From Dissulfurirhabdus thermomarina (lineage in GTDB: Bacteria; Desulfobacterota; Dissulfuribacteria; Dissulfuribacterales; Dissulfurirhabdaceae), in contig NZ_JAATWC010000007.1 in assembly GCF_012979235.1 (NCBI RefSeq), positions 1-64,000 on the forward strand: a stretch of 64,000 nucleotides of DNA, written 5' to 3'. A program made the translations under genes and the position numbers. Numbering within the stretch: the first letter of the stretch is position 1; every line of letters begins with the position of its first letter. Shown in pieces: positions 1-64,000 of the stretch. A model generated the notes under the pieces. That model did no database searches, had not been told where the DNA came from, and saw only the letters and a list, made by a program, of their open reading frames with translations.

Positions 1-39
1 CGACTAGACCGCCGCCGGGAAGGGCGGCGTGGGCCCTCC

Positions 40-83
40 GCCCCGGGCCGGGTTTGCAGCCGGCCCGGGGCGTGTTATTTTAT
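40..83 (+). terminator. Strong GC hairpin followed by an AT tract
   Basis: A perfect 12-bp inverted repeat (arms 40-51 and 60-71, 8-base loop) is followed by GTGTTATTTTAT. This looks like the intrinsic terminator of a gene lying left of the window. The T run is broken, so termination strength is uncertain. A second small hairpin (93-98 with 102-107) follows. Nothing else is recognisable between the window start and base 283. Confidence 0.5.
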
Positions 84-283
84 CGTTATAGCGGCGGCAT
101 AGCCGCCCCCCGGCCCTTTCCGGGGGCCGCCCTCCGAGAGTCGAGATCCTCGTCATGGGAAAGATGGCCTCGTCAGACGGCCTCCGAGTGGATGGCCGGG
201 CTGGAATCGTCAAAGATGCAGGGCGAGAGGCCGAGGAACGGGGCGCACCGCCTTGCGGCGCCATCGAAAAAGGACGTCGAACA

Positions 284-469
284 ATGGAAAATATATGGGT
301 CTTTCTCGTCATCCTGGTCTTCTGGATCGTCCTCAACCGGTGGATCCTCCCCCGGCTGGGCATCCCGACCTGAGCGGTGCCGTCGTGCGAGGTCGGGTCC
401 CGATCTCCCGAAGAGGCCGCCTTCCCGCGGGCGACCGAAGATGACGGCAGGGGGGAGGGCGGTCGCTAG
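284..469 (+). CDS. Small membrane-anchored candidate selenoprotein (Sec at UGA 371-373)
   Basis: An ATG at 284 has a good ribosome site (AAAGGA about 9 bases upstream). It opens a 29-residue single membrane segment ending in NRWILPRLGIPT, then UGA. Read conventionally the product stops there (284-373). If UGA is selenocysteine, the frame runs to TAG at 467-469 for 61 residues, with U followed by AVPSC (a UxxxxC pair) and a charged, Pro/Glu-rich tail. A compact hairpin sits at the bacterial SECIS distance. I recall short Desulfobacterota proteins of this shape with a Sec after an LGxPT motif, but could not check that. The tail end overlaps the end of engB by 4 bases. The membrane peptide is well supported; the Sec readthrough is inference. 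Confidence 0.6.
389..407 (+). promoter_or_regulatory. SECIS-like stem-loop after UGA
   Basis: Bases 389-396 pair with 400-407 (8 bp, one G-U), leaving the loop GUC. If the top pair opens the loop is GGUCC. The stem begins 15 bases after UGA 371-373, and the loop G is 24 bases after it. Bacterial SelB-binding hairpins have an apical GU about 16-37 bases after the UGA, and the E. coli fdhF element has GGUC in its loop. Position and loop both fit. Confidence 0.55.
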
Positions 470-1056
470 GGCGCGGCCGCGTTCCACAGGAGGCCGAGGA
501 GCGCCTCGACCCCTTCCCCGGTTCTTGCGGAGCACGGCAGCGGTGCCGCGGCCAGGTCGCCGAGTGCCGCCCGGATTCGCTTCATCTGCGCCGCCCGGCG
601 CGGTTGCGGGATCTTGTCGATCTTGTTGACCACCACCCAGGCCTGCCGCCCGAGACCCCGGACGTAGCGGACGAGGTCCACGTCCGCCTGGTCGGGGAGG
701 CGCCGGGCGTCCACGATGCAGACGACTCCCCGCAGGGTCGCGCGGCCGGAGAGGTAGCCCTCCACCAGGGCCTGCCATTGCCGCCGCACGGCGGCCGGGA
801 CCCGGGCGAATCCGTAGCCCGGCAGGTCCACCAGGTAGAAGGCGTCGTTGACGCCGTAGAAGTTGAGGCCCCGGGTATGGCCGGGCCGCTGGCTGACCCG
901 CGCCAGCTTCCGCCGGCCGAGGAGGCGGTTCAGGAGGGCGGACTTGCCCACGTTGGACCGGCCGGCCACGGCGATCTCCGGCCGATCGGCCGGGGGCAGG
1001 CGGGAGAGGTCGTGGACGCTCGCCGCCAGCTCCGCCTTCCGGACGCGGGGCTCCAC
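466..1056 (-). CDS. engB: Ribosome biogenesis GTPase EngB/YsxC/YihA
   Basis: A 196-residue TRAFAC GTPase needed for large ribosomal subunit assembly. G1 GRSNVGKS is near residue 33, followed by the switch I region with HTRGLNFY, G3 DLPGYGFA and G4 NKIDK near 145. The length is typical of EngB. The start is a GTG (bases 1054-1056), one base after the stop of hisG, so it is the last gene of hisI-hisG-engB. The grouping with histidine genes looks like simple cotranscription rather than a functional link. Confidence 0.93.
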   Translation of the reverse strand: MEPRVRKAELAASVHDLSRLPPADRPEIAVAGRSNVGKSALLNRLLGRRKLARVSQRPGHTRGLNFYGVNDAFYLVDLPGYGFARVPAAVRRQWQALVEGYLSGRATLRGVVCIVDARRLPDQADVDLVRYVRGLGRQAWVVVNKIDKIPQPRRAAQMKRIRAALGDLAAAPLPCSARTGEGVEALLGLLWNAAAP

Positions 1057-1057
1057 C

Positions 1058-1930
1058 CTAGAGGACTTTGTTCAGGTTGTATTCGATGATGCCCTGGGCC
1101 CCGGCCTCGGTGAGCCGGGGGATCAGCTCCCGGACCACGTTCTCGGCGATGACCGTCTCCACGGAGCACCAGCCGGCGTCGTAGAGGGGCGAGACGGTGG
1201 GGGCGTTCAGGCTGGGCAGGAGGTCCACCACCGATGCCAGGCGCTCCTTGGGGACGTTCATCTTGAGCCCCACCAGGCGGTGGGCCCGCAGCGCCCCCTT
1301 GAGTAGGAGCGCGATCTGCTCGATCTTCTTCCGCTTCCAGGGATCCGCCCAGGCCGCGTGGTTGGCGATGAGCTGGGGCGTGCTCTCCATGAGCTCCTCG
1401 ATGATGACCAGCCCGTGGGCCCGGATGGTACTCCCGGTCTCGGTCACCTCCACCACGGCGTCGGCCAGGCCCGAGACCACCTTGGCCTCGGTGGCGCCCC
1501 ACGAGAATTCCACCTGGACGTCCACGTTGCGCTCGGCGAAGTAGCGGCGGGTGAAGTTCACCATCTCCGTGGCGATCTTCTTGCCGGCCAGGTCCTCCGC
1601 CTTCCGGTAGGGGGAGTCCCCGGGAACGGCCAGCACCCACCGCGCCGGGCGTCGGCTCACCTTGGAATAGACCAGCTCGGTGACGAAGACCACGTCCGAC
1701 TCGTTCTCGAGGATCCAGTCCCGGCCGGTGATGCCCACGTCCAGGGTCCCCTGCTCCACGTAGCGCGACATCTCCTGCGCGCGGCAGATGCTGCAGGCGA
1801 TCTCCGGGTCGTCGATGTCCGGGAAGTAGCTCCGGTGGTGCACGTCGATACGCCAGCCGGACTTGGCGAAGAGATCGATGGTGGCCTTCTCGAGGCTGCC
1901 CTTGGGGATGCCGAGCTTGAGCTTGTTCAC
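1058..1930 (-). CDS. hisG: ATP phosphoribosyltransferase, long form
   Basis: A 290-residue HisG catalysing the first step of histidine biosynthesis, condensing ATP with PRPP. The N-terminal two-thirds is the periplasmic-binding-like catalytic domain (GIPKGSLE at the start, ITGRDWI region, [19 protein letters not shown] as the PRPP loop). The last ~75 residues form the ACT-like C-terminal regulatory domain ([19 protein letters not shown] at the end). This is therefore the long, HisZ-independent, histidine-inhibited form. It starts with GTG overlapping the hisI stop by 4 bases (GTGA). Confidence 0.95.
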
Positions 1931-2325
1931 GTGCCGTAGACCTCCCGGGGGTCGAAGACGGGCTCCCCCTCGGTGACGAGCCCTTCGGGGGTGACCCGGC
2001 GGTGGAAGCAGGAGCGGCGCCCGGTGTGGCAGGCGGCGCCGCCCAGCTGCTCCACCTTGAGCAGCAGGGTGTCCCCGTCACAGTCGAGGCGCGCTTCCCG
2101 GAGCATCTGGACGTGCCCGGAGGTCTCTCCCTTGAGCCACAGCCGATTCCGGGACCGGCTCCAGTAGTGGACCTTCCCGGTCTCGAGGGTCTTCGTCCAG
2201 GCCTCGCGGTTCATGTAGGCCAGCATCAAGACTTCGCCGGTGGCCGCATCCTGGGCGATGGCGGGGAGGAGGCCGCCGCCTTTGGCAAAGTCCGGGGCGT
2301 CGATGGGGTCACGGAGGGATGGCAT
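1927..2325 (-). CDS. hisI: Phosphoribosyl-AMP cyclohydrolase
   Basis: A 132-residue single-domain PRA-CH enzyme, third step of histidine synthesis, with no fused HisE pyrophosphohydrolase. Visible signatures are [25 protein letters not shown], the metal-binding CDGDTLL segment and CHTGRRSCF. The ATG at 2325 is chosen over in-frame upstream starts because CAGGAC lies just before it and the family N-terminus begins here. First gene of the hisI-hisG-engB operon. HisE must be encoded elsewhere. Confidence 0.93.
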
Positions 2326-2402
2326 GGGTCGTCCTGGTGATGGGCGGGTGCTGTCGTGCCCCGCCCCGGTGCGCGAATCTTGATGGCGGCGCAAAAATGC
2401 GC

Positions 2403-2537
2403 GGGCTGCGGCGTTCTTCGGATGCCCTCGTCATTGCGGCGTACCCAAGCACGCCTCATTCCTCGACATCCTCGCGCCGCGTAAGTGGCGATTTTGCTGG
2501 GCCATCCACTCGGAAGCCTCTTTACGAGGCCATCAAT
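2403..2537 (+). repeat. Degraded dispersed intergenic repeat, copy 1
   Basis: The gap between hisI and cutA (2326-2656) holds no credible gene. It contains a repeat that begins with a 39-base block (2403-2441) matched almost base for base at 59407-59446. Inside it a short dyad (GGCGT...ACGCC, about 2438-2456) is followed by CTCATTCCTCGACATCCTCGCG. The right part ends with TTTACGAGGCCATCAA (2521-2536). From memory, similar palindrome-bearing intergenic repeats ending in TTTTTACGA are scattered in other Desulfobacterota and Geobacter genomes. No coding capacity is apparent. Confidence 0.6.
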
Positions 2538-2656
2538 CTTTACAAACGGGGCCCGAACCTGTCAAGCAAGAGGCCCTTTCATGCCGCCGCCGTCGATTTC
2601 CGCTCAGGCCTCCCGCCGATGCGGCGGGAGGGCGCCGAGTCGTGCCGGGCGGCCCC

Positions 2657-2998
2657 TCACCCGCCGGGGGGCTCGGCCAGCGACTCGTCGATCCAGGCGA
2701 GGTAGGCGGGCAGCCCGGCCGAGACCGGTACGGCGAGGATCTCCGGGACCTCGTAGGGGTGGGCCCGGCTCAGCTCGGCCTCGAGGGCCGGGTAGCGGTC
2801 GGCCCGGGTCTTCGCGGTGATCAGCCACTCCTCGGCCGTTTCCACCCGCCCCTGCCAGCGGTATCGGCTGGTGACGGGGCCGGTGACCTGGACGCAGGCC
2901 GCAAGGCGCCGGTCCACGAGGGACCGGGCCAGGCGGTCGGCGTCGGCCCGATCGGCGGCGGTGGTGGTGACCACGAGGTAAGCGGTGTCGTTGGACAT
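2657..2998 (-). CDS. cutA: Divalent-cation tolerance protein CutA
   Basis: A 113-residue CutA1-family protein, a trimeric ferredoxin-like fold of debated role in copper tolerance. Family marks are LVVTTTAADRADADRLARSLVDRRLAACVQ (only described here by its ends), the YRWQG and EEWLITAKT segments, and HPYEVPEILAVPV. The ATG at 2998 is chosen because GGAGG lies 6 bases upstream; a longer in-frame extension to 3064 lacks such a site. Monocistronic on the minus strand. Confidence 0.92.
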   Translation of the reverse strand: MSNDTAYLVVTTTAADRADADRLARSLVDRRLAACVQVTGPVTSRYRWQGRVETAEEWLITAKTRADRYPALEAELSRAHPYEVPEILAVPVSAGLPAYLAWIDESLAEPPGG

Positions 2999-3034
2999 GG
3001 CGGCCTCCTTCGGCGGCGGCGTCCCGCCCGCATG

Positions 3035-3062
3035 AGTGTAGCGGAAACCCCGGCGGGTTTCC
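3035..3062 (-). promoter_or_regulatory. Possible cutA promoter with overlapping inverted repeat
   Basis: On the minus strand a TACACT-like -10 (3035-3040) lies 36 bases before cutA. Directly upstream is a perfect 8-bp inverted repeat GGAAACCC/GGGTTTCC (3043-3050 and 3055-3062, 4-base spacer). It lies in the -35/spacer region, so it could be an operator. No strong -35 box is visible. Confidence 0.35.
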
Positions 3063-3133
3063 ACGGGGGGCGGCGGCCCGGCCGACCCGCCAAAAGCCGC
3101 GTGAGACCGGGGGATTGCCCGTCTTCGGGCCGC

Positions 3134-3162
3134 TTGACAGGGCGGCCGGCAGGTGTTAGAGA
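3134..3162 (+). promoter_or_regulatory. Sigma-70-type promoter for the tRNA pair
   Basis: A perfect -35 TTGACA (3134-3139), a 17-base spacer and a weak -10 TAGAGA (3157-3162) end 15 bases before the mature 5' end of tRNA-Val. Confidence 0.55.
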
Positions 3163-3177
3163 AGGCTGTCTGCCGCC

Positions 3178-3253
3178 GGGCGGATAGCTCAGCTGGGAGA
3201 GCATCGGCCTTACAAGCCGGGGGTCACAGGTTCGAATCCTGTTCCGCCTACCA
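3178..3253 (+). tRNA. tRNA-Val (anticodon UAC)
   Basis: A 76-base cloverleaf with acceptor stem GGGCGGA/TCCGCCT (one G-U), a D-arm of the GCTC...GAGC type, an anticodon loop CTTACAA giving UAC, a T-arm with GGTTCGAATCC, discriminator A and an encoded CCA. It is the first of two tandem tRNA genes. Confidence 0.95.
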
Positions 3254-3277
3254 CGCATGGAGGAGCACGCAACGCGC

Positions 3278-3354
3278 GGGGTCGTAGTTCAGCTGGTTAG
3301 AACGCTGGCCTGTCACGCCAGAGGTCGCGAGTTCGAGTCTCGTCGGCCCCGCCA
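3278..3354 (+). tRNA. tRNA-Asp (anticodon GUC)
   Basis: A 77-base cloverleaf with acceptor stem GGGGTCG/CGGCCCC, anticodon loop CTGTCAC giving GUC, T-loop GTTCGAGTC, discriminator G and an encoded CCA. It follows tRNA-Val by 24 bases and is probably cotranscribed with it. Confidence 0.95.
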
Positions 3355-3373
3355 CACATAACCTTTTGGTGAC

Positions 3374-3408
3374 GCCCATCGCCGCCTTCCCCGGTGATGG
3401 GCTTTTTT
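3374..3408 (+). terminator. Intrinsic terminator of the tRNA operon
   Basis: A 10-bp stem (GCCCATCGCC with GGTGATGGGC, one G-T pair) has a 9-base loop and is followed by TTTTTT. It lies 20 bases after tRNA-Asp. Confidence 0.85.
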
Positions 3409-3532
3409 CGGGCGGCGCCCCCGGGGCCCCATGCCCGGCCGCCTTCGCGGCCGGCGTGATGCACCGCATCCCGGGGTTGTCACGAGCCCGCGATCCCTTG
3501 TCCCTCCCAGGGGCGCCTCCTCAGCCGACGCC

Positions 3533-4303
3533 GTGGCCGACATCCTCCTCTTTTTCGCCACTCCCTCGAGGGTCATCAGCCTGCTGCTGTTTCTCGGGCT
3601 TTTCCTTTGGCCCTTGAAGTACCGGCGGCGGACGGCCCGGCTCCTCCTGGCCGCGGCCTTCGCCCTCTTCCTCCTGGCCGGCAGCGGGATATTGGGCGGT
3701 CTCGTCCTGGCCCGCCTGGAGCGGGATCCGGCGCTACCCGCGCCGCCGGCCCCGCCCGCCGCCGCCGTGGTCCTCCTCGGCGTCTCCGGGGGGCCGGCCC
3801 GGGCCGACGACGCGCGTCTGGGGATCCTGGCGGCGGTGGAGGCCATCCGCCGCCACCCCGGCCTCCGCTCCGTCTACCTCGTCCCCGCCGACGGGCCGGC
3901 CTCCCCGGAACGGGACCTGGAGCTGGAGGCCGCCGCCGGCCTCCTCCGGCGTCTCCTCGCCGGGGAGGCCGTGGACATCCACCTCTTGCCCGGCTGCTCG
4001 GGGCCGGTGGAGGGCTTCCGCCGCTTGGCGCCGATCCTGGACCATACCTCCTTCCTCCTCGTGGCCGCCGCCTACCGGATGCCGAGGGCCCTCCTGGCGG
4101 CCCGGGACCTCGGGGGGCACCCGGTCCCCGCGCCCAGCGGCCGGCTCTCCGGCGGGGCGTCTCGGGGGCTTCGGAGCCTCTGGCCCACCCCGGAGGGCCT
4201 GCTCTGTTCGGATCTGGCCTGCCGCGAGCTGTGCCGGTACGAGGCGGCCCGGCTCCGGCGCCTCGCGCGCGCCCTTTGGCACCGGCTCCGGCCGCCCGGG
4301 TGA
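3533..4303 (+). CDS. Divergent YdcF/SanA/ElyC-like (DUF218) membrane protein
   Basis: About 256 residues from a GTG at 3533. Two membrane segments (roughly residues 3-25 and 33-60) precede a cytosolic or periplasmic alpha/beta domain. The best family mark is HTSFLLVAAAYRMPRALLAARDLG near 170-195, which resembles the TxxFLLVTsAYHMPRA block of DUF218 proteins implicated in envelope metabolism. The earlier GG...sEA motifs of the family are poorly kept, so it is a remote member. The start is uncertain: the frame stays open to an ATG at 3431, but that extension is Arg/Pro-rich with no ribosome site, and family members begin with the first membrane helix. Confidence 0.6.
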   Translation: MADILLFFATPSRVISLLLFLGLFLWPLKYRRRTARLLLAAAFALFLLAGSGILGGLVLARLERDPALPAPPAPPAAAVVLLGVSGGPARADDARLGILAAVEAIRRHPGLRSVYLVPADGPASPERDLELEAAAGLLRRLLAGEAVDIHLLPGCSGPVEGFRRLAPILDHTSFLLVAAAYRMPRALLAARDLGGHPVPAPSGRLSGGASRGLRSLWPTPEGLLCSDLACRELCRYEAARLRRLARALWHRLRPPG

Positions 4304-4403
4304 GACCGGGGCCGACACGGACTTCACCCCGGCGGACTCCTGCCGAAAAGAATCTGGGAGGGGGCCGGCCGCGGCTCCCCCAGCGCACCCCCGGAGGCCC
4401 GCC

Positions 4404-5558
4404 ATGGGACCCGAGACCTTCTTCGCCGTCACCGTACTTTTCCTCCTGTGGCTTCTCACCGGGGCGGGGCTCGTCCTGTGCTGGCGGCGGCTCCGGCGCC
4501 GTTCCGGCATTGAAGGGTGCCCGCCGGTGGATCTGCTCGCGCAGATCGCCGCGCGCCAGCGGGAGGAGGCCCGGACGGCCGCGGCCCGGCTCTTCGAGGT
4601 GGCCGATTCCCTGGGCTTCGGCCTCATCCTGGCCGAGGAGGGCCGGCCGGCGGCCTCGAACGCCCTGGCGGAACGGCTCTGCCCCGTGGAGTACCGGGGA
4701 CCGGAGGGGGCCCGCCGCCTGGTCGCGGCCCTCGGCCCGGAAGGGTCCCGGATCCTCCGCGAGGGCGGCCGCACCCTCCAGGCCCGGCGCCGGACCCTGG
4801 CCGGGGCCGCCGAGGCCGTTCTGCTGGAGGACGTCACGGAGACCTTCCGGCTGGCCGAGCAGCTGCGGCGGAGCGAGCGCCTGGCGCTCCTCGGGCAGAT
4901 GAGCGGCCAGGTGGCGCACCAGCTCAAGACCCCGCTGGCGGTGCTGGCCGGCCGGGCCCAGCTCCTCTCCGCCCGGCTCGAGAAGCTTCCCGCCCTCCAG
5001 GACCAGGCCGAGGAGATCTACCGGGAGGCGGCGGCCCTGGCCCGGCGGATCAACGAGATCGTGGACTTCTACCGGCACCGGGAGCCGGGCTGGCACCGGG
5101 TGTCGCTGGAGGAGGTCCTCGGGGCCGTGGCGGAGCGGCTGGCCCCCGTGGCCGGGGCCGTGGCGGTGGAGGCGCGGTGCGAGACCGACCCGGAGGTGGA
5201 GACCGACCCGGTCCTCCTGGAGAACCTCCTCTTCCTCCTGGGCCAGAACGCCGTGGCCGAGGAGGTCGGGGCGACCCGCGTGGAGATCCGGGCGGTGGAC
5301 CAGCCCGGCGGCCGGGTGGGCATCCGGGTGCGGGACGACGGCCGGGGCGTGGCTCCGGAGGTCCGGGAGCGGCTCTTCGAACCCTTCAGCGGCACCCGGG
5401 ACGACGGCCTCGGCCTCGGGCTCTTCCTCGCCCGGGACCTGGCCGAGCGGCTGGGGGGCGAGCTCGCCCTGGAGGCGGCCGGTCCCGGGGCCTCCTTCCT
5501 CCTCACCGTGCCCCGCTCGCGCCCGGACGGGGCCGGAGCTCCCCCCAGGCCAGGCTGA
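4404..5558 (+). CDS. Membrane-anchored sensor histidine kinase
   Basis: 384 residues. One N-terminal membrane helix (about 5-27), a divergent PAS-like region (about 60-140), then HisKA with H-box GQVAHQLKTPLA near 170, N-box LLFLLGQNAV near 275, G1 VRDDGRGV near 310, the EPF F-box and G2 GLGLGLFLAR near 337. A complete, probably active kinase of the NtrB/ZraS type. No response regulator gene adjoins it, so it is an orphan here. ATG 4404 has GGAGG 7 bases upstream. Its 3' end overlaps the convergent MFS gene by 56 bases. Confidence 0.9.
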   Translation: MGPETFFAVTVLFLLWLLTGAGLVLCWRRLRRRSGIEGCPPVDLLAQIAARQREEARTAAARLFEVADSLGFGLILAEEGRPAASNALAERLCPVEYRGPEGARRLVAALGPEGSRILREGGRTLQARRRTLAGAAEAVLLEDVTETFRLAEQLRRSERLALLGQMSGQVAHQLKTPLAVLAGRAQLLSARLEKLPALQDQAEEIYREAAALARRINEIVDFYRHREPGWHRVSLEEVLGAVAERLAPVAGAVAVEARCETDPEVETDPVLLENLLFLLGQNAVAEEVGATRVEIRAVDQPGGRVGIRVRDDGRGVAPEVRERLFEPFSGTRDDGLGLGLFLARDLAERLGGELALEAAGPGASFLLTVPRSRPDGAGAPPRPG

Positions 5559-6768
5559 CCGAGAGGGCCAGGGCCACGAGGGCGGCCGAGGCCAGGGTGA
5601 GGCGGGCCCCCAGCCACTGGGCGAGGGCGCCCTGGAGGAGGCTCCCCGCCGGGAAGATCCCCATGAAGCTCGAGGTGAAGAGACCCATGAGGCGCCCCCG
5701 GATGGCATCGGGGGCGGCCAGCTGCAGCCGGCGGACGGCGTTGGTGGCGAGCACCACCATGGCGGCGCCCGCCAGGAAGAGGAGCCCCATGGCGGTGCCG
5801 TAGCCCGGGGCCAGGGCGAAGGCGAAGAGCGTCGCCGGGAAGGCGAGGGCCCCGGTCCACCACCAGGTGCGGCTTCGGCCGAGGTGGCCCCAGGCGGCCA
5901 CGGCCACCGCCCCGGCCAGGGCCCCGAGCCCGTTGGCGGCGGCGAGGAAGCCGTATTCCCGCGCCCCGAGGCCGAAGACGTCCCGCCCGAAGACCGGCAG
6001 CAGGATGCTGTAGGGGAGGAGGAGGACGCTGAAGGCCGCCACCCCGAGGAGCACCGTCCGGAGCTCGCGGCGCCGCCAGGCGAAGGAGAGGGTGGATCGA
6101 AGGGCCTCCACGGGCCCGCCCCCCGCGGGCTCCGCCCGGCGCCGGCCGTAGCCCCTGGCTCCCAGCACGAGCAGCACGGCCGCCACCGCCGCCGAGGTCG
6201 CGGCCTTCAGGTAGAAGCAGGCCGCCGCGTGGCCGGCCGCCATGAGGAGCCCCGCCGCGGCGGGCCCGGCGAAGCGGGCCAGGTTGAAGGCGGTGGAGTG
6301 GAGGGCCAGGGCGTTGGCGATGCGCTCGCGCCCCACCATCTCGAAGACCAGGGACTGGCGGGCCGGCACCTCGAAGGCCATGCCGCAGCCGAGGAGGAAG
6401 ACGAAGCAGAGGGCCTCGGGCACGGTGAGCGCCCCGGTCTGGACACGCCAGCCGAAGAGGAGCGCCTGGAGGGCGATCAGGGCGTGCGCCGCCAAGAGGA
6501 CCGGGAGCCGGGAGAGCCGGTCCGACATCCACCCGCCCAGGAAGGAGAAGAGGAGCACGGGGAGCCCCGCCACCGCGCCCATGAGCCCCAGGATCCACGG
6601 GGCGTCGGAGATCTCGAGGATGATCCACCGCTGCGCGGTGCTCTGGATCCAGTTGCCCTGGAGCGAGAGGGCCTGCCCCAGCAGGAGCAGGGCGAAACCG
6701 CCCTGCCGGAGGGCGGCCAGGGCCTGCGGGCGAAGGGGGGGCCGGGGGGCGCCGCCGGGCTCAGGCAA
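5503..6768 (-). CDS. MFS transporter (EntS/DUF894-type exporter)
   Basis: 421 residues with about twelve hydrophobic segments. [32 protein letters not shown] (ends given) contains the MFS motif-A-like [10 protein letters not shown] after TM2. The [19 protein letters not shown] start and the [20 protein letters not shown] segment are typical of the enterobactin-exporter-like branch. The substrate cannot be told. The start overlaps the hemB stop by 8 bases, so it is the last gene of the minus-strand run ClpX-like, pseudo-receiver, hemB, MFS. Confidence 0.85.
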
Positions 6769-7732
6769 GGGCCCGGGCCGCGTCCTTGGCGAAGTACGTG
6801 AGGATGATGTCGGCGCCGGCCCGCCGGATGGAGAGGAGGGATTCCAGCATCACCCGGGTTTCGTCGATCCAGCCCCGGGCGGCGGCGGCCTTGATCATGG
6901 CGTATTCGCCGCTGACGTGGTAGGCGGCCACCGGCAGGGTGAACTCCTGCCGGAGGAGGCGGATGATGTCGAGGTAGGGCATGGCGGGCTTCACCATGAG
7001 GATGTCGGCGCCCTCTTCCATGTCGAGGGAGGCCTCCCGCAGGGCCTCCACCGCGTTGGCCGGGTCCATCTGGTAGGAGCGGCGGTCGCCGAACTGGGGG
7101 GCGCAGTCCGCCGCCTCCCGGAAGGGCCCGTAGAAGGCCGAGGCGTACTTGACGGCGTAGGACATGATGGGGACGTCGTCGAAACCCTCGTCGTCGAGCC
7201 GACTCCGGATGGCGCCCACGCGGCCGTCCATCATGTCGGAGGGGGCCACCATGTCGGCGCCGGCCTGGGCGTGGGAGAGGGCGATCTTGGCCAGGAGCTC
7301 CAGGGTGGCGTCGTTGTCCACCCGGTCCTTGGCAAGGACGCCGCAGTGGCCGTGGCTCGTGTACTCGCAGAGGCAGACGTCGGTGATGACCACGAGCCCG
7401 GGGACCGCCTTCTTGATGGCCCGGATGGCCTTCTGGACCACGCCGTTCTTCGCCCAGGCCTCGGAACCTTGCGGGTCCTTCTTCTCGGGGAGGCCGAAGA
7501 GGATCACCGCCGGCACGCCGAGGTCGGCCACCTCCTTGGCCTCGTCCACCACGGTGTCCACGGACCAGCGGTGGCACCCGGGCATGGCGTCGATGGGCGC
7601 CTTGAGGCCCTTGCCGGGCGCCACGAAGAGGGGATAGACCAGGTGGCCGGGGTGGAGGCGCGTCTCCCGGACGAGGCCGCGAAGGGCCTCGGTGCGGCGA
7701 AGTCGGCGGGGGCGGTAGTCGGGGAACATCAT
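6761..7732 (-). CDS. hemB: Delta-aminolevulinic acid dehydratase (porphobilinogen synthase)
   Basis: 323 residues; condenses two 5-aminolevulinate molecules to porphobilinogen for heme, siroheme and corrinoid synthesis. Both Schiff-base lysines are visible ([16 protein letters not shown] and [10 protein letters not shown]). The [12 protein letters not shown] cluster marks the zinc-dependent type. The ATG at 7732 is the first of a double Met ([13 protein letters not shown]) and overlaps the stop of the preceding receiver gene (ATGA). Demand for siroheme in this organism makes the gene relevant to dsrAB, but the two are not linked. Confidence 0.95.
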
Positions 7733-8100
7733 GGCAGCCAGGTCTCCAGTTTTTCCAGCAGGTTGTGCTCGGTGAGGGGGAGGAGGATGTAGTCGTCCAC
7801 CCCGGCGTCGTGGTAGTGCTCCACGTCGAGGGCGGTGGCCTCGGCGCACAGGACCACCACCGGGATGGACCGGGTGGCCTCGGCCTGCTTGAGGAGGACC
7901 GTGACGGAGAGGGCGTCGAGCACCGGGCTGTCGCGGCGGATGAGGACGAGGTCGGGGACCTCGGCGCGGGCGAGGTCCAGCCCTTCCTGGCCGTCGTCGG
8001 CCTCCAGCAGTCGGAGCCCCTCCCGGGCGGCCACGGTCCGGGTCACCTTCCGCACCGAGGGCTGGGCGTCCACCAGGAGGAGGGTCTGTCCGGCTTTCAC
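7729..8100 (-). CDS. Degenerate response-regulator receiver (pseudo-receiver)
   Basis: A 123-residue stand-alone CheY-like fold starting at a GTG that overlaps the upstream stop (GTGA). The beginning [13 protein letters not shown] keeps only one of the two acidic residues of the usual VDD. The phosphoacceptor position, normally LLLxD, reads LVLIRRDSP, with Arg where Asp should be. The fold is otherwise recognisable ([16 protein letters not shown] for the Lys/Pro segment, which also lacks the conserved Lys). It is probably not phosphorylated and may be a protein-interaction module for the ClpX-like ATPase encoded just upstream. Confidence 0.75.
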
Positions 8101-9962
8101 CTGGGCGTGTCCTCGGGATCCGGCGGGTAGCATTCCCGGATCAGGCGGTTGATGTAGAGCTCCGGGTTTTCCACGGCCTCGGCGGGGATGCGGAAGGCCT
8201 TCCGCCCGCAACGTTCATGGATTAGGGGTAACCCATATTCGAGGATATTGCAAAGCCGCTCGCACTGGGTGTAGAGGGGGACCTCCCGCCCGCCGCCGGC
8301 CTCGAGGAGGGCGTCGGCGGCGGCCTCGTCGAAGGTGATCCGGATGCCGCACTTGTGCTCGAAGGCCGCCTCGTAGCGCCGGATCTGCTCTATCCAGCGC
8401 CGGATCCGCCGGCCGGCCTCCTCGAGGGGAAGATCCTCGTCCATGGCGAGCCGGGCGATGAGCCGGAGGCGGGTCTCGGTGAGGGGGAGATCCGCGTCTT
8501 CCCACCCGGGCACCTCCCCGCCGGCCCGGAGCCGTTCCACCAGCGTCGAGCGTTGCCGGGCGACGAGGGCCTCGTAGGCGGCGCGGCGGTCGGGGGCCCC
8601 GGGGTCGGCGGCGATCCGCTCCAGTTCGGCCTCGGGGTCTCGGACGAGTTCCGGGGTGACCACGAGGAAGTCCGCCCCCAGCGACGGGAGGCGCTTTTCG
8701 AAGGGGAGCAGGGCCCGCTCCACCACGCTCACCAGGGCCCGGGCCCCGGTGCCCTGGCGGTGGGCCTCGGCGGCCAGGAGCCGGAGGGCCTCGTCCTCGA
8801 AGCGGAGGTCGATGCCGTAGGCGCGGAAGTCCTGCCGCTTGGTCGCGGTGACGGCCCCGTCGGGGTTTTGCAGGATGGCGTGGAGGTCGTCCACGTCCAG
8901 GGGGTGGAGGCACGCCACCACCGGCAGGCGCCCCACGAACTCCGACTCGAACCCGTATTCCACCAGGTCTTGCGGGATGACGTGCCGCAGCCACTCCTGG
9001 TCGTCGTCGGCACGGAGCTCGGCGCCGAAGCCGATGCCGCTCCGGCTGAGGCGGCGCTTGACGATCTCCGAAAGGCCCGCGAAGGCCCCGCTCACGATGA
9101 AGAGGATGTCCCGGGTGTTCACCACCTGCCGCTCGCGGCGCCCGCTCCGGCGGTACCGCTCGATGGCCTCGAGCTGGGCCACCGGGTCGTGGGGCACCCG
9201 GAGGTCCACCTGGGTCTCCTCGAGGAGCTTGAGCAGGGCCCGCTGGACGCCGGAGCGGGAGACGTCCGGCCCGTGGCTCGTGTAGGGGGCGGCGATCTTG
9301 TCGATCTCGTCGATGTAGACGATCCCGTACTGGGCCCGCTCGATGTCGCCGCCGGCCGCGTCCACCAGCTCCCGCACCAGGTCCTCGACGTCGCCGCCGA
9401 CGTAGCCGGTCTCGCTGAACTTGGTGGCGTCGGCCTTGACGAAGGGGACGCCGATCTTGGCGGCGATGAGCTTGAGGAGGAAGGTCTTGCCCACGCCCGT
9501 GGGCCCGATGAGGATGATGTTGTTCTTGATGTGGCCCGCCGGGCTCGTGGCCCCGCCCCGTTCCTGGGCCAGCCGGACCCGGCGGAAGTGGGTGCAGATC
9601 TTGGTGGCGAGGACGGCCTTGGCCTCCCGCTGGCCCACCACGTAGCGGTCGAGCCAGGCCTCGAGCTCCTCGGGCTTGAGGGAGAAGTCGATGGGACCAC
9701 CCCGCTCCCCCGCCGCGGCGGGGCCCCCGCCCCCCTGGTCCACGCCGGGGGCCTCGGGGAGCACCATCTGGGAGACCACCCGCACCCGCCCGCCGTACTT
9801 CTTGGCGAGGTAGTCGCTGATCTCCCGCTCCAGGTCCTGCTGCGAGGGGAGCTCCGGGGGGCCGGCGCGGCGGGGCGCGGGAAGCCCCTCGTGCCCGCTC
9901 GGGGCGTCTGGGCCGGTGTGAGGGCCGTTGTCCCGTCTCTTCATGCCAGTCGGCTCGCTCAT
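8097..9962 (-). CDS. ClpX-like AAA+ ATPase lacking the zinc-binding domain
   Basis: 621 residues from ATG 9962 (GAGG just upstream). The N-terminal ~90 residues are low-complexity and contain no Cys4 zinc domain. Then comes a ClpX-type AAA+ core: YVVGQREAK near 107, Walker A GPTGVGKT at 153-160, [16 protein letters not shown], Walker [10 protein letters not shown] near 215-222. The segment [10 protein letters not shown] retains the IGFG loop that ClpX uses to dock on ClpP. The C-terminus continues ~170 residues beyond the small AAA+ domain, with no family I recognise. It is probably an unfoldase, possibly with ClpP, but using a different adaptor surface. It overlaps the pseudo-receiver gene by 4 bases. 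Confidence 0.8.
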
Positions 9963-10177
9963 GGCCTCGCAGGAGGATGGGGCGTGGACCCCGCCGGCGA
10001 CGGCCACCCGGGGGACACCGCCGCCGCGGCATCTCCGCGCGCCCACCCCTTTTCAAAAATACCAGAGCGGGCGGCGGACCTCAAACCGGACCCCGCCCGA
10101 TTGCCAGGCGGGCCCCGGCCCGCTACCCTGCATCCAGGCGCCGCGGACCGGTTCCCTCCAGGCGGCGCCGGCGGCCC

Positions 10178-11047
10178 ATGATGGCTCCTCCCGACCGGAT
10201 CTGCGACCTGCACACCCACACCCTGGCCTCCGACGGCTCGGACGCCCCGTCGGCGCTCGTCCGCCTGGCCGCGGCGGCGGGGCTCGCCGCCGTGGCCGTG
10301 ACCGACCATGACACGGTGGCGGGCCTCGACGAGGCGGCGGCGGCGGGCCGGGAGACCGGGTGCGAGGTGGTGCCGGGGGTGGAGCTCAGCATCAAGGACC
10401 CCCGGGGGAACTTCCACCTCCTGGGTTACCTGATCGACCCGGCCTCCCCGGAACTTCAAAAACTCCTGGCCCGGGTCCAGGCGGCCCGCTCCCGCCGGAA
10501 CGAGCGCCTCCTGGAACGCCTCGAGGCCCTGCGCCTCCCCCTGGCGCGGGGGGACGTCGAGCACCTGGCCGCCGGCGGCCAGGTGGGGCGGCCCCACTTC
10601 GCCCGGGCCATGGTGGCCCGGGGCTACGTCCGGAGCGTGGGGGAGGCCTTCGCGCGCTACCTCGGCAAGGGCGGGCCGGCCTACGTCCCGAAGTCGGTGC
10701 TCTCCCTCGCCGAGGGGATCGCCGCCATCCACGCGGCCGGCGGCCTGGCCGTCCTGGCCCACCCGCTGAGCCTCGGCATCGAGGGCCTCGAGGCCCTGGA
10801 ACGCCGCCTCGGCGAATGGGCCGCCCTGGGCCTCGACGGCATGGAGTGCCACTACGGCGACTACGCCCCCGGGGTCCGCGCGGCGCTCGCGGCGCTCTGC
10901 CGGCGCCACGGGCTGGCGGCCACGGGAGGGAGCGACTACCACGGCCGGGCCAAGCCCGACATCCGGATCGGGCGCGGGCGGGGGGACCTCCGGGTCCCCT
11001 ACGCCTGCCTCGAGGCCCTCCGCCGCCGGCGGGAGGAGCGGGCATGA
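10178..11047 (+). CDS. PHP-domain metal-dependent phosphoesterase (RNase AM/YciV family)
   Basis: 289 residues. All PHP metal motifs are visible: DLHTHTLASDGSD at the start, TDHDTVAG near 45, PGVELS near 70, LAHPL near 195 and GGSDYHG near 255. Characterised relatives hydrolyse 3',5'-nucleoside bisphosphates or trim RNA 5' ends. The double ATG at 10178/10181 is the start; the frame upstream is open but Arg-rich and unsupported. The stop overlaps the next start (ATGA), so it heads the oligopeptide transporter operon. Confidence 0.85.
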   Translation: MMAPPDRICDLHTHTLASDGSDAPSALVRLAAAAGLAAVAVTDHDTVAGLDEAAAAGRETGCEVVPGVELSIKDPRGNFHLLGYLIDPASPELQKLLARVQAARSRRNERLLERLEALRLPLARGDVEHLAAGGQVGRPHFARAMVARGYVRSVGEAFARYLGKGGPAYVPKSVLSLAEGIAAIHAAGGLAVLAHPLSLGIEGLEALERRLGEWAALGLDGMECHYGDYAPGVRAALAALCRRHGLAATGGSDYHGRAKPDIRIGRGRGDLRVPYACLEALRRRREERA

Positions 11048-12648
11048 GGCCCTTCCTGGCGACGGCCCTGGCGACCCTCCTCCTCTGGGCCGTTCCGGCG
11101 CCGGGGTCCGCCGACGCCGGGCCCGACTACGGTGACGCCATCGTGGTGGGCTCCATCGGCGACGCCACCACCCTGATCCCCATGCTGGCCTCGGACGCCA
11201 CCTCCCACGAGATCGCCGGGCTCATCCTGAACGGCCTCGTGAAGTACGACGCGGACCTCAACCTCGTCGGCGACCTCGCCGAGTCGTGGGAGGTCTCCCC
11301 GGACGGGCTCACCATCACCTTCCACCTCCGCCACGGCGTCCGCTGGGAGGACGGGGCCCCCTTCACCTCGGCCGACGTCCTCTTCGGGTTCCGGACCATC
11401 ACCGACCCCAAGACCCCCACGGCCTACGCCGGGGACTTCCTCGAGGTCCGGGAGGCCTCGGCCCCGGATCCCTACACCTTCCGGGTGACCTACAAGCGGC
11501 CCTTCGCCCCGGCCTTGAGCTCGTGGTCGAATCTGGTGGTGCTGCCCCGGCACCTTCTCGAGGGGCAGGACATCACCCGGGCGCCCTATGCCCGGCACCC
11601 CGTGGGGCTCGGCCCCTTCCGCCTCGCCCGGTGGCGCACCCAGGACCGGATCGAGCTCGTGGCCAACCCCACCTACTTCGAGGGGCGGCCCTACCTCGAC
11701 CGCTACATCATGCGGGTCATCCCGGACCCCGCCACCATGTTCCTGGAGCTCAAGAGCGGGGGGCTCGACTGGATGAACCTCTCCCCCATGCAGTTCGAGC
11801 GGCAGACGGCGACCCCCTTCTTCCGGGAAAACTTCCGCAAGTACCGCTACCTCTCCTTCTCCTACACCTACCTCGGCTACAACCTGCGCTCCCCCCTGTT
11901 CCGCGACCGGCGCGTGCGCCAGGCCATCTCGTACGCCATCGACAAGGAGGAGGTGGTGCGGGGGGTGCTCCAGGGCCACGGGGCCGTGGCCACCGGGCCC
12001 TACAAGCCCGACGCCTGGTTCTACAACGGCCGGGTGCGCCGGTATCCCCACGACCCGGCCCGGGCCCGGCGGCTCCTGGCCGAGGCGGGCTGGATCGACC
12101 GCGACGGCGACGGCCTCCTCGACAAGGACGGCCGCCCCTTCCGCTTCACCGTGCTCACCAACCAGGGCAACACCTCCCGGGCGCTGACCGCCCAGATCAT
12201 CCAGTACCGCCTGCGCCAGGTGGGTATCGACATGCGGATCCGGACCCTGGAATGGACCGCCTTCATCAACGACTTCATCGACAAGCGGCGGTTCGAGGCG
12301 GTGATCCTGGGCTGGACCATGGGCCAGGACCCGGACCTCTACGACATCTGGCACTCCTCGAAGACCGGGGAGAAGGAGCTCAACTTCATCGGTTACCGGA
12401 ACCCGGAGGTGGACCGGCTGCTCGAGGCGGGCCGCCGGACCTTCGACCGGGAGGCCCGCCGCCGGATCTACGCCCGGATCCAGGAGATCCTGGCCGAGGA
12501 CCAGCCCTACACCTTTCTCTACGTGCCCATGGCGCTGCCCATCGTCCACGCGCGGTTCCGGGGCATCCGGCCCGCGCCCGCCGGGATCTCCTACAACTTC
12601 ATCCGGTGGTGGGTCCCCCGGGACGAACAAAAGTATATAATGCCCTGA
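11044..12648 (+). CDS. Peptide/oligopeptide ABC transporter substrate-binding protein
   Basis: 534 residues, SBP family 5 (DppA/OppA cluster C). A Sec signal peptide (about 1-25, ending GSADA) has no lipobox Cys. Typical marks are [44 protein letters not shown] near 185 and [15 protein letters not shown] near 300. It acts in the periplasm, delivering peptides or similar solutes to the two permeases encoded next. Substrate unknown. Confidence 0.9.
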
Positions 12649-12728
12649 TGCCTCCCCCGGGCGTCTCGCCTCGGGCGGGGGCACGAATCCGGCTGCCTTG
12701 GCGCGGCCGCGTGACGGATCGAGCCGAC

Positions 12729-13721
12729 ATGGCCTTGCTGTTCTACTTCCTGCGCCGGCTGGCGGGCCTCGTTCCCACCTTCCTGGGCATCACCCTCATC
12801 TCCTTCACGGTGATGCACCTGGCCCCGGGGGAACCCATGAGCCTCCAGGCGGACTTCAACCCGAAGATGACACCGGAGATGCGGGCGCGGCTCCGGGCCC
12901 AGTACGGGCTCGACAAGCCCCTCTACGTCCAGTACACGCGGTGGCTCGAGGGGCTGGCGAAGCTGGACCTCGGCCGCTCCTTCGCCCCCGACCGGCGCCC
13001 GGTGTGGGACAAGATCCGCGAGCGGCTCCCCGTCACCCTCCTCATCAACGGCCTCTCCCTGCTCCTCATCCTGGGGGTCGCCGTGCCCCTCGGGGTGGCG
13101 GCGGCGGTCCGGCACAACTCCCTCTTCGACCAGGTCACCACGGTGATCGTGTTCCTGGGCTACGCGGCGCCCACCTTCTGGGTGGCGCTTCTGCTCATGC
13201 TGCTGTTCGGGGTGAAGCTCGGCTGGCTGCCCATTTCCGGCGTCCACTCCCTCATGGGCTACGAGCAGATGGGGGCCGTGGAGAAACTCCTCGACTGGGC
13301 GCGCCACCTCATCCTGCCCGTCTTCGTGAGCGCCGTGGGGGGGCTGGCGGGGCTCTCCCGCTACGCCCGCTCCTCCATGCTGGAGGTGCTCCGGCAGGAC
13401 TTCATCACCACCGCCCGGGCCAAGGGGCTTCCGGAACGGCGGGTGGTCTACGTCCACGCCCTCCGTAACGCCCTCCTCCCCCTGGTGACCATCCTGGGGC
13501 TCTCGCTGCCCACCCTCATCGGCGGCAGCGTGATCTTCGAGTCCATCTTCGCCATACAGGGGATCGGCCAGCTCATGTGGACCAGCGTGCTCGCCCGGGA
13601 CTACCCGGTGCTCATGGGGAACCTGGTCATCGTCTCGGTGCTGACGCTTCTGGGGAACCTCCTGGCGGACATCGGCTACGCCCTGGCCGACCCGCGCATC
13701 CGGACGGGGGGCGGCAGGTGA
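12729..13721 (+). CDS. Oligopeptide ABC transporter permease, DppB type
   Basis: 330 residues, about six membrane helices. The N-terminus [20 protein letters not shown] is typical of DppB/OppB. The EAA-type cytoplasmic loop [25 protein letters not shown] near 230-255 contacts the ATPase. The ATG at 12729 gives the family N-terminus, though its ribosome site is weak; 80 non-coding bases separate it from the binding-protein gene. Its stop overlaps the next permease start (GTGA). Confidence 0.9.
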
Positions 13722-14593
13722 GCCCGGGGGCGCCGCCGGAGGGCCCGGCCTGGTGGGCGCGCTTCCGGCGCAACCCCCTGGCCGTGGCCGGGGCCGGGGT
13801 GGTGGCCGTGCTGGGGGCGGCGGCGCTCCTGGCGCCCTGGATCGCGCCCTACGATCCCTACGCGGTGGACACCTGGCACATCCTGGCGCCGCCCTCGGCC
13901 GCCCACTGGTGCGGCACGGACGCGCTGGGGCGGGACTGTCTCTCGCGCCTCCTCTACGGGGCCCGGGTCTCGCTGCTCGTGGGCTTCGTGGCCGTGGGGA
14001 TCTCCACGGCCATCGGCGTGGTGCTGGGGGCCCTGGGGGGCTACTACGGGGGGTGGCTCGACGGGCTCCTCATGCGCTTCGTGGACGTGATGCTCTGCTT
14101 CCCGTCCATCTTCCTCGTCATGGCCGTCATCGCCTTCCTCGAGCCCTCCATCTGGAATATCATGGCGGTGATCGGGCTCACCGGGTGGATGGGGGTGGCG
14201 CGCCTGGTCCGGGCCGAGTTCCTGAGCCTGCGCCAGCGGGACTTCGTCCTGGCCGCCCGGCTGCTGGGGGCCTCGGACGCCCGAATCATCTTCTCCCACA
14301 TCCTCCCCAACGCCATGGCCCCCATCCTGGTCTCCGCCACCCTCGGGGTGGGGGTGGCGGTGCTCACGGAGAGCGCCTTGAGCTTTCTCGGCATCGGGGT
14401 GCAGCCGCCGGATCCGAGCTGGGGGAACATGCTCACCGAAGGGAAGGACAATCTGGAGATCGCGTGGTGGCTGTCGGTCTTCCCGGGGCTCGCCATCCTG
14501 GTGACCGTGCTGGGCTACAACCTCCTCGGGGAGGGGCTCCGGGACGCCTTGGACCCCAGGACCCGCGCCGGCGGCCGCCGGGAGGGCACATGA
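13718..14593 (+). CDS. Oligopeptide ABC transporter permease, DppC type
   Basis: 291 residues starting with GTG at 13718. The N-terminal [14 protein letters not shown] helix is followed by [21 protein letters not shown], the standard DppC/OppC signature, and the EAA loop [21 protein letters not shown] near 180-205. It pairs with the DppB-like protein to form the channel. No DppD/DppF ATPase genes follow; the next overlapping gene is a TPR protein, so ATPases must be supplied from elsewhere. Confidence 0.9.
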
Positions 14594-16935
14594 GAGGCGG
14601 GGCCCGCGGGCGCCGCTTCCTCCCGGGGTGCCTGGCCGGCGTGCTGCTCTTCTGGTGGGCGGCCCCGGGTCTGGCGGGGCCCCAGGCCGAGGCCGGCAAC
14701 GGGACCCCGGCCGCCGGGATCCCCGCCCCGGAGGTCTCCGTGGCCCCCGGCGCCGTGGCGCCGGCCTGGCGGCTCGTCTGGGAGCGGGCCCGCCAGATGG
14801 CCCGCGGCGGCAAGCGGGAGGGGGCCATCGCCCTCTACGTGGAGCTCCTCGAGAAGCGGCCGGGCCTGGTCGAGGCCCGGTGGGAGCTGGCGCAGCTCTA
14901 TGCCCAGGCCGGGCGCCGGGAGGCGGCGATCCAGGAGCTCCTGCGCTACGTGGAGGATCGGCCGGGCGCGGCCAAGGCGCGCCTCCTCCTGGGCGACCTC
15001 CTCGCGGACATGGGCCAGTGCCGGAAGGCGCTGGAACACTACCTCCGGGCCCTGGCCCCGGCCGAGGGTCCCGGCGGGGCGGCGGCGCCGCCGGCCGGGG
15101 CGGTGGACATCGAGCCGCGGGTGGCCCGGTGCCTCGAGCACCTGGGGCGGCGCGAGGAGGCCCTCGACCACTGGCGGGCCGCCCTGGCGGCCCGGCCGGA
15201 GGACCCGGAGCTGCGAAAGGCCGTGGGGTTCCTGCTGGCCCGGATGGGCCGGGGCGCCGAGGCCGTGGCCCTGCTCCGGCCATTGGTGCCCGTGGCCCGG
15301 GACGACCCGGAGTTCCAGCGCCTCTACCTGAAGGCCCTCCTCGCCGCCGGGCGCTGGGAGGAGGCCCGCCCGCTGATCGCCGCCCTGCGCCGGGACGAGG
15401 CATGGAAGGGATCGGCCTCTCGGGATCTCGTCCTCCAGGTCGCCCGGCTCTTCCTGGAAGGGGGTGAACCCCTGGCCGCCCTGGATCTCCTCGAGACCCG
15501 GCTCGCCGCGGCGCCGGACGACGCCGAGGCCCTCCGGCTCTACGGGGCCGGCTGCGAGTCCCTCCAGTGGTTCTCCAGGGCGGCGCGTGCCTGGCGCCGG
15601 GTCGTGGACCGGGGCGGGCGGCCGGCGGACCGGGTGGCGCTGGCGCGGGTGCTCCTCCGGGCGGAGCGGTTTCGGGCGGCCCGGGAGGTGATGGACGACG
15701 AGGTCCGCGCGGCCCTGGAGGCCGACCCGGAGGCCCGGCGCTGGCTCGTGGCGTACGACCGGGCGGCGGGGGACGGCGACGCCGCCTGGCGCTCGGCCCG
15801 GCGGGCCTTCGAGGCGGAGGCCGCGGCCGACCCGGCGGCCGCGGCCACGGTGCTGGCCCTGGCGCTCGAACGGTTCGACCGCGACCCGGAGGCCCCGGAG
15901 GCGGCGGCCGCCGCCTTCGCCCGCCTGGCCGCCGAGCGCGGCGGGTGGCGCCTCTTGCTTTCGGCAGCGGCCGAGCGGTCGGGCCGCCGGCTGGCGCCCC
16001 GGCGCCTGGCGAGCCTCCTGGAGACAGGCCTCCGGGCGCGGGGGGCCGCCTGGCTCCTTTCGGCCTGGGGGCGGGCCGCCCCGGCGGCGGGCGAGCCCCC
16101 CCTCGACCTCGGCCCGGGGGCGCCGCGGATGCGCCTCGAGCTGGCCGCCGCGCGGTGCCGGGCGGGCGCCGCGGCGGAACTCGCGGAGGTCGGCCGCCTC
16201 GGGGGCTGGTTCCGGGAGCGTGCGGCCCTGGCCCGGGCCGAGTGCCTCGCGGCGGCGGGCCGGTATGAGGCCGCGATGGAGGCCCTCGGCGAGGTGCTCG
16301 CGGGCGCGCCGCGCCACGTGGCGGCCCGGCGGCTCAGGGCCCGGGTCCTGGCCTCCATGGGGGACGACCTCGGGGCGCGGGCCGAGACCGCGTGGCTCTC
16401 CCTCCTCGCCGGGCGCCCGGAGCCCCCCCCGACGCCCATTCCCGTCCGGGCCGGGGGGCAGGTCTTCGCCGCGCCCGGCGAGGTGTTGCGCGGGGGCGCC
16501 GGGGCGCCTTCGCCGGACGCCCTCTTTTCGGCGATCCGGCAGGATGGTATCTCTGAGGGGCTGCTCTTCCTCCTGGGGCTTTCCCAGGAGCAGGCGGGCG
16601 CCCGGGCCGAGGCGGCCGCGACCTACCGCGGCCTGGTGCGCCGCCACCCCGGGCTGTGGCCGGCCTGGCGGCGGCTCCTCGCCCTCCTCGGGGCCGAGGG
16701 CCGGGGGCGGGAACGCGCGGCGCAGCGGCGGCGGGTGCTGGCCGCCCTGGGCGCCGCCCTCCGCGCCCCCGCCCCCGTCGAGCCCGACGGTCTCCCCGCC
16801 CGGGTCCTGGACCGGGTCTTCGAAGGGGGGGCGCCGGGCGCGCTCCGGGCGGGGTGGCTGCCCGGGGAGGCGGTCGATGCCGAGCTCCGGCACCGGGCCC
16901 GGCGGGCCTGGCGTCGGCGGCTGGCGGAGGGATGA
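14590..16935 (+). CDS. Large exported TPR-repeat protein
   Basis: 781 residues with a signal peptide (about 1-32, LAGVLLFWWAAPGLAG). Almost the whole chain consists of Ala/Arg-rich helical TPR-type repeats (e.g. EGAIALYVELLEKRPGLVEARW, EEALDHWRAALAARPEDPEL). No catalytic domain is recognised. The start overlaps the stop of the permease gene (ATGA), which suggests cotranscription. It may scaffold an envelope complex. Function unknown. Confidence 0.7.
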   Translation: MRGGARGRRFLPGCLAGVLLFWWAAPGLAGPQAEAGNGTPAAGIPAPEVSVAPGAVAPAWRLVWERARQMARGGKREGAIALYVELLEKRPGLVEARWELAQLYAQAGRREAAIQELLRYVEDRPGAAKARLLLGDLLADMGQCRKALEHYLRALAPAEGPGGAAAPPAGAVDIEPRVARCLEHLGRREEALDHWRAALAARPEDPELRKAVGFLLARMGRGAEAVALLRPLVPVARDDPEFQRLYLKALLAAGRWEEARPLIAALRRDEAWKGSASRDLVLQVARLFLEGGEPLAALDLLETRLAAAPDDAEALRLYGAGCESLQWFSRAARAWRRVVDRGGRPADRVALARVLLRAERFRAAREVMDDEVRAALEADPEARRWLVAYDRAAGDGDAAWRSARRAFEAEAAADPAAAATVLALALERFDRDPEAPEAAAAAFARLAAERGGWRLLLSAAAERSGRRLAPRRLASLLETGLRARGAAWLLSAWGRAAPAAGEPPLDLGPGAPRMRLELAAARCRAGAAAELAEVGRLGGWFRERAALARAECLAAAGRYEAAMEALGEVLAGAPRHVAARRLRARVLASMGDDLGARAETAWLSLLAGRPEPPPTPIPVRAGGQVFAAPGEVLRGGAGAPSPDALFSAIRQDGISEGLLFLLGLSQEQAGARAEAAATYRGLVRRHPGLWPAWRRLLALLGAEGRGRERAAQRRRVLAALGAALRAPAPVEPDGLPARVLDRVFEGGAPGALRAGWLPGEAVDAELRHRARRAWRRRLAEG

Positions 16936-16999
16936 CGGGCGCCGGGGGTGTTCCGGCGCCGGAGACCCACGAACCACAACCGGATCGGGAGTGCGAGCG

Positions 17000-18433
17000 A
17001 TGGCGAAGAAGGCCTTGACCAAGACCCAGTGGGAGAAGCTCGAAAAGGACCTCTGCCGGGCCCGGGATCACGTCTGGGCCCGGCTCTCCGCCCGCGAGAA
17101 GGAGGCGGCCCTGGCCTGGGCCGAGGCCTACAAGGTCTTCCTCGACGCGGCGAAGACCGAGCGCGAGGCCGTGGCCTGGGTGGCGGGCGAGGCCGCCGGG
17201 AGGGGCTTCGTGCCCGCCGGGCGGGCCGCCGGGCGCGACCGCCGCCTGCTCTGGACCTTCCACGGCAAGGTGGCGGCCCTGGCCGTCACGGGGCGGCGGC
17301 CGGCGGCGGAGGGGCTGCGCATCATCGCCTCGCACATCGACGCCCCCCGTCTGGACCTCAAGCAGAACCCCCTCTACCAGGAACTCGACATGGCCTTCTT
17401 GAAGACCCACTACTACGGGGGCATCAAGAAGTTCCACTGGGTGACCCGGCCGCTGGCCCTCCACGGGCGCGTCCTCAAGGCCGACGGGACGGCCGTGGAC
17501 CTCCGCCTGGGGGACCGGCCGGAGGAGCCGGTCCTCGTGATCAACGATCTCCTGCCCCACCTGGCCGGCAAGGTCCAGGCCGAGAAGAAAATCCGCGAGG
17601 CCATCCCGGCGGAGAAGCTCAACGTCCTGGTGGGGGGGCTCCCCCTGGAGGGGCCCAAGGGGGCCAAGGAGGCGGTGCGGCTGGGGGTCCTCCGCCTCCT
17701 CCACCGGGAGTACGGGCTGGTGGAGGAAGACCTCGTCAGCGCGGAGCTGGAGCTGGTCCCGGCGGACAACGCCCGCGACGTCGGCCTCGACCGGGCCTTC
17801 GTGGGCGGCTACGGGCAGGACGACCGCTCCTGCAGCTACGCCGCGGTCCGGGCCCTCTTCGACGTGGACGACCCGGAGTACACCTGCCTGGTCTTCCTCC
17901 TGGACAAGGAGGAGATCGGCAGCGACGGGAACACCGGCGCCAAGTCCCGGCTGCTCGAGGTGGTGCTGTTCGACCTCCTCCGCCACGTGGGGGGGGAGGT
18001 GGCGCCGGACGCTCCGCTCCGGGCCTGCCTCGCCTCCCGGGCCATCTCCGGCGACGTGACCGCCGGCGTGGACCCCGACTACCAGGAGGTCCACGAGAAG
18101 CGCAACGACGCCCTGGTGGGCTACGGCCCCTGTCTGACAAAGTACACGGGGTCCCGCGGCAAGTACGGTGCCAACGACGCCCACGCCGAGTATGTGAACT
18201 GGATCCGCCGCACCTGGAACCGCGCCAAGGTGGTGTGGCAGGCCGGCGAACTCGGCCGGGTGGACGAGGGCGGCGGGGGCACCGTGGCCAAGTACCTGGC
18301 CCATCACGGCATGGACATCGTGGACGCCGGTCCGCCCGTCCTGAGCATGCACGCCCCCTTCGAGGTGGTGCACAAGGGGGATCTCTACATGCTGCACCGG
18401 GCCTACCGGGCCTTTTTCGAGGGGGCGTCATGA
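17000..18433 (+). CDS. M18-family zinc aminopeptidase
   Basis: 477 residues, DNPEP/ApeA-type dinuclear zinc aminopeptidase. Metal-site motifs are IASHIDAPRLDLK near 113, DKEEIGSDGNTG near 310 and the C-terminal SMHAPFEVVHKGD near 450. ARDVGLDRAFVGGYGQDDR matches the conserved central part. Length is as expected for cytosolic M18 enzymes that remove acidic or hydrophobic N-terminal residues. Its stop overlaps the thyX start by 4 bases. Confidence 0.9.
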   Translation: MAKKALTKTQWEKLEKDLCRARDHVWARLSAREKEAALAWAEAYKVFLDAAKTEREAVAWVAGEAAGRGFVPAGRAAGRDRRLLWTFHGKVAALAVTGRRPAAEGLRIIASHIDAPRLDLKQNPLYQELDMAFLKTHYYGGIKKFHWVTRPLALHGRVLKADGTAVDLRLGDRPEEPVLVINDLLPHLAGKVQAEKKIREAIPAEKLNVLVGGLPLEGPKGAKEAVRLGVLRLLHREYGLVEEDLVSAELELVPADNARDVGLDRAFVGGYGQDDRSCSYAAVRALFDVDDPEYTCLVFLLDKEEIGSDGNTGAKSRLLEVVLFDLLRHVGGEVAPDAPLRACLASRAISGDVTAGVDPDYQEVHEKRNDALVGYGPCLTKYTGSRGKYGANDAHAEYVNWIRRTWNRAKVVWQAGELGRVDEGGGGTVAKYLAHHGMDIVDAGPPVLSMHAPFEVVHKGDLYMLHRAYRAFFEGAS

Positions 18434-19395
18434 AGATCGTGTCACCGGGTTTCGAGGTCCTGGACGATTATTTCCGGCAGGGACGCGTCCTGGAGCAGAT
18501 CGAGCGCTGCGGGCGGGTCTGCTACAAGAGCGAGGACCGGATCTCCCCCGCCTCCGCCGTCCCCTTCATCCGGGGGATCATCCAGCGGGGCCACGAGTCG
18601 GTGCTCGAGATGGCCCAGCTGGTCCTGGAGGTGGAGGTGGACGGGGAGTCCACCGTCCAGAAGTTCTTCGAGCGGATCCCGCGGTTTTTCCAGGCGGACC
18701 GGCTGGGCAAGGGCCGCTTCCTCCTCTCCGGCAACCCCCGGGCCTTCCGGGACGCGGCCCGGGAGCACAAGGATCTCAAGATCGTCAAGGCGGTGCTCCG
18801 GCATCTCGTGGAGGTCCACCCCGCCCTCTTCGAGGACCTCGCCCCCCGCCACGGCTGGGTCCCCCAGGACGGCGTCCGGGTCCGGTCTCTCGCCGCCCCG
18901 GAGGTCGACGCCCTCCCGGTGGAACTCCTCGTCCGGCACCGGACCCTCCTCGTGCACCTCGTGGTCAACCGGGCCGTCACCCACGAGCTGGTCCGCCACA
19001 GGGTGGCCTCCTACCTCCAGGAGTCCCAGCGCTACTGCCGTTACGGGGAGGACCGGTTCGGCGGCGAGGTGGCCTTCATCCGGCCGTGCTTCTTCGAGGA
19101 GGGGACGGCGGGGTTCGAGCTCTGGGCCGAGGCCATGGAGACCACGGAACGGATCTACCTCGAGCTGCTCAAGCGCCACTCGCCCCAGGCCGCCCGGACC
19201 GTCCTCCCCAACTCGTGCAAGACGGAGATCATGGTGCACGCCACCCTGGCGGAGTGGTTCCACATCGTGCGCCTCAGGGCCTCCAAGGCCGCCGACCCCA
19301 GCATGAGGGAGATCATGCGGCTCCTCTTCCCGGAGCTCGCCCGGCGGTTCCCGGCGGTCTTCGAGCCCCTGGCCGACGCCCTCCGGGACGCCTGA
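18430..19395 (+). CDS. thyX: Flavin-dependent thymidylate synthase
   Basis: 321 residues, longer than the usual ~230, with an insertion of about 80 residues between the N-terminal IIQRGHESVLEMA block and the catalytic part. The ThyX motif is visible as RHRVASYLQESQRY near 193-206. NSCKTEIMVHATLAEWFHIVRLR near 268-290 is the substrate-binding C-terminal part. It makes dTMP from dUMP with methylene-tetrahydrofolate and FADH2, replacing ThyA. ATG overlaps the aminopeptidase stop. Confidence 0.92.
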   Translation: MKIVSPGFEVLDDYFRQGRVLEQIERCGRVCYKSEDRISPASAVPFIRGIIQRGHESVLEMAQLVLEVEVDGESTVQKFFERIPRFFQADRLGKGRFLLSGNPRAFRDAAREHKDLKIVKAVLRHLVEVHPALFEDLAPRHGWVPQDGVRVRSLAAPEVDALPVELLVRHRTLLVHLVVNRAVTHELVRHRVASYLQESQRYCRYGEDRFGGEVAFIRPCFFEEGTAGFELWAEAMETTERIYLELLKRHSPQAARTVLPNSCKTEIMVHATLAEWFHIVRLRASKAADPSMREIMRLLFPELARRFPAVFEPLADALRDA

Positions 19396-19402
19396 GCCGG
19401 CC

Positions 19403-21019
19403 ATGCAGGTCGAGACCGACTTCCTGATCATCGGCGGCGGGATCGCCGGCCTGAGCCTCGCCCTCAAGGTGCGCCGGCTCGGACGGGTCCTGGTGATCGC
19501 CAAGAAGGGCGGCGCGGACACCGCCACCAACCTCGCCCAGGGCGGTATCGCCTGCGTCATGGGTCCGGACGACGCCTTCGAGCTCCACGAGCAGGACACG
19601 CTCCGGGCCGGGGACGGCCTCTGCCACGAGGACGTGGTGCGGCTGGTGGTCCGCCAGGCCCCGGAGCGCATCCGGGAGCTCGAGACCCTGGGGGTCCGCT
19701 TCACCCGGGACCCCGCCGACCCGGAGCGGTTCGACCTGGGCATGGAGGGCGGACACTCCCGCCGCCGCATCGTCCACCAGAACGACTTCACCGGCCGGGC
19801 CATCCAGGAGGCCTTGCTGGAGCGGGCCGCCGAGGCGCCCGAGATCCGCTTCGAGCCCTACCGGGTGGCGGTGGACCTCGTGGTGGAGAGCAAGGTCACG
19901 GGGCGGCGGAGCGGGCCGCGCGACCGGTGCCTCGGGGCCTACGTGCTGGATGCCCGGACGGGGGAGATCCACGTCGTCCGGGCCCCGGTGACGGTGCTCT
20001 GCACCGGGGGCGCGGGCAAGGTCTACCTCTATACCAGCAACCCGGACGTGGCCACGGGCGACGGCATCGCCATGGCCTACCGGGCCGGGGCCCGGGTGGC
20101 CAACCCCGAGTTCGTCCAGTTCCACCCCACCTGCCTCTACCACCCCAAGGCCAAGAACTTCTTGATCTCCGAGGCCCTCCGCGGCGAGGGGGCCGTGCTG
20201 CTCAACCACGAGGGGCGGGCCTTCATGGAAGCCTACGACGCCGAGCGGGGCGAGCTTGCCAGCCGGGACGTGGTGGCCCGGGCCATCGACCTGGAACTCA
20301 AGAAGAGCGGCAAGGAGTGCGTGTTCCTGGACATCTCCCACCGGCCGGCCGACTTCATCCGGGAGCGCTTCCCGAACATCCACGCCTTCTGCCTTCGGCT
20401 CGGGATCGACATCACCCGCGAACCCATCCCCGTGGTGCCCGCCGCCCACTACATGTCGGGCGGCGTGGTGACCGATTCCCACGGCGAGACCGACATCGAG
20501 GGTCTCTTCGCCGTGGGCGAGACGGCGTGCACCGGGCTCCACGGTGCCAACCGCCTGGCGAGCAACTCGCTCCTCGAGGGGCTGGTCATGGCCCACCAGG
20601 CGGCGCTTCGCCTGGACCGGGTCTTCCCCGGGCTCCGGGACCGGCCGGCGCCGGTCCCGCCGGAGTGGGAGGCGGGTGACGCGGTGGACCTCGACGAGGC
20701 CGTCCTCGTCTCGTACAACTGGGACGTCATCCGCCGCCTCATGTGGAGCTACGTGGGGATCGTCCGGAGCGACCGGCGGCTGGCCCTGGCGCGCAAGCGG
20801 CTGGCGCCCATCCTGGCGGAGATCGACCAGCACTACTGGGCCTACAAGCTGACCAGCGACTTCGTGGAGCTGCGGAACCTGGCCCACGTGGCCGACCTCA
20901 TCGTCCGGGCCGCCGGCCGGCGGCGGGAGAGCCGCGGCGGGCACTTCAACAAGGACCACCCGCACCGCGACGACTGGGGGTGGCGCCGGGACACCATCCT
21001 CCACCGGGGGGATGTGTGA
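19403..21019 (+). CDS. nadB: L-aspartate oxidase
   Basis: 538 residues, FAD flavoprotein oxidising L-aspartate to iminoaspartate for de novo NAD synthesis. The dinucleotide fold DFLIIGGGIAGLSLALKV is at the N-terminus, with NLAQGGIACVMGPDD, QFHPTCLYHP near 240, SEALRGEGAVLLN near 255, and the FAD-binding GLHGANRLASNSLLEGLV near 378. The C-terminal helical domain is complete. NadA and NadC are not in the window. The stop overlaps the next gene's GTG by 4 bases. Confidence 0.95.
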   Translation: MQVETDFLIIGGGIAGLSLALKVRRLGRVLVIAKKGGADTATNLAQGGIACVMGPDDAFELHEQDTLRAGDGLCHEDVVRLVVRQAPERIRELETLGVRFTRDPADPERFDLGMEGGHSRRRIVHQNDFTGRAIQEALLERAAEAPEIRFEPYRVAVDLVVESKVTGRRSGPRDRCLGAYVLDARTGEIHVVRAPVTVLCTGGAGKVYLYTSNPDVATGDGIAMAYRAGARVANPEFVQFHPTCLYHPKAKNFLISEALRGEGAVLLNHEGRAFMEAYDAERGELASRDVVARAIDLELKKSGKECVFLDISHRPADFIRERFPNIHAFCLRLGIDITREPIPVVPAAHYMSGGVVTDSHGETDIEGLFAVGETACTGLHGANRLASNSLLEGLVMAHQAALRLDRVFPGLRDRPAPVPPEWEAGDAVDLDEAVLVSYNWDVIRRLMWSYVGIVRSDRRLALARKRLAPILAEIDQHYWAYKLTSDFVELRNLAHVADLIVRAAGRRRESRGGHFNKDHPHRDDWGWRRDTILHRGDV

Positions 21020-21774
21020 AGGGCGGGGCAGCCGGGGGAGGGGGGCGGTCCCGCCGCGTCCGGGCGGCGGCGGTGGCCGTGGGGGTGCTCGCGCTCTTGG
21101 CCTTGGCCCTGGCGGCCTGGCACTGGAACGGCGCCCTGCTCGCCCGGGGCCGGGAGCTGCTCGCGCTCCTTTCCGACCACGCGGCCATGCAGGCCCACCA
21201 GGTGCGGCTCCGGGCCGCGGTGAAGGACTTCGGCCCCCTGGCCCCCCTCGCCTTCATGGCCCTCCAGGTGGTCCAGATCGTGGTCTCGCCCCTGCCCGGG
21301 GAGCTGACGGGCCTCTTGGGCGGGGCCCTCTTCGGCGTGCTGCCGGGGCTCGCCTACTCCACGGTGGGGCTGGGCCTGGGGTCCGCCGCCGCCTTCTTCC
21401 TCTCCCGCCAGTTCCGCCGGCTCATCCGGCCGTGGCTTGTCCGGTCCGAGCTCTACCGCCGCCTCGCCTACCTCCTGGACCACCAGGGCCTCTTCGTGAT
21501 CTGGGTCTTCTACCTGCTGCCCGGTTTTCCCAAAGACTTTCTCTGCTACCTCCTGGGGCTCAGCCGGATGCCCTGGCAGGTCTTCGTGGTGGTGGCCACG
21601 GTGGGGCGGATCCCCGGGACCCTGATGCTCACCCTCCAGGGCGCCAAGATCTACGAGGGCGACTGGAAGGGGCTGGCGGTGGTGCTGGGGATCACCCTGG
21701 CCCTCTCCCTGCCGGCTTGGATCTGGCGCGAGTCCATCTACCGGTGGGTGGAACGGCACGAGGGTCACGAGTGA
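21016..21774 (+). CDS. TVP38/TMEM64-family (DedA-like) membrane protein
   Basis: 252 residues with about five or six membrane helices. The family signature is visible as PLPGELTGLLGGALFGVLPGLAYSTVG (ends) around residue 93, followed by GSAAAFFLSRQF, and a second half with FYLLPGFPKDFLCYLLGLSRM. DedA/VTT proteins act as lipid scramblases or transporters in other organisms; no specific role is evident. Start GTG 21016 overlaps the nadB stop (GTGTGA). Confidence 0.85.
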   Translation: MKGGAAGGGGRSRRVRAAAVAVGVLALLALALAAWHWNGALLARGRELLALLSDHAAMQAHQVRLRAAVKDFGPLAPLAFMALQVVQIVVSPLPGELTGLLGGALFGVLPGLAYSTVGLGLGSAAAFFLSRQFRRLIRPWLVRSELYRRLAYLLDHQGLFVIWVFYLLPGFPKDFLCYLLGLSRMPWQVFVVVATVGRIPGTLMLTLQGAKIYEGDWKGLAVVLGITLALSLPAWIWRESIYRWVERHEGHE

Positions 21775-21796
21775 TGGGGCCGCGGGGAGGCGTGCC

Positions 21797-23011
21797 GTGA
21801 AGACGGCCTACCTCGACTGTTTCTCCGGCGTCAGCGGCAACATGCTGCTCGGGGCCCTGGCGGGGGCCGGGTGGGGGGCGGCCCCCATCGAGGGGCTTCC
21901 CCGCCGGCTTGGGCTCCCCGGGGCCCGCGTGGAGGTGCGGCGGCGCCGGGTGGCGGGGCTGGCCGCCTGGCACGTGGCCGTCCGGGCGGGGGACGCCCCG
22001 GCCCTCCGGGACCTCGAGGCCCTCCTCGGCGTCCTCCGGGCGGCGGACCTTCCCGGCCCCGTGCAGGAGCGGGCCGCGGCGGTCGTCGAGGACCTCGCCC
22101 GTGCCGAGGCCGAGGTCCACGGGTGCACCACGGCGGAGGTCCACCTCCACGAGGTGGGGACGGTGGACACCCTGGTGGACGTGGCGGGCACGATCCTGGG
22201 GCTCCACGAGCTCGGGGTGGCGCGGCTGGTGGCCTCTCCCCTGCCGGTGGGCCGCGGCTGGACGGAGGGCGCCCACGGGCGCCTGCCGCTGCCCGCGCCC
22301 GCCACGGCGCGGCTCCTGGAGGGGGTCCCGGTCTACGGGGTCCCCGAGTCCTTCGAGCTGGTCACACCCACCGGGGCCGCCCTGGTCCGGCGGCTCGCCG
22401 ACGGGTTCGGCGATATGCCCCCCCTCCGGGTCTCCGGCGTGGGCTACGGCGCGGGGGATCACCCCCGGGCCTCCGGGCCGAACCTGCTGCGGCTCTGGCT
22501 GGGGGAGCCGGAGGGCGGCTGGACGGCCGACCGGGTGCTGGAGATCGAGACCTGGATCGACGACATGAACCCGGAGTTCTACCCGCCGCTGGTGGAGGCG
22601 CTGCTCGCGGAAGGGGCCCTCGACGTGAGCCTCGTCCCCGTCCACATGAAGAAGAACCGCCCGGGGACGGCGGTCACGGTGGTGGCGCCGCCCGGGCTGG
22701 AGGCGCGGGTGTGCGCCCGCCTCTTCCGGGACACCACCACGGCCGGGGTCCGTATCCGGGAATGCCGCCGCCGGCTGCTCCCCCGGCGGACCGGGCGGGT
22801 GCCGACTCCCTGGGGGCCGGTGGGGGCCAAGCTGGTGGAACGGCCCGGCCGGGGGGCCGAACTTGCGCCGGAGTTCGAGGCATGTAAAAAGGTGGCGGAG
22901 GCGGCGGGCGTCTCCGTCCGGGAGGTGGCGCAGGCGGTGGCGTCCGTGCCGGTGGCGCGGTTCGCCGACGACGGGGAGGAAGGACCCGATGGAAGCGGGG
23001 CCGGGAACTGA
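21797..23011 (+). CDS. larC: Nickel-pincer cofactor biosynthesis protein LarC
   Basis: 404 residues. LarC is a CTP-dependent nickel insertase for the pincer cofactor of lactate racemase-type enzymes. Visible marks: YLDCFSGVSGNMLLGAL start, VHLHEVGTVDTLVDVAGT near 115, PTGAALV near 195, IETWIDDMNPEFYPPL near 255 and HMKKNRPGT near 285. It is full length with no programmed frameshift, unlike the split Lactobacillus gene. GTG start with GGGGAGG upstream. LarB, LarE and LarA are not nearby. Confidence 0.92.
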   Translation: MKTAYLDCFSGVSGNMLLGALAGAGWGAAPIEGLPRRLGLPGARVEVRRRRVAGLAAWHVAVRAGDAPALRDLEALLGVLRAADLPGPVQERAAAVVEDLARAEAEVHGCTTAEVHLHEVGTVDTLVDVAGTILGLHELGVARLVASPLPVGRGWTEGAHGRLPLPAPATARLLEGVPVYGVPESFELVTPTGAALVRRLADGFGDMPPLRVSGVGYGAGDHPRASGPNLLRLWLGEPEGGWTADRVLEIETWIDDMNPEFYPPLVEALLAEGALDVSLVPVHMKKNRPGTAVTVVAPPGLEARVCARLFRDTTTAGVRIRECRRRLLPRRTGRVPTPWGPVGAKLVERPGRGAELAPEFEACKKVAEAAGVSVREVAQAVASVPVARFADDGEEGPDGSGAGN

Positions 23012-23507
23012 ACTGCGGCGGGCGCTGGCGCTGGCGCCGGCCGAGCGCCTGGCGGTGGCGGTGGCCAGCGGGGGCCTGGTGGGTTTTGCCCCCTATGCCC
23101 CGGGGACCCTGGGGAGCGGGCTGGGGGTGGCCCTCTACGCGGCGGTCGCCGGGTGGGCCGCCGGGCCCTTCTGGTTCCTGGTCCTGGGGGTGGCGGCCCT
23201 CGGGACCTGGACGGCCCACGTGGCCGGCCGGGCTCTGGGGGTCACGGATCATCCCGCCATCGTGGTGGACGAGGTGACGGGGATGCTGGTCGCCCTCGCC
23301 GGGGCCCCGGCGACGCCGGTCTTCCTGGCGGCGGCCTTCTGCCTCTTCCGGTTCTTCGACATCGTGAAACCGCCGCCCGTTCGCTGGCTGGAGCGGACCG
23401 TGCCCGGCGGGGCCGGCGTCATGCTGGACGACCTCGCCGCCGGGCTCCTGGCCAACGGGGCGTGGCGGCTCGGCCTCTGGGCCTGGGGGGCCTGGCATGC
23501 GGGGTGA
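22989..23507 (+). CDS. pgpA: Phosphatidylglycerophosphatase A
   Basis: 172 residues; dephosphorylates phosphatidylglycerophosphate in phospholipid synthesis at the inner membrane. PgpA hallmarks: GFAPYAPGTLGS near 33, DHPAIVVDEVTGM near 86-98, FRFFDIVKPPPVRWLE near 120 and the C-terminal GVMLDDLAAGLLA. ATG 22989 has GGAGGAAGG upstream and lies within the last codons of larC; its own end overlaps cinA. Confidence 0.93.
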   Translation: MEAGPGTELRRALALAPAERLAVAVASGGLVGFAPYAPGTLGSGLGVALYAAVAGWAAGPFWFLVLGVAALGTWTAHVAGRALGVTDHPAIVVDEVTGMLVALAGAPATPVFLAAAFCLFRFFDIVKPPPVRWLERTVPGGAGVMLDDLAAGLLANGAWRLGLWAWGAWHAG

Positions 23508-24774
23508 GATCCTGGCCATCGGGGACGAGCTGCTGGCCGGGCGGGTGGTGAACACCACCAGCAGCCTCGCGGCGGAACGGCTCCTGGCCTCCGGCCACAC
23601 GGTGACCCGCATCACCACTGTGGGGGACGACCCGGCGGCCATCACCGAGTGCCTCCGGGGGGCCTTGCGCCGGGCGGAGTTCCTCCTCGTCTCCGGGGGG
23701 CTCGGCCCCACCTCCGACGACATCACCAACGAGGTGGTGGCGCAGGCGCTCGGACGCCCGCTGGTGTGCTACCCCGACGTCCTGGACCGGATCCGCGAGA
23801 GCGAGGCCGAGGGCGGCGGCCCCATCGGGGAGAAGATGGCCTGGCTGCCCGAGGGCGCCGAGGTCCTGAACCCCGAGGGGCGGGCGGCCGGCTACGTCCT
23901 GGAGCACGCCGGCGTGCCCATCTTCTTCCTGCCCGGGGTCCCGGACCAGCTCGAGGATCACCTCGTCCACCGGGTGCTGCCGCGTCTGGCCCGCCTGGAT
24001 CACCGGCGGCTCCACGTCCGGTCCCGGACCTTCCGGCTCTTCGGCCTGTCCGAGACCGAGGTCAACGGCCGACTCCGGGACCGGGAGCGGGAAGACCCCC
24101 ATCTCTCCATCGGGTATTACCCGAACTTCCCGGAGGTCTTCGTGGTGGTCACCGCGCAGGGCCACGACGCCGCCGATGTGGCGCGGCGCTTCGGGGACCT
24201 CTGCGACGCCGTCACCTCGCTCTTCGGGGAGTTCATCGTGGGGATCGACGAAGAGACCCTCGAGGCCCGCGTGGGGCGGCTCCTGTCGGAGCGCGGGGGG
24301 CGGGTGGCGGTGGCCGAGTCCTGCACCGGCGGACTCCTGGCGAGCCGGATCACCCGGGTGCCGGGGAGTTCCGGCTGGTTCGACCGGGGCATCGTGGCCT
24401 ACAGCAACGCGGCCAAGGTGGCCCACCTCGGGGTCGCCCCCGCCACCCTGGAACGCTTCGGCGCGGTGAGCGCCCCGGTGGCCGGGGAGATGGCCGAGGG
24501 GGTGCGCCGGGCGGCCGGGACGGGCTACGGCCTGGGTATCACGGGTATTGCGGGCCCCACGGGCGGTTCCCGCCACAAGCCCGTGGGGACGGTCTACATC
24601 TCGTTGTCCACCCCGGAGAAGACGGCGGCCCACCGGTTCGCCTTTCCGGGCACGCGGGGCGAGATCCAGGCGCTGGCCGCCGAGGCCGCCCTCGACTGGC
24701 TCCGACGCCATTTGGAGCATGGTTCGTACGTTCCTGGCCATCGATTTGCCGCCGGCCCAGCGGAAGGCGCTTGA
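23497..24774 (+). CDS. cinA: CinA-family NMN deamidase-related protein
   Basis: 425 residues with two domains. The N-terminal MoCF-like ADP-ribose pyrophosphatase part begins RGEILAIGDELLAGRVVNTTS and has GGLGPTSDDITNE near 68. The C-terminal CinA part carries AESCTGGLLASRITRVPGSSGWF near 270 and GITGIAGPTGG near 347. It recycles pyridine nucleotides and is often linked to competence. It overlaps pgpA upstream and thpR downstream, forming a tight run. Confidence 0.93.
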   Translation: MRGEILAIGDELLAGRVVNTTSSLAAERLLASGHTVTRITTVGDDPAAITECLRGALRRAEFLLVSGGLGPTSDDITNEVVAQALGRPLVCYPDVLDRIRESEAEGGGPIGEKMAWLPEGAEVLNPEGRAAGYVLEHAGVPIFFLPGVPDQLEDHLVHRVLPRLARLDHRRLHVRSRTFRLFGLSETEVNGRLRDREREDPHLSIGYYPNFPEVFVVVTAQGHDAADVARRFGDLCDAVTSLFGEFIVGIDEETLEARVGRLLSERGGRVAVAESCTGGLLASRITRVPGSSGWFDRGIVAYSNAAKVAHLGVAPATLERFGAVSAPVAGEMAEGVRRAAGTGYGLGITGIAGPTGGSRHKPVGTVYISLSTPEKTAAHRFAFPGTRGEIQALAAEAALDWLRRHLEHGSYVPGHRFAAGPAEGA

Positions 24775-25279
24775 GGCCGCCCGCCGGTCGCTCGAGCGGG
24801 CGGGGGGGGACGTGCGCTGGGTGCCCGCGGCCAACGTGCACCTCACGCTGAAGTTCCTGGGCGGAGTCCCAGCGGGGGGCCTCCCGCGGGTCCTCGAGGC
24901 TGCGGCCGCCGCCTGCCGGGGACGGGCGCCCTTTCGCCTGAGCGTGGAGGGCCTCGGGGTCTTCCCCGGCTGGCACCGGCCCCGGGTCCTCTGGGCCGGG
25001 GTGGGAGGGGATATCCCGGCCCTGGCCGCCCTGCACGCCGCCATCGAGTCGGAGCTGGCGGCGGCCGGGTTCCCGGCGGAGGAGCGGCCCTTCCGGCCCC
25101 ACCTCACACTCGGGCGGGTGCGGTCCCTGCGGGGATGGGCGGGCGTGCGCGACGCCATGGCGGCCTCCCGGCTCGCCACCGGGCCCTTTACCGTAGAGCG
25201 GGTGGTGGCCTACGAGAGCCGGATCGGGCCGCGCGGGGCCGCCTACCGGCCCCTGGGGGATTTCCCCCTTCCGGGATAG
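24719..25279 (+). CDS. thpR: RNA 2',3'-cyclic phosphodiesterase (ThpR/LigT)
   Basis: 186 residues of the 2H phosphoesterase superfamily. The two catalytic HxTx motifs are HLTLKFLG near residue 42 and HLTLGRV near 130. N-terminus VRTFLAIDLP is typical. ATG 24719 (GGAG 4 bases upstream) lies inside the end of cinA. Commonly follows cinA in bacteria. Last gene of the plus-strand run that begins with nadB. Confidence 0.93.
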   Translation: MVRTFLAIDLPPAQRKALEAARRSLERAGGDVRWVPAANVHLTLKFLGGVPAGGLPRVLEAAAAACRGRAPFRLSVEGLGVFPGWHRPRVLWAGVGGDIPALAALHAAIESELAAAGFPAEERPFRPHLTLGRVRSLRGWAGVRDAMAASRLATGPFTVERVVAYESRIGPRGAAYRPLGDFPLPG

Positions 25280-25325
25280 GCATGGGAGCGGGACCGGTCC
25301 GGCCGTCCCGGCGGGCCAAAGGGCC

Positions 25326-25353
25326 TAAAGTCTCCGGGGGAGGCCGTCGATAA
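25326..25353 (+). promoter_or_regulatory. Sigma-28 (FliA)-like promoter before cheW-MCP
   Basis: TAAAGTCT (25326-25333), 12 bases, GTCGATAA (25346-25353). The enterobacterial flagellar/chemotaxis sigma consensus is TAAAGTTT-N11-GCCGATAA, so the match is close with one extra spacer base. The same arrangement occurs at 33843-33870. It lies about 75 bases before the cheW ATG. Confidence 0.65.
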
Positions 25354-25427
25354 GAAGAGAGGATTTTTGGGGGCAGCCGGAATTCCTTGCCATTTCGGGG
25401 CGCTGCGGGCCCCCGCACGGGGATGCC

Positions 25428-25946
25428 ATGAACCAAGCTTCCAGCGCAGGCGAAGCCAACCGGAGAGACTTTCTCTACTTCGATCTCGGCCCCGCCGCTT
25501 GGGCCGTGGATCTGGACTGGGTCCGGGAGGTGGTGGCCTCGCAGCGCATCGAGCCCATGCCCAACGCCGCCCCGCGGATCGCGGGCATGATCAACCTCCG
25601 GGGAGAGATCATCCCGGTCCTGGCCATCGAGGAGCTGCTCGAGGTGGAGGCGGGGCCGGCGCATCCCCGGCGCAAGATCCTGGTGCTCCAAGGGCCCGAG
25701 TGGGTGTCCGGCATCCTGGTGGACGCCGTCCACCGGATCGAGCACCTTCCGGCCGACGCCGTGGCCGCCCCCGAGGAGGCCCCGGCGGACGGGCGTTCGG
25801 CCCGTTTTGTGCAGGGGCTCGTCCGGCGAGAGGACGCGGACCCGGTTCCGATCCTCGACATCGGCCGCATCATCGAAGTCGTGCAGAGCGAGCGAACCCA
25901 GGAAGTCGATTCTCGAACACCGCCACACGCGCAGGGTGTCGCCTGA
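25428..25946 (+). CDS. CheW-type chemotaxis coupling protein
   Basis: 172 residues, a single CheW/SH3-like domain: [22 protein letters not shown] at the start, [21 protein letters not shown] near 50-70 (the hallmark of CheW), and [14 protein letters not shown] near 98. It links the receptor encoded 13 bases downstream to a CheA kinase, probably the one at 39.5-42.3 kb. It starts at ATG 25428; a sigma-28-like promoter precedes it. Confidence 0.9.
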
Positions 25947-25959
25947 CAGGAGGGTGTGG

Positions 25960-28383
25960 ATGAGCAGAAAGCGATCACAGACCAAGAGGGGTGCGAGCCT
26001 CCGGGCCAAGGGCATGGCCCTGGTGGCCCTCATCGTGGCCACCCAGGTGGGGGCGCTCGGGTACCAGTACGTCACTTCCCAGCGCCTGCTCCGCGCCGAG
26101 GGGGAACGGACCCTCTCCGCCGAGGCCGCAGGGCTCGCCAGCCGCCTCCATGGCTTCCTGGCCGACCGCGTCAACGACCTGCGCACCGTGAGCCAGCTGG
26201 CCGTCATCAAGTTGGCGGTGGAGATGGGCGGCGGGCAGGGCGGCACCAACCAGTTCCTGAACGACATGGCCAGCAACTACGAGCACTACCAGTTGCTCGC
26301 CGTGACGGACGCCAAGGGCCGGGTGCTCGCGGCCAGCCACCCGGCCGCCCGGGGGGAGGCCCTGGGGGCGGGGCGCTGGTTCACCCTGGCGGGCAAGGGC
26401 CGGGTGTCGATCTGCGGTCCGTTCCGCAGCCTGCTCCTCGGCCGGGTGATCGGGTCCAAGGACCCGCTCGGACCATGGACCGTGGCCATGATCGCCCCGG
26501 TGGAGAAGGGCGGCCGCACCATCGGCGCGGTGGTGAGCCTCCTCAACTGGGAGTCCTTCCACCGGTTGCTCGCCGATGCCGGCCAGGCGCTGGCCGCCAA
26601 GAAGGGCAGTGTCTACGTCCTGGACGGCTCCGGCAAGTTCATCTTCCACATCGACGACAAGCTTGCCGGGCAGCCGGCCGCCAAGTTCGGCCGTGGGACC
26701 GTGGCCTCGGCGGCCACGGGGGCCGGTGCCTCCCTGGCGGCCTTCCGTGTGGGCTCCGGGTTGACCGCGCAACGCTTCCTGGCCGCCAAGGCCCGGATCG
26801 CGACCCCGGAGGGCGCCGCCCCCGTTCGGTGGGCGGCCGTCGTGGAGCTGCCGGAGCGCAGCCTCTTCGCGGTGCTCTTCCGCCTGGCCCGTGACCAGGT
26901 CGCCGCCAGTGCCGTCCTCCTCGTCATCCTCTTCTTCTTCGCCCTCTTCCTCGACCGGAGCGTCACCCGACCCATGGTGAAGGCCTCCACCTTCCTCCGG
27001 CGGACGGCGGAAAACCTGGACCTCAGCGAGCGGCTCGACGTCCGCTCCAACGACGAGGTGGGCCGCATGGCGGTGGCCCTGAACAACTTCCTGGAGGCCC
27101 TTCAGACCACCTTCCGCGACCTCATCGAGGCCACCGCCCGGGTGGCCGAGTCGAGCCAATCGGTCCACTCCATCGCCGAGCGGATCGCGCACAACGCGAG
27201 CCTCCAGGCCCAGAAGTCCCAGGAGGTCATGAACCGGGTCCACCAGATGGGCGGGACCGCCGCCGAGGTGGCCTCCTTCGCCGAGTCCTCGGCCAAGCTG
27301 GCCCAGGAGGCGGCCCGGATCATCGACGAGATGGCCCAGACCAGCACCCGGATCGTGGACACCTCCAACCAGACCAAGCAGGGCGCCGAGAGCACCATCC
27401 AGGTCATCGGGGCCATGGGCGAGGGCGCCCGCCAGGTGCAGGCCAAGGCCAAGGCCCAGGCCGAGGCCTCCGCTCAGACCGCCACGGCCCTGAAGGGCAT
27501 GGTGGAGCAGCTGCACCACATGGCCGAGGAGGCCCAGAAGGCGGCCCAGGAGGCGGAGCAGAGCATGTTGAGCGCCCGGGAGGGCGGCGAGGCCATGGCC
27601 AAGACGGTGCAGGGTATGGAGGCCATCGCCACCAGCTCCAGCCAGGTCACCGAGATCGTGGACCTCATCTCCGACATCGCCGAGCAGACCAACCTGCTCG
27701 CCCTGAACGCCGCCATCGAGGCCGCCCGGGCCGGCGAGCACGGCCGGGGCTTCGCGGTGGTGGCCGAGGAAATCCGGAAGCTGGCCGAGCGGACCAGCGA
27801 GTCCACCCAGGAGATCGCCGCCCTCATCGGCGAGAGCGAGGAGCGGGTGAAGGAGGGTGTGAAGCTGACCCGGGAGAGCGCCGAGGTGCTGGACCGCATC
27901 GTGCGGACCGTCGAGAACAGCAGCCGGATCACCCGGCGGATCTCCGAGGTCTCCACGGAGCAGGAGCGGGGGACCACCACCCTCCTCCAGGCCATGGACG
28001 AGCTGCGGGCCCACGCCGACAGCATCGTTCGGATGACCGAGGAGCAGACCGTCCAGCGGAAGCAGGCCGAGGAGGCCATCGAGCGGCTGCGCGGCCTGAG
28101 CGACCAGATCACCGCCGTCGCCAACTCCACCACCCTCACCACCAACGCCGCCGTGGACACCATCCGGCGGGTGACCGCCAACTCCTCCGAGATCACCTCC
28201 CGGACCTCCCTGCAGCGGGAGCGGAGCGCGCTCCTCCAGCAGGCCATCGAGGAGATGGCCAACGGCGCCAACCAGAACGTGGAAGGCGCCCAGACCGCCC
28301 TCAAGGCCATGGAGGACCTCATGCGGCAGGCGCAGGAGACGGAGAAGCGGATGCGGCGCTTCCGGGTCTCCGCCTTCTCCTGA
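25960..28383 (+). CDS. Methyl-accepting chemotaxis protein
   Basis: 807 residues. A first membrane helix (about 17-35) and a long extracytoplasmic Cache-like sensor (36-310) lead to a second helix near 315-337 and a HAMP segment ([15 protein letters not shown] onward). The cytoplasmic signalling domain has the near-invariant hairpin tip [20 protein letters not shown] near 575-600. There is no C-terminal CheR-binding pentapeptide, and no CheR gene is in the window. AGGAGGGT precedes ATG 25960. Cotranscribed with cheW; ends at a strong terminator. Confidence 0.93.
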
Positions 28384-28407
28384 GCCACGTCGGCCCATCC
28401 GACGCGG

Positions 28408-28443
28408 AAAGGGCACCGGCCGTTCGGCCGGTGCCCTTTTTTT
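28408..28443 (+). terminator. Intrinsic terminator after the MCP gene
   Basis: A long stem AAAGGGCACCGGCC / GGCCGGTGCCCTTT closes a GTTC loop and runs into TTTTTTT. The A-run on the other arm means it can also stop the convergent PilB-like gene. Confidence 0.92.
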
Positions 28444-28479
28444 GTGCGGGTGGGGCGCCGCCGGGCGCCGGGCCGCCCC

Positions 28480-30813
28480 CTACCGGACGCAGGCCGCCCG
28501 GACGCTCTTGATGTCGGTGTGGCCCTGGAGGACCTTGAGGATGCCGTCCTGCTTGAGGGTGCGCATGCCGTTTTTCATGGCCAGGTCCCGGATCTCGGCC
28601 ACCGGGGCCTTGTGCTGGATGAGGGAGCGCATCTCGTCGCTCGACAGGAGCAGCTCGTGCACCGCCAGCCGTCCCTTGTACCCGGTGTTGTTGCACCGGT
28701 CGCACCCCTTCGGGCGGTAGAGGGTGGCGGAACGGACCTCGTCCGGGTCCAGGGGCCGCGAGGGGTGTTCCCCGTACTCGGCCAGGAAGTTCTCCACCTC
28801 CTTCTCGTCCGGCTTGTATTCCTCCCGGCAGAAGGGGCAGAGCCGCTTGACCAGCCGCTGGGCCAGGACGCCGAGGAGGGCGTCGGCGAAGTTGAAGGGA
28901 TCCATCCCCATTCCGAGGAGCCGGGTGACGGTCTCGGGGGCGGAGTTGGTGTGCAGGGTGGAGAAGACGAGGTGACCGGTGAGGGAGGCCTCGATGACGA
29001 TCTCGGCGGTTTCCTCGTCGCGGGTCTCACCCACCATGATGACGTCCGGGTCGGCCCGGAGGAAGGCCCGGAGGACCCGGGCGAAGGTGAGGTCGATGTT
29101 GGGCCGGACCTGGACCTGCCGGAGGCCTTCCTGCACGATCTCCACCGGGTCCTCCGCCGTCCAGATCTTCTTCTCCGGGCGGTTGATGTAGCCCAGGGCG
29201 GCGTGGAGGGTGGTGGTCTTACCGGAGCCCGTGGGCCCGACCACGAAGATGAGCCCGTAGGGCATCTCGATGATCTTTTTGAGATTTTCGAGGTTCTCCG
29301 GCAAGAGGCCCAGCCGGTCGATGGGCATGGCGTCGGAGGCGGCCAGGATCCGGAGCACCACGTCCTCGTTGCCCTCCGTTGTGGGCACCGTGGCCACGCG
29401 GAGTTCGATGGTGCGCTTCGTCCGGCTCTTGAACTTGATCTTGCCGTCCTGGGGTAGGCGCTTTTCGGCGATGTCCAGGTTGGCCATGATCTTGAGGCGG
29501 GAGACCAGGCCCTTCTTGTAGTTGTAGGGGATGGTCTGGTAGTTCAGGCAGTCGCCGTCGATGCGGAAGCGGATGAGGGCCCCGCGCTTGCCGGTGAGGG
29601 ATTCCACGTGGATGTCGGAGGCGTTTCGGGCAAAGGCGTCCTCGATGATCTTGTTCGCCATCTGGACGACGACGCCGTCGGCCTCGGCGAAGACCCCGGT
29701 CTCCTCCTCTTCTTCACCGTAGGCCTCCTCGTCCTCGAGCTCGAGCTGCTCGAAGACGTCTTCCTGCTCCTCCCCGGCGATGTTGTACTTGCCGTAGAAG
29801 TAGTCGATGAACTTGTTGATGTCGTCCTTCAGGGCCACGGCGAACTCGAAGTTGCTGGCCTTGAGGACGCGGCGGATGTTGTCGACCTTGGAGATGTCGT
29901 GGGGGTTGTCCAGGGCGACGAGGAGCGTGCCGCCCTGCTCCCGGACGGGGACGCAGCTGTTGGAGCGGAAGAAGTGCTCCTTGACGCCCTGAATGCAGGT
30001 GGGGGTCGCGCCGACCTCCAGCTCGTTGAACTCGACGAAGGGGCAGTGGTAGTACTCGCTGAGGGATTCCCCCACGGCCTTCTTGTCGATGCCGAACTGG
30101 TTGACCAGGACGGTCTCGATGCTCTTCTTGCCCTGGCGGGCCAGCTCGCAGGCCCTTTCGTACTGTTCCTCGGTGAGGAGCTGCCGCCGGACCAGGCCGA
30201 AGAAGCGGCCGAACTTCTGGGCGGTCTGCGACAGGGCCTCGATGCGCTCGTTGACGTTCCGGTAGTCCGGGTCGATCTTGGCGATGGTCTCGAGGGCCTG
30301 GAGGGCCTTGGCCACCCCGCCGGTCTTCTCGTGGGTGAGGGCCAGGCGGTAGAGGATGTCGAGGCGCCGCTCCTTGGGCAACGAGGTGTCTTCCACGGCT
30401 GCGGCAAGGTGCTCGAGGGCCTCGAAGGGCATGTCCATGTGGAGGTAGGTCTCGCCGATCTTGGCGTGGACCTCGCCTTCGCGGTGGCCCGCCCCGAGGA
30501 GGCCCTTGAGCTCCTCGATGGCCTCCGCGTGGAAGCCCGCCTCGATGAGGCCGATACCGGTGGCGAAGCGGCGCTGGAACTCCGCCTCCTCGTCGTCCGC
30601 CGCGTCCGCCGCGTCCGCCGCCGGGGCGGCCGGGGTGGAGTCTTCCACGTCCGGCAGGTTCTGGATGCGCTGCTCGATCTCGGCCCGGAGGGCCGCGTCG
30701 CTCTCTCCCAGCGCGGCGAGCACCTCTTGGTAGATGGCGGTGGCCTCGCCCACGAGGCCCTGTTCCGCGTAGAGGTCGGCTTCCTGGACCCTGCTCTGGA
30801 GCTCGGCGTTCAT
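28480..30813 (-). CDS. PilB/GspE-type secretion ATPase with N-terminal TPR-like domain
   Basis: 777 residues. The first ~210 are TPR-like helices (SRVQEADLYAEQGLVGEATAIYQEVL; GIGLIEAGFHAEAIEELKGLL), split by an Ala/Asp-rich linker. Then comes a T2SSE N-domain (FGRFFGLVRRQLLTEEQYERA) and an AAA motor: DIHVES near 405, Walker A GPTGSGKTTTLHAA near 530, Asp box, Walker B PDVIMVGETRDEETAEI near 595. The zinc site CPFCREE...CDRCNNTGYKGR is near 680-730. It probably powers type IV pilus extension or related secretion. Last gene of the mglB-mglA-CheW-like operon, which suggests direct coupling of MglA to the motor. Confidence 0.85.
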   Translation of the reverse strand: MNAELQSRVQEADLYAEQGLVGEATAIYQEVLAALGESDAALRAEIEQRIQNLPDVEDSTPAAPAADAADAADDEEAEFQRRFATGIGLIEAGFHAEAIEELKGLLGAGHREGEVHAKIGETYLHMDMPFEALEHLAAAVEDTSLPKERRLDILYRLALTHEKTGGVAKALQALETIAKIDPDYRNVNERIEALSQTAQKFGRFFGLVRRQLLTEEQYERACELARQGKKSIETVLVNQFGIDKKAVGESLSEYYHCPFVEFNELEVGATPTCIQGVKEHFFRSNSCVPVREQGGTLLVALDNPHDISKVDNIRRVLKASNFEFAVALKDDINKFIDYFYGKYNIAGEEQEDVFEQLELEDEEAYGEEEEETGVFAEADGVVVQMANKIIEDAFARNASDIHVESLTGKRGALIRFRIDGDCLNYQTIPYNYKKGLVSRLKIMANLDIAEKRLPQDGKIKFKSRTKRTIELRVATVPTTEGNEDVVLRILAASDAMPIDRLGLLPENLENLKKIIEMPYGLIFVVGPTGSGKTTTLHAALGYINRPEKKIWTAEDPVEIVQEGLRQVQVRPNIDLTFARVLRAFLRADPDVIMVGETRDEETAEIVIEASLTGHLVFSTLHTNSAPETVTRLLGMGMDPFNFADALLGVLAQRLVKRLCPFCREEYKPDEKEVENFLAEYGEHPSRPLDPDEVRSATLYRPKGCDRCNNTGYKGRLAVHELLLSSDEMRSLIQHKAPVAEIRDLAMKNGMRTLKQDGILKVLQGHTDIKSVRAACVR

Positions 30814-30863
30814 CCCGTGGTCACCTTTTCAGCTCTTCCGGCCGGTTCCGGCCGGGGGCCGGC

Positions 30864-32597
30864 CTAGGCGGCCTCCGTTTCCGCCAGGTCCGCCTCGAGG
30901 AGCGCCGCCACGGAGAAGACCGGGCAGACCTGGCCCTGCAGCTCGATCCGGCCCGCCGGCCCCCGCTCCCCTTCCCGGGCCGGGGTCCACCCGAGGCCCG
31001 ACGTGTCCTCCACCGGCCGGGGCGGGCCGTCCACCACCACGGCGGCGCCCCCGTGTTCCGGGGAATAGAGGACCAGGAGGTGATCCTCGGTGTCCTCCGG
31101 CAGCTCGACGTCTTCGGGCACGAGGGGGTTGTCGAAGATGGGGAGGCTGAGCTTCTTCATCTGATCGGGAGAGAGCTCGTTGATGGGGCCGGCGAAGATC
31201 CCCTTGAAGCTGGAGAAGCGGCCCTTTCTCATCTTTTCCAAGGGGAGCATCTCGGCCTTTTTCAGGGCTCGCCGGGCGCGCTTGGGTGGCGGGCCGGCGT
31301 AGGCGACCTCGGCCTCCGGGAAGCAGGCGGCGATGCCCTGCCAGTGGCAGTACACCAGGCGGTCCCAGGGGCACGGGGTTGCCGCCTCGGCGGCCGCCGT
31401 TGCGGCCAGGGCGCCGAGGTCGATATCGTCCACGGCGACCATGGCCGCCGCCGAAAAGACCCCCTTCAGGCGGGTGCTCCTGGCCTCGAGGTCGGCACGC
31501 AGCTCGGCCTGGAACCGGTGGAGCTTTTCGAGGCCGGGGGTCTTGGCGAGCAGGGCCTCGATGGGGCGGAGGCGGCGGGCCCAGCGGTCGAGGGCCTTGA
31601 TCTCTTCCTGGAGGATCTTCTGGACCTCGGACGCGGCCTCTTCCCGGTCCATGGCGGGCGGAGGCGGCGCCGGCGAAGCGGCGGGTTCCGGGGAAGGCGC
31701 CTCCGGGCGCTCCGGTTCGGGCGGCGGGCCCGGGGGGGCGGAGCCCGGCTCCGGCTCCAGTTCCAGCTCCAGGCCGGCCTCCGCGGGTCCGGGCGAGGGC
31801 TCCACGGAAGGGGCGGCGGGCTCCGGGGGACGGGATTCCTCCTCGAAGAAGGCGGCCAGGCCCGGGTCGGCCACCGGGGCCTCCGGGGCCGGCTGCGCCG
31901 GCTCGCCGCCGGCGGCCTTCAACTGGGTGATGGCGCCCTCGATGAGCTGGCGCCGGGTCTCTTGGGATTCCGGGCGCGAGGCGATGAGGGTGCGCAGCGT
32001 GGCCGTCGCCCCGTTGAGGGCCTTGGGGGCACCCGGGGGCGCCTTCTCGGGGGCGGATTGCAGCACATCCAGCATCGCGTCCATGGCCCGGGTGATGGCG
32101 ATGGCATCCGCATCCCCGGCGGTCGACAGGGCCTCTTGCAGCCGGGCCACGTTCTCGCGGGCCGCCGAGAGGTTCGCATCGGAGATCTCCCAGTCGAGGC
32201 TCAGGAAGCTCTGCTCCATGGCGCCGAGGGCGTCCAGCAGGGCGTTTCGGGGGGGCTCCTCCGCTGCGGGCGCGGGACCCGCCGGGGCCGCTTCCGCGGC
32301 GGGCGCGGCGGGTTCTTCCAGGTCGAGGTCGAGCTCGAGCTCGAGGTCGAGTTCCAGCCCGCCCGTCCCTGCTTCCGCCGCCGGGGCCGGTTCGGGCTCC
32401 GGTACCGCCCCGGCGCCGCCGGCGTCTTCGGCCGGCGCCGCCGGTTCGGCGCCGGGTTCCTCGGCCGGGGGCCCTTCTTCCTTGACCTTGTTGGTCAAGG
32501 GGTCGATCTCGACGGTCTTTTCCGGGTTGAAGAGGTCGTCGATGGTGCCCTCGATCTCCCTCGTCAACTCCTCTGGATTGATGTTTTCATCGGACAT
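30864..32597 (-). CDS. Uncharacterised acidic adaptor with a possible C-terminal CheW-like domain
   Basis: 577 residues. It starts with a short conserved-looking segment (PEELTREIEGTIDDLFNPEKTVEIDP). A long Pro/Ala/Glu-rich linker is interrupted by two helical blocks (about residues 110-215 and 320-400). The last ~170 residues (from CPWDRLVYCHWQGIAACFPEAEVAY to GRIELQGQVCPVFSVAALLEADL) look like a degenerate CheW/SH3-type fold: a use-your-own-value start and a QVCPVFSVAALL end resembling the closing strand of CheW. The fold assignment is tentative. Located between mglA and the PilB-like motor gene, so it could connect chemosensory input and GTPase. Confidence 0.6.
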   Translation of the reverse strand: MSDENINPEELTREIEGTIDDLFNPEKTVEIDPLTNKVKEEGPPAEEPGAEPAAPAEDAGGAGAVPEPEPAPAAEAGTGGLELDLELELDLDLEEPAAPAAEAAPAGPAPAAEEPPRNALLDALGAMEQSFLSLDWEISDANLSAARENVARLQEALSTAGDADAIAITRAMDAMLDVLQSAPEKAPPGAPKALNGATATLRTLIASRPESQETRRQLIEGAITQLKAAGGEPAQPAPEAPVADPGLAAFFEEESRPPEPAAPSVEPSPGPAEAGLELELEPEPGSAPPGPPPEPERPEAPSPEPAASPAPPPPAMDREEAASEVQKILQEEIKALDRWARRLRPIEALLAKTPGLEKLHRFQAELRADLEARSTRLKGVFSAAAMVAVDDIDLGALAATAAAEAATPCPWDRLVYCHWQGIAACFPEAEVAYAGPPPKRARRALKKAEMLPLEKMRKGRFSSFKGIFAGPINELSPDQMKKLSLPIFDNPLVPEDVELPEDTEDHLLVLYSPEHGGAAVVVDGPPRPVEDTSGLGWTPAREGERGPAGRIELQGQVCPVFSVAALLEADLAETEAA

Positions 32598-32626
32598 CGT
32601 GGTCTTCTCCTGGTTCGTCCGCGTGG

Positions 32627-33259
32627 TCAGGCCTTCTTGGCGCCCCTGGGGCCGATCAGGTGCTTGGTGGCCACGTACCGCACGGTGCGCTTGCTGATCT
32701 CCTTCAGGGTCTCGAAGACCCCGGCGCCCTTCACCGCGGAGGCCTCGAAGGTGGCGGTCTTGAGTTCGGAGTTGAGGTCCTGCTCCATCTCCTCCACGCT
32801 CAGGATGGGGATCGGCGTGGCGGCGAGGTCCCGCTTGTTGAATTGGATCACCAGGGGGATCTCGTGGATGTCGATCTTGTAGTCCTGGAGGTTTTGGCGG
32901 AGGTCTTCGAGGCTCTCGATGTTCTTCGCCTTTCGGACCTTCAGGGAATCCGCCACGAAGACGAGGCCGTCCACGCCCTTGAGGACCAGCTTCCGGGTGG
33001 CGGCGTACATGGTCTGGCCCGGGACGGTGTAGAGCTGGATGCGGATGTCGAAACCGCTGACCTTGCCGAGGTTGAGCGGCAGGAGGTCGAAGAAGAGGGT
33101 CCGGTCCCCCTTGGTTTCGATGGTCAGCATCTTGCCGCGGGAGTTCTCGTTCATCGTGTTATAGATGTAGAGGAGGTTGGTCGTCTTCCCGCAACGCCCC
33201 GGGCCGTAGTAGACGATCTTGCAGTGGATCTCTTTCTTGCTGAGGTCGATGAGGGCCAT
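32627..33259 (-). CDS. MglA-like small Ras-type GTPase
   Basis: 210 residues. P-loop YYGPGRCGKTTNLLYI near 17-32 and the PM3 segment TVPGQTMYAATRKLVLKGVDGLVFVADS (ends given) near 80-106 match MglA of Myxococcus and Thermus, which use VPGQ in place of DxxG. The base-specific loop is FNKRDL near 142. MglA-GTP marks the leading pole and activates type IV pili. It sits 4 bases downstream of its likely GAP partner gene (MglB-like), the usual arrangement. Confidence 0.9.
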   Translation of the reverse strand: MALIDLSKKEIHCKIVYYGPGRCGKTTNLLYIYNTMNENSRGKMLTIETKGDRTLFFDLLPLNLGKVSGFDIRIQLYTVPGQTMYAATRKLVLKGVDGLVFVADSLKVRKAKNIESLEDLRQNLQDYKIDIHEIPLVIQFNKRDLAATPIPILSVEEMEQDLNSELKTATFEASAVKGAGVFETLKEISKRTVRYVATKHLIGPRGAKKA

Positions 33260-33263
33260 GGGC

Positions 33264-33662
33264 TTAGGCGTTTTCGAAGATGTTCTCGATGGTGTCGGAG
33301 AGCTGGGAGACCCGGAGGCGCACGAGGCCCAGGGAGACGTCTTCGCCGAAGATGGTGATCAGGATGAAGGCCTCGCCGATGCGGGCGAAGTGGATGCTGT
33401 CCCGCTTGCCCTTGTGGAAGAGCAGGGAGAAGTCTTCCTCGCCGATGAGCCGGGCGATCTGCGAAGTGGCCCCGAAGTTGGCGGCGGCCAGGGCGGCGAG
33501 CGAGGTGGTGTCGATCTTCTGGGTCTCTTCCCCGCACGAGGCGAGGACGTTGCCCGAGTCGTCGATGAGCAGGACGGTCTTCACCCCGGCCTTGATGAGG
33601 GCGTCGTCGATCTCTTGCCGGGCCTTGTCGAGGGTGGCGGCGGTCAGGACGAAATCTGCCAT
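33264..33662 (-). CDS. MglB-like roadblock/LC7 protein
   Basis: 132 residues, single roadblock/LC7 domain: ARQEIDDALIKAGVKTVLLIDDSGNVLAS near 13-42, LAALAAANFGATSQIARLIGEEDFS and a C-terminal strand FGEDVSLGLVRLRVSQL. In Myxococcus and Thermus MglB is the GTPase-activating protein of MglA. First gene of the four-gene minus-strand operon; divergent from the HDOD gene. Confidence 0.88.
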   Translation of the reverse strand: MADFVLTAATLDKARQEIDDALIKAGVKTVLLIDDSGNVLASCGEETQKIDTTSLAALAAANFGATSQIARLIGEEDFSLLFHKGKRDSIHFARIGEAFILITIFGEDVSLGLVRLRVSQLSDTIENIFENA

Positions 33663-33752
33663 GGGGCTTGTTCCTCTCGTAGGAATGGGTTGCGTGCCCG
33701 GGATCCGAACACGGCCCTTAGTATGGCAACTCGGCTCGGAATTCCAAGTCTC

Positions 33753-33780
33753 TTATCGTCCGGAGGGGGCGGGAGGTTAA
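33753..33780 (-). promoter_or_regulatory. Weak sigma-28-like promoter for the mglB operon
   Basis: On the minus strand TTAACCTC (33773-33780), 12 bases, GACGATAA (33753-33760). The -10 differs by one base from GTCGATAA at the cheW promoter and the spacing is identical; the -35 is poor. A sigma-70-like alternative (TTGGAA, 18 bases, TACTAA, about 33722-33751) overlaps downstream. The gap 33663-33953 otherwise shows only the divergent promoter for the HDOD gene. Confidence 0.4.
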
Positions 33781-33842
33781 GCGGGTCTCGGAGACGCCGT
33801 CCGGGCGCGGGCGGCGGCGGCGTCCCGGGCTGCAGGCGGGCC

Positions 33843-33870
33843 TCAAGTCTTGTATTCAAGACGTCGATAT
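33843..33870 (+). promoter_or_regulatory. Sigma-28-like promoter for the HDOD/cheB/cheA operon
   Basis: TCAAGTCT (33843-33850), 12 bases, GTCGATAT (33863-33870): two mismatches to the cheW promoter with the same spacing. A perfect dyad GTCTTG-TATT-CAAGAC (33847-33862) overlaps the -35 and spacer and may be an operator. Confidence 0.55.
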
Positions 33871-33953
33871 AGCAAAAAGGCGAGGGGGGCCCGCGCGCCG
33901 CGCGGGGCCGGAAGGCTTCTCCGCCGGGGATTTCGGGAGGAGACGGCACATCC

Positions 33954-34805
33954 ATGGCCATTTCGATCGCGCAACGCTTCGACGATCTCGAGGAACTGCC
34001 GACCATTCCGCAGATCCTCAACAGGGTGCTGCACGAGGTGGACAGTGCCACCTCCACCGCGGCCTCCCTGGAAAAGGTCATCCGGGACGACCCGATGCTC
34101 ACGGCCAAGATCCTCCGCATGGCCAATTCGCCGTATTACGGCCTGGCGGGGGAGGTGAACAGCATCGCCCGGGCGGTGATGGTCCTGGGCTTCGAGGAGG
34201 TCCGGAACCTGGTGGTCGCCCTGGCCCTGGGCGGCGCCTTTTCCGGTGACCTCGGGATCCCCGGCGTGGACGCCGCCGACCTCTGGATGCACTCGGTGGG
34301 CACGGGCCGGGCGGCGAGCATGCTGGCAGAGCGGGTCGGCCTGGATGCGGACGAGCTCTTCACGGCAGGGCTCTTGCATGACATCGGGCGGCTGCTCATG
34401 TGCATGTACTTCAAGGACGAGATGAAAGAGATCATGGCGCTCCAGATCCAGCGCGGCGTCTCCCTGAACCAGGCCGAGGCGGAATTCGGCCTCTCCCACG
34501 GGGAGGTGGGGGCCTACCTCACCACGCGCTGGGGCTTCGGAGACTTTCTCTCCACGGTGGTCCGCTACCATCACAACCCCCAGGGGGCGGGTCCGCACGC
34601 GAAGGCGGCCTCCGCCGTGTTCCTGGCCGACGGGTTGTGCCGAAAGGTGGGGCTCGGCGCCTCCATCGGGGAAGACCCCGACCAGAAGTTGTTGGTCCCC
34701 AAGGCCCTGGGGATCGGGGGCGAGGACATCAAGAAGATCGCCCTCAGGCTCAAGAGTGAAAAGGCCCACCTCCTCGAGAGCTGGGGCCAGGTCATCGCAG
34801 CCTGA
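33954..34805 (+). CDS. HDOD-domain regulatory protein
   Basis: 283 residues, HDOD output domain: ELPTIPQILNRVLHEVDS near 14-31, DDPMLTAKILRMANSPYYG near 45-62, ARAVMVLGFEEVRNLVVAL, and a residual HD motif GLLHDIGRLLM near 140. These domains act as scaffolds in chemotaxis and second-messenger circuits, usually without enzymatic activity. ATG 33954 has GGGAGGAGA upstream. First gene of an operon running to cheA. Confidence 0.88.
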   Translation: MAISIAQRFDDLEELPTIPQILNRVLHEVDSATSTAASLEKVIRDDPMLTAKILRMANSPYYGLAGEVNSIARAVMVLGFEEVRNLVVALALGGAFSGDLGIPGVDAADLWMHSVGTGRAASMLAERVGLDADELFTAGLLHDIGRLLMCMYFKDEMKEIMALQIQRGVSLNQAEAEFGLSHGEVGAYLTTRWGFGDFLSTVVRYHHNPQGAGPHAKAASAVFLADGLCRKVGLGASIGEDPDQKLLVPKALGIGGEDIKKIALRLKSEKAHLLESWGQVIAA

Positions 34806-34819
34806 AGGCAGGGGGACAC

Positions 34820-35923
34820 GTGGAGCAGGAGCGGAAGATCCGGGTGCTGGTGGTGGACGACACGGCCTTCATGCGAAAGGCCCTGGTGGAGATCCTCTCC
34901 CGGGACGAAGGCATCGAGGTGGTGGGGGTGGCCCGGCACGGCCAGGAGGCCCTGGAGGCCATCGAGCAGCTCCGGCCCGACGTCGTGACCATGGACGTGG
35001 ACATGCCCGTCATGGACGGCCTCACCGCGGTGAAGCACATCATGGTGCGCCATCCCCTGCCGGTGGTCATGCTGAGCGGCCTCGGGGGGCACGGCGGCGT
35101 CACGCTGGAGGCCCTTCGGCTCGGGGCCGTGGACTTCTTCCCGAAGCCCTCCGGGACCATCTCCCTGGACATCCACGAGCAGGCCGACCAGCTGCTCCAG
35201 GTGGTCAAGCAGGCGGCCCGGGTCAACTCCGCCGCCATCCGCCGGGTCCGGCTCGCCGAGATTCGAGACTTCGAGGTGGACGGCCGGGGGGCCTCCGTCC
35301 CGGGGGCCGTGGTGATCGGCGCCCAGCAGGGATCGGCCGGGAGCCTCATCCGCATCCTCGATACCGTGACCCCCCGGTTCCCCATCGGCTTGTTGGTGGT
35401 CCAGGAGCTGTCCCCCCCGGTGCTCAAGTCCTACGCCGGCGAACTCCAGCGGGTCATCCCGTGGCGGCTCCGGGTGGGGGAAGAAGGGCCCGTGGAGAAG
35501 GGCGCCTGCTATGTCTCCAGTTACGACCGGCCCCTGGCCCTCGAGCCCGAGGGAGAGGCCCAGGCCGTCCGGGTGGTGACCCTCACGGACCAGGAAGGGG
35601 CGCTGGACGGGCTCTTTTCCCAGGCGGCGGGTATCTACAAGGACAAGTGCCTCGCCATCCTCCTCGGCGGCGCGGGCATGGACGGCGTGGAGGGGCTTCG
35701 GGCCGTTCACGAGGCCGGAGGACGCACCCTGGTCCTGAAGCCAGAGGAGTGCGTCCACGGCGAGGCCTCGGAGGCGGCCATCCGGCAAGGGGTCGTGGAC
35801 GAGGCGGTGATGGAACACGAGCTTCCGGAGCGGATCGAGGCCTTCGGCCGGCAGCTCTGGCTCGAGATGGCCGCGCGGAAGCGGCGCAACCGGCCGAACG
35901 AGGCGGTACAGATCGACGAGTGA
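34820..35923 (+). CDS. CheB-like protein 1: receiver plus degenerate methylesterase
   Basis: 367 residues. Receiver (1-120) is intact: LVVDDTAF and TMDVDMPVMDG with the phosphoacceptor Asp. The C-terminal half has the CheB fold but not its active site. The nucleophile motif GASTGG reads GAQQGSAGSL near 160 (Ser lost). The catalytic His of VQHMP reads VQELSPP near 187. The Asp region survives (LGGAGMDGVEGL near 290). Receptor demethylation is therefore unlikely. First of three tandem paralogues. Confidence 0.85.
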   Translation: MEQERKIRVLVVDDTAFMRKALVEILSRDEGIEVVGVARHGQEALEAIEQLRPDVVTMDVDMPVMDGLTAVKHIMVRHPLPVVMLSGLGGHGGVTLEALRLGAVDFFPKPSGTISLDIHEQADQLLQVVKQAARVNSAAIRRVRLAEIRDFEVDGRGASVPGAVVIGAQQGSAGSLIRILDTVTPRFPIGLLVVQELSPPVLKSYAGELQRVIPWRLRVGEEGPVEKGACYVSSYDRPLALEPEGEAQAVRVVTLTDQEGALDGLFSQAAGIYKDKCLAILLGGAGMDGVEGLRAVHEAGGRTLVLKPEECVHGEASEAAIRQGVVDEAVMEHELPERIEAFGRQLWLEMAARKRRNRPNEAVQIDE

Positions 35924-35932
35924 GGTGTTCTG

Positions 35933-37024
35933 ATGTCCAAGAAGACGGGTAAGGCCGCTCAGGCATCCGGGGACAAGGTGAAGGTCCTCGTGGTGGACGA
36001 TTCCCAGCTGATGTGCCGGATCCTGGAGAAGATCCTGTCCGGGGATCCCCGGTTCGAGGTGGTGGGGCAGGCCCTGAGCGGCAAGGAGGCACTCCGGATG
36101 CTCTCCGAGACCGACTGCGACGTCATCACCCTCGACGTCGAGATGCCCGAGATGAACGGTCTCACGGCGCTCAAGCACATCATGATCAAGCAGCCGAAGC
36201 CCACCCTCATGGTGAGCGCCTTCACCGCCGAGGGGGCCAAGGTGACCTTCGACGCCCTCCGGTACGGGGCCGTGGACTTCTTCCAGAAGCCCTCCCAGGA
36301 GGGCGGCGGCGACCTCGAGGCCCAGGCCGACGTGCTCCGTTCGCGCATCCTTCGGGCCTCCCGGGTCCAGGTGGGGGCGGCCCGCTACCTCCGGCTCCAG
36401 CGGGTGGCGGAGGTCGAGTGCGCCGAGGCCGAGGCCGAGGGGCTGGGCGGCGTCGCCGTCATGGCCACATCCACGGGGGGCTATGCCTCCCTGCTCTCGG
36501 TGCTGCCCCAGATGTGCCGGCCGCCGAAGGGGCCGCTCCTCATCTCCATGGGGACCCCGGCGGCCTTCCTCGGGGCCTTCGTGGACTACGTGAACCCCTT
36601 CGTGCCCTTCCCGGTGGAACGGGCGGGGCACGAGAGCCTCCTCAGGCCCGGGCATGCCTACGTGCTCGGCAGCGACGAGGCGCCGGCCATCGAGCAGCGG
36701 GGGGACGGCTACTACCTTCTCCTCGGCGAGCGTACCAAGGACATGGGCGACGAGGGCGGCGTGGACCTCCTCCTCTTTTCCGCCAGCGAGCACTTCGGGG
36801 ACAAGGTCCTGGCCGTCTTCCTCTCGGGGGACGGAACGGAGGGGCTCAGCGGGGCCAAGGAGGTCAAGCGGACCGGCGGGCGCATCCAGGTCCAGCGCCC
36901 GGAGACGTGCCTTTGTCCCGAGCTGCCCCGGAAGGTCCTCGACGAGGTGGACGGGGAGACCCTCGCCACCGGCGAGATCGCCCACCGACTCGAGAACTGG
37001 TGCGGCCCGGAGGGGGGTGAATGA
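35933..37024 (+). CDS. CheB-like protein 2: receiver plus degenerate methylesterase
   Basis: 363 residues. Receiver intact (LVVDDSQL, TLDVEMPEMNG). In the esterase-like half the nucleophile motif is kept (ATSTGGYASLL near 180), but the His position reads ISMGTPAAF and the Asp position reads FLSGDGTEGL (Glu for Asp), so the triad is broken in a different way from paralogue 1. Starts 10 bases after it and overlaps paralogue 3 by 4 bases (ATGA). Confidence 0.85.
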   Translation: MSKKTGKAAQASGDKVKVLVVDDSQLMCRILEKILSGDPRFEVVGQALSGKEALRMLSETDCDVITLDVEMPEMNGLTALKHIMIKQPKPTLMVSAFTAEGAKVTFDALRYGAVDFFQKPSQEGGGDLEAQADVLRSRILRASRVQVGAARYLRLQRVAEVECAEAEAEGLGGVAVMATSTGGYASLLSVLPQMCRPPKGPLLISMGTPAAFLGAFVDYVNPFVPFPVERAGHESLLRPGHAYVLGSDEAPAIEQRGDGYYLLLGERTKDMGDEGGVDLLLFSASEHFGDKVLAVFLSGDGTEGLSGAKEVKRTGGRIQVQRPETCLCPELPRKVLDEVDGETLATGEIAHRLENWCGPEGGE

Positions 37025-38433
37025 GCACGGCGCCGAACTGGGCCACCCTGGATCTCCTGCTCGAGGAGGAGCCCGTCCAGGGTTTCAGCGGCTGGCTCCA
37101 GGAGCTGTCGCTGGCGGACGTCGTGCAGCTGGCGTGCCTCGAGGGCGGCGAACGGGTGCTCATCGTCCGGCACGGGGACCAGGAGGGCGAGATCTACTTC
37201 GCCGGCGGCGAGATCGTCCACGCCGCCTATTCCGGCGGGACGGGCCAGGACGCCTTCTTCGACATCCTGAGCTGGCCGTCCGGCTCTTTCTGGTTCCGGC
37301 CGGGGGTGGCGCCCGAAAGGAGCATAGACGCCCCTTGGAACTTCATGCTCATCGAGGCGCTTCGGCTCGCGGACGAGCGGCGGCGCAAGGCCGCCATGGC
37401 GGGGGACGACCACCTCAAGGTCCTCGTCGTGGACGACTCCCCCCTGGTGTGCAAGGCCATGCGGAAGATCCTCGAGGAGGGACTCAACGTGGAGGTGGTG
37501 GCGGAGGCCAACAACGGCCGGGCCGCCCTCGAGATGATCGAGCAGCACCGGCCGGACCTCTTGACCCTCGACGTCAACATGCCGGTGATGGGGGGCGACG
37601 TGGCCCTCATGCACATCATGATCCGCTCCCCGGCACCGGTGGTCCTGGTGAGCGGCCTCGACGCCCGGGGGGCCGCCCGGGTCATGGAGTTTCTCCGGCT
37701 CGGGGCCGTGGACTTCGTCCCGAAGCCCGAGCAGGCCTCCGAGTGGCAGCGGGTGGCGGGCCGGCTCAACCGGAGCCTGAACTACGCCAAGCAGTTCTCC
37801 GTGCACTGCGTGCGGCGGGCCCGGAGCCCGAAGAAGGTCACCGAGAAGGCCCGGCCCGGGATGCCGGCCCGGCGCCTGGCCGTGGTCATCGGCGGCATCG
37901 GGGGGCTCCTCGAGGCGCAGAAGATCCTGCCGGCCCTCCCGGCGCTCCAGTCCACGTCGGTGCTGGTGGTCCAAGACATGATCGCCGACCTGGTGCCCCA
38001 CATGTCGGCCTACATCGACAAGTTCAGCGCCCTGGCGGTCTCGCCCCTCCAGTCGGGGGCCCCGCTCCTGTCGTCCCAGTGTTGGCTGGCCAACTGGGAC
38101 GCGGCCTGGGAGGTGGTGGCCGACGCCGACGGGGCGGCCATCCGGCGGGAGGAGGACGGCGGGGAAGGACTGGACGCCGGGCGGCTGCTGCGGTCGGCGG
38201 CGGAGGCCTTCGGCGCCAGCCTCCTCGTTGTGGTGCTCAGCGGCACCGACCTCGACCTCGAGGACGGCCTCCAGTCGGTGGTCAAGAAGGGGGGGCGGAT
38301 CCTCCTCCAGGATCCCGCCGGCTGCCTCATGCCGGGGCCGGTGGAGAACCTGCGGGAGCTGGAGCTCGAGGACGGCGTCATCGAGCCGGAGAAGGTGCCC
38401 GAGACCCTGGCGGAGTGGGATCGCGGCGGCTGA
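37021..38433 (+). CDS. CheB-like protein 3: PATAN (DUF4388) plus receiver plus degenerate methylesterase
   Basis: 470 residues with three parts. The first (1-115) is DUF4388/PATAN-like (FSGWLQELSLADVVQLACLEGGE, EIYFAGGEIVHAAYSG). A receiver (about 130-250) has LVVDDSPL and TLDVNMPVMGG. The CheB-like half (280-470) has GGIGGLL for GASTGG (Ser lost), VVQDMIADL for VQHMP (His lost) and LSGTDLDLEDGL at the Asp site. PATAN domains occur in gliding/pilus regulators of Myxococcus and cyanobacteria, which fits a pilus-linked system. Confidence 0.85.
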   Translation: MSTAPNWATLDLLLEEEPVQGFSGWLQELSLADVVQLACLEGGERVLIVRHGDQEGEIYFAGGEIVHAAYSGGTGQDAFFDILSWPSGSFWFRPGVAPERSIDAPWNFMLIEALRLADERRRKAAMAGDDHLKVLVVDDSPLVCKAMRKILEEGLNVEVVAEANNGRAALEMIEQHRPDLLTLDVNMPVMGGDVALMHIMIRSPAPVVLVSGLDARGAARVMEFLRLGAVDFVPKPEQASEWQRVAGRLNRSLNYAKQFSVHCVRRARSPKKVTEKARPGMPARRLAVVIGGIGGLLEAQKILPALPALQSTSVLVVQDMIADLVPHMSAYIDKFSALAVSPLQSGAPLLSSQCWLANWDAAWEVVADADGAAIRREEDGGEGLDAGRLLRSAAEAFGASLLVVVLSGTDLDLEDGLQSVVKKGGRILLQDPAGCLMPGPVENLRELELEDGVIEPEKVPETLAEWDRGG

Positions 38434-38494
38434 CGGGGGCGGGACGGACGGCGGGGCCGGAAGGGCCCACGCATCGAGACAGGGGGAGAAGGAC

Positions 38495-38848
38495 GTGGCC
38501 CGGATACTCATCGTGGACGATTCCAGCTTCATGCGAAAGCGGATTGGACAGGCCGTGGAACGGGCGGGGCACGAGGTGGTGGGCCTGGCCCGGGACGGGC
38601 AGGAAGGCGTGGATCTCTACCGCCGCCTGAGGCCGGATTGCGTGGTGATGGACGTCACCATGCAAGGGATGGACGGGCTCAGTGCCGCCCGGATCATCCG
38701 CGAGGAGGACCGGGGTGCCCGGATCGTCTTCATGAGCCTCCTCAAGGACGACAACGTAGTGGGCGAGGCCCTGTCCCTCGGGGCGGAGGCCTTTCTGGGA
38801 AAGGACGAGTACGACCGGCTGCTGGAGATCCTCGGCGGTTCGGGATGA
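38495..38848 (+). CDS. CheY-type single-domain response regulator
   Basis: 117 residues from GTG 38495 (GGGGAGAAGGA upstream). A complete receiver: ILIVDDSSFMRK, VVMDVTMQGMDG with the phosphoacceptor Asp near 53, VFMSLL for the Thr/Ser switch position and FLGKDE with the conserved Lys near 103. The likely diffusible output of the CheA encoded downstream. Confidence 0.9.
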   Translation: MARILIVDDSSFMRKRIGQAVERAGHEVVGLARDGQEGVDLYRRLRPDCVVMDVTMQGMDGLSAARIIREEDRGARIVFMSLLKDDNVVGEALSLGAEAFLGKDEYDRLLEILGGSG

Positions 38849-38893
38849 CCCGCCCCCGGGCGGTCCGCGCGTTCCAGACGGGAAGGTGACGTC

Positions 38894-39532
38894 ATGGTGA
38901 CAGCCAAGCAAACCTCGACCCCGGCGATGGCAGGGATCCTGCCGCAGCTGGCCGCCGTCAAGGAGGCCTTTCGGGCGGTCAAGGCCCACCCCGGCGACCT
39001 GGGCGCCCAGCGGGCGTGCCTCGAGCCCCTGGCGGCCCTCAGGGAGGCGGCCGCCTCGGCGGGCGGCGGGCACGTGGAGATGCTGGCCCGGCACATGGAG
39101 GGGGTCTTGCGCCGGGCGGCCGAGGGGCGCTTGGCCCTGAAGGCCGAGGCCCTGGAGGCGGTGGAACTGGCCCTCTCCCGGATGGAGCGGCTCGTCGGCG
39201 GTGCCGCGGTGGCCGACGACGACGGCGAGCTGGCGGCCATCTACGCCGAGGAGATGCGGGAGCTCTGGGGCCGCCTCGACCAGGTCCTCGGGCGGGACCC
39301 GGTGGATGTCGAGGAAGTGGCACGCGTATTGAATGAAATGGAGCGGGCCAGCCGCTACGTCGGCCTCGATGCCGTGGTGGCGGAGATCGGCCGCGCGCGC
39401 GAGGTGCTCGGGAAGAAGGGCGCCAAGGCCCGGGCCGCCAAGTCCAAGGTCTGGCGGGAGCTGCGGCAGGGGCTCGCCGGCGTCCTCGACGCGGCCGCGG
39501 TGGCCGCCGGCCGGGACCGGGAGGAAGCATGA
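38894..39532 (+). CDS. Protein of two histidine-less Hpt-like helical repeats
   Basis: 212 residues, all helical. Residues ~45-102 align by eye with the CheA Hpt helices (LARHMEGVLRRAAEGRLALKAEALEAVELAL against the CheA stretch from LAHRMENLFDRV), but HSVKGAA is replaced by a segment without His. Residues ~115-160 (LAAIYAEEMRELWGRLDQVLGRDPVD, ASRYVGLDAV) resemble the second helical domain of the neighbouring CheA. It looks like a duplicated, phosphotransfer-dead CheA N-terminus, perhaps a docking competitor. Its stop overlaps the cheA start. Confidence 0.65.
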   Translation: MVTAKQTSTPAMAGILPQLAAVKEAFRAVKAHPGDLGAQRACLEPLAALREAAASAGGGHVEMLARHMEGVLRRAAEGRLALKAEALEAVELALSRMERLVGGAAVADDDGELAAIYAEEMRELWGRLDQVLGRDPVDVEEVARVLNEMERASRYVGLDAVVAEIGRAREVLGKKGAKARAAKSKVWRELRQGLAGVLDAAAVAAGRDREEA

Positions 39533-42312
39533 GCGAAGTCGACCAGGAAATGTTGCAGGATTTCGTCATCGAGGCGGAGGAGAACCTCGGCGAAATCGAG
39601 CCCAACCTGCTCCAGCTGGAACAAGATCCCGGCAACATGGACCTCCTGAACGCGTGTTTCCGGAACATGCACAGCGTCAAGGGGGCCGCCGGCTACATGG
39701 GCTTCCAGAAGATATCGACCCTGGCGCACCGTATGGAGAACCTCTTCGACCGGGTGCGGCAGGGCGAGATGAGTTTGGGCGAGCAGGCCATGGGGGCGGT
39801 CTTCCAGGGGGTGGACCGCCTCCGGAGCCTCGTCTCCGAGGTGGCCGAGCAGCAGCAGGAGACGGGGGAGATCGAGGACATGCTGGCCCTCCTGGACGCC
39901 GCCATGGAAGCGGCGGCGGCCCCGGCGCCGCCGGCGGGCGGCCCCGCGCCGGAGGCGGCCGGCGGGGCCGGCCCGGCCCCGGACTTCGAAGAAGAGGAAG
40001 GGGACGACCAGGAGCTCCTGGCCATCTACGCCGAGGAGATCCAGAGCCAGCTCAAGCGGTTCGACGGGGCCCTCGGCCAGGATCCCGTGGACGCCAAGCT
40101 GGCGGCCAGCGCCATCGAGGAGATGCAGCGGGCCACCCACTACGTCGGCCTCGAGGAGGTGCTGGAGGGGCTCGAGAAGGCGGCCGGCCGCGTGGCCGAG
40201 CTCGGCGAGGGCGGCGACGCCGCCGCCTGGGCGTCGGTCCGCGAGGAGGTCCAGGCGGCCCTGGCCCCGGTGGCCGAATTCCTCCAGGCGGCCGGGGCCC
40301 CCGAGGAGAAGCCGGAACTCCCGGTGGCCGAGGAGGACCGGGAGCTCTACGAGATCTTCCTCGAGTTCGTCAAGGAACTGGCCCCCCCGCTGGCCAACGT
40401 CCCCGACGAGCCCGACGAGGAATGGCTCACCACCTGCAAGGACGTGATCGGGCGGCTGCGCTCGTCCGCCCACTACATGGACTACCGGGAGGTCGTGGCC
40501 CTGCTGGACGAGTGGGAGGAAAGGATGGCCGAGGCCCTTTCCCGGGTCAGCGAGCACGCCCCCTTCGATGCAGGGTATCTCCGGGAGCTCTGGGCGCGGT
40601 TCGTCGATCTCCTGCCCGGTCTCGACATCGGCGTTGCGCCGGGGCCGGCCGCGGCCGCGCCGGCCCCGGAACCGGCCGAGGCCCCCGCCGCCGAAGAGAA
40701 CCCGGCGGACGTCCTGGAGGCGGCCCTGGACCAGCTCTTCGAGCAGGAGGGCCTGCTCGGGAACGGGGAAGCGGCCGCGGCCGGCGGGGGCATGGAACTC
40801 GACCTCGGCGGGGCGCTGGAAGAGGGCGCGGGCGCCGGCGAGGCCCCGCCGCCTCCCCCGGGCCCGAAGCCCCCGGCGGCCGAGGGGGGCGCCCCGAAGC
40901 CGCCCCCGGCGGGTGCCGCCGGTCCGAAGCCCCCGCTGGGCGATCTGGGGGCCGGAGACGAGGTCAAGGTGGTGGCGGACACCGGGGCGGGCAGCGCCCT
41001 CGGCAAGGTGGTCACCCAGACGGTCCGCATCGACCTCGACAAGGTGGAGCAGCTGCTCAACGAGGTGGGGGGGCTCGTGGTTCTGCGTTCCAGCCTGAAC
41101 CAGCTGGCCGACGAGATGAAGGGCCTCTATCACCAGTGGCTGGAGACCCGGAAGTGGCGGGCCGAGGAGCTTCGCCCCTACAAGGACATCATGTTCCGGG
41201 TGAGCGAGCAGACCGGTTCCCTCGACCGGGTGGTGCGCCAGGTGCAGGACAGCGTGATGCGGCTTCGGATGCTGCCGGTCAATCACCTCTTCAGCCGCTA
41301 TCCGCGCCTGGTCAGGGACCTGGCCCGGAAGCTGGGCAAGAAGGTGGAACTCATCGTGGCGGGCGCCGAGACGGCCCTCGACAAGCAGGTCATCGAGCAG
41401 ATGGCCGATCCTATGCTCCACATCATCCGCAACGCCCTGGACCACGGCATCGAGTCCCCCGAGGAGCGGAAGAAGGCCGGCAAGCCCGAGGTCGGGCGGT
41501 TGCGGCTCGCGGCCGCCCAGGAGGGCAACCACGTGGTGATCCGGGTGGCCGACGACGGCAAGGGCCTCAACCGCGACATCCTCCTGGAAAAGGCCGTGGC
41601 CAAGGGGCTCGTCCGGCAGGAGGAGGTCCAGGGCATGAGCGACGAGCAGGTGTGGGACATCATCTTCCTGCCGGGGTTCTCCACGGCGGCGGGGGTTTCC
41701 GAGACCTCCGGCCGCGGCGTGGGCATGGACGTGGTCCGGCGCAACGTGGAGAAGCTCGGCGGCACCATCCAGGTGAACTCCGTCCCCGGCTACGGCACCG
41801 AGTTCGAGCTGCGGATCCCCCTCACCTTGGCCATCATCCACGTGCTGCTCGTCCGGGTGGGCCACCAGAAGCTGGCGGTGCCGCTGGCCTCCGTCCAGGA
41901 GACCCTCCGCCTCAAGGCCACGGAGACCAGCACCCTGGAGGGGTTCGAGATCATGGCGCTGCGGCAGAAGACCCTGCCGCTCATCCGGCTGAACAAGGTC
42001 TTCCGCGGGACGGGCTCCGACCTCGACCCCGACCGGTTCTTCGTGGTGGTGGTGCGCCAGGGGGAGATCGAGGCGGCGCTGGCCGTGGACGGCCTCGTGG
42101 GCCAGCAGGAGGTGGTCATCAAGCCGCTTCCGGACTATCTCACCGACCAGCCGGGGTTCGCCGGGGCGACGCTGCTCGGCGACGGCTCCATCGCCTTGAT
42201 CCTGGACATCCCGGTGGTGCTGGATCGGGCCAAGAGCTTCATCCACCGGCAACAGCAGATCCTCGAGCAGGCCGCCCTGGGGCTCGGGGAGGCCGGGAAC
42301 CTCCTCCACTGA
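39529..42312 (+). CDS. cheA: CheA histidine kinase with extra Hpt-like domains
   Basis: 927 residues. An Hpt domain (1-105) has the phospho-His in FRNMHSVKGAAGYMG (H48). Two more helical Hpt-like blocks without the His motif follow (about 162-245 and 265-360), then a Pro/Ala/Glu linker (about 370-490). The dimerisation domain (DLDKVEQLLNEVGGLV near 505) leads to the ATPase (N-box HIIRNALDHGIES near 630; VADDGKGL; GRGVGMDVVRRNVEKLGG near 725) and a C-terminal CheW domain (about 765-910). The kinase part is complete. ATG 39529 overlaps the previous stop. Partner of the CheY, CheW and CheB-like proteins. Confidence 0.93.
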   Translation: MSEVDQEMLQDFVIEAEENLGEIEPNLLQLEQDPGNMDLLNACFRNMHSVKGAAGYMGFQKISTLAHRMENLFDRVRQGEMSLGEQAMGAVFQGVDRLRSLVSEVAEQQQETGEIEDMLALLDAAMEAAAAPAPPAGGPAPEAAGGAGPAPDFEEEEGDDQELLAIYAEEIQSQLKRFDGALGQDPVDAKLAASAIEEMQRATHYVGLEEVLEGLEKAAGRVAELGEGGDAAAWASVREEVQAALAPVAEFLQAAGAPEEKPELPVAEEDRELYEIFLEFVKELAPPLANVPDEPDEEWLTTCKDVIGRLRSSAHYMDYREVVALLDEWEERMAEALSRVSEHAPFDAGYLRELWARFVDLLPGLDIGVAPGPAAAAPAPEPAEAPAAEENPADVLEAALDQLFEQEGLLGNGEAAAAGGGMELDLGGALEEGAGAGEAPPPPPGPKPPAAEGGAPKPPPAGAAGPKPPLGDLGAGDEVKVVADTGAGSALGKVVTQTVRIDLDKVEQLLNEVGGLVVLRSSLNQLADEMKGLYHQWLETRKWRAEELRPYKDIMFRVSEQTGSLDRVVRQVQDSVMRLRMLPVNHLFSRYPRLVRDLARKLGKKVELIVAGAETALDKQVIEQMADPMLHIIRNALDHGIESPEERKKAGKPEVGRLRLAAAQEGNHVVIRVADDGKGLNRDILLEKAVAKGLVRQEEVQGMSDEQVWDIIFLPGFSTAAGVSETSGRGVGMDVVRRNVEKLGGTIQVNSVPGYGTEFELRIPLTLAIIHVLLVRVGHQKLAVPLASVQETLRLKATETSTLEGFEIMALRQKTLPLIRLNKVFRGTGSDLDPDRFFVVVVRQGEIEAALAVDGLVGQQEVVIKPLPDYLTDQPGFAGATLLGDGSIALILDIPVVLDRAKSFIHRQQQILEQAALGLGEAGNLLH

Positions 42313-42315
42313 GCT

Positions 42316-42347
42316 GAACGCCCTCCGGTCTCCGCCGGGGGGCGTTC
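42316..42347. terminator. Hairpin between cheA and the convergent USP gene
   Basis: GAACGCCC-T-CCGG pairs with CCGG-G-GGGCGTTC around a 6-base loop. No real T-run follows on either strand, so it may only stabilise the 3' ends. Confidence 0.45.
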
Positions 42348-42359
42348 CTCCCTGTTCCC

Positions 42360-42773
42360 TCACCGGACGATCAGCACACTGCACGGCGCCAGCCGGGAGA
42401 CCTGGTAGGAGACGCTGCCGAGGAGCACCTTGGCGATGCCGTGCCGCCCCCGGCACCCCATCACCACGAGGTCGTAGGCCTCCGAGCGGGTGGCGTCGAG
42501 GATCACGTCGGGGGGGTGACCGAAGGCGGTCCGGGCCCGGACCGCGATGCCCCGGGCCTCGGCCTCCCGGGCCACGGGGTCCATCTGGCGCCTGGCCTCG
42601 GTCACCAGGTGGGTGCTCATCTCGCCGCGAAGTTCTTCGTCCAGCTCGGGCAGGAGGAGGTCCGGGATGGCCGTGAGGAGGGTCACCTCGCCGCCGTCCG
42701 CGGCGAGGTCGAGGGCCTGGGCCGCGGCCTTGAGGGCGGCGGGCGAGCCGTCGAAGGGGACGAGGATCTTCAT
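42360..42773 (-). CDS. Universal stress protein (UspA family)
   Basis: 137 residues. N-terminus MKILVPFDGSPAALKAAAQALDLA and the ATP-binding signature GCRGRHGIAKVLLGSVS near 108-124 (G-2x-G-9x-G-S) mark an ATP-binding USP. Ends APCSVLIVR as usual. Alone on the minus strand, with an AT-rich gap (42833-42872) upstream that likely holds its promoter and that of the divergent small gene, though no box pair can be fixed. Confidence 0.92.
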   Translation of the reverse strand: MKILVPFDGSPAALKAAAQALDLAADGGEVTLLTAIPDLLLPELDEELRGEMSTHLVTEARRQMDPVAREAEARGIAVRARTAFGHPPDVILDATRSEAYDLVVMGCRGRHGIAKVLLGSVSYQVSRLAPCSVLIVR

Positions 42774-42919
42774 GGTACCTGGACCTCCAGGGCACGGGAC
42801 GGCGCGGCGGCCCGGGGGGGGATTCCTCTGGACTTTTTAGGTTCCATATATAAATATAGTTGCAACTTTCGTGCGGCCCAATGCCGCCCTATTTTCCACA
42901 GTAAGGAAGTGGCCGTGCC

Positions 42920-43108
42920 ATGACCATTCCCGAAGCCAAGAAACTCCTGCGCCGCCTGAAGGTGGGCGAAAAGCTGGGCCTGCCCTGCCGGGACGGGAGG
43001 ACCTGTCGCGAGATCCTCGCCGTCATCAAGCGTAACGCTCGCTACCACCTCCTGGGCGTCAAGAACGAGCTGAACGGCCTCAAGATCTGGGTCAAGCGCA
43101 AGACCTGA
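42920..43108 (+). CDS. Small basic protein of unknown function
   Basis: 62 residues, strongly basic, with AAGGAAG 12 bases before ATG 42920. A first helix TIPEAKKLLRRLKVGEK is followed by short strands (LGLPCRDGRTCREILAVI, YHLLGVKNELNGLKIWVKRKT). Two Cys are present (CRDGRTC). No family recognised. It is followed by a terminator, so it is its own transcript between usp and the dsrAB promoter. Small size and basic charge suggest nucleic-acid or ribosome binding, which is only a guess. Confidence 0.65.
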   Translation: MTIPEAKKLLRRLKVGEKLGLPCRDGRTCREILAVIKRNARYHLLGVKNELNGLKIWVKRKT

Positions 43109-43202
43109 CGGCGCCGCCGGAGAGCCGGGGGCCGTCTCCCGCCGCCGGGTTTTTCCCGCGGCGCCGCGCGTTTCCCGCGTCGTCCCTTTCTCCTCCTTTC
43201 CC

Positions 43203-43240
43203 GAACGGCCGGTGGTGCGCCGCCCCGGCCGTTCCGTTTT
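43203..43240 (+). terminator. Intrinsic terminator after the 62-residue gene
   Basis: A perfect 10-bp stem GAACGGCCGG / CCGGCCGTTC with a 12-base loop, then CGTTTT. It separates the small gene from the dsr promoter. Between it and the promoter (43241-43419) only an imperfect dyad TCACTGAA/TTCGGTGA (43277-43298) stands out. Confidence 0.7.
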
Positions 43241-43419
43241 CCGAGCCCTCGCACGGGTCCCCGGCTCCGGAGGCAGTCACTGAACCGTCATTCGGTGAGC
43301 GCCCGCCCTCCCCGTGGGGGAAGCCGCCGCCCAACCCCGCCGCCCTCTTTTCTTCCCGGCGCCCATCCCCGGCGCCGTTTTGGCCGCGAGCGCCGGCCGG
43401 AACGCGGGGAGATTTGCTC

Positions 43420-43448
43420 TTGACAAGCCGGTGACGCGGATATTATAA
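43420..43448 (+). promoter_or_regulatory. Sigma-70-type promoter of dsrABD
   Basis: Perfect -35 TTGACA (43420-43425), 17-base spacer, -10 TTATAA (43443-43448; TATTAT at 15 bases is an alternative). The untranslated leader would be about 170 bases. It contains an inverted repeat CACCC...GGGTG just after the start site (about 43456-43474) and a weak AATGA-GGAT-TCATT hairpin followed by TTT near 43488. GGAGGAG precedes dsrA. Confidence 0.7.
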
Positions 43449-43625
43449 ACGATTTCACCCCATGGAGTAGGGTGTGGTTTTGCCGAATGAGGATTCATTT
43501 TTCCTCGGGCGGCGGCCGCGCCCCGTTCGCGGGGTGACGCCGGGGCGCGAAAGGTCGCCGTCCTCGCGGACGGCGGGCGGGGTTTCGGAACTCAGCACAA
43601 CCAACATTTCGCAAGGAGGAGTTCA

Positions 43626-44912
43626 ATGGCAGACGTGAAGAAACACAATACCCCCATGGTCGACGAGCTCAAGGGCGGCTCCTGGCCCAGCTTCGTCGAT
43701 GACATCGAGCAGAAGGGGCTGAAGGGCAAGCAGGAGTGCCTCGACCTTCTCGGCCAGCTGGAGCTGTCCTACGAGCACAAGGAGACCCACTGGAAGCACG
43801 GCGGCATCGTGGGCGTCTTCGGTTACGGCGGCGGCGTCATCGGCCGGTACTCCGATGTGCCGGAGAAGTTCCCCAGCATCGCCCACTTCCACACCATCCG
43901 CCTGAACCAGCCCTCCAGCAAGTTCTACAACTCCGACTTCCTCCGCAAGATGTGCGACATGTGGGACCACCGCGGCAGCGGCATGACCAACCTCCACGGT
44001 TCCACCGGCGACATCGTGCTGCTGGGCACCAAGACGGACGAGCTCGAGCCCATCTTCTACGACTGCACCCACCAGCTCGGGGCGGATCTCGGCGGTTCCG
44101 GCTCGAACCTGCGGACGCCTTCCTGCTGCGTGGGCAAGGCCCGCTGCGAGTACTCCTGCCTGGACACCCAGGACATCTGCAACGACCTCACCCAGACCTA
44201 CCAGGACGAGCTGCACCGGCCGGCCTTCCCCTACAAGTTCAAGTTCAAGGTCTCCGGGTGCCCCAACGACTGCGTGGCGGCCATCGCCCGTTCCGACTGC
44301 GCCATAATCGGCACATGGAAGGATGACATCCGCATCGACCAGGCGGCCGTCCAGGCCTACATCGGCGGGGAGCTCAAGCCCAACGCCGGCGCCCACAGCG
44401 ACCGCGACTGGGGTCCCTTCGACATCCAGAAGGAGGTCATCGACCTCTGCCCCACCAACTGCATGTGGATGGAGGGCAAGGAGCTCAAGATCGACAACCG
44501 CGAGTGCACCCGCTGCATGCACTGCATCAACGTCATGCCCGCGGCCCTGCGGCCGGGCGTCGAGACCGGCGCCACCATCCTCGTGGGCGCCAAGGCCCCG
44601 ATCCTCGAGGGGGCCCAGCTGGCCACCCTGGCCATCCCCTTCATCCGGATGGAGTCCCCCTACGACGAGCTCAAGGACTTCGTCGAGAAGGTCTGGGACT
44701 GGTGGATGGAAGAGGGCAAGAACCGGGAGCGCTTCGGCGAGCTCATCCAGCGGCAGAGCATCCAGGAGTTCCTCCGCCGGACCGGCCTGAAGCCCATTCC
44801 GCAGATGGTCAAGGAGCCCCGCTCCAACCCCTACGTCTTCTGGAGCGCCGACGAGGTGGAAGGCGGCTGGGAGCGCGACGTGAAGGCCTTCCGCGCGCGG
44901 CACGCGGCATAA
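43626..44912 (+). CDS. dsrA: Dissimilatory sulfite reductase subunit alpha
   Basis: 428 residues, cytoplasmic siroheme enzyme subunit. The siroheme-Fe4S4 ligands appear as CVGKARC (C-x5-C, near 178) and SGCPNDC (C-x3-C, near 215). The inserted ferredoxin domain has CTRCMHCINVMPAAL near 295. Length and motifs match DsrA of sulfate reducers. With DsrB it forms the alpha2beta2 enzyme that reduces sulfite to a DsrC-bound trisulfide. First gene of dsrA-dsrB-dsrD; strong ribosome site. Confidence 0.98.
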   Translation: MADVKKHNTPMVDELKGGSWPSFVDDIEQKGLKGKQECLDLLGQLELSYEHKETHWKHGGIVGVFGYGGGVIGRYSDVPEKFPSIAHFHTIRLNQPSSKFYNSDFLRKMCDMWDHRGSGMTNLHGSTGDIVLLGTKTDELEPIFYDCTHQLGADLGGSGSNLRTPSCCVGKARCEYSCLDTQDICNDLTQTYQDELHRPAFPYKFKFKVSGCPNDCVAAIARSDCAIIGTWKDDIRIDQAAVQAYIGGELKPNAGAHSDRDWGPFDIQKEVIDLCPTNCMWMEGKELKIDNRECTRCMHCINVMPAALRPGVETGATILVGAKAPILEGAQLATLAIPFIRMESPYDELKDFVEKVWDWWMEEGKNRERFGELIQRQSIQEFLRRTGLKPIPQMVKEPRSNPYVFWSADEVEGGWERDVKAFRARHAA

Positions 44913-44948
44913 CCGGGGTGGACAGCACATTCCAGGAGGAAGCGAAAA

Positions 44949-46160
44949 ATGAGTGAAGAACGCATCATCACCGATCTGATAAAGAAGCCCTACGACCCGA
45001 ACCTGGCCGAGCAGCTCTTCGACCCGGCCAAGCCCATGGCCAACCGGATCACCGACATCGGGCCCCCGCACTACGAGCAGTTCTTCCCGCCGGTCATCAA
45101 GAAGAACTACGGCAAGTGGAAGAGCCACGAGATCGTCCAGCCGGGCGTCATCAAGTACACCAGCGAGACGGGCGACGTCTGCTACGCGGTCCGCGTGGGC
45201 TCGGCCCGCCTCATCACCACGGACCTCATCCGCGAGATCGCCGAGATCGCCGACAAGTACTGTGAAGGCTACTGTCGCTGGACCACCCGGAACAACGTGG
45301 AGTTCCACGTGACCGACGAGGCCACCCTCCGGGCCCTCCTGGACGACCTGAAGGGCCGCAAGTTCCCCGGCGGCTCCTACAAGTTCCCCGTGGGCGGCAC
45401 CGGCGCCTCGGTCACCAACATCGTCCACACCCAGGGCTGGGTCCACTGCCACACCCCGGCCATCGACGCCTCGGGCGTGGTGAAGGCCGTCATGGACGAC
45501 CTCTTCGACTACTTCGGCAGCCACAAGCTGCCGGCCCAGGTGCGCATCGCCCTGGCCTGCTGCCTCAACATGTGCGGCGCGGTGCATTGCTCCGACATCG
45601 CCATCCTGGGCATCCACCGCAAGCCCCCCCTGGTCGAGGACGAGCGGATCACCGGTGTCTGCGAGATCCCGCTGGCGGTCGCGGCCTGTCCGCTGGGCGC
45701 CATCAAGCCCGCCACCGTGGAGGTGGGCGGCGAGCAGAAGAAGACGGTCCGCGTCAACCAGGACCGGTGCATGTTCTGCGGCAACTGCTACACCATGTGC
45801 CCGGCCATGCCCCTGGCCGACGGCGAGGGCGACGGGATCGCCATCCTGGTGGGCGGCAAGATCTCCAACCGCGTGAGCGCCCCCAAGTTCTCGAAGCTGG
45901 TCATCCCCTACATCCCCAACGAGCCGCCGCGGTGGCCCACGGCCGTGAAGACGGTCCGCCGGATCCTCGAGACCTACGCCGCCAATGCCGACAAGTACGA
46001 GCGGCTCGGCGAGTGGGCGGAGCGCATCGGCTGGGAGCGCTTCTTCGAGAAGTGCGACATCCCGTTCACCGAAAAGTCCATCGACGACTACCGCTTGGCC
46101 TACACCACGTATCACACCACCACGCAGTTCAAGTGGAGCGTCCACACCGACAACCTTTGA
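44949..46160 (+). CDS. dsrB: Dissimilatory sulfite reductase subunit beta
   Basis: 403 residues. Catalytic siroheme-cluster ligands lie in [11 protein letters not shown] near 203-213, the DsrB signature. The ferredoxin domain has [17 protein letters not shown] near 275. [14 protein letters not shown] near 108 and [20 protein letters not shown] near 142 line the substrate channel. Starts 36 bases after dsrA with AGGAGGAAG upstream. Confidence 0.98.
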
Positions 46161-46175
46161 GCAGAGGGGGACGTC

Positions 46176-46424
46176 ATGGCCGCAGACAAGGAAGAACTGA
46201 AGCAGAAGATCCTGGAATTCGCCACCAAGAAGGCCAAGCACAAGTCCAAGATGTACATCAAGGACTTGTACAAGGCCGACCCCGACGCCTCGCCGCGGGC
46301 GGTCAAGAACGCCGCCAACGAGCTGGTGCGGGAGGGGAAACTCGAGTTCTTCTCCTCCGGGAGCACCGTTATGTACGGGGTCCCCGGCTTCGGGAAGCCG
46401 CTCGAGGAGGGCGAGGGCGAATAG
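46176..46424 (+). CDS. dsrD: DsrD, winged-helix regulator of DsrAB
   Basis: 82 residues: ADKEELKQKILEFATKKAKHKSKMYIKDLYKADPDASPRAVKNAANELVREGKLEFFSSGSTVMYGV (described by its ends and length) is the compact DsrD winged helix. Reported as an allosteric activator of DsrAB and largely confined to reductive-type sulfite reducers and disproportionators. It lies 15 bases after dsrB and ends the operon at a terminator. Confidence 0.96.
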   Translation: MAADKEELKQKILEFATKKAKHKSKMYIKDLYKADPDASPRAVKNAANELVREGKLEFFSSGSTVMYGVPGFGKPLEEGEGE

Positions 46425-46455
46425 GCCCGGCCGGGATCGGCAACCCCAAAGATAC

Positions 46456-46491
46456 AGGCGCCCCCTTCCAGCCGGGAGGGGGCGCCTTTTT
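46456..46491 (+). terminator. Intrinsic terminator of dsrABD
   Basis: AGGCGCCCCCTTCC pairs with GGGAGGGGGCGCCT around a short AGCC loop and is followed by TTTTT. Lies about 30 bases after dsrD. Confidence 0.92.
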
Positions 46492-46527
46492 GCGCGCGTT
46501 CGGCCCCGCGGCGCCGGCGGCGGGGGT

Positions 46528-47193
46528 TCAGGCCTCCCGAGGGCGGGGGGACGGGGCCTGGCGGCCGGGGAGGATGCCGGCCGCTTCGAGGAGCCGGTCC
46601 AGGGGCCGGCCGAGGACGAAGTCCAGCGCCTCGGCGGAGAGGCCGAGGCGCCGGGCGGCCCGTGCGCGGAAGCGCGCCTCGGTTTCCTGGGCCTGGGCGA
46701 GCCGCCCGGCGGCGCCGGGGGCGGCGGCCCAGGCGTAGAGGTGTTTCGGTGGGAAGGCCCGGTCGTGGGCCTCGACGAGCTCGAGGACGGCGGGTGCCTC
46801 CGCGAGGAGATCCCGGCGGGAGAGGAGGTCCTGGAGGAAGAGGCCGGCCGCCGCCGCGGGCCGGCGGCAGTCCAGTACCCGGCACTCCAGGGGCCGCCGG
46901 GCGTAGATGCGGCAGGAGCGGTGCCGGGGCGCATAGAACCTGCAGGCCCAGGTGCCGGGCGCCCGGCCCCGGACCTTGATCATCTCGGCGGGGAGGTGGA
47001 GCAGGCGCCCGTCCCGGGGGTCCCGGGCGATCTCCCCGGCCCGGAGGGTCACGAGGTCCTCGGGGCGCAGGTGGCCCCCGGTGACGAGGTCCCGGTCGGA
47101 AAGATGCAGCGTGGGGCCGCCGGCGGTGCAGCAGGCCCCGCATCGGCGGCACCCGGCCGGGGGGTCGGCGGGGCCGGGGTGCCGGCGCGTCAA
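46528..47193 (-). CDS. YkgJ-type cysteine-cluster protein
   Basis: 221 residues from a TTG (47191-47193) that overlaps the upstream stop by 4 bases (TTGA). The N-terminal CRRCGACCTAGGP and later CRFYAPRHRSCRIYARRPLECRVLDC match the zinc/iron cysteine cluster family (YkgJ, CxxCxxCC). The rest is helical, with a DRAFPPKHLYAW segment. A longer in-frame extension upstream is Arg/Pro-rich and antisense-like, so it is rejected. Function unknown; last gene of a minus-strand group beside dsrABD. Confidence 0.75.
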   Translation of the reverse strand: MTRRHPGPADPPAGCRRCGACCTAGGPTLHLSDRDLVTGGHLRPEDLVTLRAGEIARDPRDGRLLHLPAEMIKVRGRAPGTWACRFYAPRHRSCRIYARRPLECRVLDCRRPAAAAGLFLQDLLSRRDLLAEAPAVLELVEAHDRAFPPKHLYAWAAAPGAAGRLAQAQETEARFRARAARRLGLSAEALDFVLGRPLDRLLEAAGILPGRQAPSPRPREA

Positions 47194-48932
47194 GGTTGCG
47201 ATCCGGGATCCGCGGCCCCGGAGCACAAGCGCTCCAGGCGGACGATGCCCTCGTCGAGGATGGCGGCCTGCTTCTTGGAACCCATCTCGCGGTAGATCCG
47301 GCTCGCCAGCCGATAGGCCTCGAGGGCCTTCTCCGGCTCGTCCTGGCGTTGGTAGACGTCGCCGATGCCGGTCAGGCAGAGCCCGGCCCGGCCCGCGTCG
47401 CCGGCGGACTCGGCGATCTCGAGCATGCGGAAGAGATAGGGGAGGGCCTTTTCCATCTGCTGTCGGTGGCGGTAGACGTCCACGATCTTCTCGGCGAGCA
47501 GATAGAAGCTCAGGGGATCGCCCTTTTTCTCGCACACGGCCAGGGCCCGCTGGTACAGGGGGAGGGCGCCGTTGAAGTCGCCGCGCTGGATGTGGAGGTC
47601 GCCGAGTTTTTCGCAGGCGTTGGCGGCCTCGGCGGCGCGGCCGAGGCGTTCGAAGACCTCGAGGGCCTGCCGGTACTTCTCCATGGCGTCGAGGGACCCC
47701 CCCTGGTTGCGCTCGATGTCGGCCTCCCGGTAGAGCCGGAGGGCCTCGGCGAGGGCCGCCTCGTCTTCGGGGCTCAAGGGGGCGGTTTCTTCCGGTTTCA
47801 TGTGTGCCTCCGCGGTTTTTGCTGGATGCTGGATGCGCCGGAGTGCCGCCCGGGCCACCTCCCCGACACTCACCCGGCGGAGCCGGTGGCCGTCGAAGAG
47901 GGAGAAGGCGGCCTCGTCGCCGGCCAGGCGGCCCAGGGGGCCGCCGGCCTCCCGGGCCCGGAGCCGGCCGAGGGCCCAGGCGGCATGGCCCCGGATCTCC
48001 GGGGCCGGGTCGGCGAGCAGGTCGAGGATGGGGAAGTAGGGGTGCCGTTTGACGATGTCGGGGTGGACCTCCCCGATCCGGCCCACGGCCCAGAGAACGG
48101 CGGCCCGGGCGGGCGGGTCCCGGAGGAAGGCCAGGAGGTTCCGGACGAAGGACCCATAGGGATCCGGGGCATGCCGGATGATCTCGCCGGCGGCCTCCAG
48201 GGTGCCCCAGCCGGCGGCGGCGGAGTCGGCGGCGGCGTAGATGAGCTGGCGGAGGAGGTCCCCCACGGCGGAGGGGTGCCGGCGGGCGGCCGCCGCCGCG
48301 GCCCGCCCGAGGGCGATCACCGCGCCCCAGCGCCGCTCGGGGTCGGGGCTGTAGAGGAGCCGCTGGATGCGCCGGAGGACCAGGGGGTCCGCCTCGGCGG
48401 CCGCCTCGAGGGCCGGGTGGTCGCCGCGGGCCACCAGGCTTTCCACCTCTCGTTTCCCGAGGCGGCGGGCGGGTCGGGGCGGCGGCGGTGGGGGCTGGGC
48501 CCGGAGCCGCCGCCGGACCCCGTCCTGGGCGACCTCGGCGATGTCCGCCCGCAGCTTGAGGAAGAACAGGACCCCCCGGACGGTGCGCCCGTCCTCGCTG
48601 CGCCCGGCGGGATGCACGAGGTGCCCCCGGGGATCGTAGTGATCGACCTGGGCCTCGAGGTAGTCCGTCTCAGGGAGCAGGTTCCAGGCGAGGTCCCAGT
48701 CGTAGTCGCAGGCGAGGCCCAGGGCCTCCGAGTAGGCGGCGCCCAGGTTGCGGCCGGTGACGTCGCAGACGTAGACGGCGCCGCAGGCGCAGGCGCCGTA
48801 GGAGAAGTCGCCCAGATGCCGGGGTTCCATCTCCCGGGGCGGCGCAAAGGCGCCGCCGCAGAAGGGACACCGGGGTTCGTGGGAGGCGAGGCCGCGGCCC
48901 ATGTCGGGGGTCCTGCCCGGGGCGGGAGTCAC
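47190..48932 (-). CDS. DVU0298-like HEAT-repeat protein fused to TPR domain
   Basis: 580 residues. A Cys-rich start (CPFCGGAF, GACACGAVYVC) is followed by HEAT-type repeats (about 150-340) with ERRWGAVIALGRAAA, GWGTLEAAGEII and IRGHAAWALGRL, as in the DVU0298 family of sulfate reducers. After HMKPEETAPL (near 378) come TPR repeats (EKYRQALEVFERLGRAAEAANACEKLGDLHIQRGDF region) to the end. The two halves are in one frame without a stop; a second start at the internal Met is possible. GTG start overlaps the next upstream gene's stop. Role unknown, but the family tracks with dsr genes. Confidence 0.75.
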   Translation of the reverse strand: MTPAPGRTPDMGRGLASHEPRCPFCGGAFAPPREMEPRHLGDFSYGACACGAVYVCDVTGRNLGAAYSEALGLACDYDWDLAWNLLPETDYLEAQVDHYDPRGHLVHPAGRSEDGRTVRGVLFFLKLRADIAEVAQDGVRRRLRAQPPPPPPRPARRLGKREVESLVARGDHPALEAAAEADPLVLRRIQRLLYSPDPERRWGAVIALGRAAAAAARRHPSAVGDLLRQLIYAAADSAAAGWGTLEAAGEIIRHAPDPYGSFVRNLLAFLRDPPARAAVLWAVGRIGEVHPDIVKRHPYFPILDLLADPAPEIRGHAAWALGRLRAREAGGPLGRLAGDEAAFSLFDGHRLRRVSVGEVARAALRRIQHPAKTAEAHMKPEETAPLSPEDEAALAEALRLYREADIERNQGGSLDAMEKYRQALEVFERLGRAAEAANACEKLGDLHIQRGDFNGALPLYQRALAVCEKKGDPLSFYLLAEKIVDVYRHRQQMEKALPYLFRMLEIAESAGDAGRAGLCLTGIGDVYQRQDEPEKALEAYRLASRIYREMGSKKQAAILDEGIVRLERLCSGAADPGSQP

Positions 48933-49555
48933 CCGGACAACTTCGCGAGGAAGTCCGGGTGGACGGGATAGCCGAGCTGCCGGGCCTTTTCGGCCGCCTC
49001 CCGGGCCCGGCCGGTGTCACCGGCGTAGTAGCAGGCGACGGCCAGGTTGTTGTGGGCCAGGCCGAAGGTGGGGGCGAGGGAGACGGCCTTCTCCGCCACG
49101 GCCACCGCCTGCTCGGTGCGGCCGAGTTCCACGAGGACCGTGGTGAGGTTCGTGAGGGCCGGTACCATCTCGGGCTTGATCTCGAGGGCCCGCTCGAAGT
49201 GCTCGGCGGCCTTCTCCCATTCCTGCATCTGGATGCAGGCGGAGCCGATGTTGGCGTGGGCCTCGGCGGAGTCGGGGCGAAGCTTCAGCGCCGCCTCGTT
49301 CTCCCGTATCCCCTCCTCGAAGCGGCCGAGCTGGAAGAGGACCGTTCCGAGGTTGATGCGCAGCTCGTAGCCGGCGGGGTCGATCTCGAGGCCCTTTCGG
49401 AAGGCGGCCAGGGCGTCCTCGAGCCGGCCCTCCTTCCAGTAGGCCAGCGCCAGCCGGTGGTGGGCGATGACGGAGTGGGGATTTTCCCGGGCTTCCTTCT
49501 CGAGGTCGGCGAGGGGGGTGGAGGCCCCGGTCGGGTTGTCCGTGCGCGGTGGCAT
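48929..49555 (-). CDS. TPR-repeat protein
   Basis: 208 residues, essentially all TPR: five or so repeats such as AYWKEGRLEDALAAFRKGLEIDP, LFQLGRFEEGIRENEAALKLRP, CIQMQEWEKAAEHFERALEIKP and AVACYYAGDTGRAREAAEKAR. No signal peptide, so it is cytoplasmic. First gene of a three-gene minus-strand operon (TPR, DVU0298-like, YkgJ-like), each joined by a 4-base overlap. Confidence 0.85.
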   Translation of the reverse strand: MPPRTDNPTGASTPLADLEKEARENPHSVIAHHRLALAYWKEGRLEDALAAFRKGLEIDPAGYELRINLGTVLFQLGRFEEGIRENEAALKLRPDSAEAHANIGSACIQMQEWEKAAEHFERALEIKPEMVPALTNLTTVLVELGRTEQAVAVAEKAVSLAPTFGLAHNNLAVACYYAGDTGRAREAAEKARQLGYPVHPDFLAKLSG

Positions 49556-49612
49556 GGTGATCTCCTTGCAGGAATTTTCCGGGAAAATACCACAGGTGGG
49601 GCGGCCCCGTCA

Positions 49613-50233
49613 TCACCCGCGGCGGGACCCTGCCGGCGGGGTGCCGGGGCCGAACTCGTCCGCGCCGTCGCCGGGGTAGGCGAAGCAGTCGTCGGGTGGA
49701 GGCTTCCCCGGCTCGGGCCAATGGCCGGGAACGGGGTCGGGGCCCTCGAGGGCCACGGTCCCGGGCCTGCGGTCCTTCAGGGCCGGGGCACGGCGCAGGT
49801 CCACCTCGGGGACCTCCCAGGAGAACTCGATGGGGATCCCGTTGGGGTCGAAGGCGTAGATGGAGTGGAGGAAGCCGTGGTCGATGATCTCCGAGACCCA
49901 GAAGCCCGCGGCGTCGATTCGGGCCTTGAGCCGGCAGAGATCCTCGGCGGATTCCACGCCGAAGGAGACATGATCGAAGCCGAAGGGGCCCCGGACGGGA
50001 TACCCGTGGTCCTTCTCGGGGAGGGGCTCCACGCCGTCCCACTCGAAGAAGGTCACCATGTCCCGGCCGGAGACGGCCAGGAAATACTGCCGCTGGCCGG
50101 GGCGGCCCATGCCGGCGATGAGGCGCATGCCCAACAGATCCCGCCAGAAGCGGATCGTGGCGTCCATGTCGCGGGTGGCCATGGCCACGTGGTTGATGCC
50201 GGTGTAGCGGACGGTGACGGGAGGGGTCGGCAT
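49613..50233 (-). CDS. VOC (glyoxalase/bleomycin-resistance) family protein
   Basis: 206 residues. VRYTGINHVAMATRDMDATIRFWRDLLGMRLI at the start (ends given) and FGFDHVSFGVESAEDLCRLKARIDAAGF near 87-115 are the paired betaalphabetabetabeta modules. AFDPNGIPIEFSW near 131 holds the Glu metal ligand; His ligands lie in NHVA and DHVSF. Substrate unknown. Divergent from the dsrM operon, whose promoter lies in the shared gap. Confidence 0.85.
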   Translation of the reverse strand: MPTPPVTVRYTGINHVAMATRDMDATIRFWRDLLGMRLIAGMGRPGQRQYFLAVSGRDMVTFFEWDGVEPLPEKDHGYPVRGPFGFDHVSFGVESAEDLCRLKARIDAAGFWVSEIIDHGFLHSIYAFDPNGIPIEFSWEVPEVDLRRAPALKDRRPGTVALEGPDPVPGHWPEPGKPPPDDCFAYPGDGADEFGPGTPPAGSRRG

Positions 50234-50312
50234 GGTCGGTGTCCATCGAAAAATGGATTCGTCTTTAGCATTCTATACCACGCCGCGCCGACGGGACACC
50301 CGGGAGGCGGCC

Positions 50313-50341
50313 TTGACAGCCTGGCGGTTATTGTCTATAGA
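50313..50341 (+). promoter_or_regulatory. Near-consensus sigma-70 promoter of the dsrMKJOP operon
   Basis: TTGACA (50313-50318), exactly 17 bases, TATAGA (50336-50341). Predicted start near 50348, about 100 bases before the RsbRD_N gene. The -10 lies inside a 12-base palindrome TGTCTATAGACA (50332-50343). Confidence 0.75.
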
Positions 50342-50344
50342 CAT

Positions 50345-50359
50345 CATTCACGGTGAATG
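50345..50359 (+). promoter_or_regulatory. Palindromic operator candidate at the dsrMKJOP start site
   Basis: A perfect 15-base dyad CATTCAC-G-GTGAATG covers the predicted transcription start. It is immediately downstream of the TGTCTATAGACA palindrome. This is where a repressor would act. I cannot name the regulator. Confidence 0.45.
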
Positions 50360-50447
50360 GCGATTCAGGTTTTGGGCCGGTCGTGCCGCGGCTGGCCGCC
50401 TGGGCCCCGGCAGGGACCGGGCGGCGGCGGGCAAGGGAGGGAACACG

Positions 50448-50984
50448 GTGAGCCTCGTTCAGCTCTTGAGCCAGAAGAAGGCCGGGCTGCTCAGGGAGTG
50501 GGTCTCCAGGGTCCTGGAGACGTATCCCGACGAGGCCGCGCGGTTTCTCAAGGGCCAGAAGGATCCCTTCGCCAACCCGGTCCGCCACATCGTCGTGGAG
50601 TCGCTGGAAGGCCTCTACGACGGGCTGCTCGGCGAGCGCGGCGACGACGACGTCCGCACGGCCCTCGACCGCATCGTCCGCACCCGGGCGGTCCAGGATT
50701 TCACCCCGTCGCAGGCGACGGGGTTTGTCTTTCTCCTGAAGGCGGTGGTTCGCGAAGGTCTCTCGCGGGCGGAGTCCGAGGCCCTGGCGGGGGAACTCCG
50801 CGAGTTCGAAGACCGCCTGGACGGCCTGGCCCTCCTGGCCTTCGACATCTACATGTCCTGCCGCGAGCGCCTCTTCGAGCTGAAGGTGAAGGAGATCCGC
50901 AGCGGCACGGCGGCCTTGCTGGGGCGGGCCAAGTGCCCCTCGGCCGTGTTCAGGGAACGAGAGGGAGGGGAGAGCCCGCATTGA
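50448..50984 (+). CDS. RsbRD N-terminal-domain protein preceding dsrM
   Basis: 178 residues from GTG 50448 (GGGAGGG upstream). A globin-like all-helical RsbT-coantagonist domain: LLSQKKAGLLREWVSRVLETYPDEAARFLKGQKDPFANPV (ends given), then DFTPSQATGFVFLLKAVVRE and AFDIYMSCRERLFELKVKEI. In many sulfate reducers a gene of this type stands directly before dsrMKJOP; its task is not established. A sensory or assembly role for the complex is an inference from position. Confidence 0.82.
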   Translation: MSLVQLLSQKKAGLLREWVSRVLETYPDEAARFLKGQKDPFANPVRHIVVESLEGLYDGLLGERGDDDVRTALDRIVRTRAVQDFTPSQATGFVFLLKAVVREGLSRAESEALAGELREFEDRLDGLALLAFDIYMSCRERLFELKVKEIRSGTAALLGRAKCPSAVFREREGGESPH

Positions 50985-51051
50985 GGCCCGGCGGCCGCGC
51001 GGGTGAAGGCAAGTTAGCGGTTACCCTTTTGGACGAAGCGAGGTAAGGCAA

Positions 51052-52038
51052 ATGACGGCATTGTATTCCCTTCTGGCAGTCCTGGTGCTCGCACTGGTCG
51101 CCTACCTGGGGGCAGAGGCCGGCCTGCACACCCTCTTCGGGGTGGTGATCCCCTACGCAGCCTTCCTGCTGTTCGTGGGCGGCTTCATCTGGCGGGTGGT
51201 TCGGTGGGGCAAGTCCCCGGTGCCCTTCCGGATCCCGACCACCTGCGGGCAGGAGAAGTCCCTGCCCTGGATCAAGCAGAACAAGTTCGACAACCCGAGC
51301 ACTACGGGCGGGGTGATCGTCCGGATGCTCCTCGAGGCCTTCCTGTTCCGGTCCCTTTTCCGGAACACCAAGGCGCGGCTCCAGGACGGGAACCTGGTCT
51401 ACCGCTGGACGCGGTGGCTGTGGCTCTTCGGCCTCATGTTCCACGTCTCCTTCCTGGTGATCTTCGTCCGCCACTTCCGGCTGCTCACCCAGCCGGTCCC
51501 GGGCTTCGTCCAGTTTCTCGACGCCCTGGACGGCATGTTCCAGATCGGGGCGCCCCAGCTCTACATCACCGACGTCCTCATCTTGACGGGGCTCACCTTC
51601 CTGCTTCTTCGCCGGTTCTTCATCCCGCAGGTCCGCTACATCTCCCTGGCCAACGACTACTTCCCCCTCTTCCTCCTGCTGGGGGTGGCTGTGACGGGCG
51701 TCCTCATGCGCTACTTCAGCCGGGTGGACGTGGTCGGCATCAAGGAGCTGGCGGTGGGGCTGGCGAGCCTCCATCCCACGGTGCCGCAGGGGCTCCAGTC
51801 CCTCTTCTTCGTGCATCTGTTCCTGGTGAGCGTGCTGGTGGCCTACTTCCCCTTCAGCAAGCTCATGCACATGGGCGGCGTCTTCCTGAGCCCCACCCGG
51901 AACCTCGCCAACAACAGCCGCATGAAGCGGCACATCAACCCGTGGAACTACCCGGTCAAGGTCCACAGCTACGAGGCCTACGAGGACGAGTTCCGTGAAC
52001 TCATGAAGCAGGCCGGAATTCCGGTGGAGAAGGAATAA
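51052..52038 (+). CDS. dsrM: DsrM, membrane b-type subunit of DsrMKJOP
   Basis: 328 residues, NarI-like membrane protein with about six helices (one at 1-25; LWLFGLMFHVSFLVIFVRHFR near 122; LFLLLGVAVTGVLMRYF near 205; FFVHLFLVSVLVAYFPFSKLMH near 258). The His residues in these helices are the heme b ligands. It connects the menaquinone pool to cytosolic DsrK. Starts 67 bases after the RsbRD_N gene with GAGGTAAGG upstream. Confidence 0.96.
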   Translation: MTALYSLLAVLVLALVAYLGAEAGLHTLFGVVIPYAAFLLFVGGFIWRVVRWGKSPVPFRIPTTCGQEKSLPWIKQNKFDNPSTTGGVIVRMLLEAFLFRSLFRNTKARLQDGNLVYRWTRWLWLFGLMFHVSFLVIFVRHFRLLTQPVPGFVQFLDALDGMFQIGAPQLYITDVLILTGLTFLLLRRFFIPQVRYISLANDYFPLFLLLGVAVTGVLMRYFSRVDVVGIKELAVGLASLHPTVPQGLQSLFFVHLFLVSVLVAYFPFSKLMHMGGVFLSPTRNLANNSRMKRHINPWNYPVKVHSYEAYEDEFRELMKQAGIPVEKE

Positions 52039-52041
52039 GCC

Positions 52042-53658
52042 ATGGCCAAGACACCTACGCCGAAAGAGATTCTGAGGATCGACCACAGGCCGCCGAAGAC
52101 GGGCTGGATGGACACCCCCGTCCGTTTCAAGCCCGGCACCTGGTGCTACCCGGGTTCGAAGGACGCGCTGGAGTACCTCGGCTACCCCAACATCCGGGAC
52201 TGGATGCCCACGGACGAGGACTGGAAGCTCCCCGAGAACTGGAAGGAGATCATCCTCGAGGGGATGGCCGACCGGCTCGACAAGTACCGCTCCTTCAAGG
52301 TCTTCATGGACATCTGCGTGCGGTGCGGGGCCTGCGCCGACAAGTGCCACTTCTTCCTGGGTTCCGGAGACCCGAAGAACATGCCGGTGCTCCGGGCCGA
52401 GCTCTTGCGTTCCATCTACCGGCGGGAGTTCACCAAGGCCGGAAAGCTCCTCGGCCGGCTCGCGGGGGCGCGGGAGCTCACCACCGACGTCATCAAGGAG
52501 TGGTTCTACTACTTCTACCAGTGCACGGAGTGCCGCCGGTGCTCGGTGTTCTGCCCCTACGGCATCGACACCGCCGAGATCACCATGATGGCCCGGGAGC
52601 TCCTCCACCTCCTCGGCATCAACATCAACTGGATCATGACCCCGGTGGCCAACTGCACCCGCACCGGGAACCACATGGGGCTCCAGCCCCACACCTTCAA
52701 GGAGAACATCGAGTACCTCTGCGACGACATCGAGGAATACACGGGCATCCGCATCACGCCGAGCTTCAACCGGAAGGGTGCCGAGGTCCTCTTCGTGACG
52801 CCGTCGGCCGACGTCTTCGCCGAGCCCGGCATCTACACCTGCATGGGCTACCTCCTGCTCTTCGAGCACATCGGGCTCGACTACACCTGGAGCACCTACA
52901 ACTCGGAGGGCGGCAACTTCGGGCTCTTCACCTCCCACGAGCAGATGAAGAAGCTCAACGCCAAGATCTACCTCGAGGCGAAGCGGCTCGGGGTCAAGTG
53001 GATCCTGGGCGGCGAGTGCGGCCACATGTGGCGGGTGATCCACCAGTACATGGACACCCTGAACGGCCCGGCGGACTTCCTCGAGGTGCCGGTCTCGCCC
53101 GTCACGGGGACCACCTTCGAGAACGCCGCCTCCACGAAGATGGTCCACATCAGCGAGTTCACCGCGGACCTCATCAAGCACGGAAAGCTCCGCCTCGATC
53201 CGAGCCGGAACGCCGGGATCGTGGCCACCTTCCACGACTCCTGCAATCCCTCCCGGGCCATGGGCCTCCTGGAAGAACCCCGCTACATCCTGAAGAACGT
53301 GGTGCCGGAATTCCACGAGATGCCGGAGAACACCATCCGGGAGCAGACCTTCTGCTGCGGCTCGGGCACCGGCCTCAACACCGACGAGTTCATGGAGATG
53401 CGGATGCGCGGCGGGCTCCCGCGTGCCAACGCGGTGAGGTACGTCCACGACAAGTACGGGGTGAACCGCCTCGCCTGTGTCTGTGCCATCGACCGGGCGA
53501 CGCTGTCCACCCTCATGGATTACTGGGTCCCCGAGGTGACCGTCAGCGGCGTCTCCGAGCTCGTCGGCAACGCCCTGGTGATGGAAGGCGAAAAGAAACG
53601 GGAGACCAACCTGCGCGGCGAACCGCTCGCCGGGACGGAGGGCGAATCCGATGTATGA
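52042..53658 (+). CDS. dsrK: DsrK, iron-sulfur (HdrD-like) subunit of DsrMKJOP
   Basis: 538 residues, cytoplasmic. Two [4Fe-4S] motifs, CVRCGACADKCHFF near 93 and CTECRRCSVFCPYG near 155, are followed by CCG-type catalytic domains; FCCGSGTGLNTDEF near 437 is the non-cubane cluster region that reduces heterodisulfide-like DsrC trisulfide. GECGHMWRV near 324 is the first CCG-like block. Starts 3 bases after dsrM and overlaps dsrJ. Confidence 0.96.
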   Translation: MAKTPTPKEILRIDHRPPKTGWMDTPVRFKPGTWCYPGSKDALEYLGYPNIRDWMPTDEDWKLPENWKEIILEGMADRLDKYRSFKVFMDICVRCGACADKCHFFLGSGDPKNMPVLRAELLRSIYRREFTKAGKLLGRLAGARELTTDVIKEWFYYFYQCTECRRCSVFCPYGIDTAEITMMARELLHLLGININWIMTPVANCTRTGNHMGLQPHTFKENIEYLCDDIEEYTGIRITPSFNRKGAEVLFVTPSADVFAEPGIYTCMGYLLLFEHIGLDYTWSTYNSEGGNFGLFTSHEQMKKLNAKIYLEAKRLGVKWILGGECGHMWRVIHQYMDTLNGPADFLEVPVSPVTGTTFENAASTKMVHISEFTADLIKHGKLRLDPSRNAGIVATFHDSCNPSRAMGLLEEPRYILKNVVPEFHEMPENTIREQTFCCGSGTGLNTDEFMEMRMRGGLPRANAVRYVHDKYGVNRLACVCAIDRATLSTLMDYWVPEVTVSGVSELVGNALVMEGEKKRETNLRGEPLAGTEGESDV

Positions 53659-54028
53659 TGCGGGCAAGATCCTGACTGGACTGGTGGTTTTCGTGGCCTT
53701 CGTGGGCTTCCCCATATGGTACAACCACGGCGTGGCCGCGCCGGCGCCCAAGCCGAAGCTCCCGGAGACGGAGAAGCAGTGTGTGGAATCCAAGGAGTTC
53801 ATGCGGACCAGCCACATGCAGCTCCTCAACGAGTGGCGGGACACGGTGGTCCGCGAGGGCAACCGCGTCTACGTGGGCACCAGGGGGAAGAAGTACAACA
53901 TGAGCCTCCAGAACACCTGCATGAAGTGCCACGCCAAGAAGTCGGAGTTCTGCGACAAGTGTCACCAGTACGCCACGGTCAAGCCGTACTGCTGGGACTG
54001 TCACTTCGTACCGAAGGAGAAACTGTGA
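53651..54028 (+). CDS. dsrJ: DsrJ, periplasmic triheme cytochrome c
   Basis: 125 residues. An uncleaved N-terminal membrane anchor (about 8-25) precedes three heme-binding CxxCH motifs: CMKCH near 96, CDKCH near 106 and CWDCH near 118, matching the triheme DsrJ. It is the periplasmic redox arm of the complex. ATG 53651 overlaps dsrK by 8 bases; its stop overlaps dsrO (TGATG). Confidence 0.95.
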   Translation: MYDAGKILTGLVVFVAFVGFPIWYNHGVAAPAPKPKLPETEKQCVESKEFMRTSHMQLLNEWRDTVVREGNRVYVGTRGKKYNMSLQNTCMKCHAKKSEFCDKCHQYATVKPYCWDCHFVPKEKL

Positions 54029-54813
54029 TGGGCCTCAACAGGAGAGAATTTCTCAAGATAGCTGGTGTGTCCACCATGCTGGGCCTTGGAGGCATGGGCA
54101 GCATCGAGCTGCTGGCTCCCGGTTCTCTCGAGGCATCCGGCGAGTTCCCGGCCAAGGGGGCGGCGTCGGGCATCCGCTACGGCATGGTGGTGGACATGCG
54201 GCGGTGTGCCAAGGAAGAGGGCTGCAAGAAGTGCATCACGGCCTGCCACACCACCCATAACGTCCCCGACCACGGCAACCGCAAGGACGAGGTGAAGTGG
54301 ATCTGGAAGGAGCCCTTCGAGGCGGCCTTCCCCGGGCAGCACCACGAGTACCCGGACGTGTCCAAGGAGCACCCGTTCATCGTCCTCTGCAACCACTGCG
54401 AACATCCCCCGTGCGTCCGGGTCTGCCCCACCAAGGCCACCTTCAAGCGGCCCGACGGCATCGTCATGATGGACATGCACCGGTGTATCGGCTGCCGCTT
54501 CTGCATGGCCGCCTGCCCGTTTGGGGCTCGGAGCTTCAACTGGAAGGATCCGCGGCTCGGGCTCGACATGAACAAGGTCAACCCGGCCTACCCCACACGG
54601 ACCCGGGGCGTGGTGGAGAAGTGCACCTTCTGCACCGAGCGGCTGGCGCAGAACAAGCTGCCCGCCTGCGTGGAGGCCTGCCCGGAGAAGGCGCTCGTCT
54701 TCGGCAACCTCCACGACCCCAACTCCGAGATCCGCAGGGCGTTACGCGAGAACCACACCATCCGGCGCAAGCCCGAGCTCGGGACCCGGCCGTCGGTCTT
54801 CTACATCGTGTGA
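54028..54813 (+). CDS. dsrO: DsrO, periplasmic four-cluster ferredoxin subunit
   Basis: 261 residues. A Tat signal (NRREFLKIAGVSTML) directs the folded iron-sulfur protein outward. Four Cys clusters follow, e.g. CAKEEGCKKCITAC near 60, CNHCEHPPCVRVCP near 122, CIGCRFCMAACP near 155 and CTFCTERL...CVEACP near 198-220. It passes electrons between DsrJ and DsrP. ATG at 54028 overlaps the dsrJ stop. Confidence 0.95.
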   Translation: MGLNRREFLKIAGVSTMLGLGGMGSIELLAPGSLEASGEFPAKGAASGIRYGMVVDMRRCAKEEGCKKCITACHTTHNVPDHGNRKDEVKWIWKEPFEAAFPGQHHEYPDVSKEHPFIVLCNHCEHPPCVRVCPTKATFKRPDGIVMMDMHRCIGCRFCMAACPFGARSFNWKDPRLGLDMNKVNPAYPTRTRGVVEKCTFCTERLAQNKLPACVEACPEKALVFGNLHDPNSEIRRALRENHTIRRKPELGTRPSVFYIV

Positions 54814-54822
54814 GAGGGAGCC

Positions 54823-55983
54823 ATGCTTGAACGAGCCTTGAAAGGGAGTCCCAAGTACTGGACCTGGATCGCCTTCCTGCTGGTGATCATCGGCGCCGGG
54901 TTCGTCTGTTACCTCTACCAGTTGGAGCACGGCCTGGGCATCACCGGCATGAGCCGCGACATCTCCTGGGGGGTCTACATCGCCCAGTTCACCTTCCTGG
55001 TCGGGGTGGCGGCCTCGGCGGTCATGCTGGTCATTCCGAAGTATCTCCACGACTACAAGACGTTCGGCCCCGTGGTGATCCTCGGCGAGTTTCTCGCCAT
55101 CGCGGCGGTCACCATGTGCCTGCTCTTCATCATCGTGGACATCGGCCAGCCCGCCCGGGTGTTCAACGTCCTGCTGCATCCTACGCCGAACTCCATCCTC
55201 TTCTGGGACATGATCGTCCTGAACGGGTACCTCTTCATCAACATCCTGGTGGGGTGGACGACTCTCGGCGCGGAGCGCAACGACGTGCCGCCCCCGGCCT
55301 GGATCAAGCCCTTCGTCTATCTCTCCATCCCGTGGGCCGTCAGCATCCACACGGTGACGGCCTTCCTGTACGCGGGCCTTCCGGGGCGGCACATGTGGCT
55401 GACCGCCATCATGGCCCCGCGGTTCTTGGCCTCGGCCTTCGCCTCCGGGCCCTCGCTCCTGATCCTCCTCTGCCTCCTGGTGCGCAGGCTCACCAAGTTC
55501 GACCCCGGCAAGGAGGCCATCCAGACCCTTTCGAAGATCGTGGTCTACGCCATGATCACCAACATGTTCTTCCTGGCCATGGAGTTCTTCACCGCTTACT
55601 ACAGCGGGATCCCCGGGCATCACCACTCCCTCGACTACCTCTTCTTCGGCCTCGACGGCAAGGGCGAGCTGGTGCCCTGGATGTGGACCGCGGTGATCCT
55701 GGGCTTGGCTGGGATCCTGATCCTGCTCATCCCGCCGCTCCGGCGCAACGAGCGGATCCTGGCGGTGGCCGCGGCCTGTATCTTCGCGTCCACATGGACT
55801 GACAAGGGGGTCGGCCTCGTGATCGGCGGTTTCATCCCGAATCCCTTCGAGGAGGTCATCGAGTACCACCCCACCGCGAGGGAGATCACCATCGCTCTGG
55901 CCATCTGGGCCATCGGGGCCCTGATCCTCACGGCCCTCTACAAGATCGCCATCTCCATCAAGGAGGAGAAGGCCCTGGGCTAG
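54823..55983 (+). CDS. dsrP: DsrP, NrfD-like quinone-interacting membrane subunit
   Basis: 386 residues, about ten membrane helices of the NrfD/PsrC family, beginning LKGSPKYWTWIAFLLVIIGAGFVCYLYQL (ends given). GMSRDISWGVYIAQFTFLVGVAASAVML near 45-70 is the conserved first quinone-site segment, and DIGQPARVFNVLLHP near 106 the second. Completes dsrMKJOP, 9 bases after dsrO; GAGGGAG precedes the ATG. Confidence 0.96.
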   Translation: MLERALKGSPKYWTWIAFLLVIIGAGFVCYLYQLEHGLGITGMSRDISWGVYIAQFTFLVGVAASAVMLVIPKYLHDYKTFGPVVILGEFLAIAAVTMCLLFIIVDIGQPARVFNVLLHPTPNSILFWDMIVLNGYLFINILVGWTTLGAERNDVPPPAWIKPFVYLSIPWAVSIHTVTAFLYAGLPGRHMWLTAIMAPRFLASAFASGPSLLILLCLLVRRLTKFDPGKEAIQTLSKIVVYAMITNMFFLAMEFFTAYYSGIPGHHHSLDYLFFGLDGKGELVPWMWTAVILGLAGILILLIPPLRRNERILAVAAACIFASTWTDKGVGLVIGGFIPNPFEEVIEYHPTAREITIALAIWAIGALILTALYKIAISIKEEKALG

Positions 55984-56010
55984 GGATCGTGACCGCGAAA
56001 CGCCATCGAG

Positions 56011-56034
56011 GGGCCCCCGCCGGGGGCCCTTTTT
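56011..56034 (+). terminator. Intrinsic terminator after dsrP
   Basis: GGGCCCCC pairs with GGGGGCCC around a 3-base loop, then TTTTT. It lies 28 bases after dsrP and before the CbiA/DsrN-like gene, so that gene may depend on readthrough or its own start. Confidence 0.85.
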
Positions 56035-56074
56035 CTTGGATCCCCGGGCGCCGGCCGGGGAGGAGCGCCGGGAC

Positions 56075-57496
56075 ATGGCCGACCGGGTGATCGCCAGGCT
56101 GGTGGTGGCCGCCATCCGGGGCGGGTCCGGGAAGACCGTTCTCACCCTGGGCATGGTCAGGGCGTTGCGGCGCCGCGGCCTCGCCGTGGCCCCCTTCAAG
56201 AAGGGGCCGGACTACATCGACGCCGCGTGGCTCGCCTTCGCCGCCGGCGCGGATTGCGGCAACCTGGACCCCTACCTCGTCCCGGCGGAGCGGCTGAGGG
56301 CCGCCTTCTCGGCCCGCTCCGGCCCGGCGGACCTGGCCCTCGTCGAGGGAAACCGCGGCGTCTTCGACGGGGTCGACGCCGCCGGGACCTACAGCACGGC
56401 GGAACTCGCCAAGCTCCTCGGGGCGCCGGTGGTCCTGGTCCTCGACTGCGCCAAGATGACCCGGACCGCCGCCGCCGTGGTCCAGGGGGTCCGGCACTTC
56501 GACCCCGATCTCTCCGTGGGCGGTGTGATCCTCAACCGCACCGGCGGTGCGCGCCACGTCCGGGTCCTCCGGGACGCGGTGGAACGTTACGGCGGCCTCC
56601 CGGTCCTCGGGGCCTTTCCCCGTCTCGACGCCGATCCCCTCCCCATGCGGCACCTGGGCGTGACCCCGCTTGCCGAGCATCCGGAGGCGGATCGGGCCTT
56701 GGACCGGCTCGCCGAGGCGGTGGCGGAACGGGTCGACCTGGACGGCCTCCTGGAGCTGGCGCAAGGGGCGGGGCCCTTCGACCCGGGGGCAGGGGAGGCG
56801 CGGCCCTGGGCGGCCTCGGGCCGGCCGGGCGGGGGGCTCCGCATCGGGGTGGCCCGGGACGCCGCCTTCAACTTCTATTACCCGGAGAACCTCCAGGCCC
56901 TGGAGGACGGGGGCGCGGAGCTGGTCTTCTTGGATCTTGCCGCGGATCGCCGGTTGCCCGACATCGACCTCCTCTACATCGGGGGCGGCTTCCCGGAGAC
57001 CCAGGGGGAGCGCCTCGCCCGGAACGCGGAGCTGATGGAGCGGCTGCGCCGCCGGGTGGCGGCGGGCCTGCCGGTCTACGCGGAATGCGGCGGGCTCATG
57101 TACCTCGGGCGCCGGATCGAGTGGCGGGGCCGGACCTTCCCCATGCTGGGCGTCATCGACTGGGACTTCGTCCTGGAGGGGCGGCCGCAAGGACACGGGT
57201 ACAGCCGGCTCCGGGTGGAGCGGCCGACCCCGTTCTATGCGCCCGGGGAGGAGATCTCCGGCCACGAGTTCCATTATTCCCGGCCCGTTCCCCTTCAGCC
57301 CAAGGCCGGCGAGCGGCTTGCGTGCAGGGTGCTCCGGGGGAGCGGCTTCGACGGAGAGCGGGACGGCCTCTGCCGGGGGACCGTCTTCGGCACCTATACC
57401 CACGTCCATGCCCTCGGGCAGCCGGCGTGGGCCGCCCGGCTCCTCCGCGCCGCCCGGGAGGCCCGGCACGCGGCGGCCTCCGGGTCTTCGGCTTGA
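56075..57496 (+). CDS. CbiA-type amidotransferase, probable DsrN (siroheme amidase) or cobyrinate a,c-diamide synthase
   Basis: 473 residues from ATG 56075. N-terminal dethiobiotin-synthetase-like ATPase: RGGSGKTVLTLG near 15, KKGPDYIDAAW near 43, LVEGNRGVFDGVD near 92. C-terminal class I glutaminase-like domain: IGGGFPETQ near 306, the nucleophile Cys in YAECGGLMYLGR near 340, and the His in THVHALG near 449. These enzymes make a,c-diamides on cobyrinate; dsr-linked copies (DsrN) are thought to amidate siroheme. Position next to dsrMKJOP and before a ferredoxin favours DsrN, but corrinoid synthesis cannot be excluded. Confidence 0.82.
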   Translation: MADRVIARLVVAAIRGGSGKTVLTLGMVRALRRRGLAVAPFKKGPDYIDAAWLAFAAGADCGNLDPYLVPAERLRAAFSARSGPADLALVEGNRGVFDGVDAAGTYSTAELAKLLGAPVVLVLDCAKMTRTAAAVVQGVRHFDPDLSVGGVILNRTGGARHVRVLRDAVERYGGLPVLGAFPRLDADPLPMRHLGVTPLAEHPEADRALDRLAEAVAERVDLDGLLELAQGAGPFDPGAGEARPWAASGRPGGGLRIGVARDAAFNFYYPENLQALEDGGAELVFLDLAADRRLPDIDLLYIGGGFPETQGERLARNAELMERLRRRVAAGLPVYAECGGLMYLGRRIEWRGRTFPMLGVIDWDFVLEGRPQGHGYSRLRVERPTPFYAPGEEISGHEFHYSRPVPLQPKAGERLACRVLRGSGFDGERDGLCRGTVFGTYTHVHALGQPAWAARLLRAAREARHAAASGSSA

Positions 57497-57524
57497 CAAG
57501 CCGGAGAATCATCGTCTATATGAT
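57493..57524 (+). promoter_or_regulatory. Sigma-70-like promoter for the ferredoxin gene
   Basis: TTGACA (57493-57498) with TATATG at 18 bases (57517-57522) or TATGAT at 20 bases. The first 12 bases, TTGACAAGCCGG, are identical to the -35 region of the dsrAB promoter at 43420. Confidence 0.55.
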
Positions 57525-57529
57525 ACGGA

Positions 57530-57547
57530 GCCCGGTGAAAACCGGGC
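57530..57547 (+). other. GAAA-tetraloop hairpin in the ferredoxin leader
   Basis: GCCCGGT-GAAA-ACCGGGC, a 7-bp perfect stem capped by a GNRA tetraloop, lies 40 bases before the ferredoxin ATG. No T-run follows. It may stabilise the mRNA 5' end. Confidence 0.5.
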
Positions 57548-57586
57548 CCTTGGCCCCACCAAAGACCCGACTGAGGAGGAATCGAC

Positions 57587-57772
57587 ATGTTTCAGATCAC
57601 CATCGACTACGACAAGTGCCAGGGCGACGAGGAATGCGTGAACGCCTGTCCGGCGCAGGTGTACGACTTCGAGGATGACAAGCCGGTCATCGCCCGGGGT
57701 GAGGATTGCCTCGGCTGTGAGACCTGCGTCGAGGTCTGCCCCGTGGGCGCGATCACGGTGGAAGAAGTCTAG
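57587..57772 (+). CDS. Small 2[4Fe-4S]-type ferredoxin
   Basis: 61 residues. Two clusters: CQGDEECVNACP (an expanded C-x5-C first motif near 11) and CLGCETCVEVCP near 41. The expanded first motif is common in Desulfobacterota ferredoxins of this size. GAGGAATC precedes ATG 57587. It has its own promoter, leader hairpin and terminator, so it is a monocistron, plausibly an electron carrier for sulfur metabolism. Confidence 0.93.
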   Translation: MFQITIDYDKCQGDEECVNACPAQVYDFEDDKPVIARGEDCLGCETCVEVCPVGAITVEEV

Positions 57773-57802
57773 AGCCCGGATCTGTCCAACGGCACGAAGC
57801 TG

Positions 57803-57834
57803 GGCCGGCGCCGTGGCGCCGGCCCTCCTTTTTT
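57803..57834 (+). terminator. Intrinsic terminator after the ferredoxin
   Basis: GGCCGGCGCC pairs perfectly with GGCGCCGGCC around GT; CTCC then TTTTTT follows. It ends at the stop codon of the convergent ribF. Confidence 0.88.
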
Positions 57835-58796
57835 CAGCCTTCGAGGCAGGCCTGGCGGAGCCCTTTCTCTTGTTCGAGCACGCGGCGGGCGGCCTCGATG
57901 TCCTGGCGGATCTGGGCGGCCAGGGCCTCGGGGCCGGGGAAGCGGCGCTCGTCGCGGAGGCGCTGGATGAGGTTGACCTTGATGGGGTGGCCGTAGATGT
58001 CGCGGTCGAAGTCAAAGATGTGCACCTCGGCCGAGAGCCGGCCGTCGCCGAAGGTGGGGTTGAAGCCGATGTTGAGGACGCCTCCGTAGCAGGCCGTTTC
58101 GTGGAGGACCTGGACGACGTAGACGCCCTTTTTGGGGCAGAGGTCCTCCTCGGAGATGGTGAGATTGGCCGTGGGGAAGCCGACCTCGGGCCCGCCCCTT
58201 TGCCGGCCTCGCTGCACGGTGCCGCGGATCTGGTAGTAGCGGCCCAGGAGCCGGCGGACTTTCCGCATCTCTCCCTCGGCCACCAGGCGCCGGACCAGCG
58301 TGCTGCTCACGGTCATGCCGTCCACCACCACGGGCGGGACGACGTGGACGGCAAAGCCCAGGGCCTCGCCCTTGCGGCGGAGGAAGTCGCGGTCGCCTTC
58401 CCGGCCGCGGCCGAGGGCGTAGTCGTAGCCGATGACCAGGTCCCGGATGCCCAGGTGTTCCACGAGGACGAGGTCCACGAACCGGTCGGCGGTGGTCGCC
58501 GCCAGCTCCCGCGTAAAGCGCAGGCACACCAGGGCGTCCATGCCGGCGCGCTCGATGAGCTCGATCTTCTGCTCCAGGGTCGAGATGAGCTTGGGCGGGG
58601 AATCGGGCCGGAGGACGCGGAGCGGGTGGGGCTCGAAGGTCATGGCGACGGCCTCTCCCCCCCCGGCCCGGGCCAGTTGCACCACCTTGTCGAAGAGCGC
58701 CCGGTGCCCCAGGTGAACCCCGTCGAAGTTGCCGATGGTGAGCGCGGGGCGGTGAAAGACGCCCTTGAGGTTTCGCCAGTCCTGGTAGATGCGCAT
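57834..58796 (-). CDS. ribF: Bifunctional riboflavin kinase/FAD synthetase
   Basis: 320 residues. N-terminal FAD synthetase (nucleotidyltransferase): ALTIGNFDGVHLGHRALF near 17-34, then YDYALGRGREGDRDFL near 125 and VSSTLVRRLV near 160. C-terminal riboflavin kinase: GFPTANLTI near 200, GVYVVQV, NIGFNPTFGD near 240 and EVHIFDFDRDIYG. ATG 58796 has GGAG 8 bases upstream; a 15-residue in-frame extension is Pro-rich and unsupported. Confidence 0.94.
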   Translation of the reverse strand: MRIYQDWRNLKGVFHRPALTIGNFDGVHLGHRALFDKVVQLARAGGGEAVAMTFEPHPLRVLRPDSPPKLISTLEQKIELIERAGMDALVCLRFTRELAATTADRFVDLVLVEHLGIRDLVIGYDYALGRGREGDRDFLRRKGEALGFAVHVVPPVVVDGMTVSSTLVRRLVAEGEMRKVRRLLGRYYQIRGTVQRGRQRGGPEVGFPTANLTISEEDLCPKKGVYVVQVLHETACYGGVLNIGFNPTFGDGRLSAEVHIFDFDRDIYGHPIKVNLIQRLRDERRFPGPEALAAQIRQDIEAARRVLEQEKGLRQACLEG

Positions 58797-58869
58797 GCGC
58801 GGCTCCGGGGGCCCTGCCGGGGCCGGCTCCGGCCCTGGCAAACGGCCCGCCTGAAGCTACCCCAGGGCC

Positions 58870-58898
58870 TTGACAAGCGCAAGATGGGCCTATTTAAT
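58870..58898 (+). promoter_or_regulatory. Sigma-70-type promoter of tRNA-Leu
   Basis: TTGACA (58870-58875), 17 bases, TTTAAT (58893-58898), ending 13 bases before the mature tRNA. Confidence 0.7.
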
Positions 58899-58911
58899 AG
58901 GCCTTCGCCGG

Positions 58912-58998
58912 GCCGAAGTGGCGGAATTGGTAGACGCGCTAGATTCAGGATCTAGTGGGTGTATGCCCGTGGGAGTTCGAATCTCCCCTTCGGCACCA
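58912..58998 (+). tRNA. tRNA-Leu (anticodon CAG)
   Basis: An 87-base class II tRNA: acceptor GCCGAAG/CTTCGGC, anticodon stem CTAGA/TCTAG around TTCAGGA giving CAG, a long variable arm (GGGTGTATGCCC), T-loop GTTCGAATC, discriminator A and an encoded CCA. Confidence 0.95.
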
Positions 58999-59036
58999 CA
59001 TCGCACGCCGACGGTGTCGGCGGCCGGGAGAACGAC

Positions 59037-59330
59037 ATGGAATGTACCACCAAGAGACCGGGGGACGAATGCGGGTTCATGACGGCGAAGGGGTGCACCT
59101 TTCTGGGCGGGGCCTGCTTCGAGGTCGTGGAACAATGCGAGGGGTGCGGGCGGATCGTCCAGCGGGAGGAGGGTCGTTTCTGCGCGGTCTATCCCCATCC
59201 CGCCGCGAAGTGGCGCCGGGGGGTCTGTAACTTCGCCACCCACGCGCGGCCCGAGGTGGCCAAGGACGCCGCCGGCAAGAAGATCAACCCCCTCAAGGCC
59301 GCCAAACGCGCCGCCCGCGGCCGCCGCTGA
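59037..59330 (+). CDS. PxxKW-family cysteine-rich protein
   Basis: 97 residues with nine Cys, including CTTKRPGDECGF, CTFLGGAC, CEGCGR and C at FCAVYPHP. The family motif PAAKW is at about 62-66, followed by GVCNFATHARPE and a Lys/Arg-rich tail. Small PxxKW proteins are frequent in Desulfobacterota; the Cys set suggests metal binding, function unknown. ATG 59037 is 38 bases after tRNA-Leu, probably on the same transcript. Confidence 0.82.
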   Translation: MECTTKRPGDECGFMTAKGCTFLGGACFEVVEQCEGCGRIVQREEGRFCAVYPHPAAKWRRGVCNFATHARPEVAKDAAGKKINPLKAAKRAARGRR

Positions 59331-59355
59331 GCAGGGTTCGGCCCGCGGCGCCGGA

Positions 59356-59385
59356 AGGCCCGCCTCCTCGGAGGCGGGCCTTTTT
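59356..59385 (+). terminator. Intrinsic terminator after the PxxKW gene
   Basis: A perfect 12-bp stem AGGCCCGCCTCC / GGAGGCGGGCCT with a TC loop, then TTTTT. Confidence 0.9.
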
Positions 59386-59406
59386 GGTGGCGTCGCACAA
59401 CGTCCC

Positions 59407-59520
59407 GGGCTGCCGTGTTGCTTCGGATGTCCTCGTCCTTGCGGCGGCGCTCGGCCCGGCGCGTTCCCGATATCCTCACCCCGTGCCTTACGCGGAGGTC
59501 GAAGAATCAGCTTGATGGCG
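59407..59520 (+). repeat. Degraded dispersed intergenic repeat, copy 2
   Basis: Bases 59407-59446 match 2403-2441 with one indel and a few changes (GGGCTGC...CTTCGGATG...CCTCGTC.TTGCGGCG). A GC dyad (GGCGC...GCGCG) stands where copy 1 has its palindrome, and ATATCCTCACCCCGTGCCTTACGC continues the resemblance to copy 1's right part. Both copies lie in intergenic gaps in the same orientation. The gap 59386-59543 holds nothing else. Confidence 0.55.
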
Positions 59521-59543
59521 TGGGGCGGTCCCGAGCGGGCCTC

Positions 59544-60761
59544 TCAGCCGCGCGTGAGTCTCCCCAGCGCGGCCTCCAGCCGCGCCAGGGCCGCTTCCAG
59601 GGTCGCCAAGTCGCTGGCGTAGGAGAACCGGACGAACCGGTCGTCACCGAAGGCGACGCCCGGGACGGAGGCGATGCGGGCTTCGTCCAGGAGGTAGTCC
59701 GTCATGGCGAGGCTGTCGCCGATGGCCCGGTCCCCGGCGCGCGCGCCGTGGTAGGCGGAGAGATCGGCGAAGGCGTAGAAGGCCCCCATGGGCTCGGGGC
59801 AGGTCACGCCGGGGAGGGCGTTCAGGCGCCGGGTGATGAAGTCCCGCCGCTCCCGGAAGGCGGCGGTCATGCGGTCCACGCACTCCTGGGGGCCGGTGAG
59901 GGCCGCCAGGGCCGCCATCTGGGCGATGGAGTTGGGGTTCGACGTGCTCTGCCCCTGAACGCGGGTGGCGGCCTTGACGAGGGCCTCGGGGCCGGCCATG
60001 TAGCCGATCCGCCACCCCGTCATGGCGTAGGTCTTGGACACACCGTTGACGAGCACCACGCGGTCCGCGAGGTCCGGGGCCACGGAGAGGATGTTCTCCG
60101 GGGGGCGGCCGTCGAAGCGGATCCGGTCGTAGATGTCGTCGGAGATCACCACCAGGCCGTGCGCGGCGGCGACGCGGGCCACCGCGGCGAGGGTGGCGCG
60201 GGAGTAGACGCACCCCGTGGGGTTCGACGGGCTGTTCAAAATGATGGCCCGGGTCCGCGGCCCCACCAGGGCCTCCAGGGCCGCCGGGTCGATGTCGAAG
60301 CCGGCCTCGGCCCGGGTCTCCAGGTATCGCGGGACACCCCCGGCCAGTTCCACGATGGGCGGGTACGAGACCCAGTAGGGAACGGGGATGATCACCTCGT
60401 CGCCGGGGTCGAGCAGGGCCTGGGCGATGTTGTAGAGGGCCTGCTTGCCGCCCGTGGAGACGAGGATCTGTTCGGGGCGGTAGGTGACGGCGTAGTCCTC
60501 GGCGAGGCGGGCGATGACGGCCTCCTTGAGCTCGGGGATGCCGCCCACCGGGGTATACTTGGTGAAGCCGTCGCGGATGGCCTTGACGGCGGCCTCCTTG
60601 ATGTGCTCCGGGGTGTCGAAGTCCGGTTCGCCGGCGGAGAGGTTGGCGAGGTCCACTCCCTGGGCCTTGAGGTGCTTCGCCTTGGCGTTGATGGTGAGCG
60701 TCGGGGAGGGCTTGAGTGATGTGACGCGCTGGGCGAGCCGGAGGGGCGCGGAATCTGGCAT
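59544..60761 (-). CDS. Aspartate aminotransferase (class I, subgroup 1b)
   Basis: 405 residues. Fold-type I PLP enzyme: LSAGEPDFDTPEHIKEAA near 40, TGGKQALYNIAQALL near 107 (cofactor phosphate), NSPSNPTGCVYSR near 180, and the PLP lysine in SKTYAMTGWRIGY near 245. RVTSLKPSPTLTINAKAK at the start is typical of the thermophile/alphaproteobacterial AspAT branch (some of which also use prephenate). Followed 3 bases upstream-wise by truA on the same strand. Confidence 0.93.
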   Translation of the reverse strand: MPDSAPLRLAQRVTSLKPSPTLTINAKAKHLKAQGVDLANLSAGEPDFDTPEHIKEAAVKAIRDGFTKYTPVGGIPELKEAVIARLAEDYAVTYRPEQILVSTGGKQALYNIAQALLDPGDEVIIPVPYWVSYPPIVELAGGVPRYLETRAEAGFDIDPAALEALVGPRTRAIILNSPSNPTGCVYSRATLAAVARVAAAHGLVVISDDIYDRIRFDGRPPENILSVAPDLADRVVLVNGVSKTYAMTGWRIGYMAGPEALVKAATRVQGQSTSNPNSIAQMAALAALTGPQECVDRMTAAFRERRDFITRRLNALPGVTCPEPMGAFYAFADLSAYHGARAGDRAIGDSLAMTDYLLDEARIASVPGVAFGDDRFVRFSYASDLATLEAALARLEAALGRLTRG

Positions 60762-60764
60762 GTC

Positions 60765-61574
60765 CTAGTCCTCGAGTGTGTCGTGCCGGGGCGGCGGGCC
60801 GTGGTAGTGGACGCGGTCCAGGCAGAGCCCCTCTGCCGGCGCCGTCCGGCCGGCGAGGCGGCGGTCGCCCCCGGAGAGGATCCGCTGGAGGTCGTCGGGC
60901 GGCCGCCGCCCGCTGCCGACCTCCACGAGCGTTCCCACCATGTTTCGGACCATATAACGAAGGAAGCCGTCGGCGGCAACCGAAAAGTGCACGATGGGTC
61001 CCGGGGCCGGGACGGCCAGGGCCCCGGGTTCCAGGACCTCGATGCGGCAGCGGTAGAGGGTGCGGACGGTGGTCTTGACGCTGCTCCCGCTGGCCTGGAA
61101 GGCGGCGAAGTCGTGCCGGCCGAGGAGGGCGGCGGCGGCCTGCCGCATGGCCTCGATGTCCAGGGGACTGGGCAGGCGCCAGGCCCGGTCCTCCCAGAGC
61201 GGCGCCTTGGATGGGGCGACGAGGACCCGGTAGGAATAGGTCTTGGCCACGGCGTCGTAGCGGGCGTGGAAGTCGGGGGCGGCTTCTTCCACGCCGAGGA
61301 CGGCCACCGAGGCGGGGAGCAGGCTGTTGAGCCCCTCTCGGAACCCATCGCAGGGGATGGCGGCCCGGGTCTCGAAGTGGGCCACCTGGCCGGCGGCATG
61401 GACGCCGGCGTCGGTGCGGCCGGCCCCCACCACGGTGCTGCGTTCCCCGGTCATCCGGGAGAGCGCCGCCTCCAGGGCCGCCTGGACGGTGGGGCGGCCC
61501 GCCGCCTGCCGCTGCCACCCGTGGAAGGCGGCGCCGTGGTAGCTCAGGACGAGCTTGAGCCGGCGGCGGACCAT
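60765..61574 (-). CDS. truA: tRNA pseudouridine38-40 synthase
   Basis: 269 residues. LVLSYHGAAFHGWQRQ at the start, the catalytic Asp in GAGRTDAGVHAAGQVAHF near 55, and YRCRIEVLEPGA, FLRYMVRNMVGTLVEVGSGR near 210-230. Modifies the anticodon stem-loop of several tRNAs. Sits between argC and the aminotransferase gene. Confidence 0.95.
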   Translation of the reverse strand: MVRRRLKLVLSYHGAAFHGWQRQAAGRPTVQAALEAALSRMTGERSTVVGAGRTDAGVHAAGQVAHFETRAAIPCDGFREGLNSLLPASVAVLGVEEAAPDFHARYDAVAKTYSYRVLVAPSKAPLWEDRAWRLPSPLDIEAMRQAAAALLGRHDFAAFQASGSSVKTTVRTLYRCRIEVLEPGALAVPAPGPIVHFSVAADGFLRYMVRNMVGTLVEVGSGRRPPDDLQRILSGGDRRLAGRTAPAEGLCLDRVHYHGPPPRHDTLED

Positions 61575-61587
61575 GGGCCGCTGCGGG

Positions 61588-62628
61588 TCAGGGGCACAGG
61601 CCGGTGATGTCGAGGCCCGAGGCGGGGTCGAGGCCGGCCATGAGGTTGAGGTTCTGGATGGCCTGGCCGGCGGCCCCCTTGACGAGGTTGTCGATCACGG
61701 AGAGGAGGATCACCCGGCCGGTCCGGGGGTCGACCCGCGCTCCGATGTGACAGGCGTTGCCGCCCCGGACATGGAGGACGTTGGGCAGCGTTCCCTCGGG
61801 GAGGACCGTGACGAAGGGGTGGGGCCGGTGGAAGGCCTCGAGGCAAGCGAGGATCTCGGCGGTGCCGGTCCCCGGCCGGGCGAGATCCGCGTAGATGGTG
61901 GTGAAGATCCCCCGGGAGACGGGCACGAGGTGGGGGGTGAAGTTCACCACCACGGGCCGCCCGGCGGCGGCGGACAGCTCCTGCTCGATCTCCGGGGTGT
62001 GCCGGTGTTCGCCCACCTTGTAGGCACGAAACGCCTCGTTCACCTCGCAGAAGGCCGTGGCCAGGGAGGCCCCCCGCCCGGCCCCGCTGGCGCCGGACTT
62101 GGAATCGATGACGAGGCCCTCGGGGGCCACGAGCCCTTCCCGCAAGAGGGGCACGAGGGGGAGCAGGGCGCTGGTGGGATAGCAGCCCGGGTTGGCCACG
62201 AGGCGGGCGGCGGCGATGCGCGGCCCGTAGACCTCGGGAAGGCCGTAGACGGCCTCGTCCAGGAGCTCGGGGGCCTCGTGGGCCTGGTACCACGCCTCGT
62301 AGGTCTGCCGGTCCCGCAGGCGGAAGTCCGCGGAAAGATCCACCACCCGGCCCCCGGCGGCGAGGAGTCCGGGGACCACCTTCATGGCGGCCTGGTGGGG
62401 CACGGCGGTGAAGAAGAACTCCGCCTGCCCGGCCAGGGCCGCCGGCTCCGGGGCCGTGAAGGCGAGTCCCCGGTATGGCTGGAGCGACGGGAAGACCTCG
62501 GTGACCTCCCGGCCCTCGTACCGGCGCGAGGTGATCGCCGTGACACGCACCTCGGGGTGCCGGGCCAGCAGGCGGAGCAATTCGAGGCCGGTGTAGCCGG
62601 ATCCCCCGACGATGGCCACCTTCAGCAT
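61588..62628 (-). CDS. argC: N-acetyl-gamma-glutamyl-phosphate reductase
   Basis: 346 residues, NADPH-dependent arginine biosynthesis enzyme. The nucleotide-binding start is KVAIVGGSGYTGLELLRLL; the catalytic Cys is in VANPGCYPTSALLPL near 150; SKSGASGAGR near 180 and HLVPVSRGIFTTIYADL near 240-256 line the active site. ATG 62628. First gene of argC-truA-aminotransferase on the minus strand. Confidence 0.95.
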   Translation of the reverse strand: MLKVAIVGGSGYTGLELLRLLARHPEVRVTAITSRRYEGREVTEVFPSLQPYRGLAFTAPEPAALAGQAEFFFTAVPHQAAMKVVPGLLAAGGRVVDLSADFRLRDRQTYEAWYQAHEAPELLDEAVYGLPEVYGPRIAAARLVANPGCYPTSALLPLVPLLREGLVAPEGLVIDSKSGASGAGRGASLATAFCEVNEAFRAYKVGEHRHTPEIEQELSAAAGRPVVVNFTPHLVPVSRGIFTTIYADLARPGTGTAEILACLEAFHRPHPFVTVLPEGTLPNVLHVRGGNACHIGARVDPRTGRVILLSVIDNLVKGAAGQAIQNLNLMAGLDPASGLDITGLCP

Positions 62629-62670
62629 GTTCGATCCTCCGCGGACGGCGGGCCCGGAACCGGCCCCACG

Positions 62671-62697
62671 AAAAAGGGGGAAGGCGTGCCTTCCCCC
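62671..62697 (-). terminator. Intrinsic terminator of rplM-rpsI
   Basis: On the minus strand GGGGGAAGGC pairs with GCCTTCCCCC around a 2-base loop and is followed by TTTTT (AAAAA at 62671-62675 on the plus strand). It separates rpsI from argC. Confidence 0.9.
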
Positions 62698-62722
62698 CGG
62701 GCGGGTGCAGAGGTCGTGCCCA

Positions 62723-63115
62723 TCAGCGCTTGGAGTACTGGTAACGCTTCCGCGCGCCGGCCAGGCCGTACTTCTTGCGTTCCTTGACGCGGGCGTCGCG
62801 GGTCAGGAGGCCCGCCTTCTTGAGCGTTCCTCGGTAGTCGTCGTTGACCGCCAGGAGGGCCCGGGCCACCGCGTGCCGCAGGGCCTCGGACTGGGCGTTC
62901 TTCCCGCCGCCCTTGAGGGTGGCCTGGACATTGAACTTGCCCAGGGTGCCGGTGAGCACGAAGGGCTGCTCCGCGACGATGCGGGCCGTCTCGACGTCGA
63001 AGTACTCGTCGAAGGACTTGCCGTTGACGGTGATCTCGCCGTTGCCCGGGGTCAGCCAGGCGCGGGCGACGGCCGTCTTCCTCTTTCCGGTGGCGTAGTA
63101 TCTGGCTTCGGCCAT
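62723..63115 (-). CDS. rpsI: Small ribosomal subunit protein uS9
   Basis: 130 residues. YYATGKRKTAVARAWL at the start, GGGKNAQSEALRHAVARALL near 70-90 and the C-terminal KYGLAGARKRYQYSKR tail that reaches the P site. Universal rplM-rpsI order; 13 bases after rplM. Confidence 0.98.
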   Translation of the reverse strand: MAEARYYATGKRKTAVARAWLTPGNGEITVNGKSFDEYFDVETARIVAEQPFVLTGTLGKFNVQATLKGGGKNAQSEALRHAVARALLAVNDDYRGTLKKAGLLTRDARVKERKKYGLAGARKRYQYSKR

Positions 63116-63128
63116 GGTGGTTGGATCC

Positions 63129-63563
63129 TTACGGCGTGAACCGGAGGGGTTCGGGTTTCTGGGCCTGGTGGGGGTGTTCGGGCCCCCGGTAGATCTTGAG
63201 CTTCTTGAGCTGGCGGCGGCCGAGCCGGTTCTTGGGGAGCATGCGGCGGACCGCCAGGCGGAGGACCTCCTCGGGCCGCTTCTCGAGCATGGTCCGGGCG
63301 GTGGCCGTCTTGAGGCCGCCGAGGTAGCCGGTGTGGCGCCGGTAGAGCTTCTTGTCGAGCTTGCCGCCGGTGAGACGAACCTTCTCGGCGTTGACCACGA
63401 CGACGAAGTCGCCGGTGTCGAGGTGGGGGGTGAAGATGGGCTTGTGCTTGCCCCGCAGACGGGTCGCGATTCGGGAGGCGAGGCGCCCCAGGACCTCCCC
63501 GTCGGCGTCCACCACGTACCAGTTCCGCTGGATGTCGTTCACCTTGGGCAACGGTGTCTTCAT
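63129..63563 (-). CDS. rplM: Large ribosomal subunit protein uL13
   Basis: 144 residues. [19 protein letters not shown] near 15-33, [10 protein letters not shown] near 80 and [23 protein letters not shown] near 104-126 are the family hallmarks. ATG 63563 lies about 57 bases after the predicted transcription start. Confidence 0.98.
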
Positions 63564-63626
63564 GGATCCGGGTTCCCCTCAGTAGGTTGGGCCGAAGGCC
63601 GAGCCTTCGACGCAAGGCAAGCTCGG

Positions 63627-63655
63627 TTCATAAAAGAATTGGGCCGGGTTGTCAA
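63627..63655 (-). promoter_or_regulatory. Sigma-70-type promoter of rplM-rpsI
   Basis: On the minus strand TTGACA (63650-63655), 17 bases, TATGAA (63627-63632). A strong match placed between the transglycosylase gene and rplM. Confidence 0.75.
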
Positions 63656-63679
63656 GGGGAGGGGCGTCGGCCCGCCGGG

Positions 63680-64000
63680 TCAGGAGGTCCGGCGGAAGCG
63701 CTCCCAGAGCTGGATGACCCGCCGGATGTAGGCGCGGGTCTCGGGGATGGGCGGCACGCCGCCCGCCGCCTCCACGCGGTTCGGGCCGGCGTTGTAGGCG
63801 GCCAGGGCCAGGACCACGTTGCCGCCGAAACGGTCCAGGAGCTTCTTGAGGTAGGCGACGCCGCCGCGGATGTTGGCCGCGGGATCGAAGGGGTCGGCCA
63901 CGGCGACCTCCTCGGCGGTCTCCGGCATGAGCTGCATGAGCCCCATGGCCCCCTTCCGGGATCGGGCCAGGGGGTTGCCCGCGGACTCGGCGTGGATCAC
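63680..64000 (-). CDS. Lytic transglycosylase (SLT/Slt35-like), 3' part only
   Basis: The last 106 residues of a gene whose start lies beyond the window edge. Motifs of soluble lytic transglycosylase: the catalytic Glu in IHAESAGNP, KGAMGLMQLMPETAEEV, NIRGGVAYLKKLLDRFGGN and ALAAYNAGPNRVE, ending with RAYIRRVIQLWERF. Cleaves peptidoglycan in the periplasm. The N-terminus and any signal peptide cannot be seen. Confidence 0.9.
   Translation of the reverse strand: MIHAESAGNPLARSRKGAMGLMQLMPETAEEVAVADPFDPAANIRGGVAYLKKLLDRFGGNVVLALAAYNAGPNRVEAAGGVPPIPETRAYIRRVIQLWERFRRTS

Follow-up and report, generated by a model that had tools for sequence, protein, structure and literature searches.

Three tandem CheB-like proteins with lost catalytic triads and retained receivers as candidate phospho-gated binding modules beside MglA and type IV pilus genes

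Here, we describe a 64,000-nucleotide stretch of Dissulfurirhabdus thermomarina DNA (the window) in which three tandem genes for CheB-like proteins, referred to as P1, P2 and P3, lie in a chemosensory gene cluster next to genes for MglA-like, MglB-like and PilB-type proteins. The relevant features are as follows:

25428..25946, + strand: CheW, the probable cognate coupling protein (98 bits at 25470-25877)
25960..28383, + strand: dCache-HAMP MCP, the probable cognate receptor, without consensus methylation sites or pentapeptide
28480..30813, - strand: PilB-type pilus extension ATPase (TIGR02538, 532 bits, below the cut-off of 676)
30864..32597, - strand: X31, a conserved protein with orthologues but no known family, encoded between MglA and PilB
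32627..33259, - strand: small Ras-like GTPase, MglA-like (domain search and synteny)
33264..33662, - strand: Roadblock/LC7 protein, MglB-like (NCBIfam MglB model match below cut-off)
33954..34805, + strand: HDOD-domain protein, first gene of the P1-P3 run (PF08668, 193 bits; synteny)
34820..35923, + strand: P1, 367 aa, receiver and degenerate CheB domain, linker motif AIRRVRL
35933..37024, + strand: P2, 363 aa, receiver and degenerate CheB domain, linker motif AARYLRL
37021..38433, + strand: P3, 470 aa, DUF4388, receiver and degenerate CheB domain, linker motif VRRAR
38495..38848, + strand: CheY-like single-domain receiver, GTG start codon behind a purine-rich stretch resembling a ribosome-binding site
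38894..39532, + strand: Hpt-like protein in which no phosphorylatable His is evident
39529..42312, + strand: CheA kinase with Hpt domain and its His, dimerisation domain, HATPase and CheW-like domain, the presumed phosphodonor

The MglA-like GTPase and its Roadblock MglB-like partner are linked to the chemosensory genes by gene order alone. X31 has no Pfam match and no PDB relative by profile search; the idea that it has a CheW-like C-terminus is likewise unsupported by these searches, and the CheW of the locus is encoded at 25428-25946. For the Hpt-like protein, no counterpart encoded by a separate gene was found in the relatives examined.

Response_reg and CheB_methylest domains were found in P1, P2 and P3 at 70-95 bits (Pfam, cut-off 24) and follow the order receiver, linker and CheB_methylest as in the CheB family (Pfam, and models for P2 and P3); P3 carries an additional N-terminal DUF4388, and the P2 and P3 open reading frames share the overlap ATGA. 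To read the triad residues, the three proteins were aligned with three canonical CheBs that the genome also encodes. P1 has Gln in place of Ser and Glu in place of His and keeps the Asp (GAQQGS / VVQELSP / GGAGMDG); P2 keeps the Ser and has Gly for His and Glu for Asp (ATSTGGY / LISMGTP / SGDGTEG); and P3 has Gly for Ser and Asp for His and keeps the Asp (IGGIGG / VVQDMIA / SGTDLDL). The receivers all retain the acid pair, the phospho-Asp, the Thr/Ser and the Lys, and these residues are almost invariant among orthologues; judged by these residues, the receivers are probably still switchable by phosphorylation. An earlier note on this DNA had described three tandem CheB-like proteins with broken triads and intact phosphorylatable receivers, a description borne out by the open reading frames, Pfam and the alignment, and its pattern of losses (Ser and His in P1 and P3, His and Asp, the latter to Glu, in P2) matches the alignment exactly.

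A complete Ser-His-Asp triad is present in 0/81 orthologues (26 of P1, 28 of P2 and 27 of P3) and in 32/32 of the canonical CheBs compared, and, therefore, the loss is not due to chance. The earlier note had named the sharing of the losses by orthologous clusters as a check, and none of these orthologues has regained a complete triad. Sequences L091, L093, L094, L103, L105-L108 and L114, which were misplaced by mafft --add (gaps or off-register) and score as canonical CheBs, were excluded from these calls. A relocated triad, i.e., active-site residues at shifted positions, is ruled out because no column with a conserved His exists in the CheB domains of P1, P2 or P3 orthologues (maximum 23%, 39% and 22%, respectively); a Ser three positions further on in P1 is not conserved and is, thus, ruled out as a replacement catalytic Ser. 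Also lost are the second His that is invariant in canonical CheBs, most other residues lining the active site, and the GMGxDG motif. Most P2 orthologues keep the Ser and the Thr in the GxSTGG loop (Ser in 20/28); in P2, the [ST]TGGY loop is kept, Ser129 and Cys157 are invariant, and Asp131 is near-invariant (domain numbering). These P2 features, together with P2-like proteins of family f52 that keep S-H-D, are what would be expected if P2 retained some residual activity, or if P2 or all three proteins were still enzymes with altered chemistry, and they count against the binding-module reading favored below. However, none of the three has a conserved His, the triad Ser varies among P2 orthologues and is replaced by Gly in 27/27 P3 orthologues, and the GMGxDG motif is gone, making an altered enzyme very unlikely. 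Compared to Salmonella CheB (PDB 1a2o) and the CheB family model (PRK00742), P1-P3 share the domain order, the whole fold, the receiver residues and a CheB_methylest match above cut-off, whereas they lack the triad in every orthologue, the second His and GMGxDG, stand three in tandem in a cluster without CheR, and as full proteins score below the NCBIfam cut-off for PRK00742 of 293 bits (232, 239 and 173 bits).

The AlphaFold models of P2 (pLDDT 89) and P3 (pLDDT 88) fit full-length CheB 1a2o with Z scores of 38.7 and 33.7, and the structure prediction and superposition proposed in the earlier note, thus, speak for an intact CheB fold in these two proteins. Receiver/CheB-domain identities among orthologues are.72/.26 for P1,.67/.41 for P2 and.54/.34 for P3, compared to.61/.62 in canonical CheBs. 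The dN/dS values of the pseudo-CheB domains are mostly 0.1-0.3; thus, these domains are under purifying selection, and the fold is kept and not decaying. Catalytic residues lost in orthologues, a retained fold (P2 and P3 models) and purifying selection together mark P1-P3 as pseudoenzymes. The faster evolution of the CheB domains relative to the receivers, and a Seep-SRB2 lineage (L047) from which P1, P3 and most of CheA are already gone, could be taken to mean that P1-P3 are decaying relics of a past methylation system, or even an alignment artefact. We give this explanation next to no credence given that the pseudo-CheB set is conserved in 27/41 genomes across the order, the models are of high confidence, the CheB domains have intact frames and are under purifying selection, and the losses seem to predate the order. 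Pseudogene decay is rejected based on the dN/dS values. The CheB domain of P1 is conserved weakly (26%) and shows little sign of a single strongly conserved partner surface, which counts against the binding-module reading favored below.

Directly after alpha5, a basic linker motif is conserved (IKRAR-like in P1, AARYLRL in 26/28 P2 and NIRRAR-like in 22/27 P3 orthologues); Desulfosarcina also shows a linker motif, RYLRP. The motif falls where residues 130-140 of CheB form a peptide site that is usable in the open form only (PMC8609364). This conservation bears on the possibility that P1-P3 are mainly phosphate sinks, which would drain phosphate from CheA and thereby control how long the CheY-like output lasts, while their CheB domains are passive. 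The receivers are by far the best-conserved part of the proteins, the cluster has four receivers per single CheA, and sink receivers are known in the Frz system (the FrzE receiver, PMC4546325). However, a pure sink needs no CheB domains, and, therefore, the retention of these domains in all three proteins in nearly every genome, their fold and dN/dS values, and the conserved linker motif count against a sink, which we consider unlikely.

No CheR and no triad-bearing CheB is encoded in the P1-P3 cluster. Away from the locus, the genome encodes three CheRs (beside canonical CheBs), two CheDs and three canonical CheBs. Thus, the earlier statement that no CheR or CheD is nearby, and the argument drawn from the absent CheR, hold locally but not for the genome as a whole. 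The adjacent MCP does lack the C-terminal pentapeptide, as previously noted; however, this says little because many CheB/CheR systems use no receptor pentapeptide (PMC7698151). The stronger point is the absence of methylation motifs: No strict motif was found in the adjacent MCP and three orthologues, while three receptors from other pathways of the same genome hold 1-2 each. Moreover, the relative G027 (98% complete) encodes one MCP, which is an orthologue of the adjacent MCP, one CheA and three pseudo-CheBs, and neither a CheR nor a canonical or active CheB was found in this genome. An assembly gap as the cause of the CheR absence is ruled out at this completeness because its congener G029 has MCPs spread over seven or more contigs, and G027 lacks every one of these MCPs except one, which a single gap cannot explain. 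Altogether, the absence of complete triads, the lack of a relocated His, the Z scores of 34-39, purifying selection, the motif-free MCP and G027 are independent lines that support a fold kept without catalytic residues and a pathway independent of methylation. The earlier reading is, thus, supported in part, with its phosphorylation-gated binding and its adaptation or output role being predictions.

With a cognate MCP devoid of methylation motifs, any adaptation must come by other means, and P1-P3 might have kept the binding of CheB to the receptor array and, acting at the MCP as scaffolds or competitors without catalysis, tune CheA activity and provide adaptation without methylation. CheB normally makes contact with receptor helices around the active site, and, once activated, it binds the tether of the receptor (PMC8609364). 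By contrast, the residues lining the active site are mostly lost in P1-P3, including the second His invariant in canonical CheBs, and the paralogues have diverged differently, a pattern easier to reconcile with several partners than with a single receptor. We, therefore, regard binding to the receptor array as rather improbable.

The reading that we favor, with a probability of roughly two in three, is that P1-P3 are pseudo-methylesterases that are phosphorylated by CheA and act in the cluster as phospho-gated binding modules to steer pilus extension. In this model, P1-P3 no longer demethylate or deamidate, yet they have retained receivers that can be phosphorylated, the linker between the domains and the CheB fold. 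The phosphodonor of P1, P2 and P3 would most likely be the neighboring CheA, working with the MCP and CheW encoded at 25.4-28.4 kb. Phosphorylation is predicted to move the two domains apart, as it does in ordinary CheB, exposing the alpha5/linker segment and the face of the CheB domain. Partners encoded within the cluster or next to it may then dock on the exposed surfaces, with the MglA/MglB polarity switch, X31, PilB or the HDOD protein as the most plausible candidates. The output would be a steering of pilus extension or polarity rather than a receptor reset. CheB is usually presented as a receptor-resetting enzyme; our findings suggest that its fold now serves for switchable binding in a sensing pathway that does without methylation and is encoded beside genes for pili of surface motility. 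If true, an order-wide tandem trio that has given up the enzyme while retaining the switch would show that the CheB fold can be an output or adaptor domain. Annotating such proteins as "protein-glutamate methylesterase" would be wrong, and methylation systems would be miscounted. G027, with one receptor, one CheA, no CheR and no active CheB, would offer a natural pathway for direct tests of methylation-free adaptation.

Among known systems, Frz of Myxococcus xanthus also ties chemosensory genes to MglA/MglB and type IV pili, although this tie is functional in Frz and one of gene neighborhood here; moreover, Frz keeps a CheR (FrzF), which the P1-P3 cluster lacks. In FrzG, the receiver is degenerate (PMC4546325), whereas in P1-P3 it is the esterase half. 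Pathways of the Pil-Chp/Tfp class resemble the cluster in having a CheA with an Hpt-rich N-terminus, a CheY-like receiver and an adjoining pilus ATPase. The Chp pathway keeps an active ChpB and PilK (CheR), while the P1-P3 cluster contains neither a triad-bearing CheB nor a CheR. CheV, i.e., CheW fused to a receiver, similarly joins a phosphorylatable receiver to a non-enzymatic binding domain; however, the second domain of P1-P3 has the CheB fold and not that of CheW. We found no description of catalytically dead CheB paralogues in the open-access literature.

The block encoding HDOD, P1, P2, P3, the CheY-like protein and CheA, divergent from that encoding MglB, MglA, X31 and PilB, is conserved across the order, apparently the Dissulfuribacterales, and in many genera, and it lies beside MglAB in 22/23 loci with sufficient flank. 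These bacteria belong to a sulfur-metabolising group and are related to Seep-SRB2, the partners of methane-oxidising archaea. It is conceivable, at somewhat less than even odds, that the cluster exemplifies a class of pathway found across the Desulfobacterota, in which dead CheBs form a phospho-regulated output layer and their fold has become a family of binding adaptors, which in this order steer MglA and type IV pili, and in which methylation has been abandoned, including at the receptor. Contigs were searched for P2 relatives with the full-length alignment as query. Some of the P2-like proteins at the phylum level, including those of family f52, still have the full S-H-D; the phylum-level relatives provide an evolutionary series from chemotaxis enzyme to pseudo-enzyme. 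As a point against the favored reading, linkage to MglA/PilB was observed, among the families examined, in this order alone; related operons in the other families have CheW, an MCP and a ParA-like ATPase in place of MglA/PilB, and one of them is adjoined by CheR.

On sequence grounds, the three tandem CheB-like proteins P1, P2 and P3 are best read as response regulators built from CheB, not methylesterases. The genome that carries them is 2.46 Mb and 99% complete, with a G+C content of 70.7% in the window (G000:C7), and they sit within one tight gene run:

33954 (start), HDOD protein, heading the run
34820-35923, + strand, P1, Response_reg and CheB_methylest domains
35933-37024, + strand, P2, Response_reg and CheB_methylest domains
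37021-38433, + strand, P3, Response_reg and CheB_methylest domains plus DUF4388
38495-38848, CheY-like receiver
38894-39532, + strand, Hpt-like protein
39529-42312, CheA, ending the run

A divergent block to the left holds genes for MglB-like and MglA-like proteins, X31 and PilB, and CheW and MCP genes lie beyond it. X31 (30864-32597, - strand), a candidate partner without a match in Pfam or PDB, is conserved in the order at ∼25% identity, in its place between MglA and PilB, and carries an N-terminal FTxEIExTIDDLF motif. The Hpt-like protein, a separate gene in D. thermomarina only, has no evident phosphorylatable His (EMERASRYVGL); the degenerate CheBs may have a parallel in degenerate Hpt modules, since CheA itself contains further Hpt-like stretches.

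Several observations bear on the loss of the Ser-His-Asp triad. First, aligned to the genome's own canonical CheBs, P1 has S to Q and H to E, P2 H to G and D to E, and P3 S to G and H to D substitutions, while all receiver residues are intact, precisely the pattern of loss described in the earlier note. Second, orthologous clusters keep the loss, the full triad occurring in none of 26 P1, 28 P2 and 27 P3 sequences: in the Ser column, P3 has Gly (27/27); in the His column, P1 and P3 mostly have Asp (19/26 and 18/27, respectively) and P2 mostly Gly (21/28). In the 32 canonical CheBs of the order, all three residues and a second His are invariant. Third, when P2 orthologues are profile-aligned to Salmonella CheB (1a2o), the same columns face S164, H190 and D286. 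Fourth, PF01339 scores of full-length domains are bimodal (canonical CheBs ≥158 bits, P1/P2/P3-type ≤98). In no column does His exceed 23% (P1), 39% (P2) or 22% (P3), ruling out a triad conserved at shifted positions.

The fold appears to be retained. AlphaFold models of P2 (mean pLDDT 89, pTM 0.88) and P3 (pLDDT 88, pTM 0.71) have full-length CheBs as closest solved structures and superpose on 1a2o with Z 38.7 (rmsd 2.5, 336 residues) and Z 33.7 (337 residues), respectively. Among orthologues, receiver identity is 72%, 67% and 54% for P1, P2 and P3 and CheB-domain identity 26%, 41% and 34%; canonical CheBs have 61% and 62%. Together with CheB-domain dN/dS in close pairs of mostly 0.1-0.3 (single values up to 0.48), this contrast indicates relaxed yet real constraint on the CheB half and a tightly held receiver. 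Myxococcus FrzG is the reverse, with a degenerate receiver and retained esterase (PMC4546325), and full-text searches of open-access papers turned up no account of CheB paralogues that are catalytically dead.

A basic motif directly after receiver alpha5 is conserved in every paralogue (IKRAR-like in P1; AARYLRL in P2, 26/28; NIRRAR-like in P3, 22/27), and other families in the phylum have relatives with similar motifs, e.g., RYLRP in Desulfosarcina. The same place in enteric CheB (residues 130-140) is the pentapeptide site, which appears usable when the protein is phosphorylated and open but not when it is closed (PMC8609364). Thus, phosphorylation-gated binding has a physical precedent outside the active site, and by analogy P1, P2 and P3 may use such a site.

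No strict methylation motif (consensus motif only) was found in the signalling domain of the MCP beside PilB (25960-28383, + strand) or in its orthologues L229, L230 and L233. A weaker relative (L234) has one, and three receptors belonging to the other pathways of D. thermomarina carry 1 or 2 each (small sample, consensus only). The earlier claim that CheR is missing holds at the locus but not genome-wide, because D. thermomarina, like most other genomes, encodes CheR and canonical CheB elsewhere; cross-talk from these may occur. However, genome G027 (98% complete) has one CheA, located in the cluster, three pseudo-CheBs, a single MCP orthologous to that beside PilB and one CheW near it, and neither CheR nor canonical CheB was found there. 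Thus, these enzymes are not required.

The block, whole or partial, occurs in 27/41 genomes of the order, and MglAB adjoins it in 22/23 loci with enough flank. One genome (G002, 86% complete, 270 contigs) has the cluster twice (L044 and L052). Relatives include a contig (L077) of Seep-SRB2, a member of Dissulfuribacterales (PMC10553843). This lineage (L047:7044-9135; L077:9887-11978) retains P2 alone and a 306-residue CheA remnant containing a single Hpt domain, i.e., a receiver and phosphotransfer pair without kinase core, still adjoining MglAB and PilB; in its genome G028 (94% complete), which has P2 and the 306-residue Hpt fragment, CheR was not found.

Domains, residues and gene order are observed, and the mechanism is probably as follows. 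An MCP signal would set CheA, which would phosphorylate the CheY-like receiver as well as P1, P2 and P3; the pseudo-CheBs would open and bind partners via the linker and CheB face, with output to MglA/MglB and PilB or else to the receptor array. The suggested MglA/PilB link draws on the precedent of Frz (PMC4546325) and on gene order, and was seen in this taxonomic order only.

Related operons exist in other families, as shown by a search of 395 genomes from the phylum and a reading of 20 regions. In the tree, deep branches of which have low support, P1, P2 and P3 are each monophyletic, and P1 and P3 group with other-family counterparts (support 0.92-0.94); the paralogues therefore seem to predate the order. 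Other-family P1-like proteins have T-E-D or S-D-D at the triad columns, most P3-like proteins Gly at the first, and several P2-like proteins still S-H-D, suggesting that the His of P1 and the Ser of P3 were lost first and P2 degenerated later. In family f24, the operon includes CheR, which fits a methylation-dependent ancestor. Desulfosarcina widdelii has the gene row P2-like, CheW, receiver, CheA, P3-like. Desulfosarcina and a relative have P2-like S-Y-D and P3-like G-S-G proteins flanking CheW, receiver and CheA (L086 and L088); a zinc-ribbon ParA-like ATPase follows in L086, as does a HAMP protein.
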